DNA from: Cupriavidus taiwanensis LMG 19424
GTDB taxonomy: Bacteria > Pseudomonadota > Gammaproteobacteria > Burkholderiales > Burkholderiaceae
DNA: 64,000 bases
Assembly (NCBI RefSeq): GCF_000069785.1
Contig: NC_010530.1
Location: forward strand, 1,978,001 to 2,042,000
Reading direction: 5' to 3'
Shown here: positions 1 to 64,000 of the stretch, piece by piece
How positions within the stretch are numbered: position 1 is the stretch's first letter
Layout: each line of letters opens with the position of its first letter
Notes under the pieces: generated by a model
The model's database searches: none
What the model saw: only the letters and a program-made list of their open reading frames with translations
What the model was told of the DNA's origin: nothing
Translations under genes and position numbers: made by a program

Positions 1-457
1 CGCCGGTGATGCGCGCCGGGTCGAGCGGATTGCGCACCGGGCCGCCGATCACGTTCTCGCCGGTGGCGCCGCAAGCGTATTCGTCCATCGACGCCAGCGC
101 GACCGGCACCGCGCCCGCGGCGGCCAGCGCCTCGACGGCATCCGCATGGCGCGTGGCCGCCGGCTCCTGCGCACGCGGCGCGGCGCCTGCGAGGGTGGCG
201 TGGCCGCGCACGTCCAGCAGGTTCTTCACCACGAACGGCACGCCGGCCAGCGGCGGCAGCGGCCGGCCCTGGTCGCGCCGGCGCTCCAGCGCCGCGGCTT
301 GCGCCAGCGCGCCCTGCGCCAGCAGCGCCGAGCAGGCATTGAGCGGTGCGGCGGCTTCGGCGCGCTGCAATGCCTCGCGCACCAGATCGGTGGCACGGCG
401 CGCGCCGCTGCGCACTTGCGCCGCCATGGCGGCAGCGGTCAGGGTATCAGCGGTCAT
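1..457 (-). CDS. atzE: AtzE-type amidase (amidase-signature family), N-terminal part
   Basis: Only the first 152 residues are in the window; the gene continues past the left edge. The start region reads MTADTLTAAAMAAQV, and PFVVKN at residues 74-79 holds the lysine (K78) expected for the Ser-cisSer-Lys triad of amidase-signature enzymes. The stretch ATGENVIGGPVRNP near residue 135 is typical of AtzE-like proteins just before the catalytic serine loop. Family members hydrolyse carbamoyl or amide groups, such as 1-carboxybiuret in the cyanuric acid pathway; homologues in other settings have unknown substrates. The start codon overlaps the end of the upstream small gene by 11 bases, so the two are translationally coupled, as atzG and atzE are. 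The substrate cannot be read from this fragment. Confidence 0.8.
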   Translation of the reverse strand, partial: MTADTLTAAAMAAQVRSGARRATDLVREALQRAEAAAPLNACSALLAQGALAQAAALERRRDQGRPLPPLAGVPFVVKNLLDVRGHATLAGAAPRAQEPAATRHADAVEALAAAGAVPVALASMDEYACGATGENVIGGPVRNPLDPARITG

Positions 458-626
458 TCTGCCCTTCCCCTTGCGCCAGCGCCTCGCGCAAGCGCGCCAC
501 CATTGCTGCCATGCCGGCCAGCAGCGCGGCGGCGTGCTCGCAATCCTGCCGCCCTACGGGACCTTGCAAGTTTGCCGCGGCTTGCGCCACCAGACCGACG
601 GCATCGGCGCCTTGTGCGAGGTCCAT
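447..626 (-). CDS. Small AtzG-like protein (DUF4089-type), 59 aa
   Basis: A 59-residue ORF starts MDLAQGADAVGLV and ends GEGQNDR. It lies between the transporter (3 bases between that stop codon and this start) and the amidase (11-base overlap). AtzE-type amidases form complexes with a short helical AtzG subunit encoded directly upstream. The position, size and Ala/Leu-rich helical pattern fit that role. Sequence similarity to AtzG is only suggestive by eye, so the assignment rests mainly on context. It would act in the cytoplasm as a structural partner of the amidase. Confidence 0.55.
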   Translation of the reverse strand: MDLAQGADAVGLVAQAAANLQGPVGRQDCEHAAALLAGMAAMVARLREALAQGEGQNDR

Positions 627-629
627 GGC

Positions 630-1954
630 TCAACTCCGCGATTGCATCAGCTGGCGCGGGATTGCCAGCAGCAGAACCGCCGCGGCCAGCATCAGCCCCG
701 CCAGCGCCAGCACGCCCAGCGAGATGCTGCCGGTGCTCTGCTTGATGCCGCCCATCAGCACCGGACCGATCAGGCCGGCAAGACTGGCGGCGCTGTTGAT
801 CATGGCGATGCCGCCGGCCGCGGCGGTGCCTGCCAGCACGCGGCCAGGCAGGCTCCAGAACATCGACAGCGTGGACATCAGGCCGGAAATGCCGATGGTC
901 AGGAACACCATCGCCAGCACCGTGTCGTGCGGGAACAGCGTGCTGGCCCACATGCCCGCCGCTGCCACCAGCAGCGGCAGCGCGGCGTGCAGCCGGCGCT
1001 CGCCGGTGCGCTCGGCGTGCGCGGCGTTGAGGTTCATCGCCACGCAGGCCACGGCGTAGGGGATCGCCGTCAGCATCGCGATCTCCAGCGGCGACGACAT
1101 CCCGGTCGACTGGATGATGGTGGGCAGCCAGAACACCAGCCCGTAGTTGCCGATATTGAAGAGCAGGCAGATCGCCATCAGCACCCACAGGATCGGCGAT
1201 TTCAGCGCGGCGACGAAGCGTGTGTTCTTCTTCGCGTTCTCTGTGCTGAGCGTGCGCGTGATGGTGGCGGCTTCGGCCGGCGTGAGCCAGGACGCGGCCT
1301 CCGGGGCTTCGGGCAGCATGCGCAACAGCAGCAGGCCCAGCAGGATGGCCGGCAGCGCCTCGATCAGGAACATCCATTGCCAGCCGTCGAGCCCGTGCAG
1401 ATCGTGCGTGACCGACATCAGCGCGCCGGACACCGGCCCGCCCAGCACCATGCCCAGCGGCATCGCCAGGAACAGGATCGACATGATGCGCGACTGGCGG
1501 TCCGCCGGATACCACTTGTTCAGGTACATCACCGCCGCCGGAAAGAAGCCGGCCTCGGTCACGCCCAGCAGGAAGCGCGCCGCGTAGAACTCCACCGGCG
1601 TGGTCACGAACATGGTGGCGGCCGACACCAGCCCCCACAGGATCATGATCGCCGCCATGCAGCGGCGCATGCCGAAGCGGTAGATCAGCAGGCTGCTCGG
1701 CACCTGGCACAGCATGTAGCCCCAGAAGAAGATGCCGGCGCCGAAGCCGTAGACCACGTCGCTGAGCCCGAGCGCTGCTGCATCTGCAGCTTGGCAAAGC
1801 CCACGTTGACCCGGTCGAGGTAGCTGAAGAAGTAGCACAGCACGATGAACGGCACGATGCGGCGCGTGACCTTGGCGAACGCCGTGTCTGCAGCGTCCGG
1901 CAGCGCGCCGGCGTGACCCGGCGACTGGGGCATGGCTGGCTTGGCCAGGGACAT
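630..1954 (-). pseudogene. MFS transporter (anion:cation symporter-like) with a one-base frameshift
   Basis: The N-terminal frame starts at ATG 1954 behind a strong AAGGAGGAG site and reads MSLAKPAMPQ and then RVNVGFAKLQMQQ, which is loop 1 of ACS-type MFS carriers. Near 1774 the expected continuation (ALGLSDVVYGFGAG) is in the next frame, because a single G seems to be missing after CAGCAG. The second frame then runs without interruption to the stop at 630, giving all later membrane segments. As written, translation from 1954 would give a short dead product. This is either a recent loss of the transporter or a sequencing error. The gene is the first of an operon with the AtzG- and AtzE-like genes and would import their substrate, probably an organic anion. 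Confidence 0.75.
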
Positions 1955-2020
1955 GATGGTTTCTCCTCCTTGTACAGGCGCGCGGGGGCCGGCGCCAGGA
2001 GATGCCATCATAGCCGAGCC

Positions 2021-2036
2021 TGAAACATATGTTCCA
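2021..2036. promoter_or_regulatory. Putative operator upstream of the MFS/amidase operon
   Basis: TGAAACATATGTTCCA is a 16-bp near-perfect palindrome (TGRAACATATGTTYCA) 67 bases upstream of the transporter start. A related half, CTGAAACA, recurs at 2050-2057. It sits in the 222-base gap between the regulator gene and this operon. No regulator in the window can be assigned to it. Calling it an operator is an inference from symmetry and place. Confidence 0.4.
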
Positions 2037-2176
2037 GTCATGGTTAACACTGAAACAAACGATACTTTCCGAGCTCCAAGTGCCGCAAACGACGCGCCCA
2101 AATGAAACAGGGCGGCAATGCCTGCCGCCCTGTCATGATCTGGCCCGTGCCCGCCCCCCTTGTACGACCCGCCGTT

Positions 2177-3190
2177 TCAGGGGGTAACGTCCTGCGACGC
2201 CCCCACCATGGTCAGCGCGTTGCCGTGCTCGTCCAGCGTGACCTCGCCTTCCTCGTGGATGTCGCGCAGGCTGCCGTCCGGCAGCTGGATGCGGTAGTCG
2301 ACCCGATACGGCGCCTTGTCGACGATGGCGGCGCGGATCGCGGCCTGCACGCGCGGGCGGTCCGCTTCGACGATCGACGCCAGGTAGCGCTCCATGGTCA
2401 CCTTGAACGCCTGCGGGGCCCAGCCGAAGATGCGATAGGCCTCATCGGTCCAGGCGCAGTCGTCGGTCTGGATGTTCCAGTACCAGCCGCCCAGGTGGGC
2501 AATCTGCTGCGCCTTGGCCAGCAGCGCCTCGCTCTGGCGCAGCGCGGCCTCGGCGCGGCGGCGCTCGGTAATGTCCAGGCTGACGCCAATCATCTTGACC
2601 GGGCGCTGGTCGAAGTCACGCACCAGCGTGGCCCGCGACGAGATCCAGCGCGTGTTGTCCTCATGCACCACGCGGAATTCCCACTCGTGCATCTCCTGCG
2701 CGCCCAGCGTGCGCGCCAGCACTTCCTTCAGCCGCGCCACGTCGCCGGGATGCACGCAGGCCCAGAAATCGTCCATGCTGCGGATATGGCGGCCGAATAG
2801 CGAGACGTCGTTGGACGAATAGGTCAGGCCATCGGTCAGCACGTTCCATTCCCAGGTGACGATGCCCGAGACCTCCTGCGCAAACTTCATCCGCGCTTCG
2901 CTCTCCATGATCTCGGCGAGGTGTTTCTGGCGCAGTTCCTTGATGTGCGGGTCGGACGCGGTGCTGGCCTCGAGATCGGCAATGGCCTGCTCGCCGTAGC
3001 GCAGCCACAGCCAGTTGACGCCCAGATAGCGGGCCAGCGCCAGCAGGCGCTCGTATTCGATCTCGCCGCCGCGCGTCCACTTGTGCACGGCCGACGGCGA
3101 TACCGACAGGGCCTCGGCCACCTGCTTAAGCATGATCCTTTTGCCTTCCAGCACCCCCTTCAGGCGCGTGGCAAAAGTGTCTTCGGTCAT
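2177..3190 (-). CDS. Transcriptional regulator: Cro/C1-type HTH plus two PAS domains
   Basis: 337 residues. The start at MTEDTFATRL is chosen because GGAGGAGCG lies just upstream. A Cro/C1-like helix-turn-helix covers about residues 8-66 (LKQVAEALSVSPSAVHKW). Two PAS/PAC folds of the PAS_3 type follow, at about 104-210 and 230-336; the first ends in the typical PAC tail VSLDITERRRAE. No kinase or output domain follows, so this is a one-component sensor in which ligand or redox sensing by PAS should alter DNA binding by the N-terminal domain. It is divergent from the Rieske oxygenase gene, and matching palindromes lie at its own start, at the oxygenase promoter and at the permease promoter. 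It is therefore the best candidate regulator of that whole block, probably a repressor from the operator positions. Confidence 0.85.
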   Translation of the reverse strand: MTEDTFATRLKGVLEGKRIMLKQVAEALSVSPSAVHKWTRGGEIEYERLLALARYLGVNWLWLRYGEQAIADLEASTASDPHIKELRQKHLAEIMESEARMKFAQEVSGIVTWEWNVLTDGLTYSSNDVSLFGRHIRSMDDFWACVHPGDVARLKEVLARTLGAQEMHEWEFRVVHEDNTRWISSRATLVRDFDQRPVKMIGVSLDITERRRAEAALRQSEALLAKAQQIAHLGGWYWNIQTDDCAWTDEAYRIFGWAPQAFKVTMERYLASIVEADRPRVQAAIRAAIVDKAPYRVDYRIQLPDGSLRDIHEEGEVTLDEHGNALTMVGASQDVTP

Positions 3191-3209
3191 GGGCGCTCCT
3201 CCGCTTTTT

Positions 3210-3226
3210 TTCAACCGATGGTGAAT
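3210..3226. promoter_or_regulatory. Operator of the PAS-regulator set, autoregulatory copy
   Basis: TTCAAC-N5-GTGAAT, a 17-bp imperfect palindrome 19 bases upstream of the regulator start codon. It has the same half-site spacing and inner YAC/AAC-N5-GTR core as the four sites at 3355-3390 and 9375-9410. Autoregulation is inferred. Confidence 0.55.
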
Positions 3227-3316
3227 TGAGTAACTCGAACCTTACACCATCGCTGCAAATCACGCGAATCGATAGGCTAAGACAATTATCCCTTCACTTC
3301 GAATCGCTTTTTTGAA

Positions 3317-3346
3317 TTGCAACACCCCAACTCTTCTCACTAGACT
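3317..3346 (+). promoter_or_regulatory. Sigma-70-like promoter of the Rieske oxygenase operon
   Basis: TTGCAA (3317-3322), an 18-base spacer, and TAGACT (3341-3346). Transcription would start near 3353, immediately before the tandem palindromes at 3355-3390. That geometry fits repression. Confidence 0.5.
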
Positions 3347-3354
3347 TTCCCTCA

Positions 3355-3390
3355 CATCACTGATGGTAATTTAATTTACTGACAGTGAAT
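3355..3390. promoter_or_regulatory. Tandem operator pair before the Rieske oxygenase operon
   Basis: Two 17-bp palindromes: CATCAC-N5-GTAATT (3355-3371) and ATTTAC-N5-GTGAAT (3374-3390). Their centres are 19 bp apart, with 2 bases between them. The same pair, with the same 19-bp spacing, occurs at 9375-9410. The sites lie at about +1 to +38 relative to the proposed transcription start. Confidence 0.7.
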
Positions 3391-3425
3391 TAACAAAGCA
3401 CCAAAGATCAACGAGGAGACACCCC

Positions 3426-4547
3426 ATGCAACAGACCGCCGCCCCCGCCTGCAGCACCACGCCGCCGCTCGCCTACACGCTGCCGGCCCACTACTACACC
3501 TCGCAGGAGGTCTTCGAGCAGGAAAAGAAGACCATCTTCGCGCGCAGCTGGGTGTGCGTGATGCACAAGAGCCAGGTGGCCGAGAACAACCAGTACGCCA
3601 CCGCCCAGGTGGCAGGCGAGAACATCTTCGTGGTGCGCGGCCGCGACGGCGTGCTGCGCGCGTTCTACAACGTGTGCCCGCACCGCGCGCACGAGCTGTT
3701 CGCCGATGGCGCCGGCAAGGCGAAAAACGTGATCACCTGCCCTTATCACGCCTGGTCGTTCGGACTGGACGGCAAGCTGATCCACGTGCGCAACGCCGAG
3801 AACGTGCCGGGCTTCTGCAAGGACAACGCCGGCCTGACGCCGGTGCGCGTGGAAGAGTTCTGCGGCCTGGTGTTTGTCAACCTGGACATGGACGCGAAGC
3901 CGCTGGCCGAACTGGCCGCGGGCCTGAACGACGAGATCCGCGCACGCTGCCCGGACGTCGACAAGCTGGTGCCGGCGCACAAGCTCACCTACGAGATGAA
4001 GGCCAACTGGAAGGTGGTGGTCGACAACTACCTGGAATGCCTGCACTGCCAGACCGCGCACCCGGCGCTGGTCGAGTCGATCAAGATGGAGACCTACAAG
4101 CACGAAGTGCGCGGCCTCTACACCAGCCAGGTCGGCCAGACGCGCTCGGGCAGCGATGCCTTCACCTATGACAGCGACGCCCCCAACACCGACTTCGCCG
4201 CCTACTGGCTGTGGCCCAACGTCACGCTGAACGTGCTGCCGGGCGACGGCAACTACGGCGTGTTCTACATGTTCCCGGTGGATGCCGACACCACCATCCA
4301 GCACTTCGAGTTCTACTTCCGCGACAGCACGCCCACGGCCGAGCAGGAACAGCTGATCGAGTACTACAAGAACGTGCTGAAGCCCGAAGACCTGAGCATC
4401 GTCGAATCGGTGCAGCGCGGCCTGAAGTCGCGCGGCTACCGCAACGGGCAAGGCCCGCTGCTGGTCACCGACGACAAGACCTCCGCCATCGGCGAGCACG
4501 GCGTGCAGCACTTCCAGCAGATGGTGCTCGACGCCCTGGCCGCCTGA
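3426..4547 (+). CDS. CntA/YeaW-like Rieske oxygenase, alpha subunit
   Basis: 373 residues, the usual length for carnitine/betaine-type oxygenases. The Rieske cluster ligands are C84-x-H86 and C105-x2-H108. The mononuclear iron site is H207, H212 and D322. E204 in NYLECLHC takes the place of the bridging aspartate of most ring-hydroxylating oxygenases; a glutamate there is a mark of the CntA group. The C-terminal PEDLSIVESVQRGLKSRGY block is also shared with that group. Known members hydroxylate quaternary amines (carnitine, gamma-butyrobetaine, choline, glycine betaine, stachydrine), causing C-N cleavage or demethylation. It is the first gene of an operon with two dehydrogenases, and its likely reductase lies at 11372. 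The exact substrate is not readable; a trimethylammonium compound is the best guess. Confidence 0.87.
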   Translation: MQQTAAPACSTTPPLAYTLPAHYYTSQEVFEQEKKTIFARSWVCVMHKSQVAENNQYATAQVAGENIFVVRGRDGVLRAFYNVCPHRAHELFADGAGKAKNVITCPYHAWSFGLDGKLIHVRNAENVPGFCKDNAGLTPVRVEEFCGLVFVNLDMDAKPLAELAAGLNDEIRARCPDVDKLVPAHKLTYEMKANWKVVVDNYLECLHCQTAHPALVESIKMETYKHEVRGLYTSQVGQTRSGSDAFTYDSDAPNTDFAAYWLWPNVTLNVLPGDGNYGVFYMFPVDADTTIQHFEFYFRDSTPTAEQEQLIEYYKNVLKPEDLSIVESVQRGLKSRGYRNGQGPLLVTDDKTSAIGEHGVQHFQQMVLDALAA

Positions 4548-4575
4548 ACCTACCAGATCAACCGGAACCGCAGCA

Positions 4576-6042
4576 ATGATCCAGACCCAGCTCTATATCG
4601 ACGGCCAGTGGCAGTCGCCCATCGACCAAGGCACGCGCGCCATCGTCAGCCCGGCCGACGAATCGGTGATTGCCCAGGCCGCCGAAGCCACCCGCGCCGA
4701 TGCGCGCCTGGCGATTGCGGCCGCGCGCCGGGCCTTTGACGGCCCGTGGCGTCAGACCACGATCCGCGACCGCGCCAGGCTGCTGAACAAGATCGCCGAC
4801 CTGATCGACCGCGATGCCGAAAAGCTCGCCCATCTGGAATCGCTCAACACCGGCAAGACGCTGACCGAAAGCCGCACCGACATGGGCGATATCGCCGCCA
4901 CCTTCCGCTACTTTGCCGGGCTGGTGGCGTCGGAATCGGGCGCCGTCAACGAAGCGCCGCACCATGTCATCAGCCGCACGCTGCGCGAGCCGGTCGGCGT
5001 GTGCGGCCTGATCACGCCGTGGAACTACCCGCTGCTGCAAGCCGCGTGGAAGATCGCGCCCGCGCTGGGCGCCGGCAATACCGTGGTGATCAAGCCCAGC
5101 AACCTGACGCCGCTGACCACGCATCATTTCACGCAGCTGATCGCCGAGCTGGACCTGCCGCCGGGCGTGTTCAACCTGGTGACCGGCGGCGCCGAAGTGG
5201 GCGCGGAACTGGCCGAAAGCCTCGACGTGGACCTGGTGTCTTTCACGGGCGGCGCGTTTGCCGGCGAAAGCATCATGAAGGCCGCCACTGGCAACTTCAA
5301 GCGCATCGGCCTGGAGCTGGGCGGCAAGAATCCGAATATCGTCTTTGCCGATGCCGACCTCGATGCCGCGGTCGACTACGCGCTCAACGCCGCGTTCTTC
5401 CACGCCGGCCAGGTCTGTTCCGCCGGTTCGCGCCTGATGGTGGAAGACAGCATCTATGATGCATTCATCGGCCGGCTGGCCGAACGCCTGCCGCGCATCG
5501 TGATCGGCAACGGCTTCCATGGCGAAACCCAGATGGGCCCGGTGCAGTCGGCGCAACAGCACGAGAAGATCCTCGGCATGGTGCAGGCCGGCATCGCCGA
5601 GGGCGCGCGCCTGGTCCACGGCGGCAAGCGGCCGGCGGGCGACGTGTTCAGGAAGGGCTACTGGCTGGAACCGACGCTGCTGGCCGACGTGACGGCCGGG
5701 ATGAAGATTGCGAAGGAGGAGATTTTCGGGCCGGTGATCACTGCCGAGCGCTTCCGCTCCGAAGCCGAAGCGCTGCGTGCCGCCAACGACACGCCATACG
5801 GCCTGGCCGCCGCGGTGTGGACCCGCGACCTGGACAAGGCCAACCGCATGTCGCGCGCGCTGCGCTTCGGCACGGTGTGGGTCAACGACTACCACCCGTA
5901 CTTCCCGGAAGCGCCGTGGGGCGGCTACAAGGCGAGCGGCATCGGCCGCGAGCTGGCCCGTATCGGCCTGGACGAGTACACCGAGCTCAAGCACAGCTAT
6001 ATCAATCTCGCCCCGAAGGCGATGGGCTGGTTCGGCGCCTGA
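4576..6042 (+). CDS. Aldehyde dehydrogenase, betaine-aldehyde dehydrogenase-like
   Basis: 488 residues, full ALDH length. Catalytic residues are visible: N150 in TPWNYP, E247 in LELGGKNPN and nucleophile C281 in GQVCSAGSR. The loop SFTGGAFAG replaces the more common SFTGGTxTG. The family oxidises aldehydes to acids with NAD(P)+. The gene follows the oxygenase after 28 bases and precedes the GMC dehydrogenase. It would therefore oxidise the aldehyde released by oxygenase C-N cleavage, or betaine aldehyde formed by the GMC enzyme. Cytoplasmic. The family is certain; the specific substrate is inferred from context. Confidence 0.88.
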
Positions 6043-6128
6043 GCGCAGCCGACTTCGCAATCGCGTGCGCGGCGGCACCGCCCCATGGGCCGCCACGCAC
6101 GGCGTCACGCAAACAAGGAGATTGCACC

Positions 6129-7859
6129 ATGCAGGCAATCCATGAATACGACTACATCATCGTCGGCGCCGGCTCGGCCGGCTGCGTGCTGGCGGCGCGG
6201 CTGAGCGAGGACGCCGGTGTCTCGGTGCTGCTGCTGGAGGCCGGCGGCCCCGACTGGCGCCTGGACTGGCGCACGCAGATGCCGGCCGCGCTGGCGTATC
6301 CGCTGCAGGGCACCACCTACAACTGGGCCTATGTCACCGAGCCCGAGCCGCACATGAACAACCGGCGCATGACGCAGGGCCGCGGCAAGGGCCTGGGCGG
6401 GTCATCGCTGATCAACGGCATGTGCTATATCCGCGGCAATGCGATGGACTATGACGGCTGGGCGGAAACCCGGTCGCTGGAGAACTGGAGCTACGCCGAC
6501 TGCCTGCCCTACTTCCGCAAGGCCGAGACCTACGACAAGGGCGCCAACGACTACCACGGCGGCAACGGCCCGCTACACGTGACCACGCCCAAGGCCGGCA
6601 TCAGCCCGCTGTTCGACGCCTTTATCAAGGCCGGCGAGCAGGCCGGCTACGGCCGCACCGACGACCTCAACGGCTTCCGGCAGGAAGGTTTCGGCCCGAT
6701 GGACCGCACCACCACCGCGGGTGGGCGCCGCTGCAGCACCTCGCTCGCCTACCTCGACCAGGCCCGCGAGCGTCCCAACCTGACCGTGCATACGCGTGCG
6801 CTGGCCGACCGCATCCTGTTCGCCGGGCAGCGCGCCATCGGCGTGTCGTATCTCCAGGGCGACCACGTGCGCGAAGCCCGGGCGCGGCGCGAAGTAATCG
6901 TCAGCAACGGCGCGATCGCGTCGCCGCAGCTGCTGTTGCGCTCCGGCGTGGGCAATGCCGACGAACTGCGGGCGTTCGGCATCGATCCGGTCGTCGACCT
7001 GAGGGGCGTGGGCGAAAACCTGCAGGACCACCTGGAGATGTACCTGCAGTACGAATGCACCAAACCGGTCTCGCTGTATCCGGCGCTGCAGTGGTGGAAC
7101 AAGCCGGCGATCGGCATCGAGTGGTACCTGCGCGGCACCGGCACGGCGGCGTCCAACCACTTCGAGGCCGGCGGCTTTATCCGCAGCAGCGACGAGTTCG
7201 CCTGGCCCAACCTGCAGTACCACTTCATCCCGCTGGCGATGAACTACGACGGCAGCAACCCGGTGAAGTCGCACGGCTTCCAGTGCCACGTGGGCTCGAT
7301 GCGCTCGCCCAGCACCGGCTTCGTCAAGCTGGCCAGCCGCGATCCCCGCGTCAAGCCCCGCCTGTTGTTCAACTACATGGCGCACGACGTCGACTGGCGT
7401 GAGTTCCGTGCCGGGGTGCGGCTGACGCGCGAGATCATCGGCCAGCAGGCGATGGACCAGTTCCGCGGCCGCGAGATCAAGCCCGGCATGATGGTGCAGA
7501 GCGACGCCGAGATCGACGCCTTCGTGCGCGAGCATGCCGAGACCGCGCTGCATCCGTCCTGCACCTGCAAGATGGGCGACGCCTCCGACCCGATGGCCGT
7601 GGTCGACAACCAGGGCCGCGTGCACGGGCTGTCGGGCCTGCGCGTGGTCGACGCGTCGATCATGCCGAAGATCGTCACCGGCAACCTGAACGCGCCCACC
7701 ATCATGATGGCCGAGAAGCTCGCCGACGTGATCCGTGGCCGCGCGCCGCTGCAGCGTTCGACCGCGCCTTACTACAAGGCGACGCCCGCGCGCATGCAGA
7801 CGGTGGCGGAGCGCGGGCAACCGCCTGCCGCGCGCATGCCGCTGCCGATGCCTGCCTGA
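6129..7859 (+). CDS. GMC-family FAD oxidoreductase, choline-dehydrogenase-like
   Basis: 576 residues from the ATG behind AAGGAG. The FAD dinucleotide fold GAGSAG is at residues 13-18, and the GMC signature [18 protein letters not shown] is near residue 90. The active-site pair is H475 ([10 protein letters not shown]) and N521 (GNLNAPT), arranged as in BetA. Family members oxidise alcohols, passing electrons to quinone or oxygen. Next to a betaine-aldehyde-type ALDH it may convert choline or another amino-alcohol to the aldehyde. The C-terminal tail of about 30 residues is Pro/Arg/Ala-rich and not conserved. Third gene of the oxygenase operon. Confidence 0.88.
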
Positions 7860-7877
7860 CCCCAGCGGCGCGGCGCG

Positions 7878-7936
7878 CGGGCCTTCGGCCCGAACCCTGA
7901 CTGCGGCACCTGTGCTGCCGGGACCAGCGTCCCGGC
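7878..7936 (+). repeat. Two strong hairpins between the GMC and porin genes
   Basis: CGGGCC-TTC-GGCCCG (7878-7892), then GCCGGGAC-CAGC-GTCCCGGC (7917-7936), a perfect 8-bp stem. Neither is followed by a T-run, so they look like transcript-stabilising or processing structures inside the operon rather than standard terminators. Confidence 0.5.
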
Positions 7937-8036
7937 GGGCAGCGTGCGCCCGGTCGGACGCGCCGCGCCTCCACCCCCACCAAAGCCGGCAACCCAACAC
8001 ACAAACCCAGACCGGCTGCACGGAGGAGACACAACC

Positions 8037-8936
8037 ATGTTGCGCAAAACCTTTGCCGCCAGACCAGCGCTGTCCTGCGCCCTGTCAGGCGCCTTGCCTC
8101 TGCTGCTGTGCCAGGCGCTGCCCGCGCTGGCGCAGGCCGACGGTGACACTACGCTGGCTGTCGCGCCAGTGCCGCAGGTCACCGCCACCGTTCCGCCCGC
8201 CGAGGCCGCCGCGGCAACTTCGCCCTGGAGCGCCAACATGACGCTGACGTCCCAGTACGTGTCGCGCGGTTTCCGCCAGACCTGGGGCAAGCCCGCGGTG
8301 CAGGGCGGCGTCGACTACAGCCACCCGAGCGGATTTTCCGCCGGCACCTGGATGTCGAGCATCAGCGACAAGTTCATCGAGGGCGGCACGGTCGAATGGG
8401 ACCTGTATGCCGGCTATACGGGCAGCGTCGGTGACTTCGTCTATGCGGGCCAGGTCTACTACTACCTCTACCCCGGCGCGAAGCTGCAATACGCGCAGAC
8501 CAAATACAACTATGGCGAAGCGGTCGCGTCGCTGACGTACAAGTGGTTCAACGTCAAGTACTGGCTGACCTATACGCCCGACTACTTCGGCTACAACAGC
8601 GCCTCGCTGCTGTCCGGCAACGACCTGCACAGCCGCGGCTCCGGCTACCTGGACATCAACGGCACCTTCGACCTGGGCCATGGCGTCACGCTGCTGCTGC
8701 ACTACGGCCAGGAGCGCGTGCGCAACTTCGCCGCCTACAGCTTCCGCGACGTGCGCGTGGCGCTGTCCAAGGCCTTCGAGGGTGGCTGGACCGTGACCGG
8801 CGCCTACACGCGCGGCTGGGGCCGCACCGACGTCTACGACAAATACACCACCGGCGCGCTGGATTCCTCCGGCAATCCGTCCGTTTCCAATCCGCTGAAA
8901 AGCACGTTCCTGGTCTCGCTGACCAAGACGTTCTGA
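8037..8936 (+). CDS. TorF-type outer-membrane protein (putative porin)
   Basis: 299 residues from the ATG behind GGAGGAG. A signal peptide ends near ALPALAQA. The mature part is rich in aromatic and alternating hydrophobic residues, with strands such as WSANMTLTSQYVSRGFRQT and a C-terminal phenylalanine (SLTKTF), typical of outer-membrane beta-barrels. The SRGFRQT start fits the TorF/TIGR02001 family of putative porins. In this operon it would let the substrate cross the outer membrane, upstream of the APC permease. Family membership is recognised by pattern; the transport role is inferred. Confidence 0.75.
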   Translation: MLRKTFAARPALSCALSGALPLLLCQALPALAQADGDTTLAVAPVPQVTATVPPAEAAAATSPWSANMTLTSQYVSRGFRQTWGKPAVQGGVDYSHPSGFSAGTWMSSISDKFIEGGTVEWDLYAGYTGSVGDFVYAGQVYYYLYPGAKLQYAQTKYNYGEAVASLTYKWFNVKYWLTYTPDYFGYNSASLLSGNDLHSRGSGYLDINGTFDLGHGVTLLLHYGQERVRNFAAYSFRDVRVALSKAFEGGWTVTGAYTRGWGRTDVYDKYTTGALDSSGNPSVSNPLKSTFLVSLTKTF

Positions 8937-8982
8937 CGGCATTCATCAACCGCTGTACCACTGCCTGACGAAGCACACCACC

Positions 8983-9294
8983 ATGGCCTCCCTGGGTCTT
9001 ACCGACGCAACCGGACTTGTCGGCGTTGCCGCCTACGTTGCCGCGCATTTTGCCGTGCAGGTCCTGCACAAATCCCCGACCGGCAGGCTGGCCGTCGTCC
9101 TCAACGTGATCGGGCCGAGCTGCATCCTGATCTCGCTGGCGGGCGCGTTCAACCTCGCGTCGTTCCTGACCCAGTGCTTCTGGCTGGTCCTGACATTGCT
9201 GGGCTGGTGGCGCAATCGCCGGGCCGGACGCGCTGGGCGCCCGCTGGTGGAAACGCTGGGCGGCCCGCGCCCCGGACAGCCCGTGCAGCAGTAG
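8983..9294 (+). CDS. Small inner-membrane protein, 103 aa
   Basis: Three hydrophobic stretches are visible: around residues 10-27, 36-57 and 60-76. A basic, glycine/proline-rich tail follows (RRAGRAGRPL). It resembles the CBU_0592-like family of small membrane proteins, whose function is unknown. It lies 46 bases after the porin gene, on the same strand and probably in the same transcript. It may be an accessory membrane component of the uptake system, but nothing in the sequence shows this. Confidence 0.6.
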   Translation: MASLGLTDATGLVGVAAYVAAHFAVQVLHKSPTGRLAVVLNVIGPSCILISLAGAFNLASFLTQCFWLVLTLLGWWRNRRAGRAGRPLVETLGGPRPGQPVQQ

Positions 9295-9340
9295 CAAAGC
9301 GGGACGTCCGGGCACTTCGCAGCGCGATACAAAACTTCCG

Positions 9341-9369
9341 TTGCCTTGGCCCGGCGCCGTTCCTATACT
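9341..9369 (+). promoter_or_regulatory. Sigma-70-like promoter of the APC permease/reductase unit
   Basis: TTGCCT (9341-9346), a 17-base spacer and TATACT (9364-9369). Transcription should begin near 9376, at the first operator of the pair. Confidence 0.6.
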
Positions 9370-9374
9370 CACCA

Positions 9375-9410
9375 AAACACCGTAGGTGATCTAATTTACT
9401 TTTGGTAAAT
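9375..9410. promoter_or_regulatory. Tandem operator pair before the APC permease
   Basis: AAACAC-N5-GTGATC (9375-9391) and ATTTAC-N5-GTAAAT (9394-9410). The second is a perfect palindrome in its half-sites. The centres are 19 bp apart, exactly as in the pair at 3355-3390, and the position just after the -10 element is the same. Confidence 0.7.
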
Positions 9411-9481
9411 CAACAGACCGGGATGCCAGGCGCCCTGCGAATCGGGCAACTGGCAACCCGGGATGACAACAGGAGACAACC

Positions 9482-9529
9482 ATGAGAAACGCCCCCAGAA
9501 TCCCCGCCAGACATTCCCGACCGTCGTAA
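9482..9529 (+). CDS. Possible 15-codon leader peptide
   Basis: ATG at 9482 follows CAGGAGACAACC, a good ribosome-binding site, and encodes MRNAPRIPARHSRPS before TAA. It lies in the permease leader, 103 bases upstream of the permease start. No attenuator structure is evident. It may be a leader ORF or a chance ORF with a good Shine-Dalgarno site. Confidence 0.3.
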   Translation: MRNAPRIPARHSRPS

Positions 9530-9632
9530 TCCCGGCAGGCAGTACCGCAACGTACCCACCCAGACCGCAGACGGCAGACCGTGACGGAGCCTAGCTCCCG
9601 CAACACGGCGACCCGGGAAGCAAGGAGACATC

Positions 9633-11291
9633 GTGTATTCACAGAAAGACGTGCTGTCGCTCGGCGCGCAGGCGCCGCTCGCCCCCGCGCAGCAACCGCA
9701 GCAGCAAACCCAGCAACAAGCCCCATCGCATGAACTGCAGCGCACGCTGACCTGGAAGGACGCCTTCTGGGTCACCAGCGGCGTGCCCGCGGGCGTGCTC
9801 TTCACCATCGGCGGCGTGTCCGCCACCATCGGCAACCCGGCCTGGGTGATCTGGATCCTGGCCATCCTGGTCGGCTTTGCCCAGTGCTTCGTCTACGCCG
9901 AGATCTCGGGCCTGTATCCGCACAAGTCGGGCGGCGCGTCGGTGTACGGCGCGATGGGCTGGGTCCGCTACAGCAAGTTCGTCGCACCGGTTTCGGTCTG
10001 GTGCAACTGGGTGGCGTGGTCGCCGATGCTGGCGCTCGGCACCAGCCTGGCGGCCGGCTATATGCTGAGCGCGCTGTTCCCGGCCGATTCCGTCATCAAC
10101 ACCTGGCAGCTGACGCTGGTGGACCTGGGCTTCGTCAGCAAGGGCCTGACGCTGCGGGTGAATTCCACCTTCCTGCTCGCCACCGCGTTCCTGCTGATTA
10201 CCTTCAAGCTGCAGCACAGCGGCGCCTCCGCGGCGGCGACCACGCAGCGCATCCTGGGCATCGCCTCGCTGACGCCGCTGGTGGTGATCGCGCTGGTGCC
10301 GCTGTTCACCGGCGACATGCCCTCGACCAGCTTCTTCCCGCTGCTGCCGCTGACGCATGACGCTTCCGGCGCCGCGGTGCTGGGCGGCTGGAACGCCGCC
10401 GGCATCAGCACGGCGATGGGCGCGATGTTCCTGGCTTGCTGGTCGACCTTCGGCTTCGAGACCGCGGTGTGCTACACCCGCGAGTTCAAGGACCCGCAGA
10501 AGGACACCTTCAAGGCGATCTTCTGGTCCGGCGTGCTGTGCCTGTTCATGTTCATCGCGGTGCCGATCGCCTTCCAGGGTTCGCTCGGTCTGCAGGGCAT
10601 GCTGGCACCCGACATCATCGACGGATCCGGCGTGGGCGCGGCGATGGCCAGGTTCGTCGGCGGCGGCGCGGTGGTATTCAACGTGATCGTGGTGATGCTG
10701 GTGCTGGCGATCCTGCTGATCGTGATGACCTCGATGATGGGCTCGTCCCGCACGCTGTACCAGGCGTCGGTCGACGGCTGGCTGCCGCGCTACCTTTCGC
10801 ACGTGAACGAGCACGGCTCGCCCACGCGCGCGATGTGGACGGACCTGCTGTTCAACCTGTTCCTGCTGCTGATGTCGAACTACATGGCAGTACTGTCGAT
10901 CAGCAACGTCTGCTACATGATCTTCGTGTTCCTGAACCTGCAGTCTGGCTGGATCCACCGCATGGACCGTCCCGACTGGCCGCGGCCGTACAAGTGCAAG
11001 AACTGGCTGCTGGCGCTGGGCGCGTTCCTCGGCTTCTTCGACCTGGCCTTTGTCGGCGCCGGCGCCAACTTCCAGGGCGAACACACGCTGCGCAACGGCC
11101 TGATCGCCGCGCTGCTGATCGTGCCGGTCTTCATCTACCGCCACTACATTCAGGACAAGGGCCGCTTCCCCGAGTCGATGCGCCGCGACATGGAACTGCC
11201 CAACGCGCGCGCCGGCGTCCTGCCCTATGTGGCGCTGGTCGTCGGCGCGCTGGTGGTGTGGATTGCCGCCAGGCTGACGGTGATCACCTGA
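9633..11291 (+). CDS. APC-superfamily amino acid/amine permease
   Basis: 552 residues from a GTG behind AAGGAG. A Gln/Pro-rich N-terminal tail of about 38 residues precedes a 12-14 helix membrane core. The first helix has the APC-type glycine-rich break (FWVTSGVPAGVLFTIGG), and the SRTLYQASVDGWLP motif lies in the second half. Members are proton- or antiport-driven carriers for amino acids, amines and related cations. The shared operator pair and the neighbouring reductase gene link it to the Rieske oxygenase pathway, so it probably imports the quaternary amine or an amino-acid-like betaine. The specificity is unknown. Confidence 0.85.
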   Translation: MYSQKDVLSLGAQAPLAPAQQPQQQTQQQAPSHELQRTLTWKDAFWVTSGVPAGVLFTIGGVSATIGNPAWVIWILAILVGFAQCFVYAEISGLYPHKSGGASVYGAMGWVRYSKFVAPVSVWCNWVAWSPMLALGTSLAAGYMLSALFPADSVINTWQLTLVDLGFVSKGLTLRVNSTFLLATAFLLITFKLQHSGASAAATTQRILGIASLTPLVVIALVPLFTGDMPSTSFFPLLPLTHDASGAAVLGGWNAAGISTAMGAMFLACWSTFGFETAVCYTREFKDPQKDTFKAIFWSGVLCLFMFIAVPIAFQGSLGLQGMLAPDIIDGSGVGAAMARFVGGGAVVFNVIVVMLVLAILLIVMTSMMGSSRTLYQASVDGWLPRYLSHVNEHGSPTRAMWTDLLFNLFLLLMSNYMAVLSISNVCYMIFVFLNLQSGWIHRMDRPDWPRPYKCKNWLLALGAFLGFFDLAFVGAGANFQGEHTLRNGLIAALLIVPVFIYRHYIQDKGRFPESMRRDMELPNARAGVLPYVALVVGALVVWIAARLTVIT

Positions 11292-11371
11292 TCGCCCTGG
11301 GCGGGCCGGCACCATGCCGACCCGCCTTCCCTCCCGCATTTCCCGCCTTTCCTGATTTCCGAGGTACCGCC

Positions 11372-12325
11372 ATGACTGACACGCTCCGCGTACGCGTCGG
11401 CCGCGTCGAACCGCTGGCCGCCGGCATCAAGCGCTTCACCCTGCAACCTTGCGACGGCGGCGCGCTGCCTGCCTTCGACAGCGGCAGCCACGTCGTCGTC
11501 CACATGGACGGCGGACGCCTGCGCAACGCCTACTCGCTCACCAGCACGCTCGGCGAACCCGGCCACTACCAGATCGCCGTGCGGCTGGAAGAAGCCTCGC
11601 GCGGCGGCTCGCGCTTCATGCACGAACAGGTGCGCGAAGGCGATGAACTGCATATCGGCACGCCCGGCAACCTGTTCAGCCTGGACCACGGCGCCGGCCG
11701 CCACCTGCTGATCGCCGGCGGCATCGGCATCACGCCGTTCATGACGCATATCCAGGCGCTGGCCGCGCACGGCGCCGCCTTCGAGTTGCATTACTGCTTC
11801 CGCAACACGCAGTCCGCCGCCTTCCTCGACGTGCTGCCCGCCACGCTGCTGCCCGGCCAGCTGCACCGGTACGAGAGCGACAACGGCACCCTGCTCGACA
11901 TCGCCGCGCTGATCGCCGCACAGCCCGCCGACACCCACGTCTACGTATGCGGCCCGGCCCCGCTCAACGATGCCGTAGTCAACGCCGCACGCGCCGCCGG
12001 CTGGGACCCCGCGCGCATCCACTTCGAGCAATTCCGCAACGAGGTCGACGCCACCGGCGGCGCCTTCGAGGCCGTGCTGCAAAAGAGCGGGAAGACGCTG
12101 CAGGTCGGCGCCGACGAATCGCTGCTGCGCGCGATCGAGAAGGCCGGGATCAAGGTGGACTGCATGTGCCGCGAGGGCATCTGCGGCTCGTGCGAGACCG
12201 CCATCGTCGAGGGCGAGGCCGACCATCGCGACCAGTACCTGTCCGACGCCGAGAAGGCGGCACAGAAGACCATGATGCTGTGCGTGTCGCGGTGCAAGGG
12301 GCAGCGGCTGGTGCTGGATCTGTGA
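11372..12325 (+). CDS. Ferredoxin-NAD(P)H oxidoreductase (PDR/VanB type), partner of the Rieske oxygenase
   Basis: 317 residues. The flavin-binding motif RNAYSLTS is at 51-58, the nucleotide-binding motif GGIGITPF at 116-123, and a C-terminal plant-type 2Fe-2S domain has ligands C266, C271, C274 and C304 (C-x4-C-x2-C-x29-C). This is the phthalate dioxygenase reductase/CntB/YeaX domain order. It takes electrons from NAD(P)H and passes them to the Rieske centre of the oxygenase. It lies 80 bases after the permease, 6.8 kb from the oxygenase, but the shared operators suggest co-expression. No other Rieske oxygenase is in the window. Confidence 0.9.
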   Translation: MTDTLRVRVGRVEPLAAGIKRFTLQPCDGGALPAFDSGSHVVVHMDGGRLRNAYSLTSTLGEPGHYQIAVRLEEASRGGSRFMHEQVREGDELHIGTPGNLFSLDHGAGRHLLIAGGIGITPFMTHIQALAAHGAAFELHYCFRNTQSAAFLDVLPATLLPGQLHRYESDNGTLLDIAALIAAQPADTHVYVCGPAPLNDAVVNAARAAGWDPARIHFEQFRNEVDATGGAFEAVLQKSGKTLQVGADESLLRAIEKAGIKVDCMCREGICGSCETAIVEGEADHRDQYLSDAEKAAQKTMMLCVSRCKGQRLVLDL

Positions 12326-12339
12326 GGGAATGGCAGAAC

Positions 12340-12399
12340 TGCAACCTTTTGGTTGCATTTCACGGGCGGAGCTCCTACGATGCAACCATCGCGTTGCAT
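12340..12399. promoter_or_regulatory. Promoter and two operators of the SRPBCC/ArsR pair
   Basis: Two palindromes share TGCAAC-N6-GTTGCA: TGCAACC-TTTT-GGTTGCA (12340-12357) and ATGCAAC-N6-GTTGCAT (12380-12399). Their centres are 41 bp apart, close to four helical turns. Between and within them sit TTGCAT (12353-12358) and TACGAT (12376-12381), a sigma-70 promoter with a 17-base spacer. Binding would cover both promoter elements, so the ArsR protein encoded downstream very likely represses its own operon. Confidence 0.75.
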
Positions 12400-12426
12400 G
12401 TTGATACCTGAACCAGGAGACCGCCC

Positions 12427-12891
12427 ATGCCTTCCAACACCGACCGCATCGAACGCAGCATCCTGATCGAAGCCCCGGTCGCGCGCGTCTGGCACGCGCT
12501 GACCGATGCCGATACCTTCGGCAGCTGGTTCGGCGTCCGCTTCGACGGCGCCACCTTCGCCCCGGGCGCACGCGTGGTGGGCAGCATCACCTATCCGGGT
12601 TATGAATACCTGAAGTTCGATGTCCACGTCGAACGCATGGAGCCGGAACGGCTGCTGTCGTGGCGCTGGCATCCGGCGCCGCTGGAACGCGGGCGCGATT
12701 ACTCGGACGAGCCGGCCACGCTGGTGGAATTCACACTGCGCGAGGTGGAAGGCGGGACCATGCTGACCGTGGTCGAGTCCGGCTTTGACCAGATCCCGCC
12801 CGAACGCCGGCAGGAAGCCTTCCGCATCAACAGCGGCGGCTGGGACGCGCAGGTCAACAATATCCGCGAGCATGTTGCCGGCGTTGCCTGA
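12427..12891 (+). CDS. SRPBCC (AHSA1-type) domain protein
   Basis: 154 residues. The start IERSILIEAPVARVWHALTD and the later FGSWFGVRFDG are typical of the AHSA1/START-like SRPBCC fold, a helix-grip domain that binds hydrophobic ligands in a deep cavity. No catalytic residues are evident. It overlaps the ArsR gene by 20 bases. This pairing is widespread in bacteria, and the ligand-binding protein may buffer or modify the compound sensed by the regulator. That role is inference. Confidence 0.85.
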   Translation: MPSNTDRIERSILIEAPVARVWHALTDADTFGSWFGVRFDGATFAPGARVVGSITYPGYEYLKFDVHVERMEPERLLSWRWHPAPLERGRDYSDEPATLVEFTLREVEGGTMLTVVESGFDQIPPERRQEAFRINSGGWDAQVNNIREHVAGVA

Positions 12892-13231
12892 AGCGCTGCC
12901 GGACGCGCCGGAACTGCGGCAGTCCGCCGCGGTGTTTGCCGCGCTCGGCGACGAGACCCGGCTGCGGCTGGTGGCGGCGTTGTGCGCCGGCGGCGCGATG
13001 TCGATCGCGCAGCTGACGGCGGGCAGCGCCATGACGCGGCAGGCGGTGACCAAGCACCTGCAGGTGCTGGCGCAGGCGGGGCTGGTGCACGACAGCCGCG
13101 CGGGACGCGAGCGCTTGTGGCAATTCGAGCCGGGCCAGCTGGAAGCCGCGCGCCGGTCGCTGGAGGCGATCGGGCGGCAATGGGAGTTTGCGCTGGGCAA
13201 GTTGAAGATGGCGGTGGAAGGAGAGCACTAG
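12872..13231 (+). CDS. ArsR-family transcriptional regulator
   Basis: 119 residues from ATG 12872, inside the end of the SRPBCC gene. The winged helix is complete: ALGDETRLRLVAAL, then MSIAQLTAGSAMTRQAVTKHLQVLAQAGLV, followed by an RERLWQFEP wing. The cysteine-based metal site of ArsR/SmtB (ELCVCDL) is absent; the equivalent position reads MSIAQLT, so this is a non-metal member. It is probably the repressor acting at the two TGCAAC-N6-GTTGCA sites upstream of its own operon. Confidence 0.87.
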   Translation: MLPALPEALPDAPELRQSAAVFAALGDETRLRLVAALCAGGAMSIAQLTAGSAMTRQAVTKHLQVLAQAGLVHDSRAGRERLWQFEPGQLEAARRSLEAIGRQWEFALGKLKMAVEGEH

Positions 13232-13364
13232 CTGGCTTTCTCCTGTCGCCCACAAGCCGTAGAGGGAGCAAACAAGCGGTCGCTGGCTGCCTCGCAGGTC
13301 ACGAAGTCCCGCCTTATCACCGCTATACTGACAGCCCGCCCATTCCAGCGAGAGGAAGCGCGCA

Positions 13365-14579
13365 GTGGCTGACCACGACCTGTCCAGGCTCAAGATCGAC
13401 CGGCAAGCCGCCGCGGCCGGCGTGCGTCTGCGCCCGCGGCGCCGATGGCTGCGCTACGCGGCCATCGCGGTGGTGCTGCTGGCGCTGGCCGGCATTGCCA
13501 TCCGGCTGGCCAGCCCGCGGCCGGTGCAGACCGCCACCGTCACCTCGGCCTTCCCTACGCAGAACTTCACGCTGCTGAACGCCACCGGCTATGTCGTGCC
13601 GCAACGCAAGGCGGCGGTTGCGTCGAAGGCGCAGGGCCGGCTGGAATGGCTGGGCGTGCTGGAAGGCTCGCGCGTGAAGAAGGACGAAGTGATCGCGCGG
13701 CTGGAAAGCAAGGACGTGGCCGCGTCGTTCGCGCAGGCCCAGGCGCAGGTCCAGGTGGCGCAGGCCAACCTGGCGCTGCAGCAGGCCGAGCTGAAGGACG
13801 CGGAGGTGAACCTGCGCCGCTCCAGGATATTGATCGTGCCGAACGCGATCTCGCGCACCCAGTACGACGCCGACGTGGCGCGCTTCGACAAGGCACGGGC
13901 GTCGGTGAACAGTTCGCGCGCGTCGGTGGTGTCGGCGCAGGCCAATGCGCGCGCGGCCGAGGTGGCGGTCGAGCAGACCGTGGTGCGCGCGCCGTTCGAC
14001 GGCGTGGTGCTGGTCAAGCATGCCAACGTGGGCGACAACATCACGCCTTTCTCGGCCGCGGCCGACACCAAGGGTGCGATCGTCACCATCGCCGACATGG
14101 AAACGCTGGAAGTCGAAGCCGATGTCGCCGAATCCAATATCGCCAGGATCCGCGTCGACCAGCCGTGCGAGCTGCTGCTCGATGCCCTGCCCGGCCTGCG
14201 GCTGGCCGGGCAGGTCTCGCGCATCGTGCCGACGGTGGACCGCTCCAAGGCCACCGTGCTGGTCAAGGTGCGCTTTGTCGACCGCGATGCGCGCGTACTG
14301 CCGGACATGAGCGCCAAGATTGCCTTCCTGTCGCGCGCGGCCACCGCGCAGGACCGCCAGCCGGTGGTCGCGGTGCAGCCGGCGGCAATCGCCACGCGCG
14401 ACGGCCGCCAGGTGGTCTACGTGGTGCGGGACGGCAAGGCGCACGAGATGACGGTCAAGACCGGCAACAAGCTGGGCGAACTGGTGGCCGTGCAGGGCGT
14501 CAAGCCCGGCGACGTGGTGGTGCTGTCGCCCGGCGACCAGATCGGCGACGGCAGCCGCGTCGCCACGTCCAAGCCATGA
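13365..14579 (+). CDS. Periplasmic adaptor (MacA/HlyD type) of an ABC exporter
   Basis: 404 residues from a GTG behind GAGAGGAAG; a TATACT element lies at 13324-13329. A cytoplasmic basic start is followed by one membrane segment at about 29-46. Then come a lipoyl/barrel-sandwich half, a coiled-coil hairpin rich in Ala, Gln and Val (about 115-205) and beta-barrel domains. ATP-binding and permease genes follow directly, so it should bridge the inner-membrane ABC transporter to an outer-membrane channel. No outer-membrane channel gene is present here. The substrate is unknown; macrolides, peptides or lipids are usual for MacAB-like systems. Confidence 0.87.
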   Translation: MADHDLSRLKIDRQAAAAGVRLRPRRRWLRYAAIAVVLLALAGIAIRLASPRPVQTATVTSAFPTQNFTLLNATGYVVPQRKAAVASKAQGRLEWLGVLEGSRVKKDEVIARLESKDVAASFAQAQAQVQVAQANLALQQAELKDAEVNLRRSRILIVPNAISRTQYDADVARFDKARASVNSSRASVVSAQANARAAEVAVEQTVVRAPFDGVVLVKHANVGDNITPFSAAADTKGAIVTIADMETLEVEADVAESNIARIRVDQPCELLLDALPGLRLAGQVSRIVPTVDRSKATVLVKVRFVDRDARVLPDMSAKIAFLSRAATAQDRQPVVAVQPAAIATRDGRQVVYVVRDGKAHEMTVKTGNKLGELVAVQGVKPGDVVVLSPGDQIGDGSRVATSKP

Positions 14580-14589
14580 GGGGCGCCGC

Positions 14590-15282
14590 ATGAGCACGGC
14601 GCCGCTGGTGCAGATCGCGCACGTCGCCAAGTCGTACCGGCGCGGCGTGCAGACGGTGCCGGTGCTGACCGATATCTCGCTGGAGATCGGCGAAGGCGAT
14701 TTCGTCGCGCTGATGGGCCCCTCCGGCTCGGGCAAGAGCACGCTGCTGAACCTGATTGCCGGCATCGACCGGCCCGACAGCGGCACGCTGCGCGTCGCCG
14801 GGCTGGACATCACGCAGCTGCCGGAAGCGGCGCTGGCCGACTGGCGCGCCGCCAATGTCGGCTTTATCTTCCAGTTCTACAACCTGATGCCGGTGCTGAC
14901 CGCGTTCGAGAACGTCGAGCTGCCGCTGATGCTGACGCGCCTGCCGCGGGCGGAGCGGCGCGCGCGCGTGGAACTGGTGCTGGACATGGTCAACCTGGCC
15001 GACCGCATGAGCCACTATCCGTCGGAGCTGTCGGGCGGCCAGCAGCAGCGCGTGGCGATCGCGCGCGCGCTGATCACCGACCCCGCGCTGATCGTCGCCG
15101 ACGAGCCCACCGGCGACCTCGACCGCACCTCGGCGGCCGAGATCCTGGCGATGCTGCAGCGGCTCAACGCTGATGCCGGCAAAACCATCATCATGGTCAC
15201 GCACGATGCGCACGCCGCCGCCGCGGCCGGCTCGCTGGTCCACCTGGAGAAGGGGGAGCTGATCCGTGGCGAGCCGGCGTAG
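14590..15282 (+). CDS. ABC transporter ATP-binding protein (MacB/LolD type)
   Basis: 230 residues. Walker A is GPSGSGKS at 43-50, the signature motif is LSGGQQQR, Walker B ends ADEPTGDLD, and an H-loop histidine lies in MVTHD. The DEPTGDLD form is typical of the MacB/LolD/FtsE group. It starts 10 bases after the adaptor gene and would power the two FtsX-type permeases encoded next. Confidence 0.92.
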
Positions 15283-15294
15283 CCTCCATTCACC

Positions 15295-16449
15295 ATGTAC
15301 GCGCTCAAGCTGATCGCCCGCAATGCGCTGCGGCACAAGCTGCGCACCACGCTGACGGTGTTCGGGCTGGTGATCGCGGTGCTGGCGTTCGGGCTGCTGC
15401 AGACCGTGATCGATGCCTGGTATGCCGGCGCCTCGGCCGCCTCCAGCGCGCGGCTGGTCACGCGCAATGCGATCTCGCTGGTGTTTCCGCTGCCGCTCAG
15501 CTACGAAAGCCGCATCAAGGGCATCGACGGCGTGACGATGGTGGCGCGCTCCAACTGGTTTGGCGGGGTCTATCGCGATCCCAAGAACTTCTTCGCGCAG
15601 TTCGCGGTGTCCGACAACTACCTGGACCTCTACCCCGAATTCATTGTCCCGGATGCGCAGCGCGCCGACTACCAGCGCGACCGCAAGGGCGCGCTGGTTG
15701 GGCGCCAGCTGGCCGACCAGTTCGGCTTCAAGGTGGGCGACGTGATCCCCATCAAGGGGACCATCTATCCCGGCACCTGGGAGTTCGTGGTGCGCGGCAT
15801 CATGGACGGGCGCGACGAGAGCACCATCACGCGACAGATGGTGTTCCACTGGGAATACCTGAACGAGACCGTGCGCAAGCGCACGCCGCGCCAGGCCGAC
15901 CAGGTCGGCGTCTATATTTTGGGCGTCGGCAATCCCGACAACACCGCGGCGATCTCGCGCCAGGTCGATGGCGTGTTCCGCAATTCGCTGGCCGAAACGC
16001 TGACCGAGACCGAGCAGGCCTTCCAGCTGGGCTTTGTCGCCATGTCCAACCAGATCATCGCGGCAATTCGCGTGGTGTCGTATGTGGTGATCGTCATCAT
16101 CATGGCGGTCATGGCCAACGCCATGGCAATGAGCGCGCGCGAGCGCACCGTGGAATACGCCACGCTCAAGGCGCTGGGCTTCGGCCCCGGCTTCCTGGCG
16201 CTGCTGGTGTTCGGCGAATCGCTGGCGCTGTGCGTGGCCGGCGGCGCGCTCGGCATGCTCGCCACGCCGCCGGTGGCCAGCGCTTTCAAGCAGGCGGTAG
16301 GCGGCGTATTCCCGGTGTTCACGGTGTCGCCGCAGACCATGCAGTTGCAGGCGGCGTGCGCGCTGGCGGTGGGTATCTTTGCCGGCATCGTGCCGGCGGT
16401 GCAGGCGGCGCGCGTGCGCATCGTCGAGGGCCTGCGGGCCATCGGCTAG
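15295..16449 (+). CDS. ABC transporter permease (FtsX/MacB-type), first copy
   Basis: 384 residues. One N-terminal membrane segment (about 22-42) is followed by a large periplasmic domain and three membrane segments in the last 130 residues, the MacB/FtsX layout without a fused ATPase. The FtsX motif region [16 protein letters not shown] is present near residue 285. It probably pairs with the second permease as a heterodimer. Confidence 0.88.
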
Positions 16450-16464
16450 CGCGAGGAGACCGCC

Positions 16465-17631
16465 ATGGCCATCCCGCTGACCTATATCGCGCGCAACCTG
16501 TGGGCCAGGCGCCTCACCACCGCGCTGACCGCGGCCGGCCTGGCGCTGGTGGTCTTTGTCTTCGCCACCATGCTGATGCTCGACGCCGGGCTGAAAAAGA
16601 CGCTGGTCACCACCGGCGAGCACGACAACGTGGTGGTGATCCGCAAGGGCGCCGAGACCGAGATCCAGAGCGCGGTCAACCGCGACCAGGCCAGCATCAT
16701 CGAGATGCATCCGGCCGTGGCCATGGGCCGCGACGGCCGCCCGCTGGCGTCGCGCGAGGCCGTGGTGCTGATCTCGCTGACCAAGGCCAGCACCGGCCAG
16801 CCGTCCAACGTGGTGATCCGCGGCATCTCGCCGGCGGGCATGGACCTGCGCCCGCAGGTGCGGCTGGTGGCCGGGCGCATGTTCCGCCCGGGCTCGTCCG
16901 AGATCATTGTCGGCAGCAGCATCGCCCGCGGCTTTGCCGGCGTGCAGATTGGCGGACACTTGCGCTTTGCGCAGCGCGACTGGACGGTGGTGGGACACTT
17001 CGACGCCGGCGGCAGCGGCTTCGACTCCGAGATCTGGGGCGACGTGGACCAATTGATGCAATCGTTCCGGCGCAACGCGTATTCATCGATGGTGGTCAGG
17101 CTGGCCGATTCCGCGCTGTTCGACCGTTTTCGCGCCGAGCTCGACGTCGATCCCCGGCTTGCCGACGAGGCCAAGCGCGAGCAGGCCTTCTACAGCGACC
17201 AGTCCAAGGCCCTGTCCGGCTTTATCAATATCCTGGGCTTCACGCTGTCCACCATCTTCTCGATCGCGGCGATGATCGGCGCCATGATTACCATGTACGC
17301 GTCGGTGGCCAACCGGGTGGCGGAAATCGGCACGCTGCGCGCGCTCGGCTTCCAGCGCGCCAGCGTGCTGGCCGCGTTCCTGGCCGAAGCCGCGCTGCTG
17401 GGCCTGGTGGGCGGCGCCGCCGGCCTGGCCTGCGCGGCGCTGATGCAATTCGCGTCGTTTTCCACCACCAACTTCCAGACCTTCGCCGACCTGTCGTTCC
17501 GCTTTATCCTGACGCCGGCGATTGCGCTGCAGACGCTGGCGTTCTCGATGGCGATGGGGCTGGCAGGGGGATTCCTGCCGGCGGTGCGGGCGGCGCGGAT
17601 GAATATTGTGGAGGCGTTGCGGGCGCGTTGA
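16465..17631 (+). CDS. ABC transporter permease (FtsX/MacB-type), second copy
   Basis: 388 residues with the same layout as the preceding permease: a membrane segment at about 18-38, a periplasmic domain, and three C-terminal membrane segments with VAEIGTLRALGFQRASVL. The two copies share the fold but have clearly diverged, suggesting a heterodimeric transporter. It is the last gene of the exporter operon. A hairpin lies about 30 bases downstream. Confidence 0.88.
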   Translation: MAIPLTYIARNLWARRLTTALTAAGLALVVFVFATMLMLDAGLKKTLVTTGEHDNVVVIRKGAETEIQSAVNRDQASIIEMHPAVAMGRDGRPLASREAVVLISLTKASTGQPSNVVIRGISPAGMDLRPQVRLVAGRMFRPGSSEIIVGSSIARGFAGVQIGGHLRFAQRDWTVVGHFDAGGSGFDSEIWGDVDQLMQSFRRNAYSSMVVRLADSALFDRFRAELDVDPRLADEAKREQAFYSDQSKALSGFINILGFTLSTIFSIAAMIGAMITMYASVANRVAEIGTLRALGFQRASVLAAFLAEAALLGLVGGAAGLACAALMQFASFSTTNFQTFADLSFRFILTPAIALQTLAFSMAMGLAGGFLPAVRAARMNIVEALRAR

Positions 17632-17660
17632 TGGTTGATGCTACGCCGCCCGCTGGTTTG

Positions 17661-17689
17661 CTCCCCTCTCCCGCAAGCGGGATAGGGAG
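17661..17689. repeat. Imperfect hairpin after the ABC exporter operon
   Basis: CTCCCCTCTCCCGC and GCGGGATAGGGAG form a stem with a two-base loop and small bulges. The pattern looks like the dispersed CTCCC...GGGAG intergenic hairpins common in Burkholderiales. There is no T-run after it; it may still assist termination. Confidence 0.45.
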
Positions 17690-17828
17690 TACGCAATCGG
17701 GAGTTGGAAATTTCCAGGGCGTCTGCCAGCGGCTCCAGCACCCTTGCGTGGCCCATCCTTTCCTTGCCTTCTCCCCGGTGTCCGACTACAACCCGTAGTG
17801 ATGCATGCTACGCGTCAGGACGCCCCCG

Positions 17829-19019
17829 ATGAACCTTGACCTGCTGGCCTCATTGCTGACCGCCGTGGTGGTGCTGTTGATCGGTACGCTGGTCAACCGC
17901 AGCGTCGGCGTGCTGTCGCGCTACAACATTCCCGATCCCGTCACCGGCGGCCTGCTGTTCGCGATCGTCGCGTCGACGGCGCTGGCGACGGTGAACTTCC
18001 GCGTGGTGATCGATCCCGGCATGAAGCCGGTGCTGTTGCTGATGTTCTTCGGCGGCGTCGGCCTCTGCGCGGACTTGCGCATGCTCAGGCGCGGCGGCAA
18101 GGCGCTGGTCATCTTCCTGATCATCCTGCTGCCCTATATCGTGGTGCAGAACGTGGTGGGCGTGGCCATGGCGCGGGTGCTGGACCTGCACCCGATCTTC
18201 GGCCTGGTGGGCGGCTCCATCACGCTGGTGGGGGGGCACGGCACCGGCGCCGCTTATGCCGAGCGCTTTGCCGAGGTGAACAACCTGCAGGCAGTGATGG
18301 ATCTGTCGATGACGGTGGCCACCGTCGGCCTGATCGTTGGCGGCATCATCGGCGGACCGGTGGCGCAATACCTGATCTCGCGCTACCGCCTGCGCTCGAC
18401 CACGCGCGAGGCCGGCGACACCGAGGAGGAAGCGGCGGCGGTCTCGGCGATCACCACCGTGGGCGCGCTGGCGTCGCTGGCCGGGATCCTGGCCGCGGTG
18501 ATCGGCGGGCGCTGGATCGCCGCGCAGATGCCGACCGGCGCCATCACCATCCCGGGCTTCCTCTGGTGCATGATGCTCGGCATCGCCATCCGCAACCTGC
18601 TGCCGTTTGCCGGCATGCGCTTCGACGACCGCGCCACCGACCTGATCACCAATGTCTGCCTGTCGCTGTTCCTGGTGATGACGATGATGGCGCTGGACCT
18701 GGCCGACGTGGCGCTGTCGGCCGGCCCGTTCCTGCTGATCATCGCGATGCAGGTGGTGTTCATCATTCTCTACGTGGTGCTGGTGTGCTTCCGCTTCATG
18801 GGGCGCGACTACGAGGCCGCCGTCAGCTCGGCCGCGTTCATCGGCTTCAACATGGGCTCGACCGCCACCGCCATGGCCAATATGCGCGCCATCACCGCGC
18901 GCTACGGGCCGGCGCCCACCAGCTTCCTGATCACGCCGCTGGCCGGGGCGTTCTTCGTCGACCTGATGAACGCGTTCGTGCTGACCATGATGCTGGCGCT
19001 GCCGCTGATCGGGGGCTGA
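17829..19019 (+). CDS. gltS: Sodium/glutamate symporter
   Basis: 396 residues if MNLDLLASLL is the start; an in-frame ATG lies eight codons upstream. About ten membrane helices are visible, with two GltS inverted-repeat marks: SITLVGGHGTGAAYAERF near residue 137 and GFNMGSTATAMANMRAITARYGPAP near 345. GltS imports L-glutamate with sodium. The downstream TAXI-type lipoprotein gene starts 13 bases after the stop, so the two are very likely co-translated, which is not the usual GltS arrangement. Confidence 0.92.
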   Translation: MNLDLLASLLTAVVVLLIGTLVNRSVGVLSRYNIPDPVTGGLLFAIVASTALATVNFRVVIDPGMKPVLLLMFFGGVGLCADLRMLRRGGKALVIFLIILLPYIVVQNVVGVAMARVLDLHPIFGLVGGSITLVGGHGTGAAYAERFAEVNNLQAVMDLSMTVATVGLIVGGIIGGPVAQYLISRYRLRSTTREAGDTEEEAAAVSAITTVGALASLAGILAAVIGGRWIAAQMPTGAITIPGFLWCMMLGIAIRNLLPFAGMRFDDRATDLITNVCLSLFLVMTMMALDLADVALSAGPFLLIIAMQVVFIILYVVLVCFRFMGRDYEAAVSSAAFIGFNMGSTATAMANMRAITARYGPAPTSFLITPLAGAFFVDLMNAFVLTMMLALPLIGG

Positions 19020-19032
19020 GATGGGAGCTGAG

Positions 19033-20583
19033 ATGCGGCGCCACGCCCTGCTGACCTTGCTGTTCGCCGTGCTGGCCAGTTTCTGGCTGGCGGGATGCGG
19101 CGGCGGCCCGGCCGCCGACGGCATCCGCGCCGGCGTCGAAGAGCGGCTGGCGCTGGCGCTGCCGCCGGGCACGGTGCAGGTGGTGGAGCTGGACCGCCGC
19201 GGCTCGCAGGCCGACACCAAGGCCCCCGCCGGCGAGACCCGCCGCATCGTCTATTTCGACGCGCAACTGAAGCTGCTGCGCGACTATGACTTCGGCGCCT
19301 GGGATTCGCCCGGCGTGGCCGGCCTGGTGTCGGCGCTGGGCGCGGGCCCGCGCGGCATCATCGGCATCACCAGCGGCGGCAACAAGGCCGGCGATATCAT
19401 CCGCGCCCACGGCACGGCACTGTACCGGCGCGACGGCGAGCGCTGGGTCGGCGTGCTGCCGGCTGGCTACCGCCCCGCCGAGGCCCCGGCCGTCGCCACC
19501 AATGCGCAGACCGGCCCGGCGGCGATCCTCGACGCGATGCGCAAGGTGATCGACTCGGTGCAGAAAGATGCCTCGCCGGCGCAGCGCGCGGTGATCGAGC
19601 AGGAGCTGACCACCGCGCACGCCAATATCCGCGCACGGCTGGCGCGGATCAACGAGGGCTATGCCATCGCCGCCGGCGCCGAGCACGGCCAGTACTTGCG
19701 CTTTGCGCAGGCGCTGGTCGCCGGCACGCGCGTGCGCGCGATCCCGCTGGTCACGCACGGCGGCGAAGAGAACCTGCGCCTGCTGCGCGCGGGCAAGGTC
19801 TCGGTGGCGCTCGCGCAGGGCGATGCCGCGCTGGATGCCTACGAAGGCAAGGACGCCTTCGCCGAGGACGGCCCGCAAGCCTCGCTGCGCGCCATCGGCA
19901 GCCTCTATCCGGAGCCGGTGCACGTGCTGGTGCGCGACGGCGATCCGGCGCGATCCGTGTCTGACCTGCGCGGCAAGCGCATCGCGGTGGGCGAGCGCGG
20001 CTCGGCCTCGCGCGGCACCGCGCTCCGCGTGCTGGCCGCGCACGGGCTGGCGGACAAGGACTTCAAGGCCGAGGAAGTGGGGCTGGGCACCGGCCTGGTG
20101 GCGCTGCGCCAGAACCAGGTCGACGCCGTGATCCAGGTGATCGGCGTGCCGGCCGACAGCATCCGCGATGCGCTCGCGGAAATGCCGCTGCGGCTGCTGC
20201 CGCTCGACGAAAAGGCCATCGCCGCGCTGGTGGGGCGCAAGGCAGGCTATTTCCGCGCATCGATCGCACCGGGCACCTATCCGGGCCTGAGCGCGCCGGT
20301 GCGCACCATCGCCACCGCGGCCGTGCTGGTGACCGGCCCGGACCTGTCCGACTCCGAAGTGGCCGACCTGACGCGGCTGGTCTACCGCAACGGGCGCGAC
20401 CTGGTCGCGCGCGGCAGCGCCCAGGGCGGACAGATCGCCGTGGCCACGGCGCGCCAGGGCCTGATGATTCCGCAGCATCTGGCGGCGGCCAAGGCGCTGG
20501 ACGCCATGGGCCCGGCCGGCGCCGCGCCGGGCCCAGCACGACCTGTCCGGCCGCCGGCAGCGTCCGGGACACAAGTCAGATAA
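19033..20583 (+). CDS. TAXI-family solute-binding lipoprotein coupled to GltS
   Basis: 516 residues from the ATG at 19033, which has GGGAG five bases upstream; an ATG 12 bases earlier directly follows the gltS stop. The signal peptide ends in lipobox LAGC with C22. Residues of about 300-470 carry TAXI-type features: DLRGKRIAVGERGSASRGTA, then a C-terminal TYPGLSAPVRTIATAAVLV block. TAXI proteins normally deliver solutes, often glutamate-like, to TRAP transporters. No TRAP membrane gene is nearby, so the partner here may be GltS. The long N-terminal half before the TAXI domain is extra. Confidence 0.8.
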   Translation: MRRHALLTLLFAVLASFWLAGCGGGPAADGIRAGVEERLALALPPGTVQVVELDRRGSQADTKAPAGETRRIVYFDAQLKLLRDYDFGAWDSPGVAGLVSALGAGPRGIIGITSGGNKAGDIIRAHGTALYRRDGERWVGVLPAGYRPAEAPAVATNAQTGPAAILDAMRKVIDSVQKDASPAQRAVIEQELTTAHANIRARLARINEGYAIAAGAEHGQYLRFAQALVAGTRVRAIPLVTHGGEENLRLLRAGKVSVALAQGDAALDAYEGKDAFAEDGPQASLRAIGSLYPEPVHVLVRDGDPARSVSDLRGKRIAVGERGSASRGTALRVLAAHGLADKDFKAEEVGLGTGLVALRQNQVDAVIQVIGVPADSIRDALAEMPLRLLPLDEKAIAALVGRKAGYFRASIAPGTYPGLSAPVRTIATAAVLVTGPDLSDSEVADLTRLVYRNGRDLVARGSAQGGQIAVATARQGLMIPQHLAAAKALDAMGPAGAAPGPARPVRPPAASGTQVR

Positions 20584-20593
20584 GGGATGCGCT

Positions 20594-20612
20594 GGCCGGC
20601 TCAGCGCCGGCC
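20594..20612. terminator. Hairpin between convergent genes
   Basis: GGCCGGC-TCAGC-GCCGGCC, a perfect 7-bp stem at the junction of the converging TAXI gene and the small gene at 20601. It has no T-run. It could act for either strand. Confidence 0.4.
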
Positions 20613-20834
20613 CGATACGCCGTAGAACGTTCCTGCGCGTGGATTAGACACCACATAAGCGTGGCGCTGCGCCCAGAACTGTGCGGTACGGAAGGCTTCG
20701 GCCTCGCGCTCGCTCCAGTCCGTTGCCAACAACGGCAGGGCCTCGTCATCAGTGGTCAGGTAGACGCGCGCCTGATAGCGGGCGGTTTGCATCGTGCCGG
20801 TACGGATAGTGCGGATCGTGACGTGGAGGGTCAT
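20601..20834 (-). CDS. Hypothetical protein, 77 aa
   Basis: The sequence starts MTLHVTIRTIRTGTMQTARY and has an alpha/beta pattern with WSEREAEAFRTAQFWAQRHAY in the middle, and no signal peptide. In size and style it resembles the small single-domain proteins common in Burkholderiales. I do not recognise a family. It converges on the TAXI gene and is divergent from the DM13 gene. Confidence 0.55.
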   Translation of the reverse strand: MTLHVTIRTIRTGTMQTARYQARVYLTTDDEALPLLATDWSEREAEAFRTAQFWAQRHAYVVSNPRAGTFYGVSGRR

Positions 20835-20996
20835 AGGCAGCTTCTCGACAGGGCAACTACCAGATCATAACCACTTCCATGTGTTGGATTGGTGAAACCG
20901 TTGCGAATGTGCCAAGGGCGCCGCCAGCCATCGCGCTGTCAGGTTCCGCCGCCTGCGCCGACATACCGGCGTGATCGTGCCCCCCCGGAGCCAGAC

Positions 20997-21470
20997 ATGA
21001 CCGCCAGGCCATCCATCCTCGTCCTGACCCACCTCGCCATGCTGGCCGTCGGCTTTGCCGCCGGCGTCTATGTGCTGCCGATCCTGACGGCGCAGCCCGG
21101 CGCCAGCGCCGGACAGGTGCAGGCGATATCGCAACAGGCGCGCTATGCCGGCACCTTCCGCAAGGACCTTGCCGGCAGCGACGCGCTGCACTGGGCCAGC
21201 GGCCGGCTCCATGTCTCGGCCAGCGCGCTCGCCTTCGAAGGCAGCGTGGCACCCGGGCCGGACTATCGGATTTACCTGGCACCTGCGTTCGTCGACAACA
21301 AGGAAGCCTTCCTGCGGATCAAGGACCAGTCCCTGCAGGTGGGTGAACTGAAGACCTTCGGCAATTTCACCGTGGATTTGCCGGCCGGGGTGGATCCGTC
21401 CCGGTATGCGGCGGTGGTGATCTGGTGCGAGCGCTTCGGGCAGTTTATTGGGGCGGCGGGGTATCGGTAG
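20997..21470 (+). CDS. DM13-domain protein, membrane-anchored
   Basis: 157 residues with one N-terminal membrane segment (about 8-30, ILVLTHLAMLAVGFAAGVYVL as a signal anchor). A DM13 domain follows: GTFRKDLAGSDALHWASGRL, then PGPDYRIYLAPAF, and the near-terminal VVIWCERFGQFIGAAGY with its conserved cysteine. DM13 domains are thought to have an extracytoplasmic redox or electron-transfer role. The domain should face the periplasm. The gene stands alone. Confidence 0.8.
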   Translation: MTARPSILVLTHLAMLAVGFAAGVYVLPILTAQPGASAGQVQAISQQARYAGTFRKDLAGSDALHWASGRLHVSASALAFEGSVAPGPDYRIYLAPAFVDNKEAFLRIKDQSLQVGELKTFGNFTVDLPAGVDPSRYAAVVIWCERFGQFIGAAGYR

Positions 21471-21530
21471 CCGCTGACGCCCGCGGGCACCATTGCCGGC
21501 CCGTTAGGCAGGCGTACATTTGCGCGGTGG

Positions 21531-21893
21531 TCACTCCGCGATCGCGATAATCTGGTTCAGTTGTTCGCACGCGGCAGCAAAGACCTCCAACGGTGCCTGT
21601 TTCCAGGGGTGAGCCCTTGCGCTTCGGGCGCGCCAGTCAAACGACTTGGGCTGGTGAGCGAGAATGTAGCTGGTCTTGCCTTTCGGCCCTTGAAACTTGA
21701 TGGCAAAAGGATTGGTGTCGTTATAGGCTGCCGTGGTCATTGGCAAGCCGATTACGATGCTGGTTCTGTCATTGAACGGTCGCGGTGACAGCACCAGCAT
21801 TGGATGCAAGTCCTTCATTTCGCGGCCAGCTTGCGGATTGCAGTCGATCCAGATGATGTCGCGTCGGTCGGGCACCCATATCCGGCCGGCCAT
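21531..21893 (-). CDS. Type II toxin, MazF/PemK family
   Basis: 120 residues. The conserved start WVPDRRDIIWIDCNPQAGREMKD matches the PemK/MazF beta-barrel RNase fold (the GD(I/V)xW and PxxGxE positions). Members cleave mRNA at short sequence motifs. The start codon overlaps the antitoxin stop by one base (TAATG), the classic toxin-antitoxin coupling. Confidence 0.9.
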   Translation of the reverse strand: MAGRIWVPDRRDIIWIDCNPQAGREMKDLHPMLVLSPRPFNDRTSIVIGLPMTTAAYNDTNPFAIKFQGPKGKTSYILAHQPKSFDWRARSARAHPWKQAPLEVFAAACEQLNQIIAIAE

Positions 21894-22147
21894 TACATGG
21901 CCTCCGCACCAACGCGCGACGTAGCCATGACTTCACCGCCATGCTTGTCCGGGTCAAACAGCGCAAGCTTTTCCGCGAGCGTGAGCGCGCGGCGACCGAC
22001 TGGCCGAACGGTTACGCCAATTTCATCGACGGACACCTCAACTTCCTGGCCTTCGGCGAAATGTGCCGAACGAGCCACCGCAGTCGGGATCCGGACCGCC
22101 AGGCTGTTGCCCCATTTTTGAATCGTCAAAGTCGCACTCTTCCGCAT
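21893..22147 (-). CDS. Type II antitoxin, MazE/AbrB family
   Basis: 84 residues. MRKSATLTIQKWGNSLAVRI is the SpoVT/AbrB swapped-hairpin DNA-binding motif of MazE antitoxins; the C-terminal half (LAEKLALFDPDKHGGE) would wrap the toxin. First gene of the pair. MazE proteins normally repress their own operon together with the toxin. Confidence 0.9.
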   Translation of the reverse strand: MRKSATLTIQKWGNSLAVRIPTAVARSAHFAEGQEVEVSVDEIGVTVRPVGRRALTLAEKLALFDPDKHGGEVMATSRVGAEAM

Positions 22148-22274
22148 GATCAGCCCCATCAATGTCGATACGAGTATAAACATCGGCAATCCATGTTTCA
22201 ACACGTATCTACTTCGGCGCCCTGCTGCGACAGGACCAGGCCCAATATTAGCCAGCCCGGCTCAAGACAAAGAC

Positions 22275-22303
22275 AAAAAAGGGCCGATCAAGACGACCGG
22301 CCC
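22275..22303 (-). terminator. Rho-independent terminator of the porin gene
   Basis: On the minus strand a GGGCCG...CGGCCC stem with an 11-base loop is followed by six T residues (22275-22280). It lies about 100 bases after the porin stop codon. Confidence 0.75.
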
Positions 22304-22402
22304 AACGAACCCCGCAAGACCAGCCGCAGGTGTCGATATGAGCGTCAAGCACCCGCCCGTGCAGGCATGGGCGCCGGCCGGGCGGGCATCAGGCAGTCAG
22401 AC

Positions 22403-23470
22403 TCAGAAGCGGTGACGCAGGCCGATGGTGGCGCCGGTCTGGTTCTCGCCGGCAACCACGGTGCCCACGCCGTTCAGGCCCAGCGCCGAGCCCGACTTGT
22501 TCTTCGAGTAGCCCACGTTCAGGTACACGTCGGTGCGCTTGGACAGCGAGTAGTCCGCCGACAGCACGAACATCCACGGATCCGCGTCGCTGTTGCGGGT
22601 GTCGTTGTAGTACGCCGCGCCGGTCAGCAGGAACGCCGGCGTGAAGCGGTACTGCGCGCCGGCCCAGTAGACGTTGCTGCGGGTCTCGGCCGCGGTGGCG
22701 CTGGACACGCCGTCGTCGCGCAGCCAGCGGTAGCCCGCGAACACCTTGGCGCCGCCGAAGGCGTAGGCCGCGCCCACGGCCGCGCGCTTGGCGGCGCGGT
22801 CCTGCAGCGCCACCGTGCCGCCGTGGAACTGGTCGTAGGCCGCGCCGACCGAGAAGCCGCCCGCCGCATACGACAGGCCGCCGCCGAAGTTGCGCCCGAC
22901 CTTGGTCTCGCCCGGGATTTCGGTGTTGTCGCGGCCGAAGCTGTAGAAGCCGGTGGCGGTCAGGCCGCCGAACTTGCCGGTGTACTTGACGGCGTTGTCG
23001 GCGCGGCCGTTGAAGGCCGAGTCGACGCTGTTCAGCGAGTAGCGCGGGCCCACGCCCATCGGGTCGAAGGCGCCGAACAGGTCGTACAGCGCGTTTTGCT
23101 GGCGGCCCAGCGTGACCGCGCCCCAGCCGCCCTGCAGGCCGACGTAGGCCTGGCGGCCGAACAGGCGGTTGCCCTGGCCCGAGGTGCCGGTGTCGACGTC
23201 GAAGCCGCTTTCCAGCACGAAAATGCCCTTCAGGCCGCCGCCCAGGTCTTCGGTGCCACGCAGGCCCCAGCGCGAACCCGACAGGTTGCCCGAGTTCAGG
23301 CGCACGGCCGTGCCTTCGGCGCCGCCGCTGCCCGGCACGTTGCTGATCACTTCGACGCCGGCATCGACGATGCCGTACAGCGTCACGTTGGACGTGGATT
23401 GGGCCGACGCCACCCCGGATGCGGCCGACGCGGCCGCTGCTGCCGTCATTGCAAGGAGAGCTTTCTTCAC
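22403..23470 (-). CDS. Gram-negative trimeric-type porin
   Basis: 355 residues from a GTG start; the product begins MKKALLAMTAAAAASAASG with cleavage at ASAQS. The mature start SNVTLYGIVDAGVEVISN is the hallmark of Burkholderiales OmpC-like porins, and the protein ends in HRF with the C-terminal phenylalanine. Middle strands such as GRQQNALYDLFGAFDPMG match the L3 constriction region. It forms a general or anion-selective diffusion channel. It is monocistronic, divergent from the penicillin-binding protein gene, with its own terminator. Confidence 0.92.
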   Translation of the reverse strand: MKKALLAMTAAAAASAASGVASAQSTSNVTLYGIVDAGVEVISNVPGSGGAEGTAVRLNSGNLSGSRWGLRGTEDLGGGLKGIFVLESGFDVDTGTSGQGNRLFGRQAYVGLQGGWGAVTLGRQQNALYDLFGAFDPMGVGPRYSLNSVDSAFNGRADNAVKYTGKFGGLTATGFYSFGRDNTEIPGETKVGRNFGGGLSYAAGGFSVGAAYDQFHGGTVALQDRAAKRAAVGAAYAFGGAKVFAGYRWLRDDGVSSATAAETRSNVYWAGAQYRFTPAFLLTGAAYYNDTRNSDADPWMFVLSADYSLSKRTDVYLNVGYSKNKSGSALGLNGVGTVVAGENQTGATIGLRHRF

Positions 23471-23803
23471 TGTAGTTTCTCTGTGTTCTGTTTGAGGCAC
23501 GACACCGCACCGGACCCAGGGCCGCGATCGCCATGGCGAGTCATGGCAAGCCATGCCGATCGGGGCCCAGCCGGGCAACCCGGCAACGGCGCATCGTCCG
23601 CACGAGTGGCGGCCCGGGCATTGTGGCGGCGCAATATGAAAGCTTTGTGACCTATGCTTCGCAGCAGCAGGTGGCGCATCGCCGCCGGCTGGGGGTTTTC
23701 CCTGTAACCGGCAGGAACGTTTTGGTAGGATGCAGGCTTTTCCGACGACGGTAATGCCAGTGTCCCGTGCCGCCCCGCGCCCGTGCCTCAACCGCTTCGC
23801 CTC

Positions 23804-26443
23804 ATGAGGCTGGCTGAGATCAAGACCCGGCTTGCCCCGCTGCTTGCCTCATTCCCCGCTTCACTGCCCGTCCCCGTCCGGCAAGGCCTGACCCGGCTGG
23901 CGGCGCGCACCGCGCGCGCCGGCCTGACCCGGCCCGGCACGCTGCGGCCCACCTGGCGCGGCCTGCTGGCCGGCCTGGCCGCAATACCGGCGGCGTTGCT
24001 GCTCTACGTGCTGGTGCTGATTCCGTTCACGCCGGGCATCAGCGACATCCGCAAGGCCAAGTCCGAACAGCCGGCGCAGGTGCTGTCCGCCGACGGCAAG
24101 GAGCTGGCGGTGTTCAAGTGGGCCAACCGCGACTGGGTCCCGCTCAAGCAGATCTCGCCCAACGTGGTGGCGGCGCTGATCTCCACCGAAGACCATCGCT
24201 TCTACCAGCACCACGGCCTGGACTGGCGCCGCATCGCCTCGGCCGCGCTGCATACGTTTTCCGGCGACCGCCAGGGCGGATCGACCATTACCCAGCAGCT
24301 GGCGCGCAACCTCTACCCCGACGAGATCGGCCGCGCCCCCACGCTGACGCGCAAGCTCAAGGAAGCGATCACCGCGCTGAAGATCGAGGCGCTCTACACC
24401 AAGGACGAGATCCTCGAGACCTATCTCAACACGGTGCCGTTCCTGTACAACGCGTTCGGCATCGAGATGGCGGCGCGCACCTACTTCGACCGCCCCGCCC
24501 GCTCGCTCGACGTGCTGCAGAGCGCGACGCTGATCGGCATGCTCAAGGGCAACAGCTACTACAACCCCGTGCTCAACCCCGAGCGGGCGCTGGACCGGCG
24601 CAATACCGTGCTGGGGCAGATGGTCAAGCGCGGCAAGCTCGACGCGGCGCGCTACGAGCAACTGAAGAAGCGCCCGCTGCGCATCGACTTCGAGCGGCAG
24701 ACCGAGCCGCCCGGTCCCGCGCCCCACTTCGCGCAGCAGCTGCGCAAGTGGCTGATCGGCTGGGCCGACCGCAACGGCTACGACATCTACGCCGATGGCC
24801 TGGTGGTCCACACCACCATCGACGCGCGCCTGCAGGCCATGGCCACGCAGGCGGTGGTGCAACAGGGCAACCGACTGCAGGCGGTCGCCAACGCCGCCTG
24901 GGCGCCGCGGGCGGGTTGGGCCGCCAACAAGCCGCTGGTGCAGGCCTTCGTGCGCGAGACGCCGGAATACCGCGCGGCGGTCGCTGCCGGCACCGCGCCG
25001 GACGAGGCGCTGCGCCACCTGATGGCCGACAGCGCCTTCCTGCGCGCGCTGCACCAGAGCAAGACCCGCATCCAGGCCGGCTTCCTGGCGATCGACCCGC
25101 GCAACGGCGAGATCCGCGCCTGGGTCGGCAGCCGCGACTACACCCAGGACGCGTTCGACCACGTGCAGCAGGCGCGCCGCCAGCCGGGCTCGACCTTCAA
25201 GCCCTTTGTCTACGGCGCTGCCTTTGACGAGGGCAAGACCCCCGACGACACGCTGGTGGACCAGCCGGTGGAAATCGAGCTGGCCGGCGGCGAGATCTGG
25301 CGCCCCAGCGACGAAGGCCGGCCCACCGGCCGCGCCATGACGCTGCGCGATGGCCTGGTCTATTCGCGCAACACCATCACCGCGCAGCTGATGCAGGAAG
25401 TGGGCCCCGCGCGCGTGGCGCGGCTGGCGCGCAACATGGGCGTGCGCGACAGCCAGCTCGACGTCGTGCCGTCGCTGGCGCTGGGCACCAGCCCGGTCAC
25501 GCTCAAGGAAATGGTGGCCGCCTACGGCACCATCGCCAATGCCGGCGACTACATCGCGCCGACCATGGTAACGCGCATCGAAGACCGCCAGGGCAATGTG
25601 CTGCAGGTGTTCCGCCCGGCGCGCGCCGAGCACGCGCTGTCCGCCGCCGCCACGCAAACCCTGCTCGACGTGATGCGCGACGTGATCGACCGCGGCACCG
25701 GTGCCGGCATCCGCTCGCGCTTCGGCATCCGCGCCGACGTCGCCGGCAAGACCGGCACCACCCAGGACAATGCCGACGGCTGGTTCATCCTGATGCATCC
25801 GGAGCTGGTGGCGGGTGCATGGGTCGGCTTCAACGACAGCCGCATCACGCTGCGCAGCGACTACTGGGGCCAGGGCGCGCACAGCGCGCTGCCGATGGTG
25901 GGCGACTTCTACCAGCGCGCGCTGCGCGCCCGCATCATCGACGGCCGCGCCCGCTTTGCCGAACATGAAGAGACGCACTTGCTTGCGTCGCTGGGCACGC
26001 AGCTGCGGGGCTGGTTCAGCCAGCTGTTCACGCGCGACAAGGCCAGCGAGACCCCGGCACCGCGCCCGGCGCCGCGCCGCCCGGCCTTGCCGCCGCAAGA
26101 AGCCGAGATCGCGCCGCCGGCAGGCGCGGCCTCTGCTGCGGTGGCGGACGCAGACCACGATGAATCCAGCCTGGCGCTGGATCGGGGGGAAACGGTGATG
26201 GCGGTGCCGCCGGGTTTCGCTACGGACGCCTCCGCGGCACGCGCTGGGGATCCACCGGCGGCGTCGGCGGCGCCGGTGTCGCCAGCGGCTTCAGGTTCGG
26301 CCGCCTATCCGGGCGTTTCCGCCGGTCCCGCAGTCCCGGTCCCACCAGCGGTGCCTGCGCCTGCTGCCCCGCCCGCTTATGTTCCATCCACCAATGCTCC
26401 GGCGCCGGCAAGCGGCGCCTTGCCCAACGCTGCACCGGGCTGA
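23804..26443 (+). CDS. Class A penicillin-binding protein (transglycosylase/transpeptidase)
   Basis: 879 residues from ATG 23804; a GTG seven codons upstream is an alternative, and neither has a clear Shine-Dalgarno site. A membrane anchor lies at about 52-74. The GT51 domain has the catalytic glutamate E129 in STEDHRFYQHHG and then GGSTITQQLARNL. The transpeptidase domain has S463-T-F-K466, a serine-x-asparagine motif in YSRNTI, and K649-T-G-T. Both activities should be present, making and cross-linking peptidoglycan in the periplasm. The last 150 or so residues are a Pro/Ala-rich, low-complexity tail. It resembles the PbpC/PBP1-type enzymes of Burkholderiales rather than a main PBP1a. Confidence 0.9.
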   Translation: MRLAEIKTRLAPLLASFPASLPVPVRQGLTRLAARTARAGLTRPGTLRPTWRGLLAGLAAIPAALLLYVLVLIPFTPGISDIRKAKSEQPAQVLSADGKELAVFKWANRDWVPLKQISPNVVAALISTEDHRFYQHHGLDWRRIASAALHTFSGDRQGGSTITQQLARNLYPDEIGRAPTLTRKLKEAITALKIEALYTKDEILETYLNTVPFLYNAFGIEMAARTYFDRPARSLDVLQSATLIGMLKGNSYYNPVLNPERALDRRNTVLGQMVKRGKLDAARYEQLKKRPLRIDFERQTEPPGPAPHFAQQLRKWLIGWADRNGYDIYADGLVVHTTIDARLQAMATQAVVQQGNRLQAVANAAWAPRAGWAANKPLVQAFVRETPEYRAAVAAGTAPDEALRHLMADSAFLRALHQSKTRIQAGFLAIDPRNGEIRAWVGSRDYTQDAFDHVQQARRQPGSTFKPFVYGAAFDEGKTPDDTLVDQPVEIELAGGEIWRPSDEGRPTGRAMTLRDGLVYSRNTITAQLMQEVGPARVARLARNMGVRDSQLDVVPSLALGTSPVTLKEMVAAYGTIANAGDYIAPTMVTRIEDRQGNVLQVFRPARAEHALSAAATQTLLDVMRDVIDRGTGAGIRSRFGIRADVAGKTGTTQDNADGWFILMHPELVAGAWVGFNDSRITLRSDYWGQGAHSALPMVGDFYQRALRARIIDGRARFAEHEETHLLASLGTQLRGWFSQLFTRDKASETPAPRPAPRRPALPPQEAEIAPPAGAASAAVADADHDESSLALDRGETVMAVPPGFATDASAARAGDPPAASAAPVSPAASGSAAYPGVSAGPAVPVPPAVPAPAAPPAYVPSTNAPAPASGALPNAAPG

Positions 26444-26539
26444 CGCTGGAACGCATCTTCCAAACGAGTCGCGAACGCAATGCGTCGACGTCGCCCCTAT
26501 CGGGAGTCCGTTGCGCTGAGGTTGCCCTTGGTCGCTCTT

Positions 26540-27880
26540 TCACACCAACCCGATATCCCGCCCCGCCACCCCCGGAAACACCTGCGCCAGCCGCGCCGCA
26601 TCGAGCCCGTACAACCTGCGGAACAGCGCGCCCAGCAGCGCCCGGTACTCGTTGCGCACCGGCCAGTCGCGATCCTGGTTGAGCGTGGCGGCTTCCACCG
26701 CGACCTGCTCGCCGGCGATGCGCCCGCCGCGCACGGTGCCACCCAGCACCCAGTAGACCGTGCCGTGGCCATGGTCGGTGCCGCGCGTGCCATTTTCGCG
26801 GAAGGTGCGGCCGAACTCGGACAGCACCACCACGGTGGTCTTGTGCCATGCGGGGCCCATCTCCGCGGCAAAGGCGGACAGGCCGCGGCCAAGGTTGTCG
26901 AGCAGCCCGGCCAGCTGGCCCTGCGCGCCGCCCTGGTTGACGTGGGTGTCCCAGCCGCCCACGTCGATAAAGCCCAGGTTGAAACGCTCCTGCATCAGCC
27001 CCGCCATGCGCCGGGCCTCGACCTCGAAGCCGCGCGCGCTGAGCGCGCGGCGGCTGGCGGCCTGCATCTCCTGCTGGCGCGACGCCATGGTGGCCGGGCC
27101 GGCGCCGGCCATGCCGCCCATGCCACCGCCTGGCGCTTCCGCCTGCGCCTGGCGCGCGACGGTCTCGCGCAACTCGAAGCCCTCGTCGATCAGTGACTCG
27201 AAACGTGTGCCGCGATACATCTGCGCCAGCAGCCTGGCCTGGCGCGCGTCGAAGGGCGCGCGGCCGGTGCCCTTCAGCGAGACATTGGGCACGTCGCGCG
27301 GGCCGGACAGCACCAGTGGCAGCCCGTCGGTGAACGCCACCGGAGCGGCCTGGCCGCCCATGGCCTGTGCCAGCCGGTTGAGGAAGCCGCTGCCACGCAG
27401 CGCGGCCACGGGCTGGCGGCTTTCGTCATGGCCGGGCAGGCCGGCCTCGATGCCGTCCTGGGTCTCGAAGTGGCTGCGCGACAGGTCGTGCGTGCCGGCA
27501 AACGGCACGAAGGCCAGCTGGCCCTGCTGCCACAACGGCAGCAAGGTCGGCGCCAGCGCCGGGTGCAGGGCCCAGTCGCCTATCCCCCGCGCGGCGTTGT
27601 CGGCGCCAAAGGCGGATGCCAGCGCCACCGCGGCCTTGGGGTCGGCGTCGGCGCCCGGCGCGGGCGGGCGGCGGATGGCGATATTGGGCCGCGCCGCGTA
27701 GTAGAAATCGCTGCCGGCCGGCACCAGCACGCTGGCGGCGTCATAGCCGCCGCGCAGGAATACCAGCAGGAAGCGCGCATCGGCCTGCGCGGGCAGCGCA
27801 TAGACGCGCGAGGCGATGGCGGGCAGTGCCAGCCCCAGCGCGGCGCCACCCATCGTCCTGAGCCATTGTCGGCGTTGCAT
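26540..27880 (-). CDS. DUF1501 secreted protein
   Basis: 446 residues. The start MQRRQWLRTMGGAALGLALP carries a twin-arginine-like signal. The body fits DUF1501, an alkaline-phosphatase/sulfatase-like fold: FLRGGYDAASVLVP, GTHDLSRSHFETQD, GGWDTHVNQGG and VVVLSEFGRTFRENGTRGTDHGHG. The Asp/His clusters look like metal ligands. Its function is unknown. It is encoded 17 bases after the DUF1800 gene; this pairing is very common, and the two are assumed to work together in the periplasm or outside the cell. Confidence 0.85.
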   Translation of the reverse strand: MQRRQWLRTMGGAALGLALPAIASRVYALPAQADARFLLVFLRGGYDAASVLVPAGSDFYYAARPNIAIRRPPAPGADADPKAAVALASAFGADNAARGIGDWALHPALAPTLLPLWQQGQLAFVPFAGTHDLSRSHFETQDGIEAGLPGHDESRQPVAALRGSGFLNRLAQAMGGQAAPVAFTDGLPLVLSGPRDVPNVSLKGTGRAPFDARQARLLAQMYRGTRFESLIDEGFELRETVARQAQAEAPGGGMGGMAGAGPATMASRQQEMQAASRRALSARGFEVEARRMAGLMQERFNLGFIDVGGWDTHVNQGGAQGQLAGLLDNLGRGLSAFAAEMGPAWHKTTVVVLSEFGRTFRENGTRGTDHGHGTVYWVLGGTVRGGRIAGEQVAVEAATLNQDRDWPVRNEYRALLGALFRRLYGLDAARLAQVFPGVAGRDIGLV

Positions 27881-27897
27881 GGTGCTCTCCGTTGCCT

Positions 27898-29499
27898 TCA
27901 GCGCTGCATCCATTCGGGCGAAGCCAGCAGCATCGTGTTCCATTCGGCCTGCGACTCGGCCTGGGCCAGCGCGGCGCGCGTGGCGGGTCCCAGAGTGGCG
28001 TCGATGGCCTCGTAATACAGCTTGTTGCCGATCGTCGGGAAGCGCGCGCCGCGCGGCACGGCGCCATCGCCCGCGAACAACCCCGCCGGCCCGGAGCCGA
28101 TCGCCCGCGCAATCTCGAAGCGCCGCACCATCTGCCCCGAACTGGCCCACGCGCTTTCCGCCGAGGGGTAGCCGTCGGGGGCCACGTGGCCGTACAGCGG
28201 CTCGCCGAGTTGGTTCAGCCAGTTCATCACCGGGCGCAGGTTGGCCACCGGGCGGCCCTCGTACGCCAGCCGCAGCGACGACACCACATAGACCATCGGA
28301 TCCTTGAACTTGCGCGGGGACAGGTCCGCTTGCCGGTCCAGTTCGGGCGCCAGCAACATGGTGCGCAGCACCGCGGCGATATCGCCGTCGGTACGCGTGA
28401 AGGTCTGCGCCATGCGCTCGACCAGCGCGGCAGGCGGGCTGTCGGCGATAAAGTGGGCCGCCAGCCGGGCACTGACAAAGCGCGCCGTGGCCGGCTCGCG
28501 CGCCAGCATCGACACCGCGCGCGCCACTTCGTCCAGGCCGGACGGCTCGATGCGCTGGCCCAGCAGCATCTTGGCGCCGAAGTCGTGGCGCGCGGGATGG
28601 AACTCGAACAGCCCGTCGCTGCGGTACAGGCCGGCGCGCGCCGGCGGCAGCCTGGGCAGCGGCGTGCCGCGCAGGTTCACGCCCACGCCGGTCAGCACGC
28701 GCGCCAGTTCCTGCACGTCCTGCTGCGTATAGCGCGAGCCGCTGGGCCCGCCGGAAACCCCCAGCGTATGCAGCTCCATCAGTTCGCGCGCGTAGTTTTC
28801 ATTGACGCGGTTGACGCTGCTCTGGGCATTGTCGAGATAGACCAGCATCGCCGGCGCGGTCACCGTGGCCATCAGCAGGTCGCGGAACCGGCCCAGTGCG
28901 TGCGGGCGGATGACGCGCTCTTCGTAGTCGGCCAGCAGCAGCCCGACCTGGCCCTTGCCCGCGTAGACATTGAAATGGTTCATCCAGAACCACGTCATCT
29001 GCTCGCGCAGCTGCGCCGGGGAATACAAGGCGCGCAGCAGGTGGCGCCGCGCCACATCGGCCACGATCTCGCGGCCCTGCAGGTTGAGCGCCTGGCGCGC
29101 CTGCTGGCGGCTGGCGTCGTCAGGCAGGGCGTCGATGCGCTGGCGTGCCTCGCGCGCGGCCTGGACCTGCGCCGCGGCGCCGTCGCGCAGGTTGGGCAAG
29201 GCGGCAATGGCGGCGGCCAGTTCGGGAGGATCGGCCAGAGGCATCGCCAGTTGCTGCGCGAGGAAGCCCTTGCGGCCCAGCCGGCGCAGCGCGTCCAGCG
29301 AAGCCTGGTCGGCGCCATAGGTGACGGTATTGAGCCAGCGCAGGTCGGCGGCTGTGGCGCCATGGCCGTCGGCGTTGCCGGCCCCGGCCGTCAGTTGGGC
29401 ACAGCCGGCCAGCGACGCGGCCAGCGCCAGCGCGACGGCGGCGCCCCACGCGGCGAGGCGCCCGCGGCCGGGCGGTATCGGATGCTGCGCTGGATCCAT
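27898..29499 (-). CDS. DUF1800 lipoprotein
   Basis: 533 residues from the ATG behind GAGGGGAA. The signal ends in lipobox LAGC with C33. The DUF1800 marks are present: LNTVTYGADQASLDALRRLG, MTWFWMNHFNVYAGKG near residue 190 and NENYARELMELHTLGV. The function of the family is unknown. It is the first gene of the DUF1800/DUF1501 pair and is divergent from the EamA gene. Confidence 0.87.
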   Translation of the reverse strand: MDPAQHPIPPGRGRLAAWGAAVALALAASLAGCAQLTAGAGNADGHGATAADLRWLNTVTYGADQASLDALRRLGRKGFLAQQLAMPLADPPELAAAIAALPNLRDGAAAQVQAAREARQRIDALPDDASRQQARQALNLQGREIVADVARRHLLRALYSPAQLREQMTWFWMNHFNVYAGKGQVGLLLADYEERVIRPHALGRFRDLLMATVTAPAMLVYLDNAQSSVNRVNENYARELMELHTLGVSGGPSGSRYTQQDVQELARVLTGVGVNLRGTPLPRLPPARAGLYRSDGLFEFHPARHDFGAKMLLGQRIEPSGLDEVARAVSMLAREPATARFVSARLAAHFIADSPPAALVERMAQTFTRTDGDIAAVLRTMLLAPELDRQADLSPRKFKDPMVYVVSSLRLAYEGRPVANLRPVMNWLNQLGEPLYGHVAPDGYPSAESAWASSGQMVRRFEIARAIGSGPAGLFAGDGAVPRGARFPTIGNKLYYEAIDATLGPATRAALAQAESQAEWNTMLLASPEWMQR

Positions 29500-29698
29500 G
29501 TGGTTCCCCTCGTCCGGTTCGATCCCCATCACCATGTTACGTGGCAAGCCCGCGCCGGTTGACGGCCCGATGCCGCGCGAGTGTTACCAATGCTTTCAGC
29601 GGGCGATTGCCGGATTTGCCAAGACAGCGGCGCCGCGCCTCGCTAGCCTTGCGTCTTGTCCTGACCATCCCGCCTCCGCGGTGGAAACACCTGCCCGC

Positions 29699-30622
29699 AT
29701 GCCCCGCCCCCTGTCCACTGCCGCCTGGCTGCCCGCCGCGGCCTTTGTCCTGATCTGGTCCACTGGCTTTATCGTCGGCAAGGCGATCGTGCCGCTGGCC
29801 GATACCAGCCTGTTCCTGCTGGGCCGCTTTGCCGTGGCCGGGCTGATGTTCGTGGGCTGGTCGCTGGCGGCGCGCGCGGCATGGCCGCCGCTGCGCGAGG
29901 CGCCGCGCCACCTGCTGGCCGGCGCGCTGATGCAGGGCCTCTACCTGTGCGCCGGCTACGGCGCCATCGCCCAGGGCCTGCCGCCGGCGATCATGGCCCT
30001 GCTGGGCGCGCTGCAGCCGCTGCTGACCGCGCTGCTTGCCATCCCCCTGCTGAAAGAGCTACCTTCCAGGCGGACCTGGCAAGGGCTGGCACTGGGTGCG
30101 CTCGGCGTCGCGCTGGTGGTTGCACCGGCGATGCAGGCCGGCCTGGACGGCGCGGCCCGCCCGCTCTCGCCGTGGATCGTGCTGCTGGGCGTGCTGGCCA
30201 TTGTCTCCATCACCATGGGAACCCTCTTGCAGAAGACCGCCATCGCCACCTGTGACCTGCGCGCCAGCTCGGCCTGGCAGAGCCTGGGCGCCCTGCTGGT
30301 CGCCGCCGCGATGGTGGCGGTCCAGGCAGCCGGCGCGCCGCTGCACTGGCACGGCGCGCCAGCACTGTGGGCCGGCCTGGCCTGGGCTGCCGTGGGCCTG
30401 TCCGGCGCCGGCACCTGGCTGCTGGTCAGCCTGGTGCGGCGCGGCCAGGCCGCCAATGCCGCGGCGCTGATGTTCCTGGCGCCGCCGCTGGCGGCGCTGC
30501 AGGCCTGGCTGCTGTTCGGCGAGCGCCTGAGCGGGGTGCAGGCGCTGGGCATGGCGGTGGCCGGGGCCGGCGTCTGGCTGTGCCAGACCCGGGGCAGGAT
30601 GCGGCATGCCGAAGCCCGCTGA
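29699..30622 (+). CDS. EamA/DMT-family exporter
   Basis: 307 residues with ten hydrophobic helices in two EamA repeats; the first starts WLPAAAFVLIWSTGFIVGKA and the second WIVLLGVLAIVSITMGTLLQK. RhaT/EamA carriers export amino acids or other small metabolites. The AraC-type regulator gene overlaps its end by 17 bases and may control it. Confidence 0.88.
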   Translation: MPRPLSTAAWLPAAAFVLIWSTGFIVGKAIVPLADTSLFLLGRFAVAGLMFVGWSLAARAAWPPLREAPRHLLAGALMQGLYLCAGYGAIAQGLPPAIMALLGALQPLLTALLAIPLLKELPSRRTWQGLALGALGVALVVAPAMQAGLDGAARPLSPWIVLLGVLAIVSITMGTLLQKTAIATCDLRASSAWQSLGALLVAAAMVAVQAAGAPLHWHGAPALWAGLAWAAVGLSGAGTWLLVSLVRRGQAANAAALMFLAPPLAALQAWLLFGERLSGVQALGMAVAGAGVWLCQTRGRMRHAEAR

Positions 30623-31370
30623 AATCCGCGCCGCGCCGCTGGTCGAGCACCGGCACTACCGGCCGCAACCGGAGGGCCACGAGCACGGCTACCACCAGCT
30701 GCTGTTCGGCCTGGCCGGCGCCAGCGAACTGGAGCTGGACGGGCACGTCTACCGGGTGGACGACCGCACCGGCCTGGTCGTGCCGGCCGGCAGCCATCAC
30801 GACTACATGGGCCACGACGGCAACCTGCAGCTGGTGGCGGACTTCCCGGCCCGGTCGGTGGCGCTGCCGGCGCGGCTGATGGCGCGCCCGCGCGCCTTCG
30901 CGCTCGACGGCGCCTTCGGCAGCCACGTGCGCGCGCTGGCGGCGCGGCGTGCCGCGGCCGCGGCGCGCGGACCGCAGCGCGACTGGCAACTCGCGGCCAC
31001 CCTTGCCGCGGCGCTGGCGGACCGCCTCGGCATACCCGCCGACCGCGACGTGTTCCCGCTGTCGGCCGTAGACGCCTACCTGCGCGCCAACCTGTCCGCG
31101 CCGCTGCGCGTGCCGGAACTGGCGGGGCATTTCGGCTGGAGCGTGCGGCGCTTCCAGACCCTGTTCGCCGAGGCCTTCGGCGATACCCCGCACCGCTACC
31201 AGACCCGCCTGCGGCTGGACCGCGCGCTGCAGTGGCTGTCGAACTCAGCGTTGCCGCTGGCCGAGATCGCGCTGATGTCCGGCTACCCGGACCAGACCAC
31301 CTTCACGCGCAGCTTCACCCGGCGCTTCGGGCTGCCGCCGGGAGCGTGGCGGGCGGCCACGCCTGGCTGA
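30606..31370 (+). CDS. AraC-family transcriptional regulator
   Basis: 254 residues. A cupin-like N-terminal sensing domain (HEHGYHQLLFGLAG, with LVVPAGSHHDYMG) is followed by the AraC DNA-binding domain with both helix-turn-helix units: LRVPELAGHFGWSVRRFQ and LPLAEIALMSGYPDQTTFTRSFTRRFG. It is co-transcribed with the upstream EamA exporter. It probably senses the exported metabolite. Confidence 0.9.
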   Translation: MPKPAEIRAAPLVEHRHYRPQPEGHEHGYHQLLFGLAGASELELDGHVYRVDDRTGLVVPAGSHHDYMGHDGNLQLVADFPARSVALPARLMARPRAFALDGAFGSHVRALAARRAAAAARGPQRDWQLAATLAAALADRLGIPADRDVFPLSAVDAYLRANLSAPLRVPELAGHFGWSVRRFQTLFAEAFGDTPHRYQTRLRLDRALQWLSNSALPLAEIALMSGYPDQTTFTRSFTRRFGLPPGAWRAATPG

Positions 31371-31454
31371 GACCGGGCTGCCGACTGCCTTGACGGCATG
31401 GCGTTTTCGATACCGAACGGCTAGAGTCCGAGAGGACAAGACACGAGTGCGGCG

Positions 31455-32258
31455 ATGCCCAGGCCCCAGATCCTTACCTATGTCGACGCCGGCGCTTCCG
31501 ACTGGACCGCATGCCTGATGCGGACCATCGGCCATCAGCTTCCCGCCGGGGCCTACGAACTCCGTGCGGTCATGGCAAACGAGATCCGGCACGACGCCAC
31601 GCTCTTCGATGATGCGGTGATGTTCGTCATGCCGGGCGGCGCCGACCTGCCCTATTGCGCCTTGCTCAACGGCGCGCCGAACACGCGCATCCGGCGGTTT
31701 GTCGAGGAAGGCGGCGTCTATCTGGGAATCTGCGCGGGCGCCTACTACGCGTGCCGCGAGCTGGCCTTTCATGCCGGCACCCGTGGCGCAATCTGCGGCC
31801 CGCGCGAACTGCGCCTGGTGGATGCGGTGGCAGTCGGCTCGCTGCCTGAACTGACCGGCGGCAAGCTCTATGACGGCACGCCGCGCACCACGGCCGCGGT
31901 GGAGCTGCGGACCACGGACAAGCTGACGGACGTCCCGCTATCGCTTTACACCCACTACCACGGTGGCTGCCGCTTCGACTTCGCCGACGCTCCCGCCCCC
32001 GGGACCGAAGTCCTGGCCGTCTATGCCGGGATTCCCGGCTCGCCGCCCGCCATCGTCAGCGCACAGGTGGGCAAGGGCCGCGCGCTGCTGACCGGGGTCC
32101 ATCTGGAAATTTCGGAACGCGAGTGCAAGGATGCCTTGCGTGGACACAGCGATATGTCCCAATACCTGCACGTGTGCGACCGGCTGGCGGACACCGGCGA
32201 TGCACGCCTGGCGGTGTTTCGCCGCCTGCTGGCGCTGGGTGGGCTTGCGCTCGGCTGA
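31455..32258 (+). CDS. BPL_N-domain (class I glutamine amidotransferase-like) protein
   Basis: 267 residues. FVMPGGADLPYCALLNG followed by VYLGICAGAYYACREL gives the nucleophile-elbow cysteine of the DJ-1/PfpI-like BPL_N domain seen at the N-terminus of eukaryotic biotin-protein ligases. VGKGRALLTGVHLEIS completes the core. No biotin ligase domain is present. Stand-alone members have no established function. It is downstream of the AraC gene by 84 bases and converges on the next gene. Confidence 0.8.
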   Translation: MPRPQILTYVDAGASDWTACLMRTIGHQLPAGAYELRAVMANEIRHDATLFDDAVMFVMPGGADLPYCALLNGAPNTRIRRFVEEGGVYLGICAGAYYACRELAFHAGTRGAICGPRELRLVDAVAVGSLPELTGGKLYDGTPRTTAAVELRTTDKLTDVPLSLYTHYHGGCRFDFADAPAPGTEVLAVYAGIPGSPPAIVSAQVGKGRALLTGVHLEISERECKDALRGHSDMSQYLHVCDRLADTGDARLAVFRRLLALGGLALG

Positions 32259-32264
32259 GCGGCC

Positions 32265-33419
32265 CTAGCGCTTCAGCTTCCCCTCCGCATCCTCGGTAAA
32301 GTAATAAAGGTGCGTATTGTCCGGCGCCTCGCTGATGCCCTCGCCGCTCGGACGGAATTCAATATGGCGCTGGAATTTTTCGCTGTCGGCGCGCGCGTCG
32401 CGCTCGGCGGTCTGCAGCGCGACGGCATAGGGCATGGGCTCCTTCGACTTCTCGATCTCCAGCAGCAACGTCTGTTCGTTGACCCGCACGCTGTATTTGC
32501 CGAGGTTGAACAGCAGGTACATCGCCAGCAGGTTGTCATAGTCCTGGTAAGCCCCGGCCTCGCGGCGGAAGTCCAGTGACAGCACCGAGGGAAAGCGATC
32601 GGGCAGGTCCTTGAAGGCGACCTTCTCTTCTTCTTGCGGATCGACATAGGTCGAGCCGCGGTACTTCTTGTACAGCACCACGTCCATGCCGTAGTTGCGC
32701 TGGGCCCATTCCCGGATCAGCTTCATCGCCATCTCGGTCGGAATATTGGCGGTGGCCGCCGCCACCATGCGCCGGCCTGAAAACAGCTTCGCGCCAGTTA
32801 TTTCCAGGTCGCGATAGCCGGCGCCGAACTTGAACGCGGAACCGATGGTCTTGGCGCAGTTCAGCCGCAGGTAATCGTACTGGATCGGACCCGGGTGATA
32901 TTCCGTGTCGCTGCGTTGCTGGCGATAGTCGTCGTTGATGCGGCGGAAATAGGCGGCCAGCGCCGCCTTGTCCGCCGCGGGCACGCCGTAGACCCGCACC
33001 CCGATGACCGAGCGCTTGTAGATCTCGCCGAAATCCAGGCCGAACGATGCGGTCTCGGCGACCGTGGACACGGTCTTGAACAGATACTCCTGCTTGGGGA
33101 TGGCGATCATCAGATCGGTGGTGTAGCGTCCGCTCGCGTGCGCGGGGTCGCGATCGGCGTAGAAGTTGGCCGAGTACACCCTCTCTTCGCCCGCCGCGTC
33201 GTCACGCAGCGCCAGCGCGATATGACCGGCGGATCCGCCCTTGGAGGTGCCGAAACTGATCAGCAGTTCCAGGTCATACGGGTCTTCGCGCAGCCGTGAC
33301 GCGACCTGTTCGAGGTTGGCGGGCTCCGGCCCGCCCTTGCTGCCGAATTCGCTGGCCAGGGCCAACCGCGGCAACAGCAACACCATCGCGACGAACCACA
33401 GCACCGGCCTCGTTCTCAT
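32265..33419 (-). CDS. Secreted Cys/His protein, possible permuted NlpC/P60-like fold
   Basis: 384 residues from the ATG behind GGGGGAA. A signal peptide ends near LALAS. Two features stand out: SAGHIALAL with H66, and later LRLNCAKTIGSAFKFGAG with C188. A histidine strand before a cysteine helix is the order expected in circularly permuted papain-like (LRAT/YiiX) proteins and in DUF4105-type periplasmic proteins. The C-terminal 200 residues are of no known type. I do not recognise a named family. It converges on the BPL_N gene. Confidence 0.55.
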   Translation of the reverse strand: MRTRPVLWFVAMVLLLPRLALASEFGSKGGPEPANLEQVASRLREDPYDLELLISFGTSKGGSAGHIALALRDDAAGEERVYSANFYADRDPAHASGRYTTDLMIAIPKQEYLFKTVSTVAETASFGLDFGEIYKRSVIGVRVYGVPAADKAALAAYFRRINDDYRQQRSDTEYHPGPIQYDYLRLNCAKTIGSAFKFGAGYRDLEITGAKLFSGRRMVAAATANIPTEMAMKLIREWAQRNYGMDVVLYKKYRGSTYVDPQEEEKVAFKDLPDRFPSVLSLDFRREAGAYQDYDNLLAMYLLFNLGKYSVRVNEQTLLLEIEKSKEPMPYAVALQTAERDARADSEKFQRHIEFRPSGEGISEAPDNTHLYYFTEDAEGKLKR

Positions 33420-33516
33420 TATTTCCCCCGACTTCGGACGCCCCTGGGCATGACCATGACATGCCGACGATACCATGCGGCCCCTCGGCACGGCGCACGC
33501 CCGCCCGGCGATCCGG

Positions 33517-33522
33517 TACAAT
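33517..33522 (+). promoter_or_regulatory. -10 element of the riboswitch/SMR transcript
   Basis: TACAAT lies 11 bases before the first riboswitch stem. A matching -35 element is not clear in the GC-rich upstream DNA. Confidence 0.4.
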
Positions 33523-33532
33523 GCTGCACTTT

Positions 33533-33597
33533 CGAGGACGACCTCGCCCGCCGTGGGTATGAATGTCCGGGACGGCCCGGCTCTTGATCAAGGAGCC
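33533..33597 (+). promoter_or_regulatory. Guanidine-II (mini-ykkC) riboswitch
   Basis: Two hairpins carry the diagnostic ACGR loops: CGAGG-ACGA-CCTCG (33533-33546) and CCGGG-ACGG-CCCGG (33567-33580), 20 bases apart. This is the exact architecture of the guanidine-II class, in which the two loops dimerise around guanidinium. Overlapping the 3' strand of the second stem, GGCTCTT (33579-33585) can pair with AAGGAGCC (33590-33597). That pairing hides the AAGGAG ribosome-binding site, so forming the ligand-bound stem should free it and turn translation on. The gene controlled is the SMR exporter whose start lies 4 bases further on. Confidence 0.88.
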
Positions 33598-33600
33598 GTC

Positions 33601-33915
33601 ATGGCCTGGATATTTCTCGTCATCGCCGGGGTACTCGAAGTGCTCTGGGCGTACTCCATGAAGCTGTCCGAAGGCTTTTCACGCCCCGGCTACTCGGCCA
33701 TCACGCTGGTGGCCATGATTGCCAGCTTCGCCCTGCTCTCCCTGTCCATGAAAAGCCTGCCGCTCGGCACGGCCTACACCATCTGGACCGGCATCGGCGC
33801 CGTTGGCGCGTTCCTGGTGGGATTGTTCGTGCTGGGCGAGCCGGCCAGCGCGGTCAGGATCCTGGCGGCGGGGCTGATTGTCAGCGGGCTGGTGATGATG
33901 AAGCTGGCTTCCTGA
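33601..33915 (+). CDS. gdx: SMR exporter, guanidinium exporter Gdx (SugE) type
   Basis: 104 residues, four membrane helices. The start MAWIFLVIAGVLEVLWAYSM holds the essential E13 and W16; SLPLGTAYTIWTGIGAVGAF is the SugE/Gdx signature rather than that of EmrE-type multidrug pumps. Gdx proteins export guanidinium in exchange for protons. The guanidine-II riboswitch directly upstream strongly supports this substrate. The start at MAWIF is fixed by AAGGAG 5 bases upstream. Confidence 0.92.
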   Translation: MAWIFLVIAGVLEVLWAYSMKLSEGFSRPGYSAITLVAMIASFALLSLSMKSLPLGTAYTIWTGIGAVGAFLVGLFVLGEPASAVRILAAGLIVSGLVMMKLAS

Positions 33916-34001
33916 AGCCACCTTCGGTCCCGACTGGCCAAACGCTGCTGGCGCCGATCTGCCGGCACGTTGCTTCACGGACCGCCTTGACCGGTCCGCG
34001 C

Positions 34002-34718
34002 TCAGAACGCCTTGCTCAGCTCCAGCCCGCCATAGAAGGCGCGCGGCTCGCCCGCGGTCTTCTTGGCGCCGGCAAAGAATCCCAGGTTCACGCCCTTGCC
34101 GACGGCAATGCCGGTCAGCACCAGGCCACCCTGGGTGGCATGGTAGAACGGGTCGCCGTGCTTGATGAATTCCACGCCGGCCCAGGCATCGCCGAAGACC
34201 TTGTAGAGCAGGCGGCCGCGGGCCCAGTAGGCCTTGGGCCCGAAGTTATAGCTGGCAATGCCGTTGATCGCCCAGTTCCGCGCAAACTCCTGTTGGCCCA
34301 GCACGGTCAGCGCGAGGCCCCACTCACCGCCGTCGGAGCGGTTGTCCGCCCCCTCCGGCGACACGCGGTTATAGCGGTAGCGGGCGCCTGCCGAGAACTC
34401 GGCCCAGCCCGTCGACCAGCCCTTCTGCAGGCCGAGCGCGGCCTCGGCGGCCTGTCCGTTCACCGACACGGTGGTCCCGTTCGTGCCGTATTTGTAGTGG
34501 TAATCGCTGATCACCAGCTTCTGCGTCAGGAATGGCACGGGCAGCAGATTGCCGCTGATCCCGGCGTATTCGCTGCGCTCGCCGCCGCCCGCAAGGCTTG
34601 CGCCGCCGAACAGAAACGGTCCCGCGGCCGCCTGCGTCGAGGCGAGCAGCGAAAGGCCGCCGAGTAGTGCCGCCGCAAGCCGTCGGCACGCCGCGCCATG
34701 GCCTCTGTGCGCCATCAT
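34002..34718 (-). CDS. bcsS: BcsS-like cellulose biosynthesis-associated protein
   Basis: 238 residues; ATG codons at 34718 and 34715 are both possible. A signal peptide ends near ASTQAAAG. The mature protein has the glycine-rich, aromatic beta-strand pattern of the BcsS family: FLFGGASLAGGGERSEYAG and later AFYGGLELSKAF with a C-terminal phenylalanine, as in outer-membrane barrels. Its role in cellulose export is not settled. It follows the BcsA-like gene after 13 bases, which fits BcsS placement. Confidence 0.75.
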   Translation of the reverse strand: MMAHRGHGAACRRLAAALLGGLSLLASTQAAAGPFLFGGASLAGGGERSEYAGISGNLLPVPFLTQKLVISDYHYKYGTNGTTVSVNGQAAEAALGLQKGWSTGWAEFSAGARYRYNRVSPEGADNRSDGGEWGLALTVLGQQEFARNWAINGIASYNFGPKAYWARGRLLYKVFGDAWAGVEFIKHGDPFYHATQGGLVLTGIAVGKGVNLGFFAGAKKTAGEPRAFYGGLELSKAF

Positions 34719-34731
34719 AAGGATTCCCTGG

Positions 34732-36876
34732 TTAGGCCGCGCTATGCGGCGCAATGTGGTACAGGTGAAAGTCACCGGTCGGCGTGCTGACCCGCCCGGT
34801 GGGCGTCAGCCGGATGGACTGCTCATGGGCGCCGCCCGCGCGGGCGGCCAGCGGCTGGCGCAGGGTGGCGCTGGCATGGAAGTCCAGTTCGGTGCTGCTG
34901 AACAGCAGCGGCGCCGCGCCGTCCATGGTGGCGATCGCAACGGGCAGCATGTCGACGCGCAGCGGCTGCATCAACAGCCCCGCGGCCCAGATATACGCGA
35001 CCGATGACCGGCCCTCGTCACCGCCGAGTATCTCGGCAAGACGCGTCAGCGGCGGCGTCTCCGTCTCGCGCAGCGCTCCCATCTCGAGCTGCAGCCGGCT
35101 GCCGAAGAGGAACGTCTCCAGCGCACCGGTATTGCCATGCGCCGACCAGTTGAACCGCAGGCCGACGGACATGCCGTAAGGAGCGCCGGGCGCAGCGGCC
35201 CTCACAAAGGTGGCAATGGCGGTATCGCGAACGATGAGGTTGGGCAGGTGCAACGCCACGTCGACCGCGTCGCCCAGCGCCAGGCCCGGTATCGCCTCCC
35301 CCAGGTACAGTGCGCCGTTCGGCGACAGGTCCGCGGTCAGTCCCAGGCAGGTCTTGCCGTTGACCGTCAGCGTCGCCGGGACGCGCAGCGGAAAGCGGTA
35401 TTCGGCGCGGCGGTTACGCGAGTGCTTGCGGGCGTAAGCCGCCACCGCGGCGGCGCTGCCAAGCGTCATCAGCGTCCAGAACAGCGTCACCAGACCGGCG
35501 CCGAGCGGGATGCTGCCGGTGTAGATCCGGTACAGGCCGACCGGCACGCTGGCGGCTGCCACGGCGCAGAGGACCAGCAATGGCGACAGCCACAGCCACA
35601 TCTTGCCGGTCTGGGTCATCTGCTTGTCGGTCACGGCAAACGGGATATTCTTGCGGAACAGGCCGACACTGGTCGACATGAACGCAAAGAAACGGGCCAT
35701 GGCGTACTGCTCGCTCAGGAACAGCGAGTTGTAGCCGCGCCCGAGTTCCAGGTGCACCAGGATCGAAAGCAGGTAGTACAGGCAGAACAGCAGCAGGAAG
35801 TTGTTCAGCGGCGAGATGATCGGCAGCACGCCGGTCAGGAACACCACCGGCGGCGTCAGGAAGAAGACCAGCTTCTGCCAGCCCTCGAAGAAAAACAGGG
35901 CCGAGGCCAGATAATTGAGGCGCTGGCCGAGAGTCAGCCCGCGGCCGAACAGGATGTTCTCTCGCCGGAATACCTGCATCGCGCCCATGCCCCAGCGCAT
36001 GCGCTGCTTCAGGTAGGTATCGATGCTGTGTGGCGCCAGGCCGAACGCCAGCGACTCGGCGTGGTACACGGACTGGTAGCCGAGCTTGTGCATGCGGATC
36101 GCGGTGTGCACGTCCTCGGTCACGGTTTCCGTCGCGAAGCCGCCGATCCGCGCCACCGCGGCGCGGCGGATCACGGCGCAGCTGCCACAGAAGAACGCGG
36201 CATTGAGCGCGTCCTTGCCGCGCTGGATCACCTTGAAGAACAACGCCTGCTCATCCCACACCCGCTTCTTGCCCAGGCGGTGGTTGAAGGAGTCGATGTT
36301 GAAGAAGTCCTGCGGCGTCTGCACGAATGCCACCCGCTGGTCGCGGAAATAGCCCAGGGTCTTGACCAGGAAGTCCTTGCGCGGCGCGTGGTCGGCATCG
36401 AAGATCGCAATCAGTTCGCCGCTGCTGTGCTTCAGCGCATGGTTCAGGTTGCCGGCCTTGGCGTGGGCGTTGTCGCTGCGCGCGAGATAGCGGCAACCCA
36501 GTTCCTGCGCCAGCGCGCGCATCGATTCGCGGCGGCCATCGTCAAGCAGCCAGGTGACATGCGGATAATCCATGCGCATCACCGCCAGCAGCGTACGGCG
36601 GATCAGTTCGACCGACTCGTTATAGGTCGGCACGTAGACGTCGACGCTCAGGCCCGGTTCGGGCGGCGGTGCCTCCCGCACCGAAAGCCGGTACGTCATC
36701 AGCACGAAGAGCAGGCCGCTGATATAGCCGTAGACCTCGGCCGCATAGAGCGCGATGGAAAACAGCGGGGCCGAAAGATTGATCGTGTCGATCCGCCAGG
36801 CGAGATACGTCAGTCCCACCAGCACATACGCGACCACAAGCCATCTGATGGCCCGACCGGGCAATTCTGTTGTCAT
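34732..36876 (-). CDS. bcsA: BcsA-like cellulose synthase catalytic subunit with PilZ domain
   Basis: 714 residues. Two N-terminal membrane helices are followed by a GT2 domain with D112/D113, D160-A-D162, TED at 253-255 and QRMRW at 291-295, then about five more helices. The PilZ domain keeps both cyclic-di-GMP motifs: RAEYR (RxxxR) and DLSPNG (DxSxxG). It should polymerise UDP-glucose into beta-1,4-glucan and move it through the inner membrane when c-di-GMP is bound. BcsB, BcsC and BcsZ are not encoded beside it; only BcsS is. Full-length BcsA is usually longer at the N-terminus. Confidence 0.87.
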   Translation of the reverse strand: MTTELPGRAIRWLVVAYVLVGLTYLAWRIDTINLSAPLFSIALYAAEVYGYISGLLFVLMTYRLSVREAPPPEPGLSVDVYVPTYNESVELIRRTLLAVMRMDYPHVTWLLDDGRRESMRALAQELGCRYLARSDNAHAKAGNLNHALKHSSGELIAIFDADHAPRKDFLVKTLGYFRDQRVAFVQTPQDFFNIDSFNHRLGKKRVWDEQALFFKVIQRGKDALNAAFFCGSCAVIRRAAVARIGGFATETVTEDVHTAIRMHKLGYQSVYHAESLAFGLAPHSIDTYLKQRMRWGMGAMQVFRRENILFGRGLTLGQRLNYLASALFFFEGWQKLVFFLTPPVVFLTGVLPIISPLNNFLLLFCLYYLLSILVHLELGRGYNSLFLSEQYAMARFFAFMSTSVGLFRKNIPFAVTDKQMTQTGKMWLWLSPLLVLCAVAAASVPVGLYRIYTGSIPLGAGLVTLFWTLMTLGSAAAVAAYARKHSRNRRAEYRFPLRVPATLTVNGKTCLGLTADLSPNGALYLGEAIPGLALGDAVDVALHLPNLIVRDTAIATFVRAAAPGAPYGMSVGLRFNWSAHGNTGALETFLFGSRLQLEMGALRETETPPLTRLAEILGGDEGRSSVAYIWAAGLLMQPLRVDMLPVAIATMDGAAPLLFSSTELDFHASATLRQPLAARAGGAHEQSIRLTPTGRVSTPTGDFHLYHIAPHSAA

Positions 36877-37547
36877 GCTTTCGTTCCGCTCAGGCGTTAT
36901 TTTTCTTGGTCAGCACAACCATTGGACAAGAACGCAAGAGGTCAAAGGCGTTGACCGATACAGAGGACATTGGGGAAATTCCCTGCGATCGGGGGAATCC
37001 CTTCCGGATGCCCGATCGAGGCCGTCGTGCGATGCGCCGATGCGCCCGACGGCGCAAGGCCGCCCCACTGTCCGGTTACAGCATATAAGGATTTGGCGCA
37101 TTCCGTAAGTCGTGCGTCAGCGCAAAACAGGGCGTGCCACTCGAGCTGCCTCGTTGGAGCGCGCGGATCTAAGCAACGCTAAATTCAGTATTCAGGATCT
37201 GTGCAACGCGTGCGCTCAAGCCGAGACCACGTGAGGCGAGGCCATGTGGTGGTGCTGGCCGCCGCGAGCGGCCGCATACAGTGGATCCAGCGGGTCGCGT
37301 GCGACGTGCGCAATACCGCAGCGAGACCGCAGCGAGACCGCAGCGGATCGCCAGGCGGGTCGGTGTTGTAAAACATGAAGTCATGCGGATTCACGAGCTT
37401 GACTGCCAGAAATCATGGTTTTCGTTGAGCGGACCGGGCTCTGCGCCGCGCGGCCTCCGGGGGTAGAATCTGCGCCTCGCACCGACGAAGGCCGCCCGGT
37501 CCGCATGCCGGCTGGATCGCCGGCCTTCTGCCGTTTCGGAGGACCCC
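36877..37547. other. 671-base intergenic region between bcsA and the ABC exporter
   Basis: No convincing gene is present. It holds two related inverted elements upstream of bcsA (GGGGAAATTCCC near 36972-36983 and GGGGGAATCCC near 36991-37001) and three tandem 11-bp units of CCGCAGCGAGA at 37315-37347, the last unit diverged. The AT-richer stretch around 37080-37200 may hold promoters. The remainder is unassigned. Confidence 0.5.
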
Positions 37548-39404
<1,857 letters not shown>

Positions 39405-39436
39405 CGCGGCGGGCGATCGGCAGGCATGCAGACCGG

Positions 39437-40243
39437 CTACGCGGCCATGGCGCGGCGTTCGTCCTCATCGAGCACCGGCCCGTCGAGCGTCACGCGCGAA
39501 TGGTCGGTGCGGAATTTCCGGATGATCGGCTTGAGCTCTTCCTTGACGTGCGCTTCGCTGTATCCGTTGAACAGGTGCCCGAGCAGGCCGCGGCGCAGGT
39601 CGGACGTGCCCATGATGTAGTCGGCGATCGGGAAGGTGAGGTTCATGTTGTACTTCATCATGATGCCCATGTTGTGATGCGCGGTGTGGTGGCGGCGAAT
39701 GGTGTTGATGAAGGGCATGTTGCGCACGAACCAGTTGTCGTGGACATGGCAGCAGTAGTGGAAGGTCTCGTAGACCAGGTACTGCGCCACCATGGTGATG
39801 AAGACGAAGTAGCCGGCGTTGGCGTTGAAGATCAGCGATGCCAGGTAGCCCAGCCCGCCGCCGCCCACACCAAGCGTCGCCAGCACGCGCCAGGGGAAGA
39901 ACACGATGCGGAATTCGCGCGTGGTGTCGATGGTGGGTTCCTGGTCGGTGAAATACTGGTGGTGCTGGCGCGTGTGGCGCTCATAGATGGCGCGCAGCGC
40001 AAAGACGTCGATGCGGCGGTGCATGACATAGCTGTGCAGGAACCATTCCACGAAGTTGCCGGCGAGGAATACCGGCACGATCAGCGCCCACTCCCAGGTC
40101 ACGTTGTGCAGCTGCCGGCTTGCCCACCACAGCGCGCCCACGCCTACCCCGTAGATCACGGCAATATGCAGCAGGCCGTTGTAGAGCGGGCTGATATCGG
40201 CCTTGTATTGCTCCCTGAACTTGCGTTGGCGTTCCGTCATCAT
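39437..40243 (-). CDS. Fatty acid hydroxylase / sterol desaturase superfamily protein
   Basis: 268 residues with about four membrane helices and the diiron histidine clusters HSYVMH (H70, H75), HTRQHH (H90, H94, H95), FHYCCHVHD (H162, H166, H168) and RRHHTAHH (H185-H190). Such enzymes insert oxygen or a double bond into a lipid chain at the membrane, using O2 and an electron donor. A CTAACATATCAG copy of the GntR-set palindrome lies 29 bases upstream, linking it to the neighbouring cluster. The substrate is unknown. Confidence 0.85.
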   Translation of the reverse strand: MMTERQRKFREQYKADISPLYNGLLHIAVIYGVGVGALWWASRQLHNVTWEWALIVPVFLAGNFVEWFLHSYVMHRRIDVFALRAIYERHTRQHHQYFTDQEPTIDTTREFRIVFFPWRVLATLGVGGGGLGYLASLIFNANAGYFVFITMVAQYLVYETFHYCCHVHDNWFVRNMPFINTIRRHHTAHHNMGIMMKYNMNLTFPIADYIMGTSDLRRGLLGHLFNGYSEAHVKEELKPIIRKFRTDHSRVTLDGPVLDEDERRAMAA

Positions 40244-40271
40244 GATTGCATCTCCGTAAAACCGCGCCGCA

Positions 40272-40283
40272 CTAACATATCAG
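40272..40283. promoter_or_regulatory. GntR-set operator, copy A (diverged)
   Basis: CTAACATATCAG, a two-mismatch variant of the perfect palindrome CTAATATATTAG found at 41796 and 43989. It lies just upstream of the fatty acid hydroxylase start. Confidence 0.55.
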
Positions 40284-40307
40284 TTGGATATAAAAGTGTG
40301 GCGATCC

Positions 40308-40333
40308 AAAAAATGCCCCTGGTGGCCAGGGGC
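40308..40333 (-). terminator. Rho-independent terminator of the MFS gene
   Basis: On the minus strand GCCCCTGG-CCA-CCAGGGGC forms a perfect 8-bp stem followed by AT and a run of six T. It lies 38 bases after the MFS stop codon. Confidence 0.8.
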
Positions 40334-40371
40334 GCCAATGCAGGCGCGGCGGGTCGCCGCGCGGCGTACCG

Positions 40372-41751
40372 TCAGTGCGAGACTTCCTCCAGCGCCTTGC
40401 CGCGGGTTTCGACGCCCAGCAGCAGGACCGCCGCGGCAGCCACCGCAAACGACAGTGCGCCCAGCGTGAAGACTCCGCCCTGGCCCGCGACCGGCAGCAG
40501 CACGCCGACCAGGTAGGGTCCGGCCAGCGAGCCGACGCGGCCGATCGACGAAGCAAAGCCGGAGCCGGTCGCGCGCGATCGCGTGGGGTAAAGCTCCGGC
40601 GTATAGGCATAAAGCACGGACCACATGCCGAACAGGAAGAACTGCATGCACAAACCCGCGGCGATCAACTGCTCCACCGGCAGCCGGTGCACGGCCGCCT
40701 GGCCGTAGGCATAAGCGGCCACGGCGCTGCCGATCAGCATGAGCGCGCAGGTGGGCTTGCGGCCCCACTTTTCCAGCAGCCATGCCGAGAAGATGAACCC
40801 GGGGATGCCGGCCAGCGAGATATAGACCGTGTAGAGCACGGACTTGGTCACGGCGTAGCCGGCCTGCTGCAGCAGCGCGCCGAGCCACGTGGTGAGTCCG
40901 TAATAGCCCAGCAGCGCAAAGAACCAGACCGACCACAGCATGATGGTGCGGCGCGCATAGGGACCGCTCCACAGCTCCATGAAGCGTGCCTTGCGGCCAG
41001 GCGCCGCCGTGCCGCCGAAGGTGGCGGAGACCGCCGGCAGCGGGCGGCCCGAGGCGCGTTCCACGCGCTGCTCGATGCCGGCCATCACCGTGTCGGCCTC
41101 CGACTTGCGGCCGACGTCCTCGAGCCAGCGCGGCGACTCCGGCACCATGCGGCGCACCACGAACACGAACACCGCAGGCACCGCCAGCGCGATAAAGATG
41201 CCGCGCCAGCCGATCACCGGCAACAACAGGTACGTCAGCGCGCCGGCCGCGATAAAGCCGATCGGCCAGAAGCCCTCCAGGATCGCGACATACTTGCCGC
41301 GGCTCTTCGCGGGGACGATCTCCGAGACCATCGACAGGCCGATCGGAAACTCCATGCCCATGCCGAATCCGAGCAGCACGCGATAGAGCATCAGCGAGGT
41401 CACGCTGTCCGCCAGCCCGCACATCAGGCTGCCCACGCCCCAGAAGATCATGCTGACCTGGAACACCGGCTTGCGGCCGAAGCGGTCCGCCAGCAGGCCG
41501 GCGATGGCCGCGCCCAGGAACATGCCGAGGAAGCTGGAACTGGCCAGCAGGCCGGCCTGCGCCGCGCTCAGGCCGAACTCCGCCTTGATCGAGCCCAGTA
41601 CGAACGTCATCAGGCCCAGATCCATCGAATCGAAAAACCACGCCGTGGCGATGATGCCGAACAGCGAGCGCTGGTAGCCGGTCATCGGCAATCGTTCCAG
41701 CCGCGCCGCGATACCCGCCTCCAGCTTGAGGGCGCCTGCAGACATGTCCAT
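40372..41751 (-). CDS. MFS transporter (aromatic acid/sugar porter type)
   Basis: 459 residues with twelve membrane helices. The start MDMSAGALKLEAG follows AGGAGACAACC. Loop motifs LLADRFGRKPVFQ (2-3) and WLLEKWGRKPTCAL (8-9) are the MFS signature, and YTPELYPTRSRATGSG near the C-terminus is typical of organic acid and sugar porters. A perfect CTAATATATTAG operator overlaps its promoter region. It probably imports the substrate of the hydrolase and alcohol dehydrogenase encoded upstream. Confidence 0.9.
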   Translation of the reverse strand: MDMSAGALKLEAGIAARLERLPMTGYQRSLFGIIATAWFFDSMDLGLMTFVLGSIKAEFGLSAAQAGLLASSSFLGMFLGAAIAGLLADRFGRKPVFQVSMIFWGVGSLMCGLADSVTSLMLYRVLLGFGMGMEFPIGLSMVSEIVPAKSRGKYVAILEGFWPIGFIAAGALTYLLLPVIGWRGIFIALAVPAVFVFVVRRMVPESPRWLEDVGRKSEADTVMAGIEQRVERASGRPLPAVSATFGGTAAPGRKARFMELWSGPYARRTIMLWSVWFFALLGYYGLTTWLGALLQQAGYAVTKSVLYTVYISLAGIPGFIFSAWLLEKWGRKPTCALMLIGSAVAAYAYGQAAVHRLPVEQLIAAGLCMQFFLFGMWSVLYAYTPELYPTRSRATGSGFASSIGRVGSLAGPYLVGVLLPVAGQGGVFTLGALSFAVAAAAVLLLGVETRGKALEEVSH

Positions 41752-41795
41752 GGTTGTCTCCTGTGTCAACGAGACGCGCTCTGTATGGCGCGCTT

Positions 41796-41828
41796 CTAAT
41801 ATATTAGTTGCACATCTCTGATGTTCAA
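41796..41828 (-). promoter_or_regulatory. Promoter and GntR-set operator (copy B) of the MFS gene
   Basis: On the minus strand TTGAAC (41823-41828) is followed after 16 bases by TAATAT, which lies inside the perfect palindrome CTAATATATTAG (41796-41807). A protein bound there would block the -10 element. Confidence 0.65.
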
Positions 41829-41908
41829 GTAATGGTTTACCGCCAGGCCAACCTGCGGCTGGCGGCAAACGGGTCTGCAGGCGTGGGCTGAGGCGTCCTG
41901 CCGGCCTC

Positions 41909-43183
41909 CTACGCCACGCGACGCGGGTGCGCCCGGGTCTGCGCTTCCGCGGGCAGCGTGCCCGCCCACGCATTGCGCACAATGGCGGCATAGCGCGCGG
42001 GAACATCGGGCACCGGGAAAGCCTTGGCGAGGCGCGCAACCCCCAGGGCATCGCGCACCAGGGCGTCGATATCGCCCTGCCCGACACCGCAAGCCTGGAG
42101 CGTGGTGGGAAGACCGACCGCTGCCACCAGCTCGCGCACCGCGCCGGGCACCCGCGCCACTGCGATATCGGGATCGCTTTCGGCGATGTCCAGCAAGCGT
42201 GCAATCGCCAGCAGTTCCTCGCGGCGCACGTCGGCCAGCACATCGAGCACATACGGCAACATCACGGCGTTGGTGGTGCCATGCGACAGGTGCGTCAGGC
42301 CCGCGACGGCGTAGGCAATGCCATGCACGGCATTGAGCCCCGCGCTGCCGTATGACAGCGCCGCGTAGACGCTGGCGTAGCTCATGCCGATGCGCGCCTC
42401 GGTGTCGCTGCCGTCCCGGTAGCTGCGCAACAGGTATCGGCCGCACAGTCGGATCGACTCGTGTGCGAACAGCATCGTCAGCGCGTTGCGGCCGCTGTAG
42501 CCTGGATCCGGGTCGCCGCCGCGGTCAAAGCGCGCCGAATCTAATGTCAGGTAGGACTCGATCGCATGGGTCAGTGCATCGATGCCGGCATCGGCGGTAA
42601 CCCGCGGTGGACAGGTGTAGGTGAATTCGGGATCGACCAGCGCCACCCCGGGGCGCAGGCGATTGTCCATCACCGCCACCTTGGTCGCGTTATCAGGATC
42701 GACCAGGATCGCGCCGGGCGTCGCCTCCGAGCCGGTGCCGGCCGTGGTGGGCATGGCAATCAGCGGCAGGATGGGCGTACCGGCATCGATCCGGCCGAGG
42801 AACGCGCGCACGGGCCTGCCGCCTGGCAGAGTCAGGCACAGCGCCTTGGCCAGGTCGATATTGCTGCCGCCGCCCAGCGCGATGACATGATCGACCGGCA
42901 GGCCGCCGAGCCGTTCGCGCACCGCCGCCGTGGCCGCGTCGCACAGCGTGGTGGTGGGATCGGGCATGCCGCCGTCATAGACCAGCAGCTCAACGTCATG
43001 CGCGCGGGCGCCCGCGACGAGTTCGTCGACCCACGGCGTGGCGCCGGTGAAGAACGTGTCCGTCACCACCAGGCCCCGGCGATAGCCGAGCCGGTGCAGC
43101 AGCGCGGGCAACTGGGCGCGGCATCCGGCGCCCATGACCAGCCGCGCCGGGGCGCAGAAATATACGAGATCTTCCACTCTCAT
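41909..43183 (-). CDS. Iron-containing alcohol dehydrogenase
   Basis: 424 residues from the ATG behind CAGGAGAC. The NAD-binding motif GGGSNID is at 104-110. All four metal ligands of the group III ADH family are present: D202, H206 (in IDALTHAIES), H287 and H301 (SHGTTNAVMLP). Members reduce aldehydes or ketones or oxidise alcohols; maleylacetate reductases are a shorter branch. It is 61 bases downstream of the alpha/beta hydrolase, so the hydrolase may release an alcohol that this enzyme oxidises. Confidence 0.88.
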   Translation of the reverse strand: MRVEDLVYFCAPARLVMGAGCRAQLPALLHRLGYRRGLVVTDTFFTGATPWVDELVAGARAHDVELLVYDGGMPDPTTTLCDAATAAVRERLGGLPVDHVIALGGGSNIDLAKALCLTLPGGRPVRAFLGRIDAGTPILPLIAMPTTAGTGSEATPGAILVDPDNATKVAVMDNRLRPGVALVDPEFTYTCPPRVTADAGIDALTHAIESYLTLDSARFDRGGDPDPGYSGRNALTMLFAHESIRLCGRYLLRSYRDGSDTEARIGMSYASVYAALSYGSAGLNAVHGIAYAVAGLTHLSHGTTNAVMLPYVLDVLADVRREELLAIARLLDIAESDPDIAVARVPGAVRELVAAVGLPTTLQACGVGQGDIDALVRDALGVARLAKAFPVPDVPARYAAIVRNAWAGTLPAEAQTRAHPRRVA

Positions 43184-43244
43184 GCTGTCTCCTGTGGGAT
43201 GGGTTGAGCTGAAGGGAATCGCAGCGGTGGCCGGGATGGCACCG

Positions 43245-43970
43245 CTATGCCGATTGCGCGGGCCAGCGCGCGCGCAGGTGGCGGGCGATCTCTGACGTGC
43301 GTTGCGTCAGCACGCCATGGCCGGCGCCGGGGAGCACGAGCAGTTCAGCATCGGCAATGCCGTTGGCCAGCATCTCGCCGTGGGCAAGCGGGCAATCGTC
43401 GTCTTCACTGCCGTGGATCACCAGCGTGCGGCAACGCACCTGTGCCAGCGCGCTGCGCTGGTCGGTGTGGCGGATCGATTCCCAGGTCCACGCCACCGTG
43501 CGATGGTCCGCTGCCTCGCGCAGCGCCAGACGTCGTTCACGCGTGGCAATGGCCTGCAGCAATGCGGCGGGTGGGCCGGGCTCGAACCATTGCACCGCGT
43601 TCAGCTGCGGCGTGCCGGAAACCAGCAACAGCTCCGCAGGCAACGGCCGTCCCGAGTGCTGGTGCGCGCCGGCAAGATAAGCCAGCGCCACGGACACGCC
43701 CATGCTCCAGCCGGCCAGCACGAATGGGCCGCGCACGTAGTGGCGGAGCGTGCGGTGCAACACTTCGGCGCAGGCATCGAGGGAGCAAGCCTGCGCGTCG
43801 GCGGGCGGCATCGCGTTGCCGCGCCCCGGCAGGTTGGGGAGGACGAAGGTGCACCGGTCGGCCAGCTGCTGCGCCAACGGCATCCACGCGCCACGCGTGC
43901 CCTGGATGCCGTGCAGGGCCACCACCGTCACCGGCCCGCGCCCCGTGATCAATACGTCATCGCTTGCCAC
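43245..43970 (-). CDS. Alpha/beta hydrolase
   Basis: 241 residues if the GTG at 43970 is used. That codon has GGGAGG four bases upstream; the ATG at 43988 sits directly against an operator and has no ribosome site. The nucleophile is S89 in GWSMG, the oxyanion region is LHGIQGTRGAW, the acid is probably in GSEDDDCP, and the histidine is in GAGHGV. It resembles esterases, lactonases or C-C hydrolases. It is the first gene of the hydrolase-ADH unit behind operator copy C. Confidence 0.85.
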   Translation of the reverse strand: MASDDVLITGRGPVTVVALHGIQGTRGAWMPLAQQLADRCTFVLPNLPGRGNAMPPADAQACSLDACAEVLHRTLRHYVRGPFVLAGWSMGVSVALAYLAGAHQHSGRPLPAELLLVSGTPQLNAVQWFEPGPPAALLQAIATRERRLALREAADHRTVAWTWESIRHTDQRSALAQVRCRTLVIHGSEDDDCPLAHGEMLANGIADAELLVLPGAGHGVLTQRTSEIARHLRARWPAQSA

Positions 43971-43988
43971 GCCGCCTCCCGCACACAT

Positions 43989-44000
43989 CTAATATATTAG
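43989..44000. promoter_or_regulatory. GntR-set operator, copy C, in the divergent region
   Basis: Perfect palindrome CTAATATATTAG between the hydrolase gene and the GntR gene. On the minus strand TTGCGC, a 16-base spacer and TACTAT place the hydrolase transcription start inside this site. Confidence 0.7.
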
Positions 44001-44108
44001 TCGCATAGTAGCAGAAAACAGCCAGTGCGCAAGCTGTTGGGATGCCATGTACAAAAGCTGCGTACGGCTCATATACAATGGGCTTTCCGTGCTTCCAGAC
44101 GCTTGTCC

Positions 44109-44822
44109 ATGAACGCAAGAACTGCCACCCGCCCACGCGCCGCGGCCACGCCAGAGCCCGAAGAGTCCGCCAGCCAGCGCGGCAAGCTGACCGACCTGGC
44201 CTACGAGCAGATCGAGGAGGCCATCGTGACGCTGCAGCTGGCGCCGGGCAGCTCGGTATCCGAGCTGCAGCTGAGCGAAATGACCGGCATCGGGCGTACG
44301 CCGATTCGCGAGGCGATCCAGCGGCTGGCGCGCGAGCACCTGATCATGGTGCTGCCGCAGCGCGGCTTGCTGATCGCGCCGATCGACGTCGGCCGGCAGT
44401 TGCGCCTGCTCGAGACCCGCCGCGAAGTCGAACGCCTGATCTGCCGCTGCGCCGCCCGCCGGGCGACGCCCGAGCAGCGCGAGCATTTCAAGCGGCTGGC
44501 CAAAGAGTTCGAACAGTCGTCACGCAGCGGCGACGATGTCGCCTTCGTCCGCGCCGATAGGGAATTCAACGAACTGTGCCTGGTGGCGGCGCGCAATGAG
44601 TTTGCCGAGGGCGCCATGCGTCTGATGCACGGCCTGTCGCGCCGGTTCTGGTACCTGCACTACAAGGAAGCGGCGGACCTGCCCACCATGTCGAAGCTGC
44701 ACGCCGCCGTGGCCTCGGCGATTGCGCGCGGCGAGGTCGACGGCGCCGGCGCTGCGCTCGACGCACTGCTGGACAATATCGAAGCGTTCACGAGGGCCAC
44801 GGTGCTGGGGGACTATCGCTAG
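44109..44822 (+). CDS. GntR-family (FCD) transcriptional regulator
   Basis: 237 residues from the ATG at 44109; TACAAT at 44074-44079 may be its -10 element. The N-terminal winged helix (LAYEQIEEAIVTLQLAPG, then SEMTGIGRTPIREAIQRL) is GntR, and the all-helical C-terminal part has FCD-type features (ADREFNELCLVAARNE). FCD regulators sense carboxylic acids and bind short AT-rich palindromes. The three CTAATATATTAG-like sites next to this gene are the obvious targets, making it the regulator of the hydrolase, ADH, MFS and hydroxylase genes. Confidence 0.9.
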   Translation: MNARTATRPRAAATPEPEESASQRGKLTDLAYEQIEEAIVTLQLAPGSSVSELQLSEMTGIGRTPIREAIQRLAREHLIMVLPQRGLLIAPIDVGRQLRLLETRREVERLICRCAARRATPEQREHFKRLAKEFEQSSRSGDDVAFVRADREFNELCLVAARNEFAEGAMRLMHGLSRRFWYLHYKEAADLPTMSKLHAAVASAIARGEVDGAGAALDALLDNIEAFTRATVLGDYR

Positions 44823-44961
44823 CTCAGGCGTGCCGTTCGGGCGGGATGAGTACATGGAGATGAAATAGCAGCGGCCGCCAGCGCGTCATGACGCTGTGCA
44901 TTGAAGCAACTGCCCTGCAATGCTGTAAATCTTGTCCGGGGCGGACGTCCGCCCGGTAGCC

Positions 44962-45237
44962 TCAGCGCTTGTGCGCCACCGCCTCGGACACTTGCGCCGG
45001 GTCTTCGTATTCGCGGTCCGGAATTCCCTCCAATGCCTCGGTAATGGACGCATCGGCGCCCGCCTCACGCGCCTTGTCCAGCAACTGATCGCGGCTGGCC
45101 GGGTAGTCGACGCCCTTCAACGCGCGTTGCAGCTCGATCGGGTTGGGCATGCCGGTATCCTCGCCGCCACCGGATTTGCCGCCCTGCTCGCCGGCCTGAG
45201 ATCTTGTGCCATGGTCTTGCTTCGTACGGGTAGTCAT
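44962..45237 (-). CDS. DUF2795 small protein
   Basis: 91 residues. A hydrophilic start (TKQDHGTRSQAGEQGGKSGG) is followed by PNPIELQRALKGVDYPASRDQLLDKARE, the DUF2795 pattern, which resembles small helical stress-associated proteins of soil bacteria. Its function is unknown. It is the last of three small genes in a row on the minus strand. Confidence 0.75.
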   Translation of the reverse strand: MTTRTKQDHGTRSQAGEQGGKSGGGEDTGMPNPIELQRALKGVDYPASRDQLLDKAREAGADASITEALEGIPDREYEDPAQVSEAVAHKR

Positions 45238-45355
45238 TTCGCGCTCCAGATCGGTGGGTCATGCAGCGGCCGGCCATTGCTGTCGACATAGCCGGTCCGC
45301 GCCTGAGCCAAGGGCGATCGCAAGGAACGTTCCCGACAAACCCGGCGAAGCCCCC

Positions 45356-45556
45356 TCAATGGCGCCAGTCCGGTTCCTTTTTCTTCCGGCAGGTCCCGTG
45401 GATCAGCAGTACCGCGTCGTTTGCCATGGCCATCTGCACGCCCGCCGCGATGGCGAGATCGCGTGACGGGTAGGTGGTGAACTGCGGGACGCCGTCCACC
45501 TCAACCGTCCAACGGGCGTCTTCCGTCGGCCGGATCTGAACGGTAATCGTCGTCAT
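45356..45556 (-). CDS. Small hypothetical protein, DUF2188-like, 66 aa
   Basis: MTTITVQIRPTEDARWTVEV and DLAIAAGVQMAMANDAVLLIHG follow the beta-beta-alpha-beta pattern of DUF2188: an aromatic strand, an AIA helix and a final strand ending in IHG. Basic residues follow. It lies 15 bases after the related gene at 45572 and probably arose from it by duplication. The function is unknown. Confidence 0.65.
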   Translation of the reverse strand: MTTITVQIRPTEDARWTVEVDGVPQFTTYPSRDLAIAAGVQMAMANDAVLLIHGTCRKKKEPDWRH

Positions 45557-45571
45557 ATCGGTCCTTGGACC

Positions 45572-45793
45572 TCACCCGCTCAAGGCAGCGAGCTCAGCGC
45601 CGAACCGGTTTCGCTCACGGACATGACCGTCGCGTCCGTGGATGAGCAGGTCGACCTGCCTTCGCCTGGCCTGCTCCCAGCCGGCGGCGATTGCCTCTTT
45701 CTGCGTTCGGAAAGTTTCGCGACCGTGTCCTCCATCGGCCACAACCGCCCAGCGGTCACCTGCCGCGACAACGTGAACATCCTTGCTTGCCAT
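45572..45793 (-). CDS. DUF2188 protein, 73 aa
   Basis: The start MASKDVHVVAAGDRWAVVAD follows CAGGAGACAATC. TQKEAIAAGWEQARRRQVDL and LLIHGRDGHVRERNRFG are the DUF2188 hallmarks, the last being nearly invariant in the family. DUF2188 proteins are common in stress-tolerant soil bacteria and have no known activity. First gene of the three-gene small-protein cluster. Confidence 0.85.
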   Translation of the reverse strand: MASKDVHVVAAGDRWAVVADGGHGRETFRTQKEAIAAGWEQARRRQVDLLIHGRDGHVRERNRFGAELAALSG

Positions 45794-46094
45794 GATTGTC
45801 TCCTGCGGTTGCCGCGAGCCCTCGGCGAGCGCTATGCCAGCGTTTGCCAACATGCCCAATGCGCCGTGACGGGCGTCCCGAAGGCCGGCGCCATCCTTCC
45901 GTCAGGGAGCGCTGATGATGCATGGACACTTGCACAGCACATGCATGCGGCCATTCCGCATTGCCATAAGGCCGGTATAGACGATCGAGGCCCGCGGCGG
46001 TGTCCGGCAACGTCCTACGATAGCGATGGCGCCGGAGGGAGAAGGGCGCCCGGGGTCGGCGCCGATCTCGCCGGTGCAAGGCCTGGTCGGTGTG
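45794..46094. other. 301-base gap, no gene seen
   Basis: Region upstream of the small-protein cluster and downstream of the lyase gene. It should hold the promoter of the DUF2188 cluster. I see no strong hairpin, palindrome or coding pattern. Confidence 0.4.
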
Positions 46095-46967
46095 TCAAGG
46101 CTTGCCGACGTCGGGCACGTCGCGCTGCGGCGTGCCGTCATAGGTCCACAGGAACTGGCGCGGGATGGGTCCCTTGTTGCGCCCGCCCTGGTTGGCCTGC
46201 TCCCACGCATGCGCCAGGATGCCGACCGACCGCGACAGGCAAAACAGCCCACGTGCCAGCGGTGCGGGAAAGCCTAGTTCCGCATAGATGACGGCGGTGG
46301 CGCCATCGATATTCATGGGGATCGGCTTGCTGCGGCCCGCCGACAGCGCCCGCTCGATCGCCAGCGCGATAGTCGCATAGCGACCGTTGACAACGCCGTC
46401 CGCCGCGGCCTGCTCCACCAGTGCGAGCAGGCGCGGAGCGCGCGGATCGACGGGATGGAAGCGGTGACCGAAGCCCGATACGAACTTGCCGTGCAGGTCG
46501 CGATAGTGCTGCAGCGCGGCGGCGACGGCCTCCTCCAGGGCAATGCCGGCGTCGGTGCGCGCCGCGACATCTTCATACAGCGCCACCGCCTGCTCGCCCG
46601 CGCCGCCATGCACATCGCCCAGCACGTTGACGGCCGAGGCCATCGCATTGTTCAGCCCCACGCCGCATGTCGCCGCCATGCGGGCAATGGCGATGCTGGG
46701 CGCCTGCGGACCGTGGTCGACGGCGGCCATCAACGCCGCGTCAAGCAGTTCACCCTGGCCCCGGCCGGGCAGCTCGCCACGCAGCATCAGCCAGATCATC
46801 TGCGCGAACGAGACACGGCCGATCAGCTGTTCGATGGGATAGCCGCGGTAGCGGATCTCGCCCGGACGCATGTCGATGATTTCCGTGCGCCACCAGTCCT
46901 GCGCCAGGCGCTGGCCCGGGTCCATGGCGCGATCCGTGCCGGTGGATGCCTTGTCGATGTCGCTCAT
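46095..46967 (-). CDS. Citryl-CoA lyase-like protein (citrate synthase superfamily)
   Basis: 290 residues, much shorter than citrate synthase (about 430), and close to the C-terminal citryl-CoA lyase module of ATP-citrate lyase in length. Catalytic marks are present: the histidine in VLGDVHGGAGEQ, GFGHRFHPVDPRA, and the aspartate in PMNIDGATAV. Members split or form a C-C bond between acetyl-CoA (or a similar acyl-CoA) and a keto acid. The start overlaps the CoA-transferase stop (ATGA). Together the pair could activate a hydroxy acid by CoA transfer and then cleave it. Confidence 0.8.
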   Translation of the reverse strand: MSDIDKASTGTDRAMDPGQRLAQDWWRTEIIDMRPGEIRYRGYPIEQLIGRVSFAQMIWLMLRGELPGRGQGELLDAALMAAVDHGPQAPSIAIARMAATCGVGLNNAMASAVNVLGDVHGGAGEQAVALYEDVAARTDAGIALEEAVAAALQHYRDLHGKFVSGFGHRFHPVDPRAPRLLALVEQAAADGVVNGRYATIALAIERALSAGRSKPIPMNIDGATAVIYAELGFPAPLARGLFCLSRSVGILAHAWEQANQGGRNKGPIPRQFLWTYDGTPQRDVPDVGKP

Positions 46968-48163
46968 ACCGCGCGCTCCTCGGTCAGTTGCTGGATGTCC
47001 GCGTCGCTGTAGCCCAGCTGGCCCAGGATTTCGCGCGTATGCTGGCCCAGCTCGGGCGGCGGCGTGTCGACTGCCGGTGCTTCGCGGTTGAGCTTGAAGC
47101 CGGTGCGCACCACCCGGATATCGCGCCCGACGCCCGGTGCATTGGCGAAGGCGCCGATCATGCCGCGGTCGCGCACCTGCGGATGCGACAGCGTGTCGGG
47201 CACGCTCAGGACCGGCCCTGCCGGCACCCCGGCATCGTTCAGCAACGGCCACCATTCGGTGGCGGGCTTGCGGGCCAGCTCGGCTTCCAGCGCCGCGGTT
47301 AGCGCGGCGCGGTTGGCCAGGCGCGCCTGGCGCCGGGCAAAGCGTTCGTCGGTGGCGAGTTCGGGCCGGCCCACCACGCGGCACACGGCTTCGAACTGCT
47401 CCTGCTTGTTGGCGGCGATATTGAGCAGCCCGTCGCCGGTACGGAACGTTCCCGACGGGCTGGCGGTCATGTTCTCGTTGCCCATCGGCACCGGGTCCCG
47501 GCCGGCAATCAGGTGGTTGGATACCACCCAGCCCATGGTGGCAAGCGTGGCCTCAAGCATCGATACATCGATGAAGTAGCCTTCGGTGCGCTGGTGGTCC
47601 GCCAGCGACGCCGCCACGGCAAACGCCGCGGTCAGTCCGCCGATGGTGTCCGAAACCGGATACCCGACACGGTACGGCGCGGTCTGCGCATCGCCGGTAA
47701 TGCTCATCACGCCCGACATGCCCTGGATGATCTGGTCATAGGCCGGCAGTCCCGCCAGCGGCCCGTCCTGGCCAAACCCGGAGATGGCACAGTAGATCAG
47801 GCGCGGGTTGTCCTGCTTCAGCGTGTCGTAGCCCAGGCCAAGCCGGTCCATCACGCCGGGCCGGAAATTCTCGACCACCACGTCGGCGCCGCGCACCAGC
47901 TTGCGGAACACCTCCTTGCCGCGCGCATGCTTGAGGTTGATGGTGATGGACTGCTTGCCGGGGTTCTGCGCCAGGAACGACACCCCCATCAGGCGCTGGT
48001 TGAGGTCGGCATCGGCGCCAAGCTGGCGCGCGAGGTCACCGGTGCCCGGGGTCTCCACCTTGATGACTTCGGCACCCATATGGGCAAGCTGGTGGCAGCA
48101 GAAGGGCCCGGCCAGCACGTTGGTGAGGTCGAGCACGCGGATATTGCGCAGGGGTTTTTGCAT
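46964..48163 (-). CDS. CaiB/BaiF family III CoA-transferase
   Basis: 399 residues. The start PLRNIRVLDLTNVLAGPFC and ENFRPGVMDRLGLGYDTL are family signatures; the catalytic aspartate is D172 in GYPVSDTIGG. The enzyme moves CoA from a donor such as succinyl-CoA to a carboxylic acid. It heads a two-gene operon with the citryl-CoA lyase-like gene and is divergent from an IclR regulator, with operator-like repeats directly upstream. Confidence 0.9.
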   Translation of the reverse strand: MQKPLRNIRVLDLTNVLAGPFCCHQLAHMGAEVIKVETPGTGDLARQLGADADLNQRLMGVSFLAQNPGKQSITINLKHARGKEVFRKLVRGADVVVENFRPGVMDRLGLGYDTLKQDNPRLIYCAISGFGQDGPLAGLPAYDQIIQGMSGVMSITGDAQTAPYRVGYPVSDTIGGLTAAFAVAASLADHQRTEGYFIDVSMLEATLATMGWVVSNHLIAGRDPVPMGNENMTASPSGTFRTGDGLLNIAANKQEQFEAVCRVVGRPELATDERFARRQARLANRAALTAALEAELARKPATEWWPLLNDAGVPAGPVLSVPDTLSHPQVRDRGMIGAFANAPGVGRDIRVVRTGFKLNREAPAVDTPPPELGQHTREILGQLGYSDADIQQLTEERAV

Positions 48164-48176
48164 GGCGGCTTCCGAC

Positions 48177-48298
48177 GTTCTATCAGATAGACTGATGTTC
48201 TACTGCAAAGAACTTTAATATCCATGCTGGGCGGGAAATATCCGCGTATACCCGCGATTTTTGCCATTTCTTGCGGCGCGTGTTCTACTAGACAGAAC
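48177..48298. promoter_or_regulatory. Three IclR-type operator sites, GTTCT-N7-AGAAC
   Basis: GTTCT-N7-AGACT (48177-48193), GTTCT-N7-AGAAC (48197-48213) and GTTCT-N7-AGAAC (48282-48298). The first two are 20 bp apart and close to the CoA-transferase start; the third ends 13 bases before the IclR start codon. All lie in the divergent region, as expected for IclR control of both transcripts. Confidence 0.7.
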
Positions 48299-48311
48299 CG
48301 ACCCCATCGAT

Positions 48312-49130
48312 ATGGACGAGAACCAGACATCCCCCAACCGTGGCCTTCCACTTGCCGTGGCATCCGATGCCTCCAGCGGCGTGGCAGTGCTGGACCGCGC
48401 TTTTGCCATCCTTGGCGCATTCGGCCCGGACGACGAGCGCCTGAGCCTGACCGAACTGTCGCGTCGCACCAATCTGTACAAGAGCACGGTGCTGCGCCTG
48501 CTGGGTGCCCTCGAGCACGGCGGCTTTATCCGCAAACTGCAGGACGGGCAATACGCGATCGGACCGGAGCCCCTGCGGCTGGCCGCGATCTTCCAGCGCT
48601 CGTTCCGGGTCGGCCCAGTCATCGAGAATCTGCTGGAACAGATCAGCCGCGAACTCGGCGAGACCGCATCGTTCTACGTCCGGCAGGGAGACCGGCGCCT
48701 CGTGCTGTATCGCGTCGAGCCCGCGCGGGCCGTGCGCGTCTCCATCGGTGTCGGCGACGAATTCCCCATCGACCGCGGCGCCTCGGGCAAAGTGCTGCTC
48801 GCCTTCAGCGAACCCGGCGACCAGCGCTGGGAGGAGGTGCGTGAGCGCCTGTGGGCGGTGTCCTATGGCGAGCGTGAATCGGAAACCGCTGCAGCGTCCG
48901 TGCCGGTGTTCGGCGCCACGGGCGAACTGGCGGGCGCCCTGACGTTATCGGGACCCAGGCAGAGATTCAGCGCCGCGCCCACGATGTTCGCGGCCATCGC
49001 GACGCTGCTGAAGGCAGCCGGGCAGGCGACCGAGATCCTGGGCGGCAGCCGCGCCCGCTTCGATGCGGGCATTGCGGATCTTCGTATGGAACAGGTCATC
49101 GCCAGCGGTGCCGTTGGCGCGCAGGACTAG
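48312..49130 (+). CDS. IclR-family transcriptional regulator
   Basis: 272 residues; the ATG at 48312 is the first ATG of the frame. The winged helix (VAVLDRAFAILGAFG, then LSLTELSRRTNLYKSTVLRLLGALEHGGFI) and the C-terminal effector domain (RGASGKVLLAF) are complete. It probably senses the acid handled by the CoA-transferase/lyase operon and acts at the three GTTCT-N7-AGAAC sites. Confidence 0.92.
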   Translation: MDENQTSPNRGLPLAVASDASSGVAVLDRAFAILGAFGPDDERLSLTELSRRTNLYKSTVLRLLGALEHGGFIRKLQDGQYAIGPEPLRLAAIFQRSFRVGPVIENLLEQISRELGETASFYVRQGDRRLVLYRVEPARAVRVSIGVGDEFPIDRGASGKVLLAFSEPGDQRWEEVRERLWAVSYGERESETAAASVPVFGATGELAGALTLSGPRQRFSAAPTMFAAIATLLKAAGQATEILGGSRARFDAGIADLRMEQVIASGAVGAQD

Positions 49131-49330
49131 ATCGCGCCTGGCATGCAGGCCGGGCAACGCAGGCGGGCACCGTGCTGGCCGGCCTCGCGTTTGGCGTGAC
49201 AAACGCCCAACGCTCGACGGCACCCGCTTTGGCAAGCAATCAACCCAACCTCACCAGGTTCAGCGCCGCCAGCGGTCCTCCAGGAAACTGGTGCTGCCTG
49301 CCGCCCACAAGCGTCCCACACTCGGCTAGC

Positions 49331-50557
49331 CTAGGCACTTGTCCGGGCGTCCGCCGAGTAGTCCGGCCATGGCTGGTCCACCAGGAAGCGCTCGCATAGC
49401 AGCGCCCAGTACGCCGCGCCCACCGGAATATTGGCGTCATTGAAGTCATAGCCCGGGTTGTGCACCATGCAGCCGCCCTCGCCCCCCTCGCCATTGCCAA
49501 TCCACAGGTAGCAACCAGGCACCGCGTCGAGCATGAAGGCGAAGTCCTCGCTCGCTGCGATCGGTGGTGCCTGGCAGTTGACGTGAGCGGGCCCCAGCAG
49601 TTCCAGCGCAACCTGGCCAGCAAACGCCGTTTCCGCCGGCGTGTTCACCAGCACCGGATAACCGCGCTCGTAGTCGATCTGCGCCGCCACGCCGTAGCTT
49701 TGCGCCTGCGCGCAGACCAGCTCGCGGATGCGCTGCTCGAGTTGGTCGCGCACGCCGCGATCCAGCGCGCGCACACTCAGCCTGAGCACGGCCTGCGCAG
49801 GGATGATGTTGGAAACGGTGCCAGCCTGGAAAGCGCCCACCGTGATCACCGCCGTTTGCAGCGGATCGACATTGCGCGCCACGATGGTCTGCAAGGCCAT
49901 CACGATCGAAGCGCCGGCCACGACCGGATCGGCCGCGTTGTGCGGGAACGCCGCATGGCCGCCGATGCCTGTAAGCGTGATGGTCACGTTGTCGGCCGAA
50001 GCCTGCGCCGCGCCCTGGCGCAGCAGCAGCCGGCCTGGCGCCGAGCCGGGGACGTTGTGCATGGCGAAGATAGCATCGCAAGGGTACTTGTCGAATAGCC
50101 CCGCTTCCATCATCCGCCTGGCCCCACCCAGGCCCTCCTCCGCCGGCTGGAAAATCAGGTTCAGCGTGCCGCTGAAATTGCCATGCAGTGCGAGATGCCT
50201 GGCCGCGCAAAGCAGCATGGCGGTATGCCCGTCGTGCCCGCAGGCATGCATTACGCCAGGATGGGAGCTGGCATAGGGCAGTCCGGTGGCTTCGGCCATC
50301 GGCAGCGCGTCCATGTCGGCGCGGATGCCGAGACTGCGGCTGCCGCTGCCGCACCGCAGCCGGCCCACGACGCCGGTGGTGCCGAGCCCGCGTTCCACCT
50401 CGTAGCCCCATTCGGCGAGCAGGCTGGCCACGATGTCGCTGGTTCGGTGTTCCTCGAAGCCGAGTTCCGGATGGCGATGGATGTCGCGGCGGATGGCAAC
50501 GAACGGTTCGGCGCTGTCACGCAGCGCCGCGAGCAGTGGATGCATGGCGTCCCTCAT
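49331..50557 (-). CDS. M20 family amidohydrolase (hippuricase/aminoacylase type)
   Basis: 408 residues; the start overlaps the stop of the upstream tctC-type gene (ATGA). Metal-site marks: IRRDIHRHPELGFEEHRTS, HACGHDGHTAM and FQPAEEGLGGARRM. The M20D group removes acyl groups from N-acyl amino acids or opens related amides. It shares an operon with a TctC-type binding protein, so the bound solute may be its N-acyl substrate. Cytoplasmic, with no signal peptide. Confidence 0.9.
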   Translation of the reverse strand: MRDAMHPLLAALRDSAEPFVAIRRDIHRHPELGFEEHRTSDIVASLLAEWGYEVERGLGTTGVVGRLRCGSGSRSLGIRADMDALPMAEATGLPYASSHPGVMHACGHDGHTAMLLCAARHLALHGNFSGTLNLIFQPAEEGLGGARRMMEAGLFDKYPCDAIFAMHNVPGSAPGRLLLRQGAAQASADNVTITLTGIGGHAAFPHNAADPVVAGASIVMALQTIVARNVDPLQTAVITVGAFQAGTVSNIIPAQAVLRLSVRALDRGVRDQLEQRIRELVCAQAQSYGVAAQIDYERGYPVLVNTPAETAFAGQVALELLGPAHVNCQAPPIAASEDFAFMLDAVPGCYLWIGNGEGGEGGCMVHNPGYDFNDANIPVGAAYWALLCERFLVDQPWPDYSADARTSA

Positions 50558-51558
50558 TGCGGCTGCAGGCCGATGGCACGCGCAATGCCGCGGTACTGGT
50601 CGATGCTCTGCTGGTACGCCTTCTGGCTCTCCGCCAGCGATGCCGGACGGGATGCGGGCAGGTTCGCGGCATCCAGGCTGGCACGTACCGCCGGGTCGGC
50701 CAGCGTCTGCGCCAGCGCCTTGTGCAGCGCCTGCACGACCGGCTCGGCGGTGTCCTTCTTCACGAAGACGCCGGCCCAGGTCGTGTAGTTGAAGCCGCGC
50801 AGCGCCCTGCTTTCATTGACGCTTGGCACGGACCTGACCGCGTCGAGCCGCGTGGGTGACAGCACCGCCAGCATCCTGACCTGGCCGGTGCGCATGCGCT
50901 CGATGTCGGGCTTGCCGAACGGCGAGATAAAGATATCGACGATTCCGCCCACCAGGTCCTGGATCACGGGTGCGCCGCCCTTGTAGGGCACGTGCGTCAT
51001 CGGCGCGCCGATGGTCTGCGACAGGTGCGCCCCTAGCAGGTGGTAGAGCGAGCCGATGCCGACGCTGGCATAGGTCAGCGGCTTGCCCGCGCGGGCCGCC
51101 TGCGCGGCATGGGCCGCGAGTTCATCGACATCCTTCACCGGCAGGTCCTTGCGCACCAGGATGGCCAGGTCGACCGCGCCGACCATATGTACCAGCCGGA
51201 AGTCCTCGCTCTTGTACTTGATGGCGGCATTCGCCAGCGGCGTCGTGATCAGTTCGCCGGGGCCGGCCTGCAGCAGCAGGTGCCCGTCGGCCGGCGCATG
51301 CAGGACCTTCTGCGCGGCGATCGCGCCGCCGGCGCCGCCCAGGTTCTCGACGATGACCGGCTGGCCGAACTGCCGGCCCAGCGGCGCATTGAGGTTGCGG
51401 GCGACCACGTCCGACAGCCCGCCCGCCGGGAACGGCACCAGCAGCGTGACCGGCCGGTCGGGATAGGCGTGGGCCGGCGCCAGGCCCACGCACAGCAGGC
51501 CGGCCACCGCGCCACGCAGCAGCCGGCGGGCAATGTTCTGGAATCGGATTCGGGTCAT
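50554..51558 (-). CDS. TctC/Bug periplasmic binding protein (first)
   Basis: 334 residues from the ATG behind GAGGAGAC. A signal peptide ends at AHAYPD. PDRPVTLLVPFPAGGLSDVVARN and VENLGGAGGAIAAQKV are the Bug-family start, and YASVGIGSLYHLLGAHL and VPYKGGAPVIQDLVGG the carboxylate-binding loops. No TctA/TctB membrane genes are present. Orphan Bug proteins are very numerous in Bordetella and Cupriavidus. It is followed by the M20 hydrolase and is divergent from a LysR gene. Confidence 0.92.
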   Translation of the reverse strand: MTRIRFQNIARRLLRGAVAGLLCVGLAPAHAYPDRPVTLLVPFPAGGLSDVVARNLNAPLGRQFGQPVIVENLGGAGGAIAAQKVLHAPADGHLLLQAGPGELITTPLANAAIKYKSEDFRLVHMVGAVDLAILVRKDLPVKDVDELAAHAAQAARAGKPLTYASVGIGSLYHLLGAHLSQTIGAPMTHVPYKGGAPVIQDLVGGIVDIFISPFGKPDIERMRTGQVRMLAVLSPTRLDAVRSVPSVNESRALRGFNYTTWAGVFVKKDTAEPVVQALHKALAQTLADPAVRASLDAANLPASRPASLAESQKAYQQSIDQYRGIARAIGLQPQ

Positions 51559-51684
51559 GGCAGTCTCCTCGGCGCGTTGCGTCGCTTTGTGTGTTGTGCG
51601 ACGGATCGTATCGGGCAGCCTGCTATGTGTCCAATGCATTACTCGTCTAAAATTTATTCATAAAACTCATCCACAAGGCAGTAG

Positions 51685-52596
51685 ATGCACCTCAAACACC
51701 TGCGGCACCTGCTCATGGTCGCGGACGTGGAATCGTTCAGCCGCGCCGCGCAACGGCTGCACCTGACCCAGTCGGCGCTGAGCCGCAGCATCCAGGCGCT
51801 GGAGGACGAGCTTGGCGGCAAGCTCATCGACCGCCATGGCCGGCGCAATGTACTGACCCCGCTGGGCGAGCTGATCGCAGAGCGGGCCCGGCGCATGCTG
51901 TTCGAGGAAGCCGAGCTGCACCGCAGCGTCGAACTGTTCCACCGCCATCACCTCGGCGCCATCCGCGTCGGGCTGGGCGCTGGCCCCGGCGCGGTGCTGA
52001 TGACGCCGTTCCTGCGCCACATGGCCATGCACCACCCCGGCATACAGGTGGCGGTGTCGCTCGGCACTTCCGACGCGCTGATGATCCAACTGCGCCAGCG
52101 CACGCTGGACGCGGTCATCGTGGAGGTCACCAGCGTGGCGCCGGCCACCGACCTGCGCCACGAATTGCTGGCGCAGCTGCAGGGCCGCTTCATCTGCCGC
52201 GCGGGCCATCCGCTGCTACTGCAGGCCGCCGCCGGCGAGACCGTGACCTTCGACGATGTCATGCGCTATCCGCTGGCGTCGGCCCCGCTGAGCCCGGAAG
52301 TCGCGCGCGGGCTGGTCAAGCGCTTCGGCGCGCGCGCCGATCCCGAGCATTGCCTGAGCCTGCGCTGCGAGAACGTGCGCAGCCTGGTCGAGGCCGTGCT
52401 GGTTTCGGACGCGATCCTGTTCAGCATCGTCGCGGCGGTGCGGACGGAAATCGCCGAAGGAAAGCTGTTCGAACTGGCAACCGCGCCCGCGGTCGACGAT
52501 GGTCCCCGGTATGCGTTCTTTACCCTGGCGGGCCGGACCGAGGCGCCGAGCATGGCGCTGTTCCGGCGCTTCGTGGACGAGCACCTGCACGACTGA
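51685..52596 (+). CDS. LysR-family transcriptional regulator
   Basis: 303 residues. The N-terminal helix-turn-helix is standard (LRHLLMVADVESFSRAAQRL, then LTQSALSRSIQALE), followed by a two-subdomain effector-binding part (IRVGLGAGPGAV). It is divergent from the TctC/M20 operon and separated from it by 126 bases that include an AT-rich stretch near 51640-51675. It is the likely activator of that operon. Confidence 0.9.
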   Translation: MHLKHLRHLLMVADVESFSRAAQRLHLTQSALSRSIQALEDELGGKLIDRHGRRNVLTPLGELIAERARRMLFEEAELHRSVELFHRHHLGAIRVGLGAGPGAVLMTPFLRHMAMHHPGIQVAVSLGTSDALMIQLRQRTLDAVIVEVTSVAPATDLRHELLAQLQGRFICRAGHPLLLQAAAGETVTFDDVMRYPLASAPLSPEVARGLVKRFGARADPEHCLSLRCENVRSLVEAVLVSDAILFSIVAAVRTEIAEGKLFELATAPAVDDGPRYAFFTLAGRTEAPSMALFRRFVDEHLHD

Positions 52597-52870
52597 CGCC
52601 GGGGCTTTGGGCGACGCGAACTGAAAGTGCTACCGGCGAGAGCCTTTCCGAGTGGCCTTCGACGCCATCCGTCGGCACGTCCGATTGCGCGAACGCTCAT
52701 GCGCTATCACTGCCGAATGCTGCACGGCAGCAGCGTCTCAGTTCGGCCATTCACGGACGTTGGTCCACGTGTACACGGGGACATTCAAATGTCGGCTCTG
52801 TACTAGACGGTGGCCCTTCTGTGCACAGCGAGCCAGCACGTCTTCGATCAGCCCGCACGGTACTGGCTGA

Positions 52871-53701
52871 TCATGCAGCTTCGTCCAGGTAATGCGCCTG
52901 AAGCCGCGGCACGTCCACTGACAGTGCCTCACGCAGGAAGCGGGCCGTGCTGCCCCATTCCTGTTCGATGGTTTGCAGTGACGCCTGCAGATAGCCTGCG
53001 CGGACTTCCAGCAATGGCATAGCGACATCCGGTGCAATATCGAGCGATCCAAGCCGTGCCAGTAGGCCTTTAATCAGGCGCTGGTTCCAGTGGTTCGATT
53101 CAAGATAGTTAGCCCGTATCGTGCCGGGCGCGACATCCAGCGCCGACAGCAACAGCATGGTGGCAAAGCCAGCCCTGTCTTTACCCGTGCTGCAGTGATA
53201 CAGCAACGTTTGTCCCTTCTCTGCCTCTTTCATGAACGCGCCAAAGGCCGACTGGTGCTTGATCGGAAAATCGCGATATACCTGCAACATGAAGTCGTCC
53301 ATGTCCTGCCGCGTGGCGGCCTGCAGGCGCGGTACCAATTCCTTCATGCTCATGCTGCCTTCCATTACCGGCAGCGCAACCCAATTGAAGGCATCGGCAA
53401 AACCTGCTTCGTCGGGCGACTTTTCTTCGGGGGAACGGAAATCGAGGACCACGTCGAGACCGAGGGCTCGCAGCGTTTGGAGGTCGGCCGTGCTTGCCAT
53501 CCCCGGATTTCCGCTGCGAAACAGCCGGCCCGAGCGCACGCGCCTTCCGTCGCGGCTGCGCAGGCCGCCGAGGTCACGCAGGTTTTGGACGTTTTCCAGC
53601 GGCATTGCCTTGCCCGTGAGGACAGTTCCTGAAGCGGCGCTTGCGTGCGAAAACGTTGGAGCTGCGGCTCCCGATAGAAGTGATGCAATCTGGCTTGTCA
53701 T
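52871..53701 (-). CDS. Tyrosine phosphatase (Y_phosphatase3 type)
   Basis: 276 residues if ATG 53701 is the start. ENVQNLRDLGGLRSRDGRRV is the typical opening of this family, and the catalytic P-loop is H169-C170-S-T-G-K-D-R176 (HCx5R). The lysine and aspartate in the loop suggest dual protein/lipid phosphatase behaviour, as in MptpB-like enzymes. The N-terminal 30 residues are Ala/Ser-rich and weakly hydrophobic, without a clear signal. It is isolated from its neighbours. Confidence 0.85.
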   Translation of the reverse strand: MTSQIASLLSGAAAPTFSHASAASGTVLTGKAMPLENVQNLRDLGGLRSRDGRRVRSGRLFRSGNPGMASTADLQTLRALGLDVVLDFRSPEEKSPDEAGFADAFNWVALPVMEGSMSMKELVPRLQAATRQDMDDFMLQVYRDFPIKHQSAFGAFMKEAEKGQTLLYHCSTGKDRAGFATMLLLSALDVAPGTIRANYLESNHWNQRLIKGLLARLGSLDIAPDVAMPLLEVRAGYLQASLQTIEQEWGSTARFLREALSVDVPRLQAHYLDEAA

Positions 53702-54162
53702 ACGTACTCGAGGTCTCTTCAAAACTTGCGCCGAAGTAGTCCTCCGGCGCACGCGAGCCAGTATTGGCGAAGAGCCGGCTGGTCGTTTGACATTTCGGGA
53801 CCACTGTTTGACGCTTTGGGACTTCCGTGGGAAACCCTCGACATCAAGGAGGCTGCGGCAAGGCAAATGGCGACGACCGCCCGAGAGTGACCTGTTCGTG
53901 ATCGGCGGCGGCGATGATTGTCGACCCGGAGCGGTAGAGATTCGCCTTCCCGCCGCCTTGCTCCCGCATAGTCAACAAGGATGGCTGCGTTGTGCTGAAG
54001 AAAAAACTGAGGAGTCGATTGGCAGTAGAAAATCGTGGCGCTAGAACAGCGATGATCGTACTCGAGGCGCGACTTGGGTCACCAGGCTTCGCATCCAGCT
54101 TGCGCCGTCTGACATCTCCGCCCAGAGTTTCTTTACTAGGCGTCCATTGGCTCGCCCTTGGG
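53702..54162. other. 461-base gap with a probable IS-end remnant
   Basis: No intact gene. Two direct repeats, GTTTGACATTTCGGGAC (53786-53802) and GTTTGACGCTTTGGGAC (53807-53823), share 14 of 17 bases and are 21 bp apart. Repeated terminal units of this kind are typical of IS21-family ends. No istA or istB reading frame remains. Confidence 0.4.
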
Positions 54163-55077
54163 TCAGATCGCCAGATATGATTCCACCACGGCTGCGCGAT
54201 CCGGGTCTGGCGTGATCTGCGCGGCAGAACGCAGATGCGCGGCAAAGCGCAGCAAGGCTGTCTCCATCGCACGCAACTCCGCAGTGACCGGGCGGTCAGC
54301 GGCCTGCCGGCGCACCAGCGCGCGGGCGACGTTGCGTCGGATCACCGCTAACTGTACCTCGACAAACTCCAGGCAGCGTCGCTGGCTGAGCGCCGAGGCC
54401 GCTGCCAGCACTGCCAATGCCGGCACGAGTGACAGCGTGCGCGCACCCGCCGTCGGCAATGCGGCGATGCCGCCCGGAGCCGCCTGCAAGTCGGGCAGCA
54501 ACCAGCGGAACACCTGCGAGCTCCACACCGCCTTTTCCCGCGTTTCGTCATGACGGCGATGGTTCAGGGCATCGGCATAGACCGGATCGGTTACGCGCGT
54601 AGCGCGCACCAGCTCGCGATACCCGTCGCGCGGACCGGCGACAATGCAGTCGGCGCCGATATAGCCGGCGCCAGCGCGCCGCTGTTCCAGCAGTGCCGGC
54701 TGCAGCGCATCCGGCGTCCAGGCATCGAGCGGCACCATGGCGCAGGTGGATGGCCGGTTGGCGTGGATGGTGCAGGCGTTGTCATCGCCCAGTGCAGGAC
54801 AGCGGTTCAGCGACGGATAGTCCAGGCCCTGCACCGCCAGCATCAGGTATTCACCACCGGGCAGTGCATGACCGAGCCTGGCGGCCAGGGCAGCCGCGTC
54901 CGATGCGTGCGCGTTGCCGGCAGTCCGCACGATGCGCATACCGATGGCGCCGACAAAGCGGTCCTGATGCCGGAACAGTTCTGCGAGTGTCAGCTGCGGC
55001 GGTGAATTGCAGCACTTGCCGCAGGCGCTGCAGTGAAACGACATCACCGCGGCGCCGGTGCCTGGTGCCGTCACCAT
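54163..55077 (-). CDS. YkgJ-type cysteine-cluster protein
   Basis: 304 residues from ATG 55077, which overlaps the preceding stop by 7 bases; a second ATG eleven codons on is also possible. FHCSACGKCCNSPPQLTLAE and later LNRCPALGDDNACTIHANRPSTCAMVP are the YkgJ (CxxCxxCC and Cx7-8Cx8-10C) zinc- or iron-chelating pattern. The C-terminal half is helical and unrelated to known domains. It is the last gene of the sulfatase operon; its role there is unknown. Confidence 0.8.
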   Translation of the reverse strand: MVTAPGTGAAVMSFHCSACGKCCNSPPQLTLAELFRHQDRFVGAIGMRIVRTAGNAHASDAAALAARLGHALPGGEYLMLAVQGLDYPSLNRCPALGDDNACTIHANRPSTCAMVPLDAWTPDALQPALLEQRRAGAGYIGADCIVAGPRDGYRELVRATRVTDPVYADALNHRRHDETREKAVWSSQVFRWLLPDLQAAPGGIAALPTAGARTLSLVPALAVLAAASALSQRRCLEFVEVQLAVIRRNVARALVRRQAADRPVTAELRAMETALLRFAAHLRSAAQITPDPDRAAVVESYLAI

Positions 55078-55862
55078 GGCCGCCGCACTGAGTCGTTGAA
55101 GCGGGTCAGGATGAAGTCCTTGACCGATGCGGAGTGCAGGCCGCGCACGGTGGCGGCCACCCACGGTACCCGGCGGTCCTGCGCGCGTACCGCCAGCACG
55201 TTGGCAAACGGCACGCGCGCGTCCTCCATGCCGATGGCATCGCGCGCCGGCTCCAGCCCTGCCGCCGCCGCGGCATCGAATGGCAGCGCCACCAGCGCGC
55301 CATCGGCAAGCGCTGGCGCCAGCCGTTCCTGCGCCAGGCGCTGGAACGTCAGCCGGCGCGAATTGGCGCGGATGTCGGCCAACTTCGGCTGCAGCCCTGC
55401 CGCGGTATCCAGCCGTACGAGCCCGTATTGATGCATCAGCAACAAGGCGCGACCCTGCCCTTCGGCCTCCGCAGGCAGAACCACCTTGGTCCCCGCGGGC
55501 AACTCGGCCAGCCGGGCCGCAGTCCGCGAATAGAGTCCCGTGGGATACGTCACGGTATGCGCCACCGCAACCAGCGTGCCGCCGCTGCCTGGCACACGTG
55601 CCAGCGCTGGCGCATGCTGCGCGATGCTGGCGTCGATGCGCCCGGCCGCCAGCGCGGCGCCGGCCTGCGCGCCTTCGGCGAAGCGCACCGGCGCGATACG
55701 CACGCCGTTCTGCAGCGCAGTGGCTTGCGCCGCGGCCAGCAACTGGGCATCGGCATCGCGTGCCACGCCTATCCGCACGATGCGCGCCTCCTGTGCGCCG
55801 GCGGTCCTTCCCAGCGCCGCCAGTGCCAGGCCGCCCATGACAATTCGTCGTCGCTCAACCAT
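55071..55862 (-). CDS. NlpA/MetQ-like substrate-binding protein
   Basis: 263 residues. A basic start and hydrophobic stretch (MVERRRIVMGGLALAALGRT) end near AGAQ without a lipobox. RIVRIGVARDADAQLLAAAQ and the end VPFANVLAVRAQDRRVPW with FILTRFNDSVRRPW match MetQ-type (PF03180) proteins, but the sequence is diverged. MetQ proteins bind methionine for an ABC importer, and no MetNI genes are here. It overlaps the formylglycine-enzyme gene by 8 bases. It may bind a sulfur compound released by the sulfatase. Confidence 0.75.
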   Translation of the reverse strand: MVERRRIVMGGLALAALGRTAGAQEARIVRIGVARDADAQLLAAAQATALQNGVRIAPVRFAEGAQAGAALAAGRIDASIAQHAPALARVPGSGGTLVAVAHTVTYPTGLYSRTAARLAELPAGTKVVLPAEAEGQGRALLLMHQYGLVRLDTAAGLQPKLADIRANSRRLTFQRLAQERLAPALADGALVALPFDAAAAAGLEPARDAIGMEDARVPFANVLAVRAQDRRVPWVAATVRGLHSASVKDFILTRFNDSVRRPW

Positions 55863-56895
55863 CACGCAGCACCGTCCTGAAGCCGATATGCGACGTGGGC
55901 AGGTCGTTTTCCGCCGGCTCGCGAGCCGAAGCCCGATAGCGTACGCAGAAATCCGGCGCGCACAGGAAGGAGCCACCCTTGATGACGGCGCTGCGTACCG
56001 CGCGCTGCCTGCCGGCAACTGCCGCGGTATCGCCATTGGCATGCGACTGCCGCGGCCCGGTGTAGGCGTCGGCGGTCCATTCCCACGCATTGGCGATCAT
56101 GTCGTACAGCGCGAAGCCGTTCGCCGGGTAGCATCCCACCGGAGCCAGCCCGGCAAAGCCATCACGCGAGCTGTTCAGCACCGGGAACACACCCTGCCAG
56201 TAGTTGGCCGTGGGCGTGCCATCGGCCGATTGGGGTGCGGCTTCCAGCGCGGCATCGCTGCGCCCGGCCTTGGCCGCGAACTCCCATTCATCCTCGCTCG
56301 GCAGTTCGCGTCCCAGCCAGCGCGCATAGGCCAGCGCATCGGCCTGGGTCACCAGCGTGACCGGCTGCGAAGCACGAGCTTGCCAGCCGTCGCGGTCCGC
56401 ATCCGATCCCACCGCGCGTCCTTGCGGGTGACGCCAGTCGCCGCCCTGCACCATCGACCACCATGCATACGGGCGCGCGCGCAACTCGGCATCGGAGGGC
56501 TGCCGGAAGACCACCGCGGTGCCCTGGCGCTCGGCATCGGTGATGTAGCCGGTAGCGTCGACGAAGGCGGCAAACTGCGCCACCGTGACCTCGGTCTGGT
56601 CGATCCAGAACGGCCGCACGCGCACCTTGCCGGCCGGGCGCTCGTCCGGATAGCCGTGCGTCGTGCCGGGCAAGAACTCCCCACCCGCAACGCGCACCAT
56701 GCCGGCGGTGCGCTCCTTGCCCCAGCCTGACGGCAGCCCGGCGTACGCCGCGCACTGCTGCGGCGTGCCGAGTGGCGCGCGGTGCGCCGGACTGCCCGCC
56801 GGCACCGCCAGCGTCGCCGCCAGGCCGCCGGCAAAGGCCAGTGCGGCGACGGCAAGCAACGCCGGGACCCGCCAGGGTTTTGCCTTGAGCGTCAT
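55855..56895 (-). CDS. Formylglycine-generating enzyme-like (SUMF1) protein, membrane-anchored
   Basis: 346 residues. A signal anchor at about 10-32 places the rest in the periplasm. GGEFLPGTTHGYPDERPAG, RELPSEDEWEFAAKAG and KGGSFLCAPDFCVRYR are the FGE signatures; C312 and C317 correspond to the copper-binding cysteine pair of aerobic FGE. Such enzymes convert a sulfatase cysteine to formylglycine. Most bacterial FGEs are cytoplasmic, whereas this one appears anchored outside. It follows the sulfatase gene after 13 bases. Confidence 0.85.
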   Translation of the reverse strand: MTLKAKPWRVPALLAVAALAFAGGLAATLAVPAGSPAHRAPLGTPQQCAAYAGLPSGWGKERTAGMVRVAGGEFLPGTTHGYPDERPAGKVRVRPFWIDQTEVTVAQFAAFVDATGYITDAERQGTAVVFRQPSDAELRARPYAWWSMVQGGDWRHPQGRAVGSDADRDGWQARASQPVTLVTQADALAYARWLGRELPSEDEWEFAAKAGRSDAALEAAPQSADGTPTANYWQGVFPVLNSSRDGFAGLAPVGCYPANGFALYDMIANAWEWTADAYTGPRQSHANGDTAAVAGRQRAVRSAVIKGGSFLCAPDFCVRYRASAREPAENDLPTSHIGFRTVLRDG

Positions 56896-56908
56896 GCCCC
56901 TGCCCCGG

Positions 56909-58903
56909 TCAGTAGATCATGCCCGGCACCTTGGGCAGCACCGCCCCGACCCTGGCCGCGTAGTCATTCCATTTGGCCTTCAGGTCCGCCAGCACATCCG
57001 GCCGCTGCACCGCCAGGTCGTTGGTCTCGCCACGGTCGGCGCGGATGTCGTACAGCGTCCATTCGCCATGCGCCGGCCCGAATGGCGGCTCGATCCACAC
57101 TGCCTTCCAGTTGTCGCTGTAGACATAGGTGCGTCCGTACAGCTCTTCGGCAAAGGTGGTGCGGCCGGTGGCTTCGGTCTTGCCCAGCAGCGTCGGCAAC
57201 AGCGACACGCCGCTGATCGGATAGACATTGCGGCCGTCGTACACCACCTTGCCGGCGTTCCGGTCCACACCCTTGCTGTCGTACAGCGGGGCGGCGGGCG
57301 TCGACGGCGCGCTGATGCCCGCCAGGTCCAGGAAGGTCGGCGCGAGGTCGACCACGTGCGTGAAGGCCGTGACCTTCGGCTGCGCCGCCGCCGAGGTCGC
57401 CGGTACAGCCCCCGGGAGCTTGACGATGGTCGGCACCGAATGGCCGCCCTCGGACGGGAACGACTTCCACAGCTTGAACGGCGTGGCGCTCACTTCAGCC
57501 CAGCGCTGCCCGTAGTCCAGGTTGGCGTGGCCCTTGTAGTCGCGCGTGCCCAGCGTCGGGAACACCGCGGGATCGGCATTGCGCAGGTTGTACGACTGAT
57601 CGTATTTGCCGCCGAACTCGTAGTAGCTGGCCTCCGGCCCGTTGTCGGACTGGAACACGATCAGCGTGTTGTCGTATTCGCCGATGTCCTTCAGGTGCTG
57701 CACCAGGCGGCCGATGTTGTCGTCCAGGTTCTCGACCATGGCCGCGTAGATTTCCATATAGCGGGCCTGGGCCTTCTTTTCGTCCGCGCTCAGGCTGTCC
57801 CACTTCTTGTTGGCGTTCATCACGCGCGTATCCACCCCGCCTTGCGCCACGCTGCGCGTCGCCGACACATAACTGGCCTGCGCGGTGCCCCAGCCGGGCG
57901 TCGCCGGCGTGACCGCTAGCGTCTCGTCGCGGCCTGGGTTGGGCGTGAAGTCGGCGGGAATCAGGCCCAGCGCCTTCTGGCGCGCCAGCCGCGCCGCGCG
58001 GATGGGCTCGTAGCCAGCGTCGTATACGCCCTTGTAGCGGTCGAGGTAGGCCGCCGGTGCCTGCAGCGGCGAATGCGGGGCCTGGTAGGTCAGGTAGGCG
58101 AAGAATGGCTTGCCATCGGCATTCTTGCCGGTGCTGGAATCGATATAGCGCAGGATGGTGCTGGTATAGAAGTCCGTCGAATAGAAGTTGGTGGTATTGG
58201 GCGTGACATAGTGATCGTCCTCGACATACGCGGTCGGGCCGTTGCGGCCGAAGTGATCGCCGCCGCCGCCCAGCAGCGCATAGCTCTTCTCGAAGCCCCA
58301 CGAGACCGGCGTCTGGCCCGGTGCCGTGGCGCCAACCGCCGTACCCTGGTTGGTGCCATTGGGCAGGCCGCTGCCGAGGTGCCACTTGCCGGCCATGTAG
58401 GTGTGATAGCCGCCGTCCTTGAGCAATTGCGCGATCGACAGCGCGCGGTCGTTCAGGTAGCCCTCGTAGCCGGGAATCGGCTTGCCGTTCTCGTCGATAT
58501 AGTTGGCGTCCGTGTTGGCCATGGTGCCCTGGCCGACCAGGTGGTGGTCGGTCCCGGAGATGATCATCGAACGCGTGACCGCGCACACCGTGGAGGTGTG
58601 GTGGTTGGTCAGCAGTCGGCCGTCGCCCACCAGCTTGTCCAGGTTGGGCGTGCGGATCTCGCTGCCGAAAGCGCCCAGGTCCGAATAGCCAAGGTCATCG
58701 GCCATGATGAACAGGATATTGGGCCGCTTTGCCGCCTGCGGCTGCGTCGGCTGGGTGGTCGAAGACTCGTCGCCATTTGGCGCGCGGCCGTCATCGCTGC
58801 CGCAGCCAGCCAGCGCCAGCGCGCCCAGGCAAACGGCGGCGAGCAAGTGGCGCTGCGGGGCCCTGCGATCGATTCTAGAGGACACTACTCTGTTTGTTGT
58901 CAT
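56909..58903 (-). CDS. Arylsulfatase-like lipoprotein with a non-standard active-site motif
   Basis: 664 residues from the ATG behind AGACAGG. The signal ends in lipobox LAGC with C34. Sulfatase marks: PNILFIMADDLGYSDLGAFG (D69, D70), MAGKWHLG and VFQSDNGPEAS. The nucleophile region reads C107-A-V-T-R111 followed by SMIISGTDHH; the standard motif is C-x-P(or A)-x-R, so the third position is valine. The next residues match AtsA-type arylsulfatases. The enzyme should hydrolyse sulfate esters in the periplasm if C107 is matured by the FGE-like protein encoded next. Confidence 0.87.
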   Translation of the reverse strand: MTTNRVVSSRIDRRAPQRHLLAAVCLGALALAGCGSDDGRAPNGDESSTTQPTQPQAAKRPNILFIMADDLGYSDLGAFGSEIRTPNLDKLVGDGRLLTNHHTSTVCAVTRSMIISGTDHHLVGQGTMANTDANYIDENGKPIPGYEGYLNDRALSIAQLLKDGGYHTYMAGKWHLGSGLPNGTNQGTAVGATAPGQTPVSWGFEKSYALLGGGGDHFGRNGPTAYVEDDHYVTPNTTNFYSTDFYTSTILRYIDSSTGKNADGKPFFAYLTYQAPHSPLQAPAAYLDRYKGVYDAGYEPIRAARLARQKALGLIPADFTPNPGRDETLAVTPATPGWGTAQASYVSATRSVAQGGVDTRVMNANKKWDSLSADEKKAQARYMEIYAAMVENLDDNIGRLVQHLKDIGEYDNTLIVFQSDNGPEASYYEFGGKYDQSYNLRNADPAVFPTLGTRDYKGHANLDYGQRWAEVSATPFKLWKSFPSEGGHSVPTIVKLPGAVPATSAAAQPKVTAFTHVVDLAPTFLDLAGISAPSTPAAPLYDSKGVDRNAGKVVYDGRNVYPISGVSLLPTLLGKTEATGRTTFAEELYGRTYVYSDNWKAVWIEPPFGPAHGEWTLYDIRADRGETNDLAVQRPDVLADLKAKWNDYAARVGAVLPKVPGMIY

Positions 58904-59345
58904 GCGCCTGTCTCGCTTCAGTGAATGACTCGGAAAAGGCGTCATGCTAAGAATGCGTCACGCGTCGCAGAACGAATAATTTCGCATAACCATTTGCGCG
59001 CGATAAGCCAGCCTGTACTGCAGGCTTTGACAATAATGGTCTCCCCATTGCGAAAGCGGGCAGACACCGTGAATGGGCGTCACGCAGGAGAGTTGTTGGG
59101 CGTCGCTTCGACCGGTTGAATTCGCAGTCCGAAGCCGCCATTGACGCCAGAAAGCCGGCATCCAGACTGACGACTGGCTGAGCCAGGCCAGTTTTCTGCC
59201 GTCTGACCTGCATCGCGCCAATGGCGGAAGCCGGTCAACGCCGACATTCGCAGGAACCGCCAAAGACGCCGAGCTAGCATCGCATGGCCGCGCCTCTACC
59301 CCCGACATTCCCGACGATGAATCGTCTCGCGTCCCGCCAGTGCCT
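58904..59345. other. 442-base gap before the sulfatase operon
   Basis: It should hold the sulfatase promoter. Degenerate short repeats of the CCGCCATTGACGCC type are scattered around 59080-59260, as in decayed intergenic repeats. No coding pattern or clear operator is seen. Confidence 0.35.
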
Positions 59346-60782
59346 TCACTCCGCTGCCACCATCGGAGGCTGGCGCCATTGGCCGGAAATCGCCTCGGGC
59401 CGCGGAAGATACAGCCTCATGATGGCGTAGAACGGGCCGTCCGGTGCGGGCAGCCAGTTGCTGACCTTGTCCTTGCCCGGACTGTCCTTCTGGATGTAAA
59501 GCGTAAGACCGCCATCTTGGTCCCGCTTGAGCTGCGGGAGCATAGGGGAGTTGATCAGGTATCGGTTCAGCGCGTTGTCCACCAGAAGCTTGCTCTTGCC
59601 GTCATACATGGTCAACGACCAGAATGCATTGGCTGGCGGCAGATGATGCTGGTCGAAATGAAGCGTATAGCGCATCTTCGATGCGTCCAGCGGCTTGCCG
59701 TCCTTGTCAACGTAGTAGGAGGAATACAGCGCTTCCTCAATGGAATTGCCAAAGATCCCAAGTGCCGCTCCGGCGTAGCGGTACATGTAGTTGTTCTGCA
59801 GGTGCTCGCGCGTACCGAAGAGCGCACCACTGCTCACCTTCCGGGTATCGATCTGCTTCTTCTTGAACTCGGCGAACTGCGTCTTGCCATCGGCCATGCC
59901 GTCGGCCATGGCCTTCCGCATCGCCGGTGATAGTGCGTTTTCGTCGAACGGCAGGCCGCGGCCGACGCCGATCTTCGCAAAGCGTGCCATCAAGTCTTGC
60001 TCGCTCGGCACCGTCGAGGCGAACTGCAGCATGAAATTCAGATAGCGGAAAAATGCAAGGGAACTGGTGGCGTCCGCGCCGGGCTTCGGCCAATCGATGG
60101 AAGCGGCAGCCGCTGGCGCCGGCTGGCTAAGAAACGCGCTCAGCGTCCTGACCTTGTACCCTTTCTGGATGGCCTGTACCCGCGCCAGGTCCTTCGGGTT
60201 GAAGAGCTGCGTGCGATACAGAGCATAGGCGATGCTGGATTCGCTGCGAATTACCGCTTTGACGCCGTCCGGCTTCTCGCCTTTCCAGTCCGGCCCCACG
60301 ATCATGAAGTTACCACCCTGGTTGCCGGTGGTTCGCGTACCGAGATACGCGAAATTGTGCGTATAGATGTCGATGAGCTGGACAGAGTAATAGCGCTTCT
60401 TCTCTATCGGCGGCAGCGTCAGCACCAGCGGTTCCGCCCGAAGATCCATCCAGACAAACGAATACGGGGTATCCGAATTGGGTGTGATGATTGCCCTGTC
60501 CTTCGGCGTAAAGACGTTGGCGGTATTGCCGATCTGGTTGAATGGCGCCTTGAAGTCGGGGCCACCCTGATCGATCGCCTGGGCGTAGAGCGTCTTGTAT
60601 TCCTCGACGAGCGGGAAACCGTAGATATACGCGTCGCGCGCGATGGAGGCAGCTTCCGCTTCACTGAGGGTGCCAGCAGCCCCGGTGTCACTGATCTTAT
60701 CCGCCGCTGAGCCGTCCTTCACGGATTGGCATGCTGATAATGCCACGATCGGAAACAGGGCAGCTACCAATAAGCGCTTCAT
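59346..60782 (-). CDS. DUF1254/DUF1214 lipoprotein
   Basis: 478 residues from ATG 60782 (an ATG two codons upstream is an alternative). The signal ends in lipobox LSAC with C18. DUF1254 marks: YIYGFPLVEEYKTLYAQA, ITPNSDTPYSFVWMDLRAEP and YYSVQLIDIYTHNFAYLGTR. The DUF1214 C-terminal part has HFDQHHLPPANAFWSLTMYD and YIQKDSPG. The family is common in soil bacteria and has no firm function. Outer-membrane or periplasmic location. Monocistronic. Confidence 0.87.
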   Translation of the reverse strand: MKRLLVAALFPIVALSACQSVKDGSAADKISDTGAAGTLSEAEAASIARDAYIYGFPLVEEYKTLYAQAIDQGGPDFKAPFNQIGNTANVFTPKDRAIITPNSDTPYSFVWMDLRAEPLVLTLPPIEKKRYYSVQLIDIYTHNFAYLGTRTTGNQGGNFMIVGPDWKGEKPDGVKAVIRSESSIAYALYRTQLFNPKDLARVQAIQKGYKVRTLSAFLSQPAPAAAASIDWPKPGADATSSLAFFRYLNFMLQFASTVPSEQDLMARFAKIGVGRGLPFDENALSPAMRKAMADGMADGKTQFAEFKKKQIDTRKVSSGALFGTREHLQNNYMYRYAGAALGIFGNSIEEALYSSYYVDKDGKPLDASKMRYTLHFDQHHLPPANAFWSLTMYDGKSKLLVDNALNRYLINSPMLPQLKRDQDGGLTLYIQKDSPGKDKVSNWLPAPDGPFYAIMRLYLPRPEAISGQWRQPPMVAAE

Positions 60783-61194
60783 CAACATACAAAGTCCATA
60801 AAAAGCCGATCCGCTTTGATTTGACGCCAACGTGCGGCCCGAAATGGCGGCGCCAAAATCTTCGCAGATGGCCGCCGGTCTTGTGAAGTAAATCTTTCCG
60901 ATGCCGTGTTGAAAAAGTCCTTTGCCTGTCCATGCGCCAATGCTGCCGGTAGCGATCGGCCTGCCCATCGTCCCGGAACCCGAGACCACGGCCAATGTTG
61001 CAGCTAGCACTTTAGCGGACATGCAGCCAGCCGCTTTCGGGCGTCCGAGGAGGGTCGATCTTCGACGAGAAAAGTTCACCAGACGGCGCCAGGCCCAGTC
61101 TCCCGCATACCGACCGCCCGGCGCTATCCAGCAACATCCGCCAACGCGCACATTCCCCGCGGAGTCCCGCAACTCCGCGGGGCCGTCTGCCGCC
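60783..61194. other. 412-base gap with a strong hairpin
   Basis: No gene is supported. A GTGTTGAAAAAGTC stretch near 60907 and degenerate CGAAAGCGGC repeats near 61035 suggest old mobile or repeat DNA. The hairpin at 61155-61182 lies at its far end, after the tctC-type gene. Confidence 0.35.
61155..61182 (-). terminator. Hairpin after the second tctC-type gene
   Basis: CCCCGCGGAGT and ACTCCGCGGGG form a perfect 11-bp stem with a 6-base loop, 12 bases after the stop codon. No T-run follows, so it is a terminator-like structure rather than a standard one. Confidence 0.55.
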
Positions 61195-62223
61195 TCAATC
61201 CAGCGTGATGGCTTCGCGCTGGATCACTGCCGTCCAGTTGCCCTCCTCCCTTGCCACGCGCTTCGCAAAATTGGCCGGATCGATCATCACGACATCGCCT
61301 TGCTGGCCCAGCGCCGTCTTCGCCTTGCTGTCCTCGGCAAGCCCTTGCGCGACCGAATGAAGCTTCTGGACGATCTGCGGCGGCGTGCCGGCCGGTACCA
61401 GCATGCCGATCCAGAACGACACGTCGAAGGGAGCGATGCCAAGCTCCTCCAGCGTTGGCACATCCGGCAACTGCGCCATGCGCTTCGATGCGGTCACGGC
61501 GAGGGGCTTGAGCTTGCCTGCCTTGATCTGCGGCAGCGCTGTCCAGGTGTCGAAGGCGGTATCCAGCTCACCGCTGATCACGGCCAGTTGCGCCTGTGCC
61601 GCGGACTTGTACGGAATATGCGTGGTCTTGATCCTGGTCCGGTTGTTCAGCATGGCAAAGCTCAGATGCGCGATATTGCCCGGCCCGGCCGAGCCATAGC
61701 TGACCTTGCCGGGATGCTGCGTCGCGTAGCGCACGAGTTCCGGCACCGTGCCGACCGCGTTCTTCTGCGACCAGTCGGGATTGGTGACGAGGATGAATGG
61801 CGCCTCGATGACCAGCGTGACCGGCGTGAAGTCCTTCGGCGAATAAGTGCCCTTCTTGTAGATCTGCGGGTTGATGGTGATGCTGCTGGAGTTGGTGACC
61901 AGCAAGGTATAACCGTCCGGCGCGGCCTTGGCGGCCTCGCCGACGCCGATCAGCCCGTTCGCGCCCGCCTTGTTTTCCACCACCACAGGCTGGCCGAGGG
62001 ACTTGGTCAGGCGCTCCGAAAGCACCCGGGCCACGGTGTCCGTGAACGATCCCGCCGGAAAGGGAACGATCATCCGGATCGGCTTGTTCGGCCAGCCGGC
62101 ATTCTGGGCCGCGGCCGGCACGGCCATCGTCGTGGCCAGGATGCCGAGCGCGGCTGCCGCCATGCCGAGTTTGCCGGCCTTTGCGCCGGCCTGGCAGCGC
62201 TGGATCCATGTCGGTTTGTTCAT
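61195..62223 (-). CDS. TctC/Bug periplasmic binding protein (second)
   Basis: 342 residues. A long signal peptide ends at AAAQNAG. WPNKPIRMIVPFPAGSFTDTVARV, VENKAGANGLIGVGEAAKA and YGSAGPGNIAHLSFAMLNN are Bug-family landmarks. It lacks TctAB genes. It lies 46 bases downstream of the double CaiB gene on the same strand, so it may supply or sense the acid that this CoA-transferase activates. Confidence 0.92.
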   Translation of the reverse strand: MNKPTWIQRCQAGAKAGKLGMAAAALGILATTMAVPAAAQNAGWPNKPIRMIVPFPAGSFTDTVARVLSERLTKSLGQPVVVENKAGANGLIGVGEAAKAAPDGYTLLVTNSSSITINPQIYKKGTYSPKDFTPVTLVIEAPFILVTNPDWSQKNAVGTVPELVRYATQHPGKVSYGSAGPGNIAHLSFAMLNNRTRIKTTHIPYKSAAQAQLAVISGELDTAFDTWTALPQIKAGKLKPLAVTASKRMAQLPDVPTLEELGIAPFDVSFWIGMLVPAGTPPQIVQKLHSVAQGLAEDSKAKTALGQQGDVVMIDPANFAKRVAREEGNWTAVIQREAITLD

Positions 62224-62269
62224 GCTGTCTCCGTGTCGTAATAGGGGTGTTTCTGAATACTTGCAGGAC

Positions 62270-64000
62270 TCATGGCACTGGCTTTGCCTGCTTTGGCTTC
62301 GCCACGGTGCCGGTAATGCCCAGTTGTTCCAGGCTTGCGATCTGCTCCGCGCTGAGGCCCAGCACGCGGCGCAGCACCGCTTCGGTGTGTTCGCCCAGGG
62401 TCGGCGCGACATGGCGGATGGGCACGGGGTCCGGCCCGGTCCTGAACCATGCGGTGCTGGCTGTGTAGGTGCCGACGTGGGCGCGCTCGACCTGGTGCCA
62501 GAACCCGCGCGCGCACAGATGGGGGTCCGCCAACACCTGCGACATGGGCCGCACCACGCCGGCGGCGATCCCGGCCTGTTGCAGCTGCCGCATTGCCGCT
62601 TCGGCGTCGCGGCGCACGCACCAGGACTTGATCGCTTGTTCGATCCGGCCCGCGTCGGCGCGGCGTCCCGAGGCTTGCGCCAGGCTCGGATCGGCCGCCA
62701 GGTCCTCCCGGCCAATTTCCCGGCACAGCGCGGGCCACTCCGCGTCGGTCACCGTCAGCACGATCCACGCATCGTCGCCCGCGCAACGGAAGCACCCATG
62801 CGGGGCGTGCATCGGATGCCGATTGCCCTGCCGCGGCGACACGGCGCCGGCAACGGACTGCTCCAGCATGAACGGTGCGGCCATCGGCAACATCGCCTCG
62901 ACCTGCGACAGGTTGATGTGCCGTCCCTGCCCCGCCGCTTGCTGGACGAACAACGCAAGCAGTATCGCCGCGCCGCCGTTCAGGCCGCCGATCGGATCGC
63001 CATAGGCGTACGACGTCATGGCGGGCGGACCATCGGGGTGCCCCGTATATAGCGGCAGCCCGCTGGCCTGCTCGAGCGTGCCGCCGTACGCACGGGTATT
63101 GCTCCACGCGTTGCCGAGCCCGAAGGCGGGCATCGACAGCATCACCAGCCGCTTATTCCTGGCGCGCAGGGCTTCGTAGTCCAGCCCGAGCTTTGGCAGC
63201 ACCTCGGCGGAGTAATTCTCGATGACCGCGTCGGCGCTTTCGACCAGTTGCAGCAGCAACTGCCTGCCTTCGGGACGTGTCAGGTCCAGCGTGACCCCGA
63301 GCTTGTTGCGGTTCATCAGGTTGAAGTTCGCGTTCTTCTCGTACAGCCGGTCCCGATAGAACGCCTCGGTGAAATTGGCGCCGCGCCACCAGTCGGGATA
63401 GCCGGTGCTCTCGACCTTGATGATCTCCGCGCCAAAGTCGGCCAGCGTGCGCGCCGCCAGTGGCCCCGCCCAGCCCATCGTCAGGTCGATGACGCGAAGG
63501 CCCTGGAGCGGCAAGCGCTCGCCGGCCATTCGCCGCAGCGTCTGGCGCGGGCGATGATCCAGCCCCACGGTGCGGTAGTGCAGGTCATGCGCGCCCTTCG
63601 CCGGCGCATTGCCGCCGGGCAGCGGGCCCGCCGCATCGAGCCGCAGCGGCACCACCGGGCCTTCGAACGAAGCGCCGCCCACGCCGACCGGCACGAAGGC
63701 GCCTCGCTGCCGGTGCACGGCCTGGCCAAGCAGCGTCTCCATGGTCGGCACGATCACGGCCGGATGCTTCTGGTCCCCCAGGATCTCGAACCACTGCCGC
63801 GCCGTGCGTGTCAGGAAGGCAGGCATCAGCAGTGCGTCGATCTCGTCCGCCCGCTCCATCCGTTCCGGGCCGCTGGCGTAGCGCGGGTCGTTGCCAAGAT
63901 CCGGACGGCCGATGGCCTCGCACAGGCCCTTCCACTGCGGCAGGGTGTGCGTAAAGATGCCGATCCACCCGTCGGCCGTCTGGTAGATACCGGCCGGATG
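62270..64000 (-). CDS. Double-length CaiB/BaiF CoA-transferase, 5' end outside the window
   Basis: The frame stays open to the window edge and starts there with HPAGIYQTADGWIGIFTHTL, the C-terminal part of a CaiB-type domain (usual end: DGxxxI...W). A linker of about 70 residues leads to a second, complete CaiB domain: LRVIDLTMGWAGPLAARTLADFG, ENYSAEVLPKLGLDYEAL and YAYGDPIGG with its catalytic aspartate. This is a tandem CaiB fusion of probably around 800 residues. Such fusions transfer CoA to or between carboxylic acids. The bound substrate is unknown; the downstream Bug protein suggests an imported carboxylate. Confidence 0.87.
   Translation of the reverse strand, partial: HPAGIYQTADGWIGIFTHTLPQWKGLCEAIGRPDLGNDPRYASGPERMERADEIDALLMPAFLTRTARQWFEILGDQKHPAVIVPTMETLLGQAVHRQRGAFVPVGVGGASFEGPVVPLRLDAAGPLPGGNAPAKGAHDLHYRTVGLDHRPRQTLRRMAGERLPLQGLRVIDLTMGWAGPLAARTLADFGAEIIKVESTGYPDWWRGANFTEAFYRDRLYEKNANFNLMNRNKLGVTLDLTRPEGRQLLLQLVESADAVIENYSAEVLPKLGLDYEALRARNKRLVMLSMPAFGLGNAWSNTRAYGGTLEQASGLPLYTGHPDGPPAMTSYAYGDPIGGLNGGAAILLALFVQQAAGQGRHINLSQVEAMLPMAAPFMLEQSVAGAVSPRQGNRHPMHAPHGCFRCAGDDAWIVLTVTDAEWPALCREIGREDLAADPSLAQASGRRADAGRIEQAIKSWCVRRDAEAAMRQLQQAGIAAGVVRPMSQVLADPHLCARGFWHQVERAHVGTYTASTAWFRTGPDPVPIRHVAPTLGEHTEAVLRRVLGLSAEQIASLEQLGITGTVAKPKQAKPVP

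Follow-up and report, generated by a model that had tools for sequence, protein, structure and literature searches.

Related Regulators and the Gene Cluster

The sections of the literature drawn on here describe several systems close to the locus analyzed. BzdR joins an N-terminal HTH-XRE domain to a C-terminal domain that binds the effector; it is the repressor of a catabolic promoter, its protection extends over more than one operator region, and benzoyl-CoA is the inducer (PMC3602430). The MmyB-like regulator MltR unites an XRE-type DNA-binding domain and a PAS-related ligand-binding domain in one chain (PMC3406030). The cnt cluster of Acinetobacter baumannii comprises a CntA-type Rieske oxygenase, an aldehyde dehydrogenase, a reductase and a local regulator, CarR (PMC11353897). 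A similar set of genes was found in a window of 64,000 nucleotides from Cupriavidus taiwanensis LMG 19424, the whole stretch of DNA that was analyzed. Its regulator shares the combination of HTH-XRE and effector domain with BzdR (PMC3602430), one of the catabolic repressors of the BzdR/MbdR type (MbdR: PMC4424350), but the effector domain of BzdR is shikimate-kinase-like, while two PAS domains are present here; the pathway differs, and the operator sequence presumably does so as well. MltR, as described, has a single PAS-like domain with extra elements and bound myristic acid, and the proteins of its family are associated with antibiotic metabolism in actinomycetes (PMC3406030), whereas here tandem PAS_3/PAS_4-type domains go along with a quaternary-ammonium cluster. 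CarR is a LysR-type activator and the cnt cluster contains a BCCT transporter and a malate dehydrogenase (PMC11353897), in contrast to an HTH-PAS-PAS protein, proposed as repressor, and a choline dehydrogenase, a porin and a TMAO-permease-family transporter in our locus.

The regulator (337 amino acids, 2177..3190, reverse strand) was assigned to the XRE family by its HTH_3 domain (PF01381, 30.9 bits versus a cutoff of 23) and by the helical N-terminal domain of its AlphaFold model (mean pLDDT 89, pTM 0.62), in which the HTH helices are followed by a helix (81-107), a PAS domain, a second helix (208-231) and another PAS domain. As a PAS sensor it was recognized by PF08447 (PAS_3) in two stretches (95.1 bits), with PAS_4 also matched, and by structural similarity to PAS proteins, among them FixL (8js5) and LOV-HK. 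In FixL, the stretch aligned with the first PAS domain spans residues 22-147 of the construct; comparison for a cofactor of the PAS domains identified none. Curated PRK09776 and FixL matches remained far below cutoff, and their best-matching stretch was in the first PAS region. Other assignments were rejected. Pfam found no kinase/ATPase or GGDEF domain, as would belong to the histidine kinases or diguanylate cyclases after which some HTH-PAS relatives are named in databases. A BzdR-like repressor was discarded for lack of a shikimate-kinase-like domain, the C-terminal part being PAS, and an MmyB-like regulator for lack of an MmyB-type ligand-binding domain among the Pfam matches, which gave tandem PAS domains instead. 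Among 8,000 candidates scored, 182 relatives were found at E<=1e-30; the 120 listed include names from Cupriavidus, Massilia, Ralstonia, Pseudomonas, Achromobacter, Aeromonas and others.

All neighboring genes discussed here are encoded on the forward strand. The closest solved structure to the oxygenase (3426..4547) is the carnitine monooxygenase CntA (6y8j, E 2.8e-121). In comparison with CntA and the group V Rieske oxygenases, as far as described in the parts of the sources considered (PMC7948474, PMC10952381), Tyr203, Glu205, Cys206, Cys209, Tyr225, Phe258, Asn270 and Tyr315 are kept, including the cation-pi Tyr203, the bridging Glu205 and the Cys-X-X-Cys element, indicating a group Va-type pocket. 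The set of carnitine-contact residues is incomplete, with Tyr295 replaced by Phe and Phe319 by Leu, and therefore the substrate may not be carnitine. An aldehyde dehydrogenase resembling betaine aldehyde dehydrogenases (4576..6042; TIGR01804, 603 bits, below the cutoff of 668.6) and a choline dehydrogenase of the GMC/BetA family (6129..7859; TIGR01810, 885.6 bits versus 732.1) follow, the latter being the sole place in the genome above the curated cutoff, while four others scored 484-524. They are succeeded by a putative TorF-family porin (8037..8936; TIGR02001, over cutoff), a small CBU_0592-family membrane protein (8983..9294; NF047864, over cutoff), an APC-superfamily permease of the TMAO-permease family (9633..11291; NF053774, 787.6 bits versus 690) and an oxygenase reductase with FAD and 2Fe-2S domains (11372..12325; Pfam Fer2 and DmmA-like_N, all curated NCBIfam matches below cutoff), presumably CntB-like judging from its gene position. 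Together, the enzymes are predicted to break down quaternary ammonium compounds of the choline/carnitine type.

Operator-Like Sites and Promoters

A preliminary description had noted two palindromes with centers 19 bp apart at both the oxygenase and the permease promoter, starting 6-9 bases after the -10 element, and both features were confirmed. At the oxygenase promoter O1 (3356..3370, ATCACTGATGGTAAT) and O2 (3375..3389, TTTACTGACAGTGAA), located by sequence scan and alignment, are centered at 3363 and 3382; at the permease promoter O1 (9376..9390, AACACCGTAGGTGAT) and O2 (9395..9409, TTTACTTTTGGTAAA) are centered at 9383 and 9402. Both pairs share the dyad shape NAC-N5-GTR. The pair begins 9 bases after the oxygenase -10 TAGACT (3341..3346, column identity 0.97; TAGACT in 11 and TACACT in 2 of 13 rows) and 6 bases after the permease -10 TATACT (9364..9369), which accompanies the pair in 9 of 13 loci. 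Probable -35 elements are TTGCAA (3317..3322, 18-bp spacer, column identity 0.74), aligning with TTGACG/TTGACA of the Massilia loci, and TTGCCT (9341..9346, 17-bp spacer), read from the sequence and aligned. The strict form WWNYAC-N5-GTRAWW given earlier held for the downstream dyad of each pair (two matches in 64 kb), while each upstream dyad deviates by one base. The fifth copy reported near the regulator gene exists at 3210..3227 (TTCAACCGATGGTGAATT), but with AAC instead of YAC, as also seen at O2 of many relatives. This single operator precedes the start codon of the regulator gene by 20-37 bp, and YAACYNNNGGTGAAT was present in 13 of 13 aligned regions (mean column identity 0.90 versus 0.59 elsewhere). 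On the reverse strand, a possible extended -10 for the regulator gene (3241..3249, TGGTGTAAG, column identity 0.91) reads TACACCA in 11 of 13 regions and TACAGCA in L010 and L011; it may also be a TTAC-type half-site.

The single dyad TNACN5GTNA was not over-represented in the window (3 matches versus a shuffle mean of 4.02), although all 3 matches fall within the oxygenase and permease promoters. The form TTNACN5GTNAA occurred at 12 places in the genome, fewer than the reversed control (21), with 2 of the 12 being these promoters; at 5 of the 10 other places a partner 19 bp away was sought and none found. Genome-wide enrichment of the single dyad was therefore dropped as an argument. A scored search for 19-bp pairs in the 64 kb, with a threshold chosen after the sites had been seen, returned exactly the two pairs, and in base-shuffled promoter regions chance pairs came to 0.010 per region on the oxygenase side and 0.0045 on the permease side. 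Profile R1, built from 18 oxygenase or aldehyde dehydrogenase promoters of other loci, leaving out the window and all permease promoters, matched just two places in the 6.48-Mb genome at E<=10, namely the oxygenase pair (E 1.9e-8) and, at no better than E 0.14 by itself, the permease pair; 150 of 253 first-look candidates were scored. On 34 sources R1 matched these promoters and, weakly and partially, L016 and L017. We consider conservation the decisive evidence that these sequences are sites.

The permease leader contains a small ORF of 15 codons with a Shine-Dalgarno sequence (9482..9529, forward strand). Its start and ribosome-binding sequence were found in 11 of 13 loci (GTG start in L015), with 15 codons in 6 and 21 codons in 5 loci. 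It is followed on the same strand by a conserved, possibly structured RNA element (9570..9630, profile R2), in which 2 of 12 pairs showed compensatory changes. Its fold was no more stable than shuffled sequences (z -0.49), so that an RNA structure rests on modest covariation. No known RNA family reached its gathering threshold in the window, the best chance match being Mu-gpT-DE (15.3 bits versus 49). R2 hit one place in each of the 10 family genomes with a 95-100% identical oxygenase; in 369 genomes of the class and 399 of the order, with few first-look candidates scored per genome, it gave 5 weak matches in 4 genomes besides this genome (E 0.003-0.006).

Conservation with the Regulator

The search for the paired motif beside orthologous regulators (class A), proposed in the preliminary description, largely supported the pairs: the oxygenase-side pair was found in 12 of 14, the permease pair in 9 of 13 and the regulator-side site in all 13 aligned regions, rows that are not independent because many class-A loci are close relatives. 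The 12 intact oxygenase-side pairs, with both dyads at 19 bp, belong to the window and 11 of 13 loci, these 12 regions being from Cupriavidus and Neisseriaceae. In both Massilia loci the pair was degraded yet alignable, with AAA as the left half of O1 in each and GC as the right half of O2 in L017. At the permease, TATACT plus pair was absent from L010, L011, L016 and L017 among the 13 loci; two loci from Neisseriaceae keep the pair although their permease unit is placed on the opposite side of the regulator. In an earlier pair scan L017 was missed, and L013 and L014 each showed one additional, overlapping pair. Operator columns were 0.83-0.90 identical versus 0.59 across 155 columns outside all marked elements. 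In 7 diverged loci O1 plus O2 were 50-83% identical to the window, the remaining intergenic DNA 14-49%. The first dyad core starts 7-11 bases past the -10 in 13 of 13 aligned oxygenase and 9 of 9 pair-bearing permease promoters.

Beyond class A, 12 g24 clusters (regulators 64-66% identical) were found. The 5 examined combine the regulator with aldehyde dehydrogenase, GMC and porin genes and have no oxygenase; all 5 keep TAGACT, the 19-bp pair before the dehydrogenase genes and the regulator-side site, with CTC as left half of O1; the sites therefore follow the regulator, not the enzyme. In class C (regulators 42-43% alike) a diverged pair at 18 bp was found in 6 of 6 clusters, and the recognition helix reads SRPAVHKW in place of SPSAVHKW. 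Class D regulators (50-53% identity over residues 1-224) also carry SRPAVHKW, yet in 7 of 7 clusters examined (11 found) no TNACN5GTNA pair at spacings of 15-23 occurred within 250 bases upstream of the oxygenase, so that the recognition helix by itself is no predictor of the pair. Their promoters contain a different, TTAA-rich conserved block, with a LysR gene nearby, and cluster L096 carries both LysR and HTH-PAS genes. The same lenient scan found the pair twice in the window, in 4 of 4 class-B loci scanned (5 fetched) and in 6 of 6 class-C loci, and the window, L092 and L093 gave a few additional, overlapping matches at different spacings; it found none in L101 and L102, which have a diverged oxygenase and no regulator gene. 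Operators around the start of target promoters that are kept together with the regulator were found in classes A, B and C, and not in class D. Among 299 family genomes the oxygenase was present in 25, the regulator in 33 and both in 21; the 4 oxygenase-only genomes carry the most diverged oxygenases (44-46%).

Candidate Repression Model and Alternatives

Since the same pairs are kept beside the same sensor-regulator in several genera, they are very probably its on/off switches at both promoters. Judging from comparative sequence analysis, we regard the HTH-PAS-PAS protein as a likely autoregulated XRE-type one-component repressor of a catabolic regulon for quaternary ammonium compounds of the choline/carnitine type, and the placement of the sites after the -10 supports repression. 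PAS regulators can activate, and with inducer present the same protein might bind the pairs and act either as an activator or in a dual role. A local activator has a precedent in the LysR-type CarR of the A. baumannii carnitine cluster (PMC11353897), but with the first dyad core at about the transcription start in the 13 oxygenase and 9 pair-bearing permease promoters an activator would be unusual, and the regulator-side site sits between the presumed promoter of the regulator and its start codon. We hold activation to be unlikely.

That another, unlinked regulator binds the pairs, with the HTH-PAS-PAS protein controlling something else, would agree with class D, where a regulator homologue occurs and no such pair. 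However, in classes A, B and C the sites vary with the type of regulator, one lies in the regulator's own leader, and the profile found just two places in the genome, as would be expected for a local regulator; we give such an arrangement little credit. The notion that the repeats are functionless AT-rich palindromes in GC-rich DNA, in line with single dyads not being over-represented, was already disfavored and appears extremely improbable, given the higher identity of O1 and O2 than of the remaining intergenic DNA in diverged loci and the independent recovery of the permease pair by the held-out profile.

In the preferred repressor model, a regulator dimer would recognize the dyad TNAC-N5-GTNA, and two dimers side by side, centered 19 bp apart, would occupy both the oxygenase and the permease promoter from near the transcription start to about +30, stopping initiation or escape. 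A single dimer at 3210-3227 would limit synthesis of the regulator itself. The PAS domains may sense an inducer, most likely a substrate or early product (choline-, carnitine- or betaine-aldehyde-like), upon which the dimers would release and both presumed transcription units would be made together, one with the oxygenase, aldehyde dehydrogenase, choline dehydrogenase, porin and membrane protein genes, the other with permease and reductase. More speculatively, the HTH-PAS family might consist of one-component repressors that sense quaternary ammonium compounds directly through their PAS domains, with operator sequence and spacing (19 versus 18 bp) co-diverged with the regulator and a second layer of permease control in the leader through the small ORF and structured RNA.

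Paired operators of a local repressor are a well-known, ordinary type of switch. A search mostly outside subscription papers brought up no publication on a regulator of this kind for choline or carnitine genes, and a term search in the main text of a study on root-exudate transcriptomes including C. taiwanensis gave no choline, betaine or carnitine (PMC5789663). The HTH-PAS-PAS family looks uncharacterized, and the sites provide a candidate operator and regulon for a family undescribed in the literature so searched. In the clusters examined it adjoins choline- and carnitine-type catabolic genes. The assignment would correct misleading database names, and the question of the inducer would become directly testable.

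Paired candidate operators at the oxygenase and permease promoters

Reading of the sequence and pattern scans placed the dyad centers of the oxygenase promoter at 3363 and 3382 (dyads 3356-3370 and 3375-3389) and those of the permease promoter at 9383 and 9402 (9376-9390 and 9395-9409). The tandem palindromes with a center spacing of 19 bp, reported for both promoters in the preliminary description, were thus confirmed. Their placement just past a recognizable -10 element also held, with TAGACT (3341-3346) shortly before the oxygenase pair and TATACT (9364-9369) shortly before the permease pair. Plausible -35 elements were identified by eye for both, with spacers of 18 bp and 17 bp, respectively. 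The strict consensus WWNYAC-N5-GTRAWW proposed there was found in the downstream dyad (O2) of each pair, while the upstream dyads (O1) fitted only the looser YAC-N5-GTR, which matches all four. The additional copy claimed before the regulator gene (2177..3190, minus strand) is present: a lone site at 3210-3227 lies 20-37 bp ahead of the start codon, reading AAC-N5-GTG and not YAC. Using a scored pair search, the threshold of which was fixed after the sites had been seen, 19-bp-spaced pairs were found in the 64 kb solely at these two promoters. The shuffled control yielded approximately 0.010 (oxygenase) and 0.0045 (permease) pairs per base-shuffled promoter region.

Conservation and co-occurrence with the regulator

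Related genomes were searched for the paired motif upstream of the orthologues. The class labels A to D were coined here, with class A representing the window type. A total of 14 loci were taken from close relatives of the regulator, and 13 retain the oxygenase-side region. In the remaining one (L012, Cupriavidus necator A5-1; 9506-10942) a deletion with one end within the reductase gene and the other within the regulator gene removed the operators and the intervening genes. The window and 11 of these 13 loci carry an intact oxygenase pair, with two copies of NAC-N5-GT at a distance of 19 bp. Aligned sites were degraded in two Massilia loci, with AAA as left half of O1 in both and GC as right half of O2 in one (L017). 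All 13 rows of the alignment (window plus 12 loci, L007 being listed apart) showed the regulator-side site and, using a lenient pattern admitting the Massilia forms, TAGACT or TACACT followed by the first dyad core after 10-11 bases. Mean column identity was 0.83 for O1, 0.84 for O2 and 0.90 for the regulator-side site, compared to 0.59 across the 155 columns that belong to no marked element. At the permease promoter, TATACT followed by the pair after 7-9 bases was found in 9 of 13 loci, and not in L010, L011, L016 and L017. Crenobacter oryzisoli (L013) and Neisseriaceae JH1-16 (L014) carry the permease and reductase genes on the opposite side of the regulator, at 11.5-14.7 kb, with pair, promoter and leader kept.

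An operator-pair profile was trained on 13 oxygenase and 5 ALDH promoters (18 in total) from other genomes, leaving out the window and all permease promoters. As the window's oxygenase promoter is closely related to several of the training promoters, the permease promoter provided the real test. At E<=10, with 150 of 253 first-look candidates scored, the hits of the profile in the whole genome were limited to the oxygenase pair (1.9e-8) and the permease pair (0.14), both appearing on either strand owing to their dyad symmetry. In 34 sources (685 kb) it matched the oxygenase or ALDH promoters and the 9 permease promoters, and L016 and L017 gave weak matches of partial length; none were obtained in L012, 6 class C, 7 class D and 2 oxygenase-only loci.

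Among 299 family genomes, the oxygenase was found in 25 (E<=1e-60), the regulator in 33 and both in 21. Class B comprises 12 genomes of one genus (g24) with a regulator 64-66% identical and no oxygenase match; among the matches listed, proteins similar to this regulator bear Ralstonia names. All 5 class B loci examined showed the regulator divergent from ALDH, GMC, porin and membrane protein genes, with TAGACT, the regulator-side site and a pair spaced by 19 bp (CTC-N5-GTA, CAC-N5-GTG). The sole annotated one (L085) encodes near the regulator a phosphocholine-specific phospholipase C (4562-6739; TIGR03396 over cut-off), which suggests choline release feeding choline oxidation. All 6 class C clusters (regulator 42-43%, oxygenase about 50% identical) carry a diverged pair at 18 bp past a TATATT-like -10. 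Class D, a carnitine-type cluster with LysR, dehydrogenase and BCCT genes (by eye, in locus L096), showed no such pair in the 7 clusters examined of 11. The recognition helix reads SPSAVHKW in classes A and B and SRPAVHKW in C and D; given the class D result, the rule is limited and the helix alone does not predict the pair.

Encoded functions and the permease leader

Genes of the first predicted unit specify a Rieske oxygenase, an enzyme like betaine-aldehyde dehydrogenase, a choline dehydrogenase (the sole gene of the genome exceeding the curated cut-off), a TorF porin and a small membrane protein. Among solved structures, carnitine monooxygenase CntA is the nearest relative of the oxygenase. 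Of the pocket residues named in the consulted parts of the CntA papers (PMC7948474, PMC10952381), Tyr203, Glu205, Cys206 and Cys209 are retained in the alignment, while Tyr295 and Phe319 are changed; a quaternary ammonium substrate is therefore likely, carnitine itself not assured. No glycine-betaine oxygenase above its cut-off was found in the whole genome. The second predicted unit encodes a permease exceeding the TMAO-permease family cut-off and a reductase. The MFS transporter gene adjoining the regulator (630-2101, minus strand) lies in two overlapping frames, a frameshift or sequence error.

The permease leader (9482-9630) contains a small ORF followed by a conserved 60-base element. The ORF, with a Shine-Dalgarno sequence, lies between operators and permease start codon in 11 of 13 loci. 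In searches which each scored part of their first-look candidates, the element profile gave one copy each in 10 of the 299 family genomes, namely those with a 95-100% identical oxygenase. Besides the window's own genome, there were no matches in 399 order genomes and 5 weak ones in 4 of 369 class genomes. Compensatory change at 2 of 12 pairs gave weak covariation support, and the folding energy was ordinary. The permease may thus be controlled through a leader peptide or an RNA element.

Proposed mode of regulation

The regulator combines HTH_3 with two PAS domains (structure model: mean pLDDT 89, pTM 0.62), for which structural matches and alignment identified no cofactor. Longer homologues of 468-495 amino acids (5 of class B and the class A loci L008 and L013 in the alignment) were observed; such protein entries list further PAS families, the sensor part thus being variable in length. 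According to the part of PMC3602430 consulted, BzdR joins an XRE domain to an effector domain and represses a catabolic promoter, and our regulator would presumably work alike. In build it somewhat resembles MltR/MmyB (XRE plus PAS-like; PMC3406030, consulted in part). Membership in either group was ruled out by its domain content. The literature searched yielded no characterized HTH-PAS regulator acting on choline or carnitine genes.

The sites just downstream of the -10 elements would suit a repressor blocking the start region, as the preliminary description had predicted. Such a repressor would cover the start regions of both promoters, and dyad symmetry suggests two adjacent dimers on each pair and autoregulation via the single regulator-side site. 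The effector would be of the quaternary ammonium type, or the corresponding aldehyde, given that genes of the choline and betaine-aldehyde dehydrogenase types are common to classes A and B and that the clusters of classes C and D are CntA-type.
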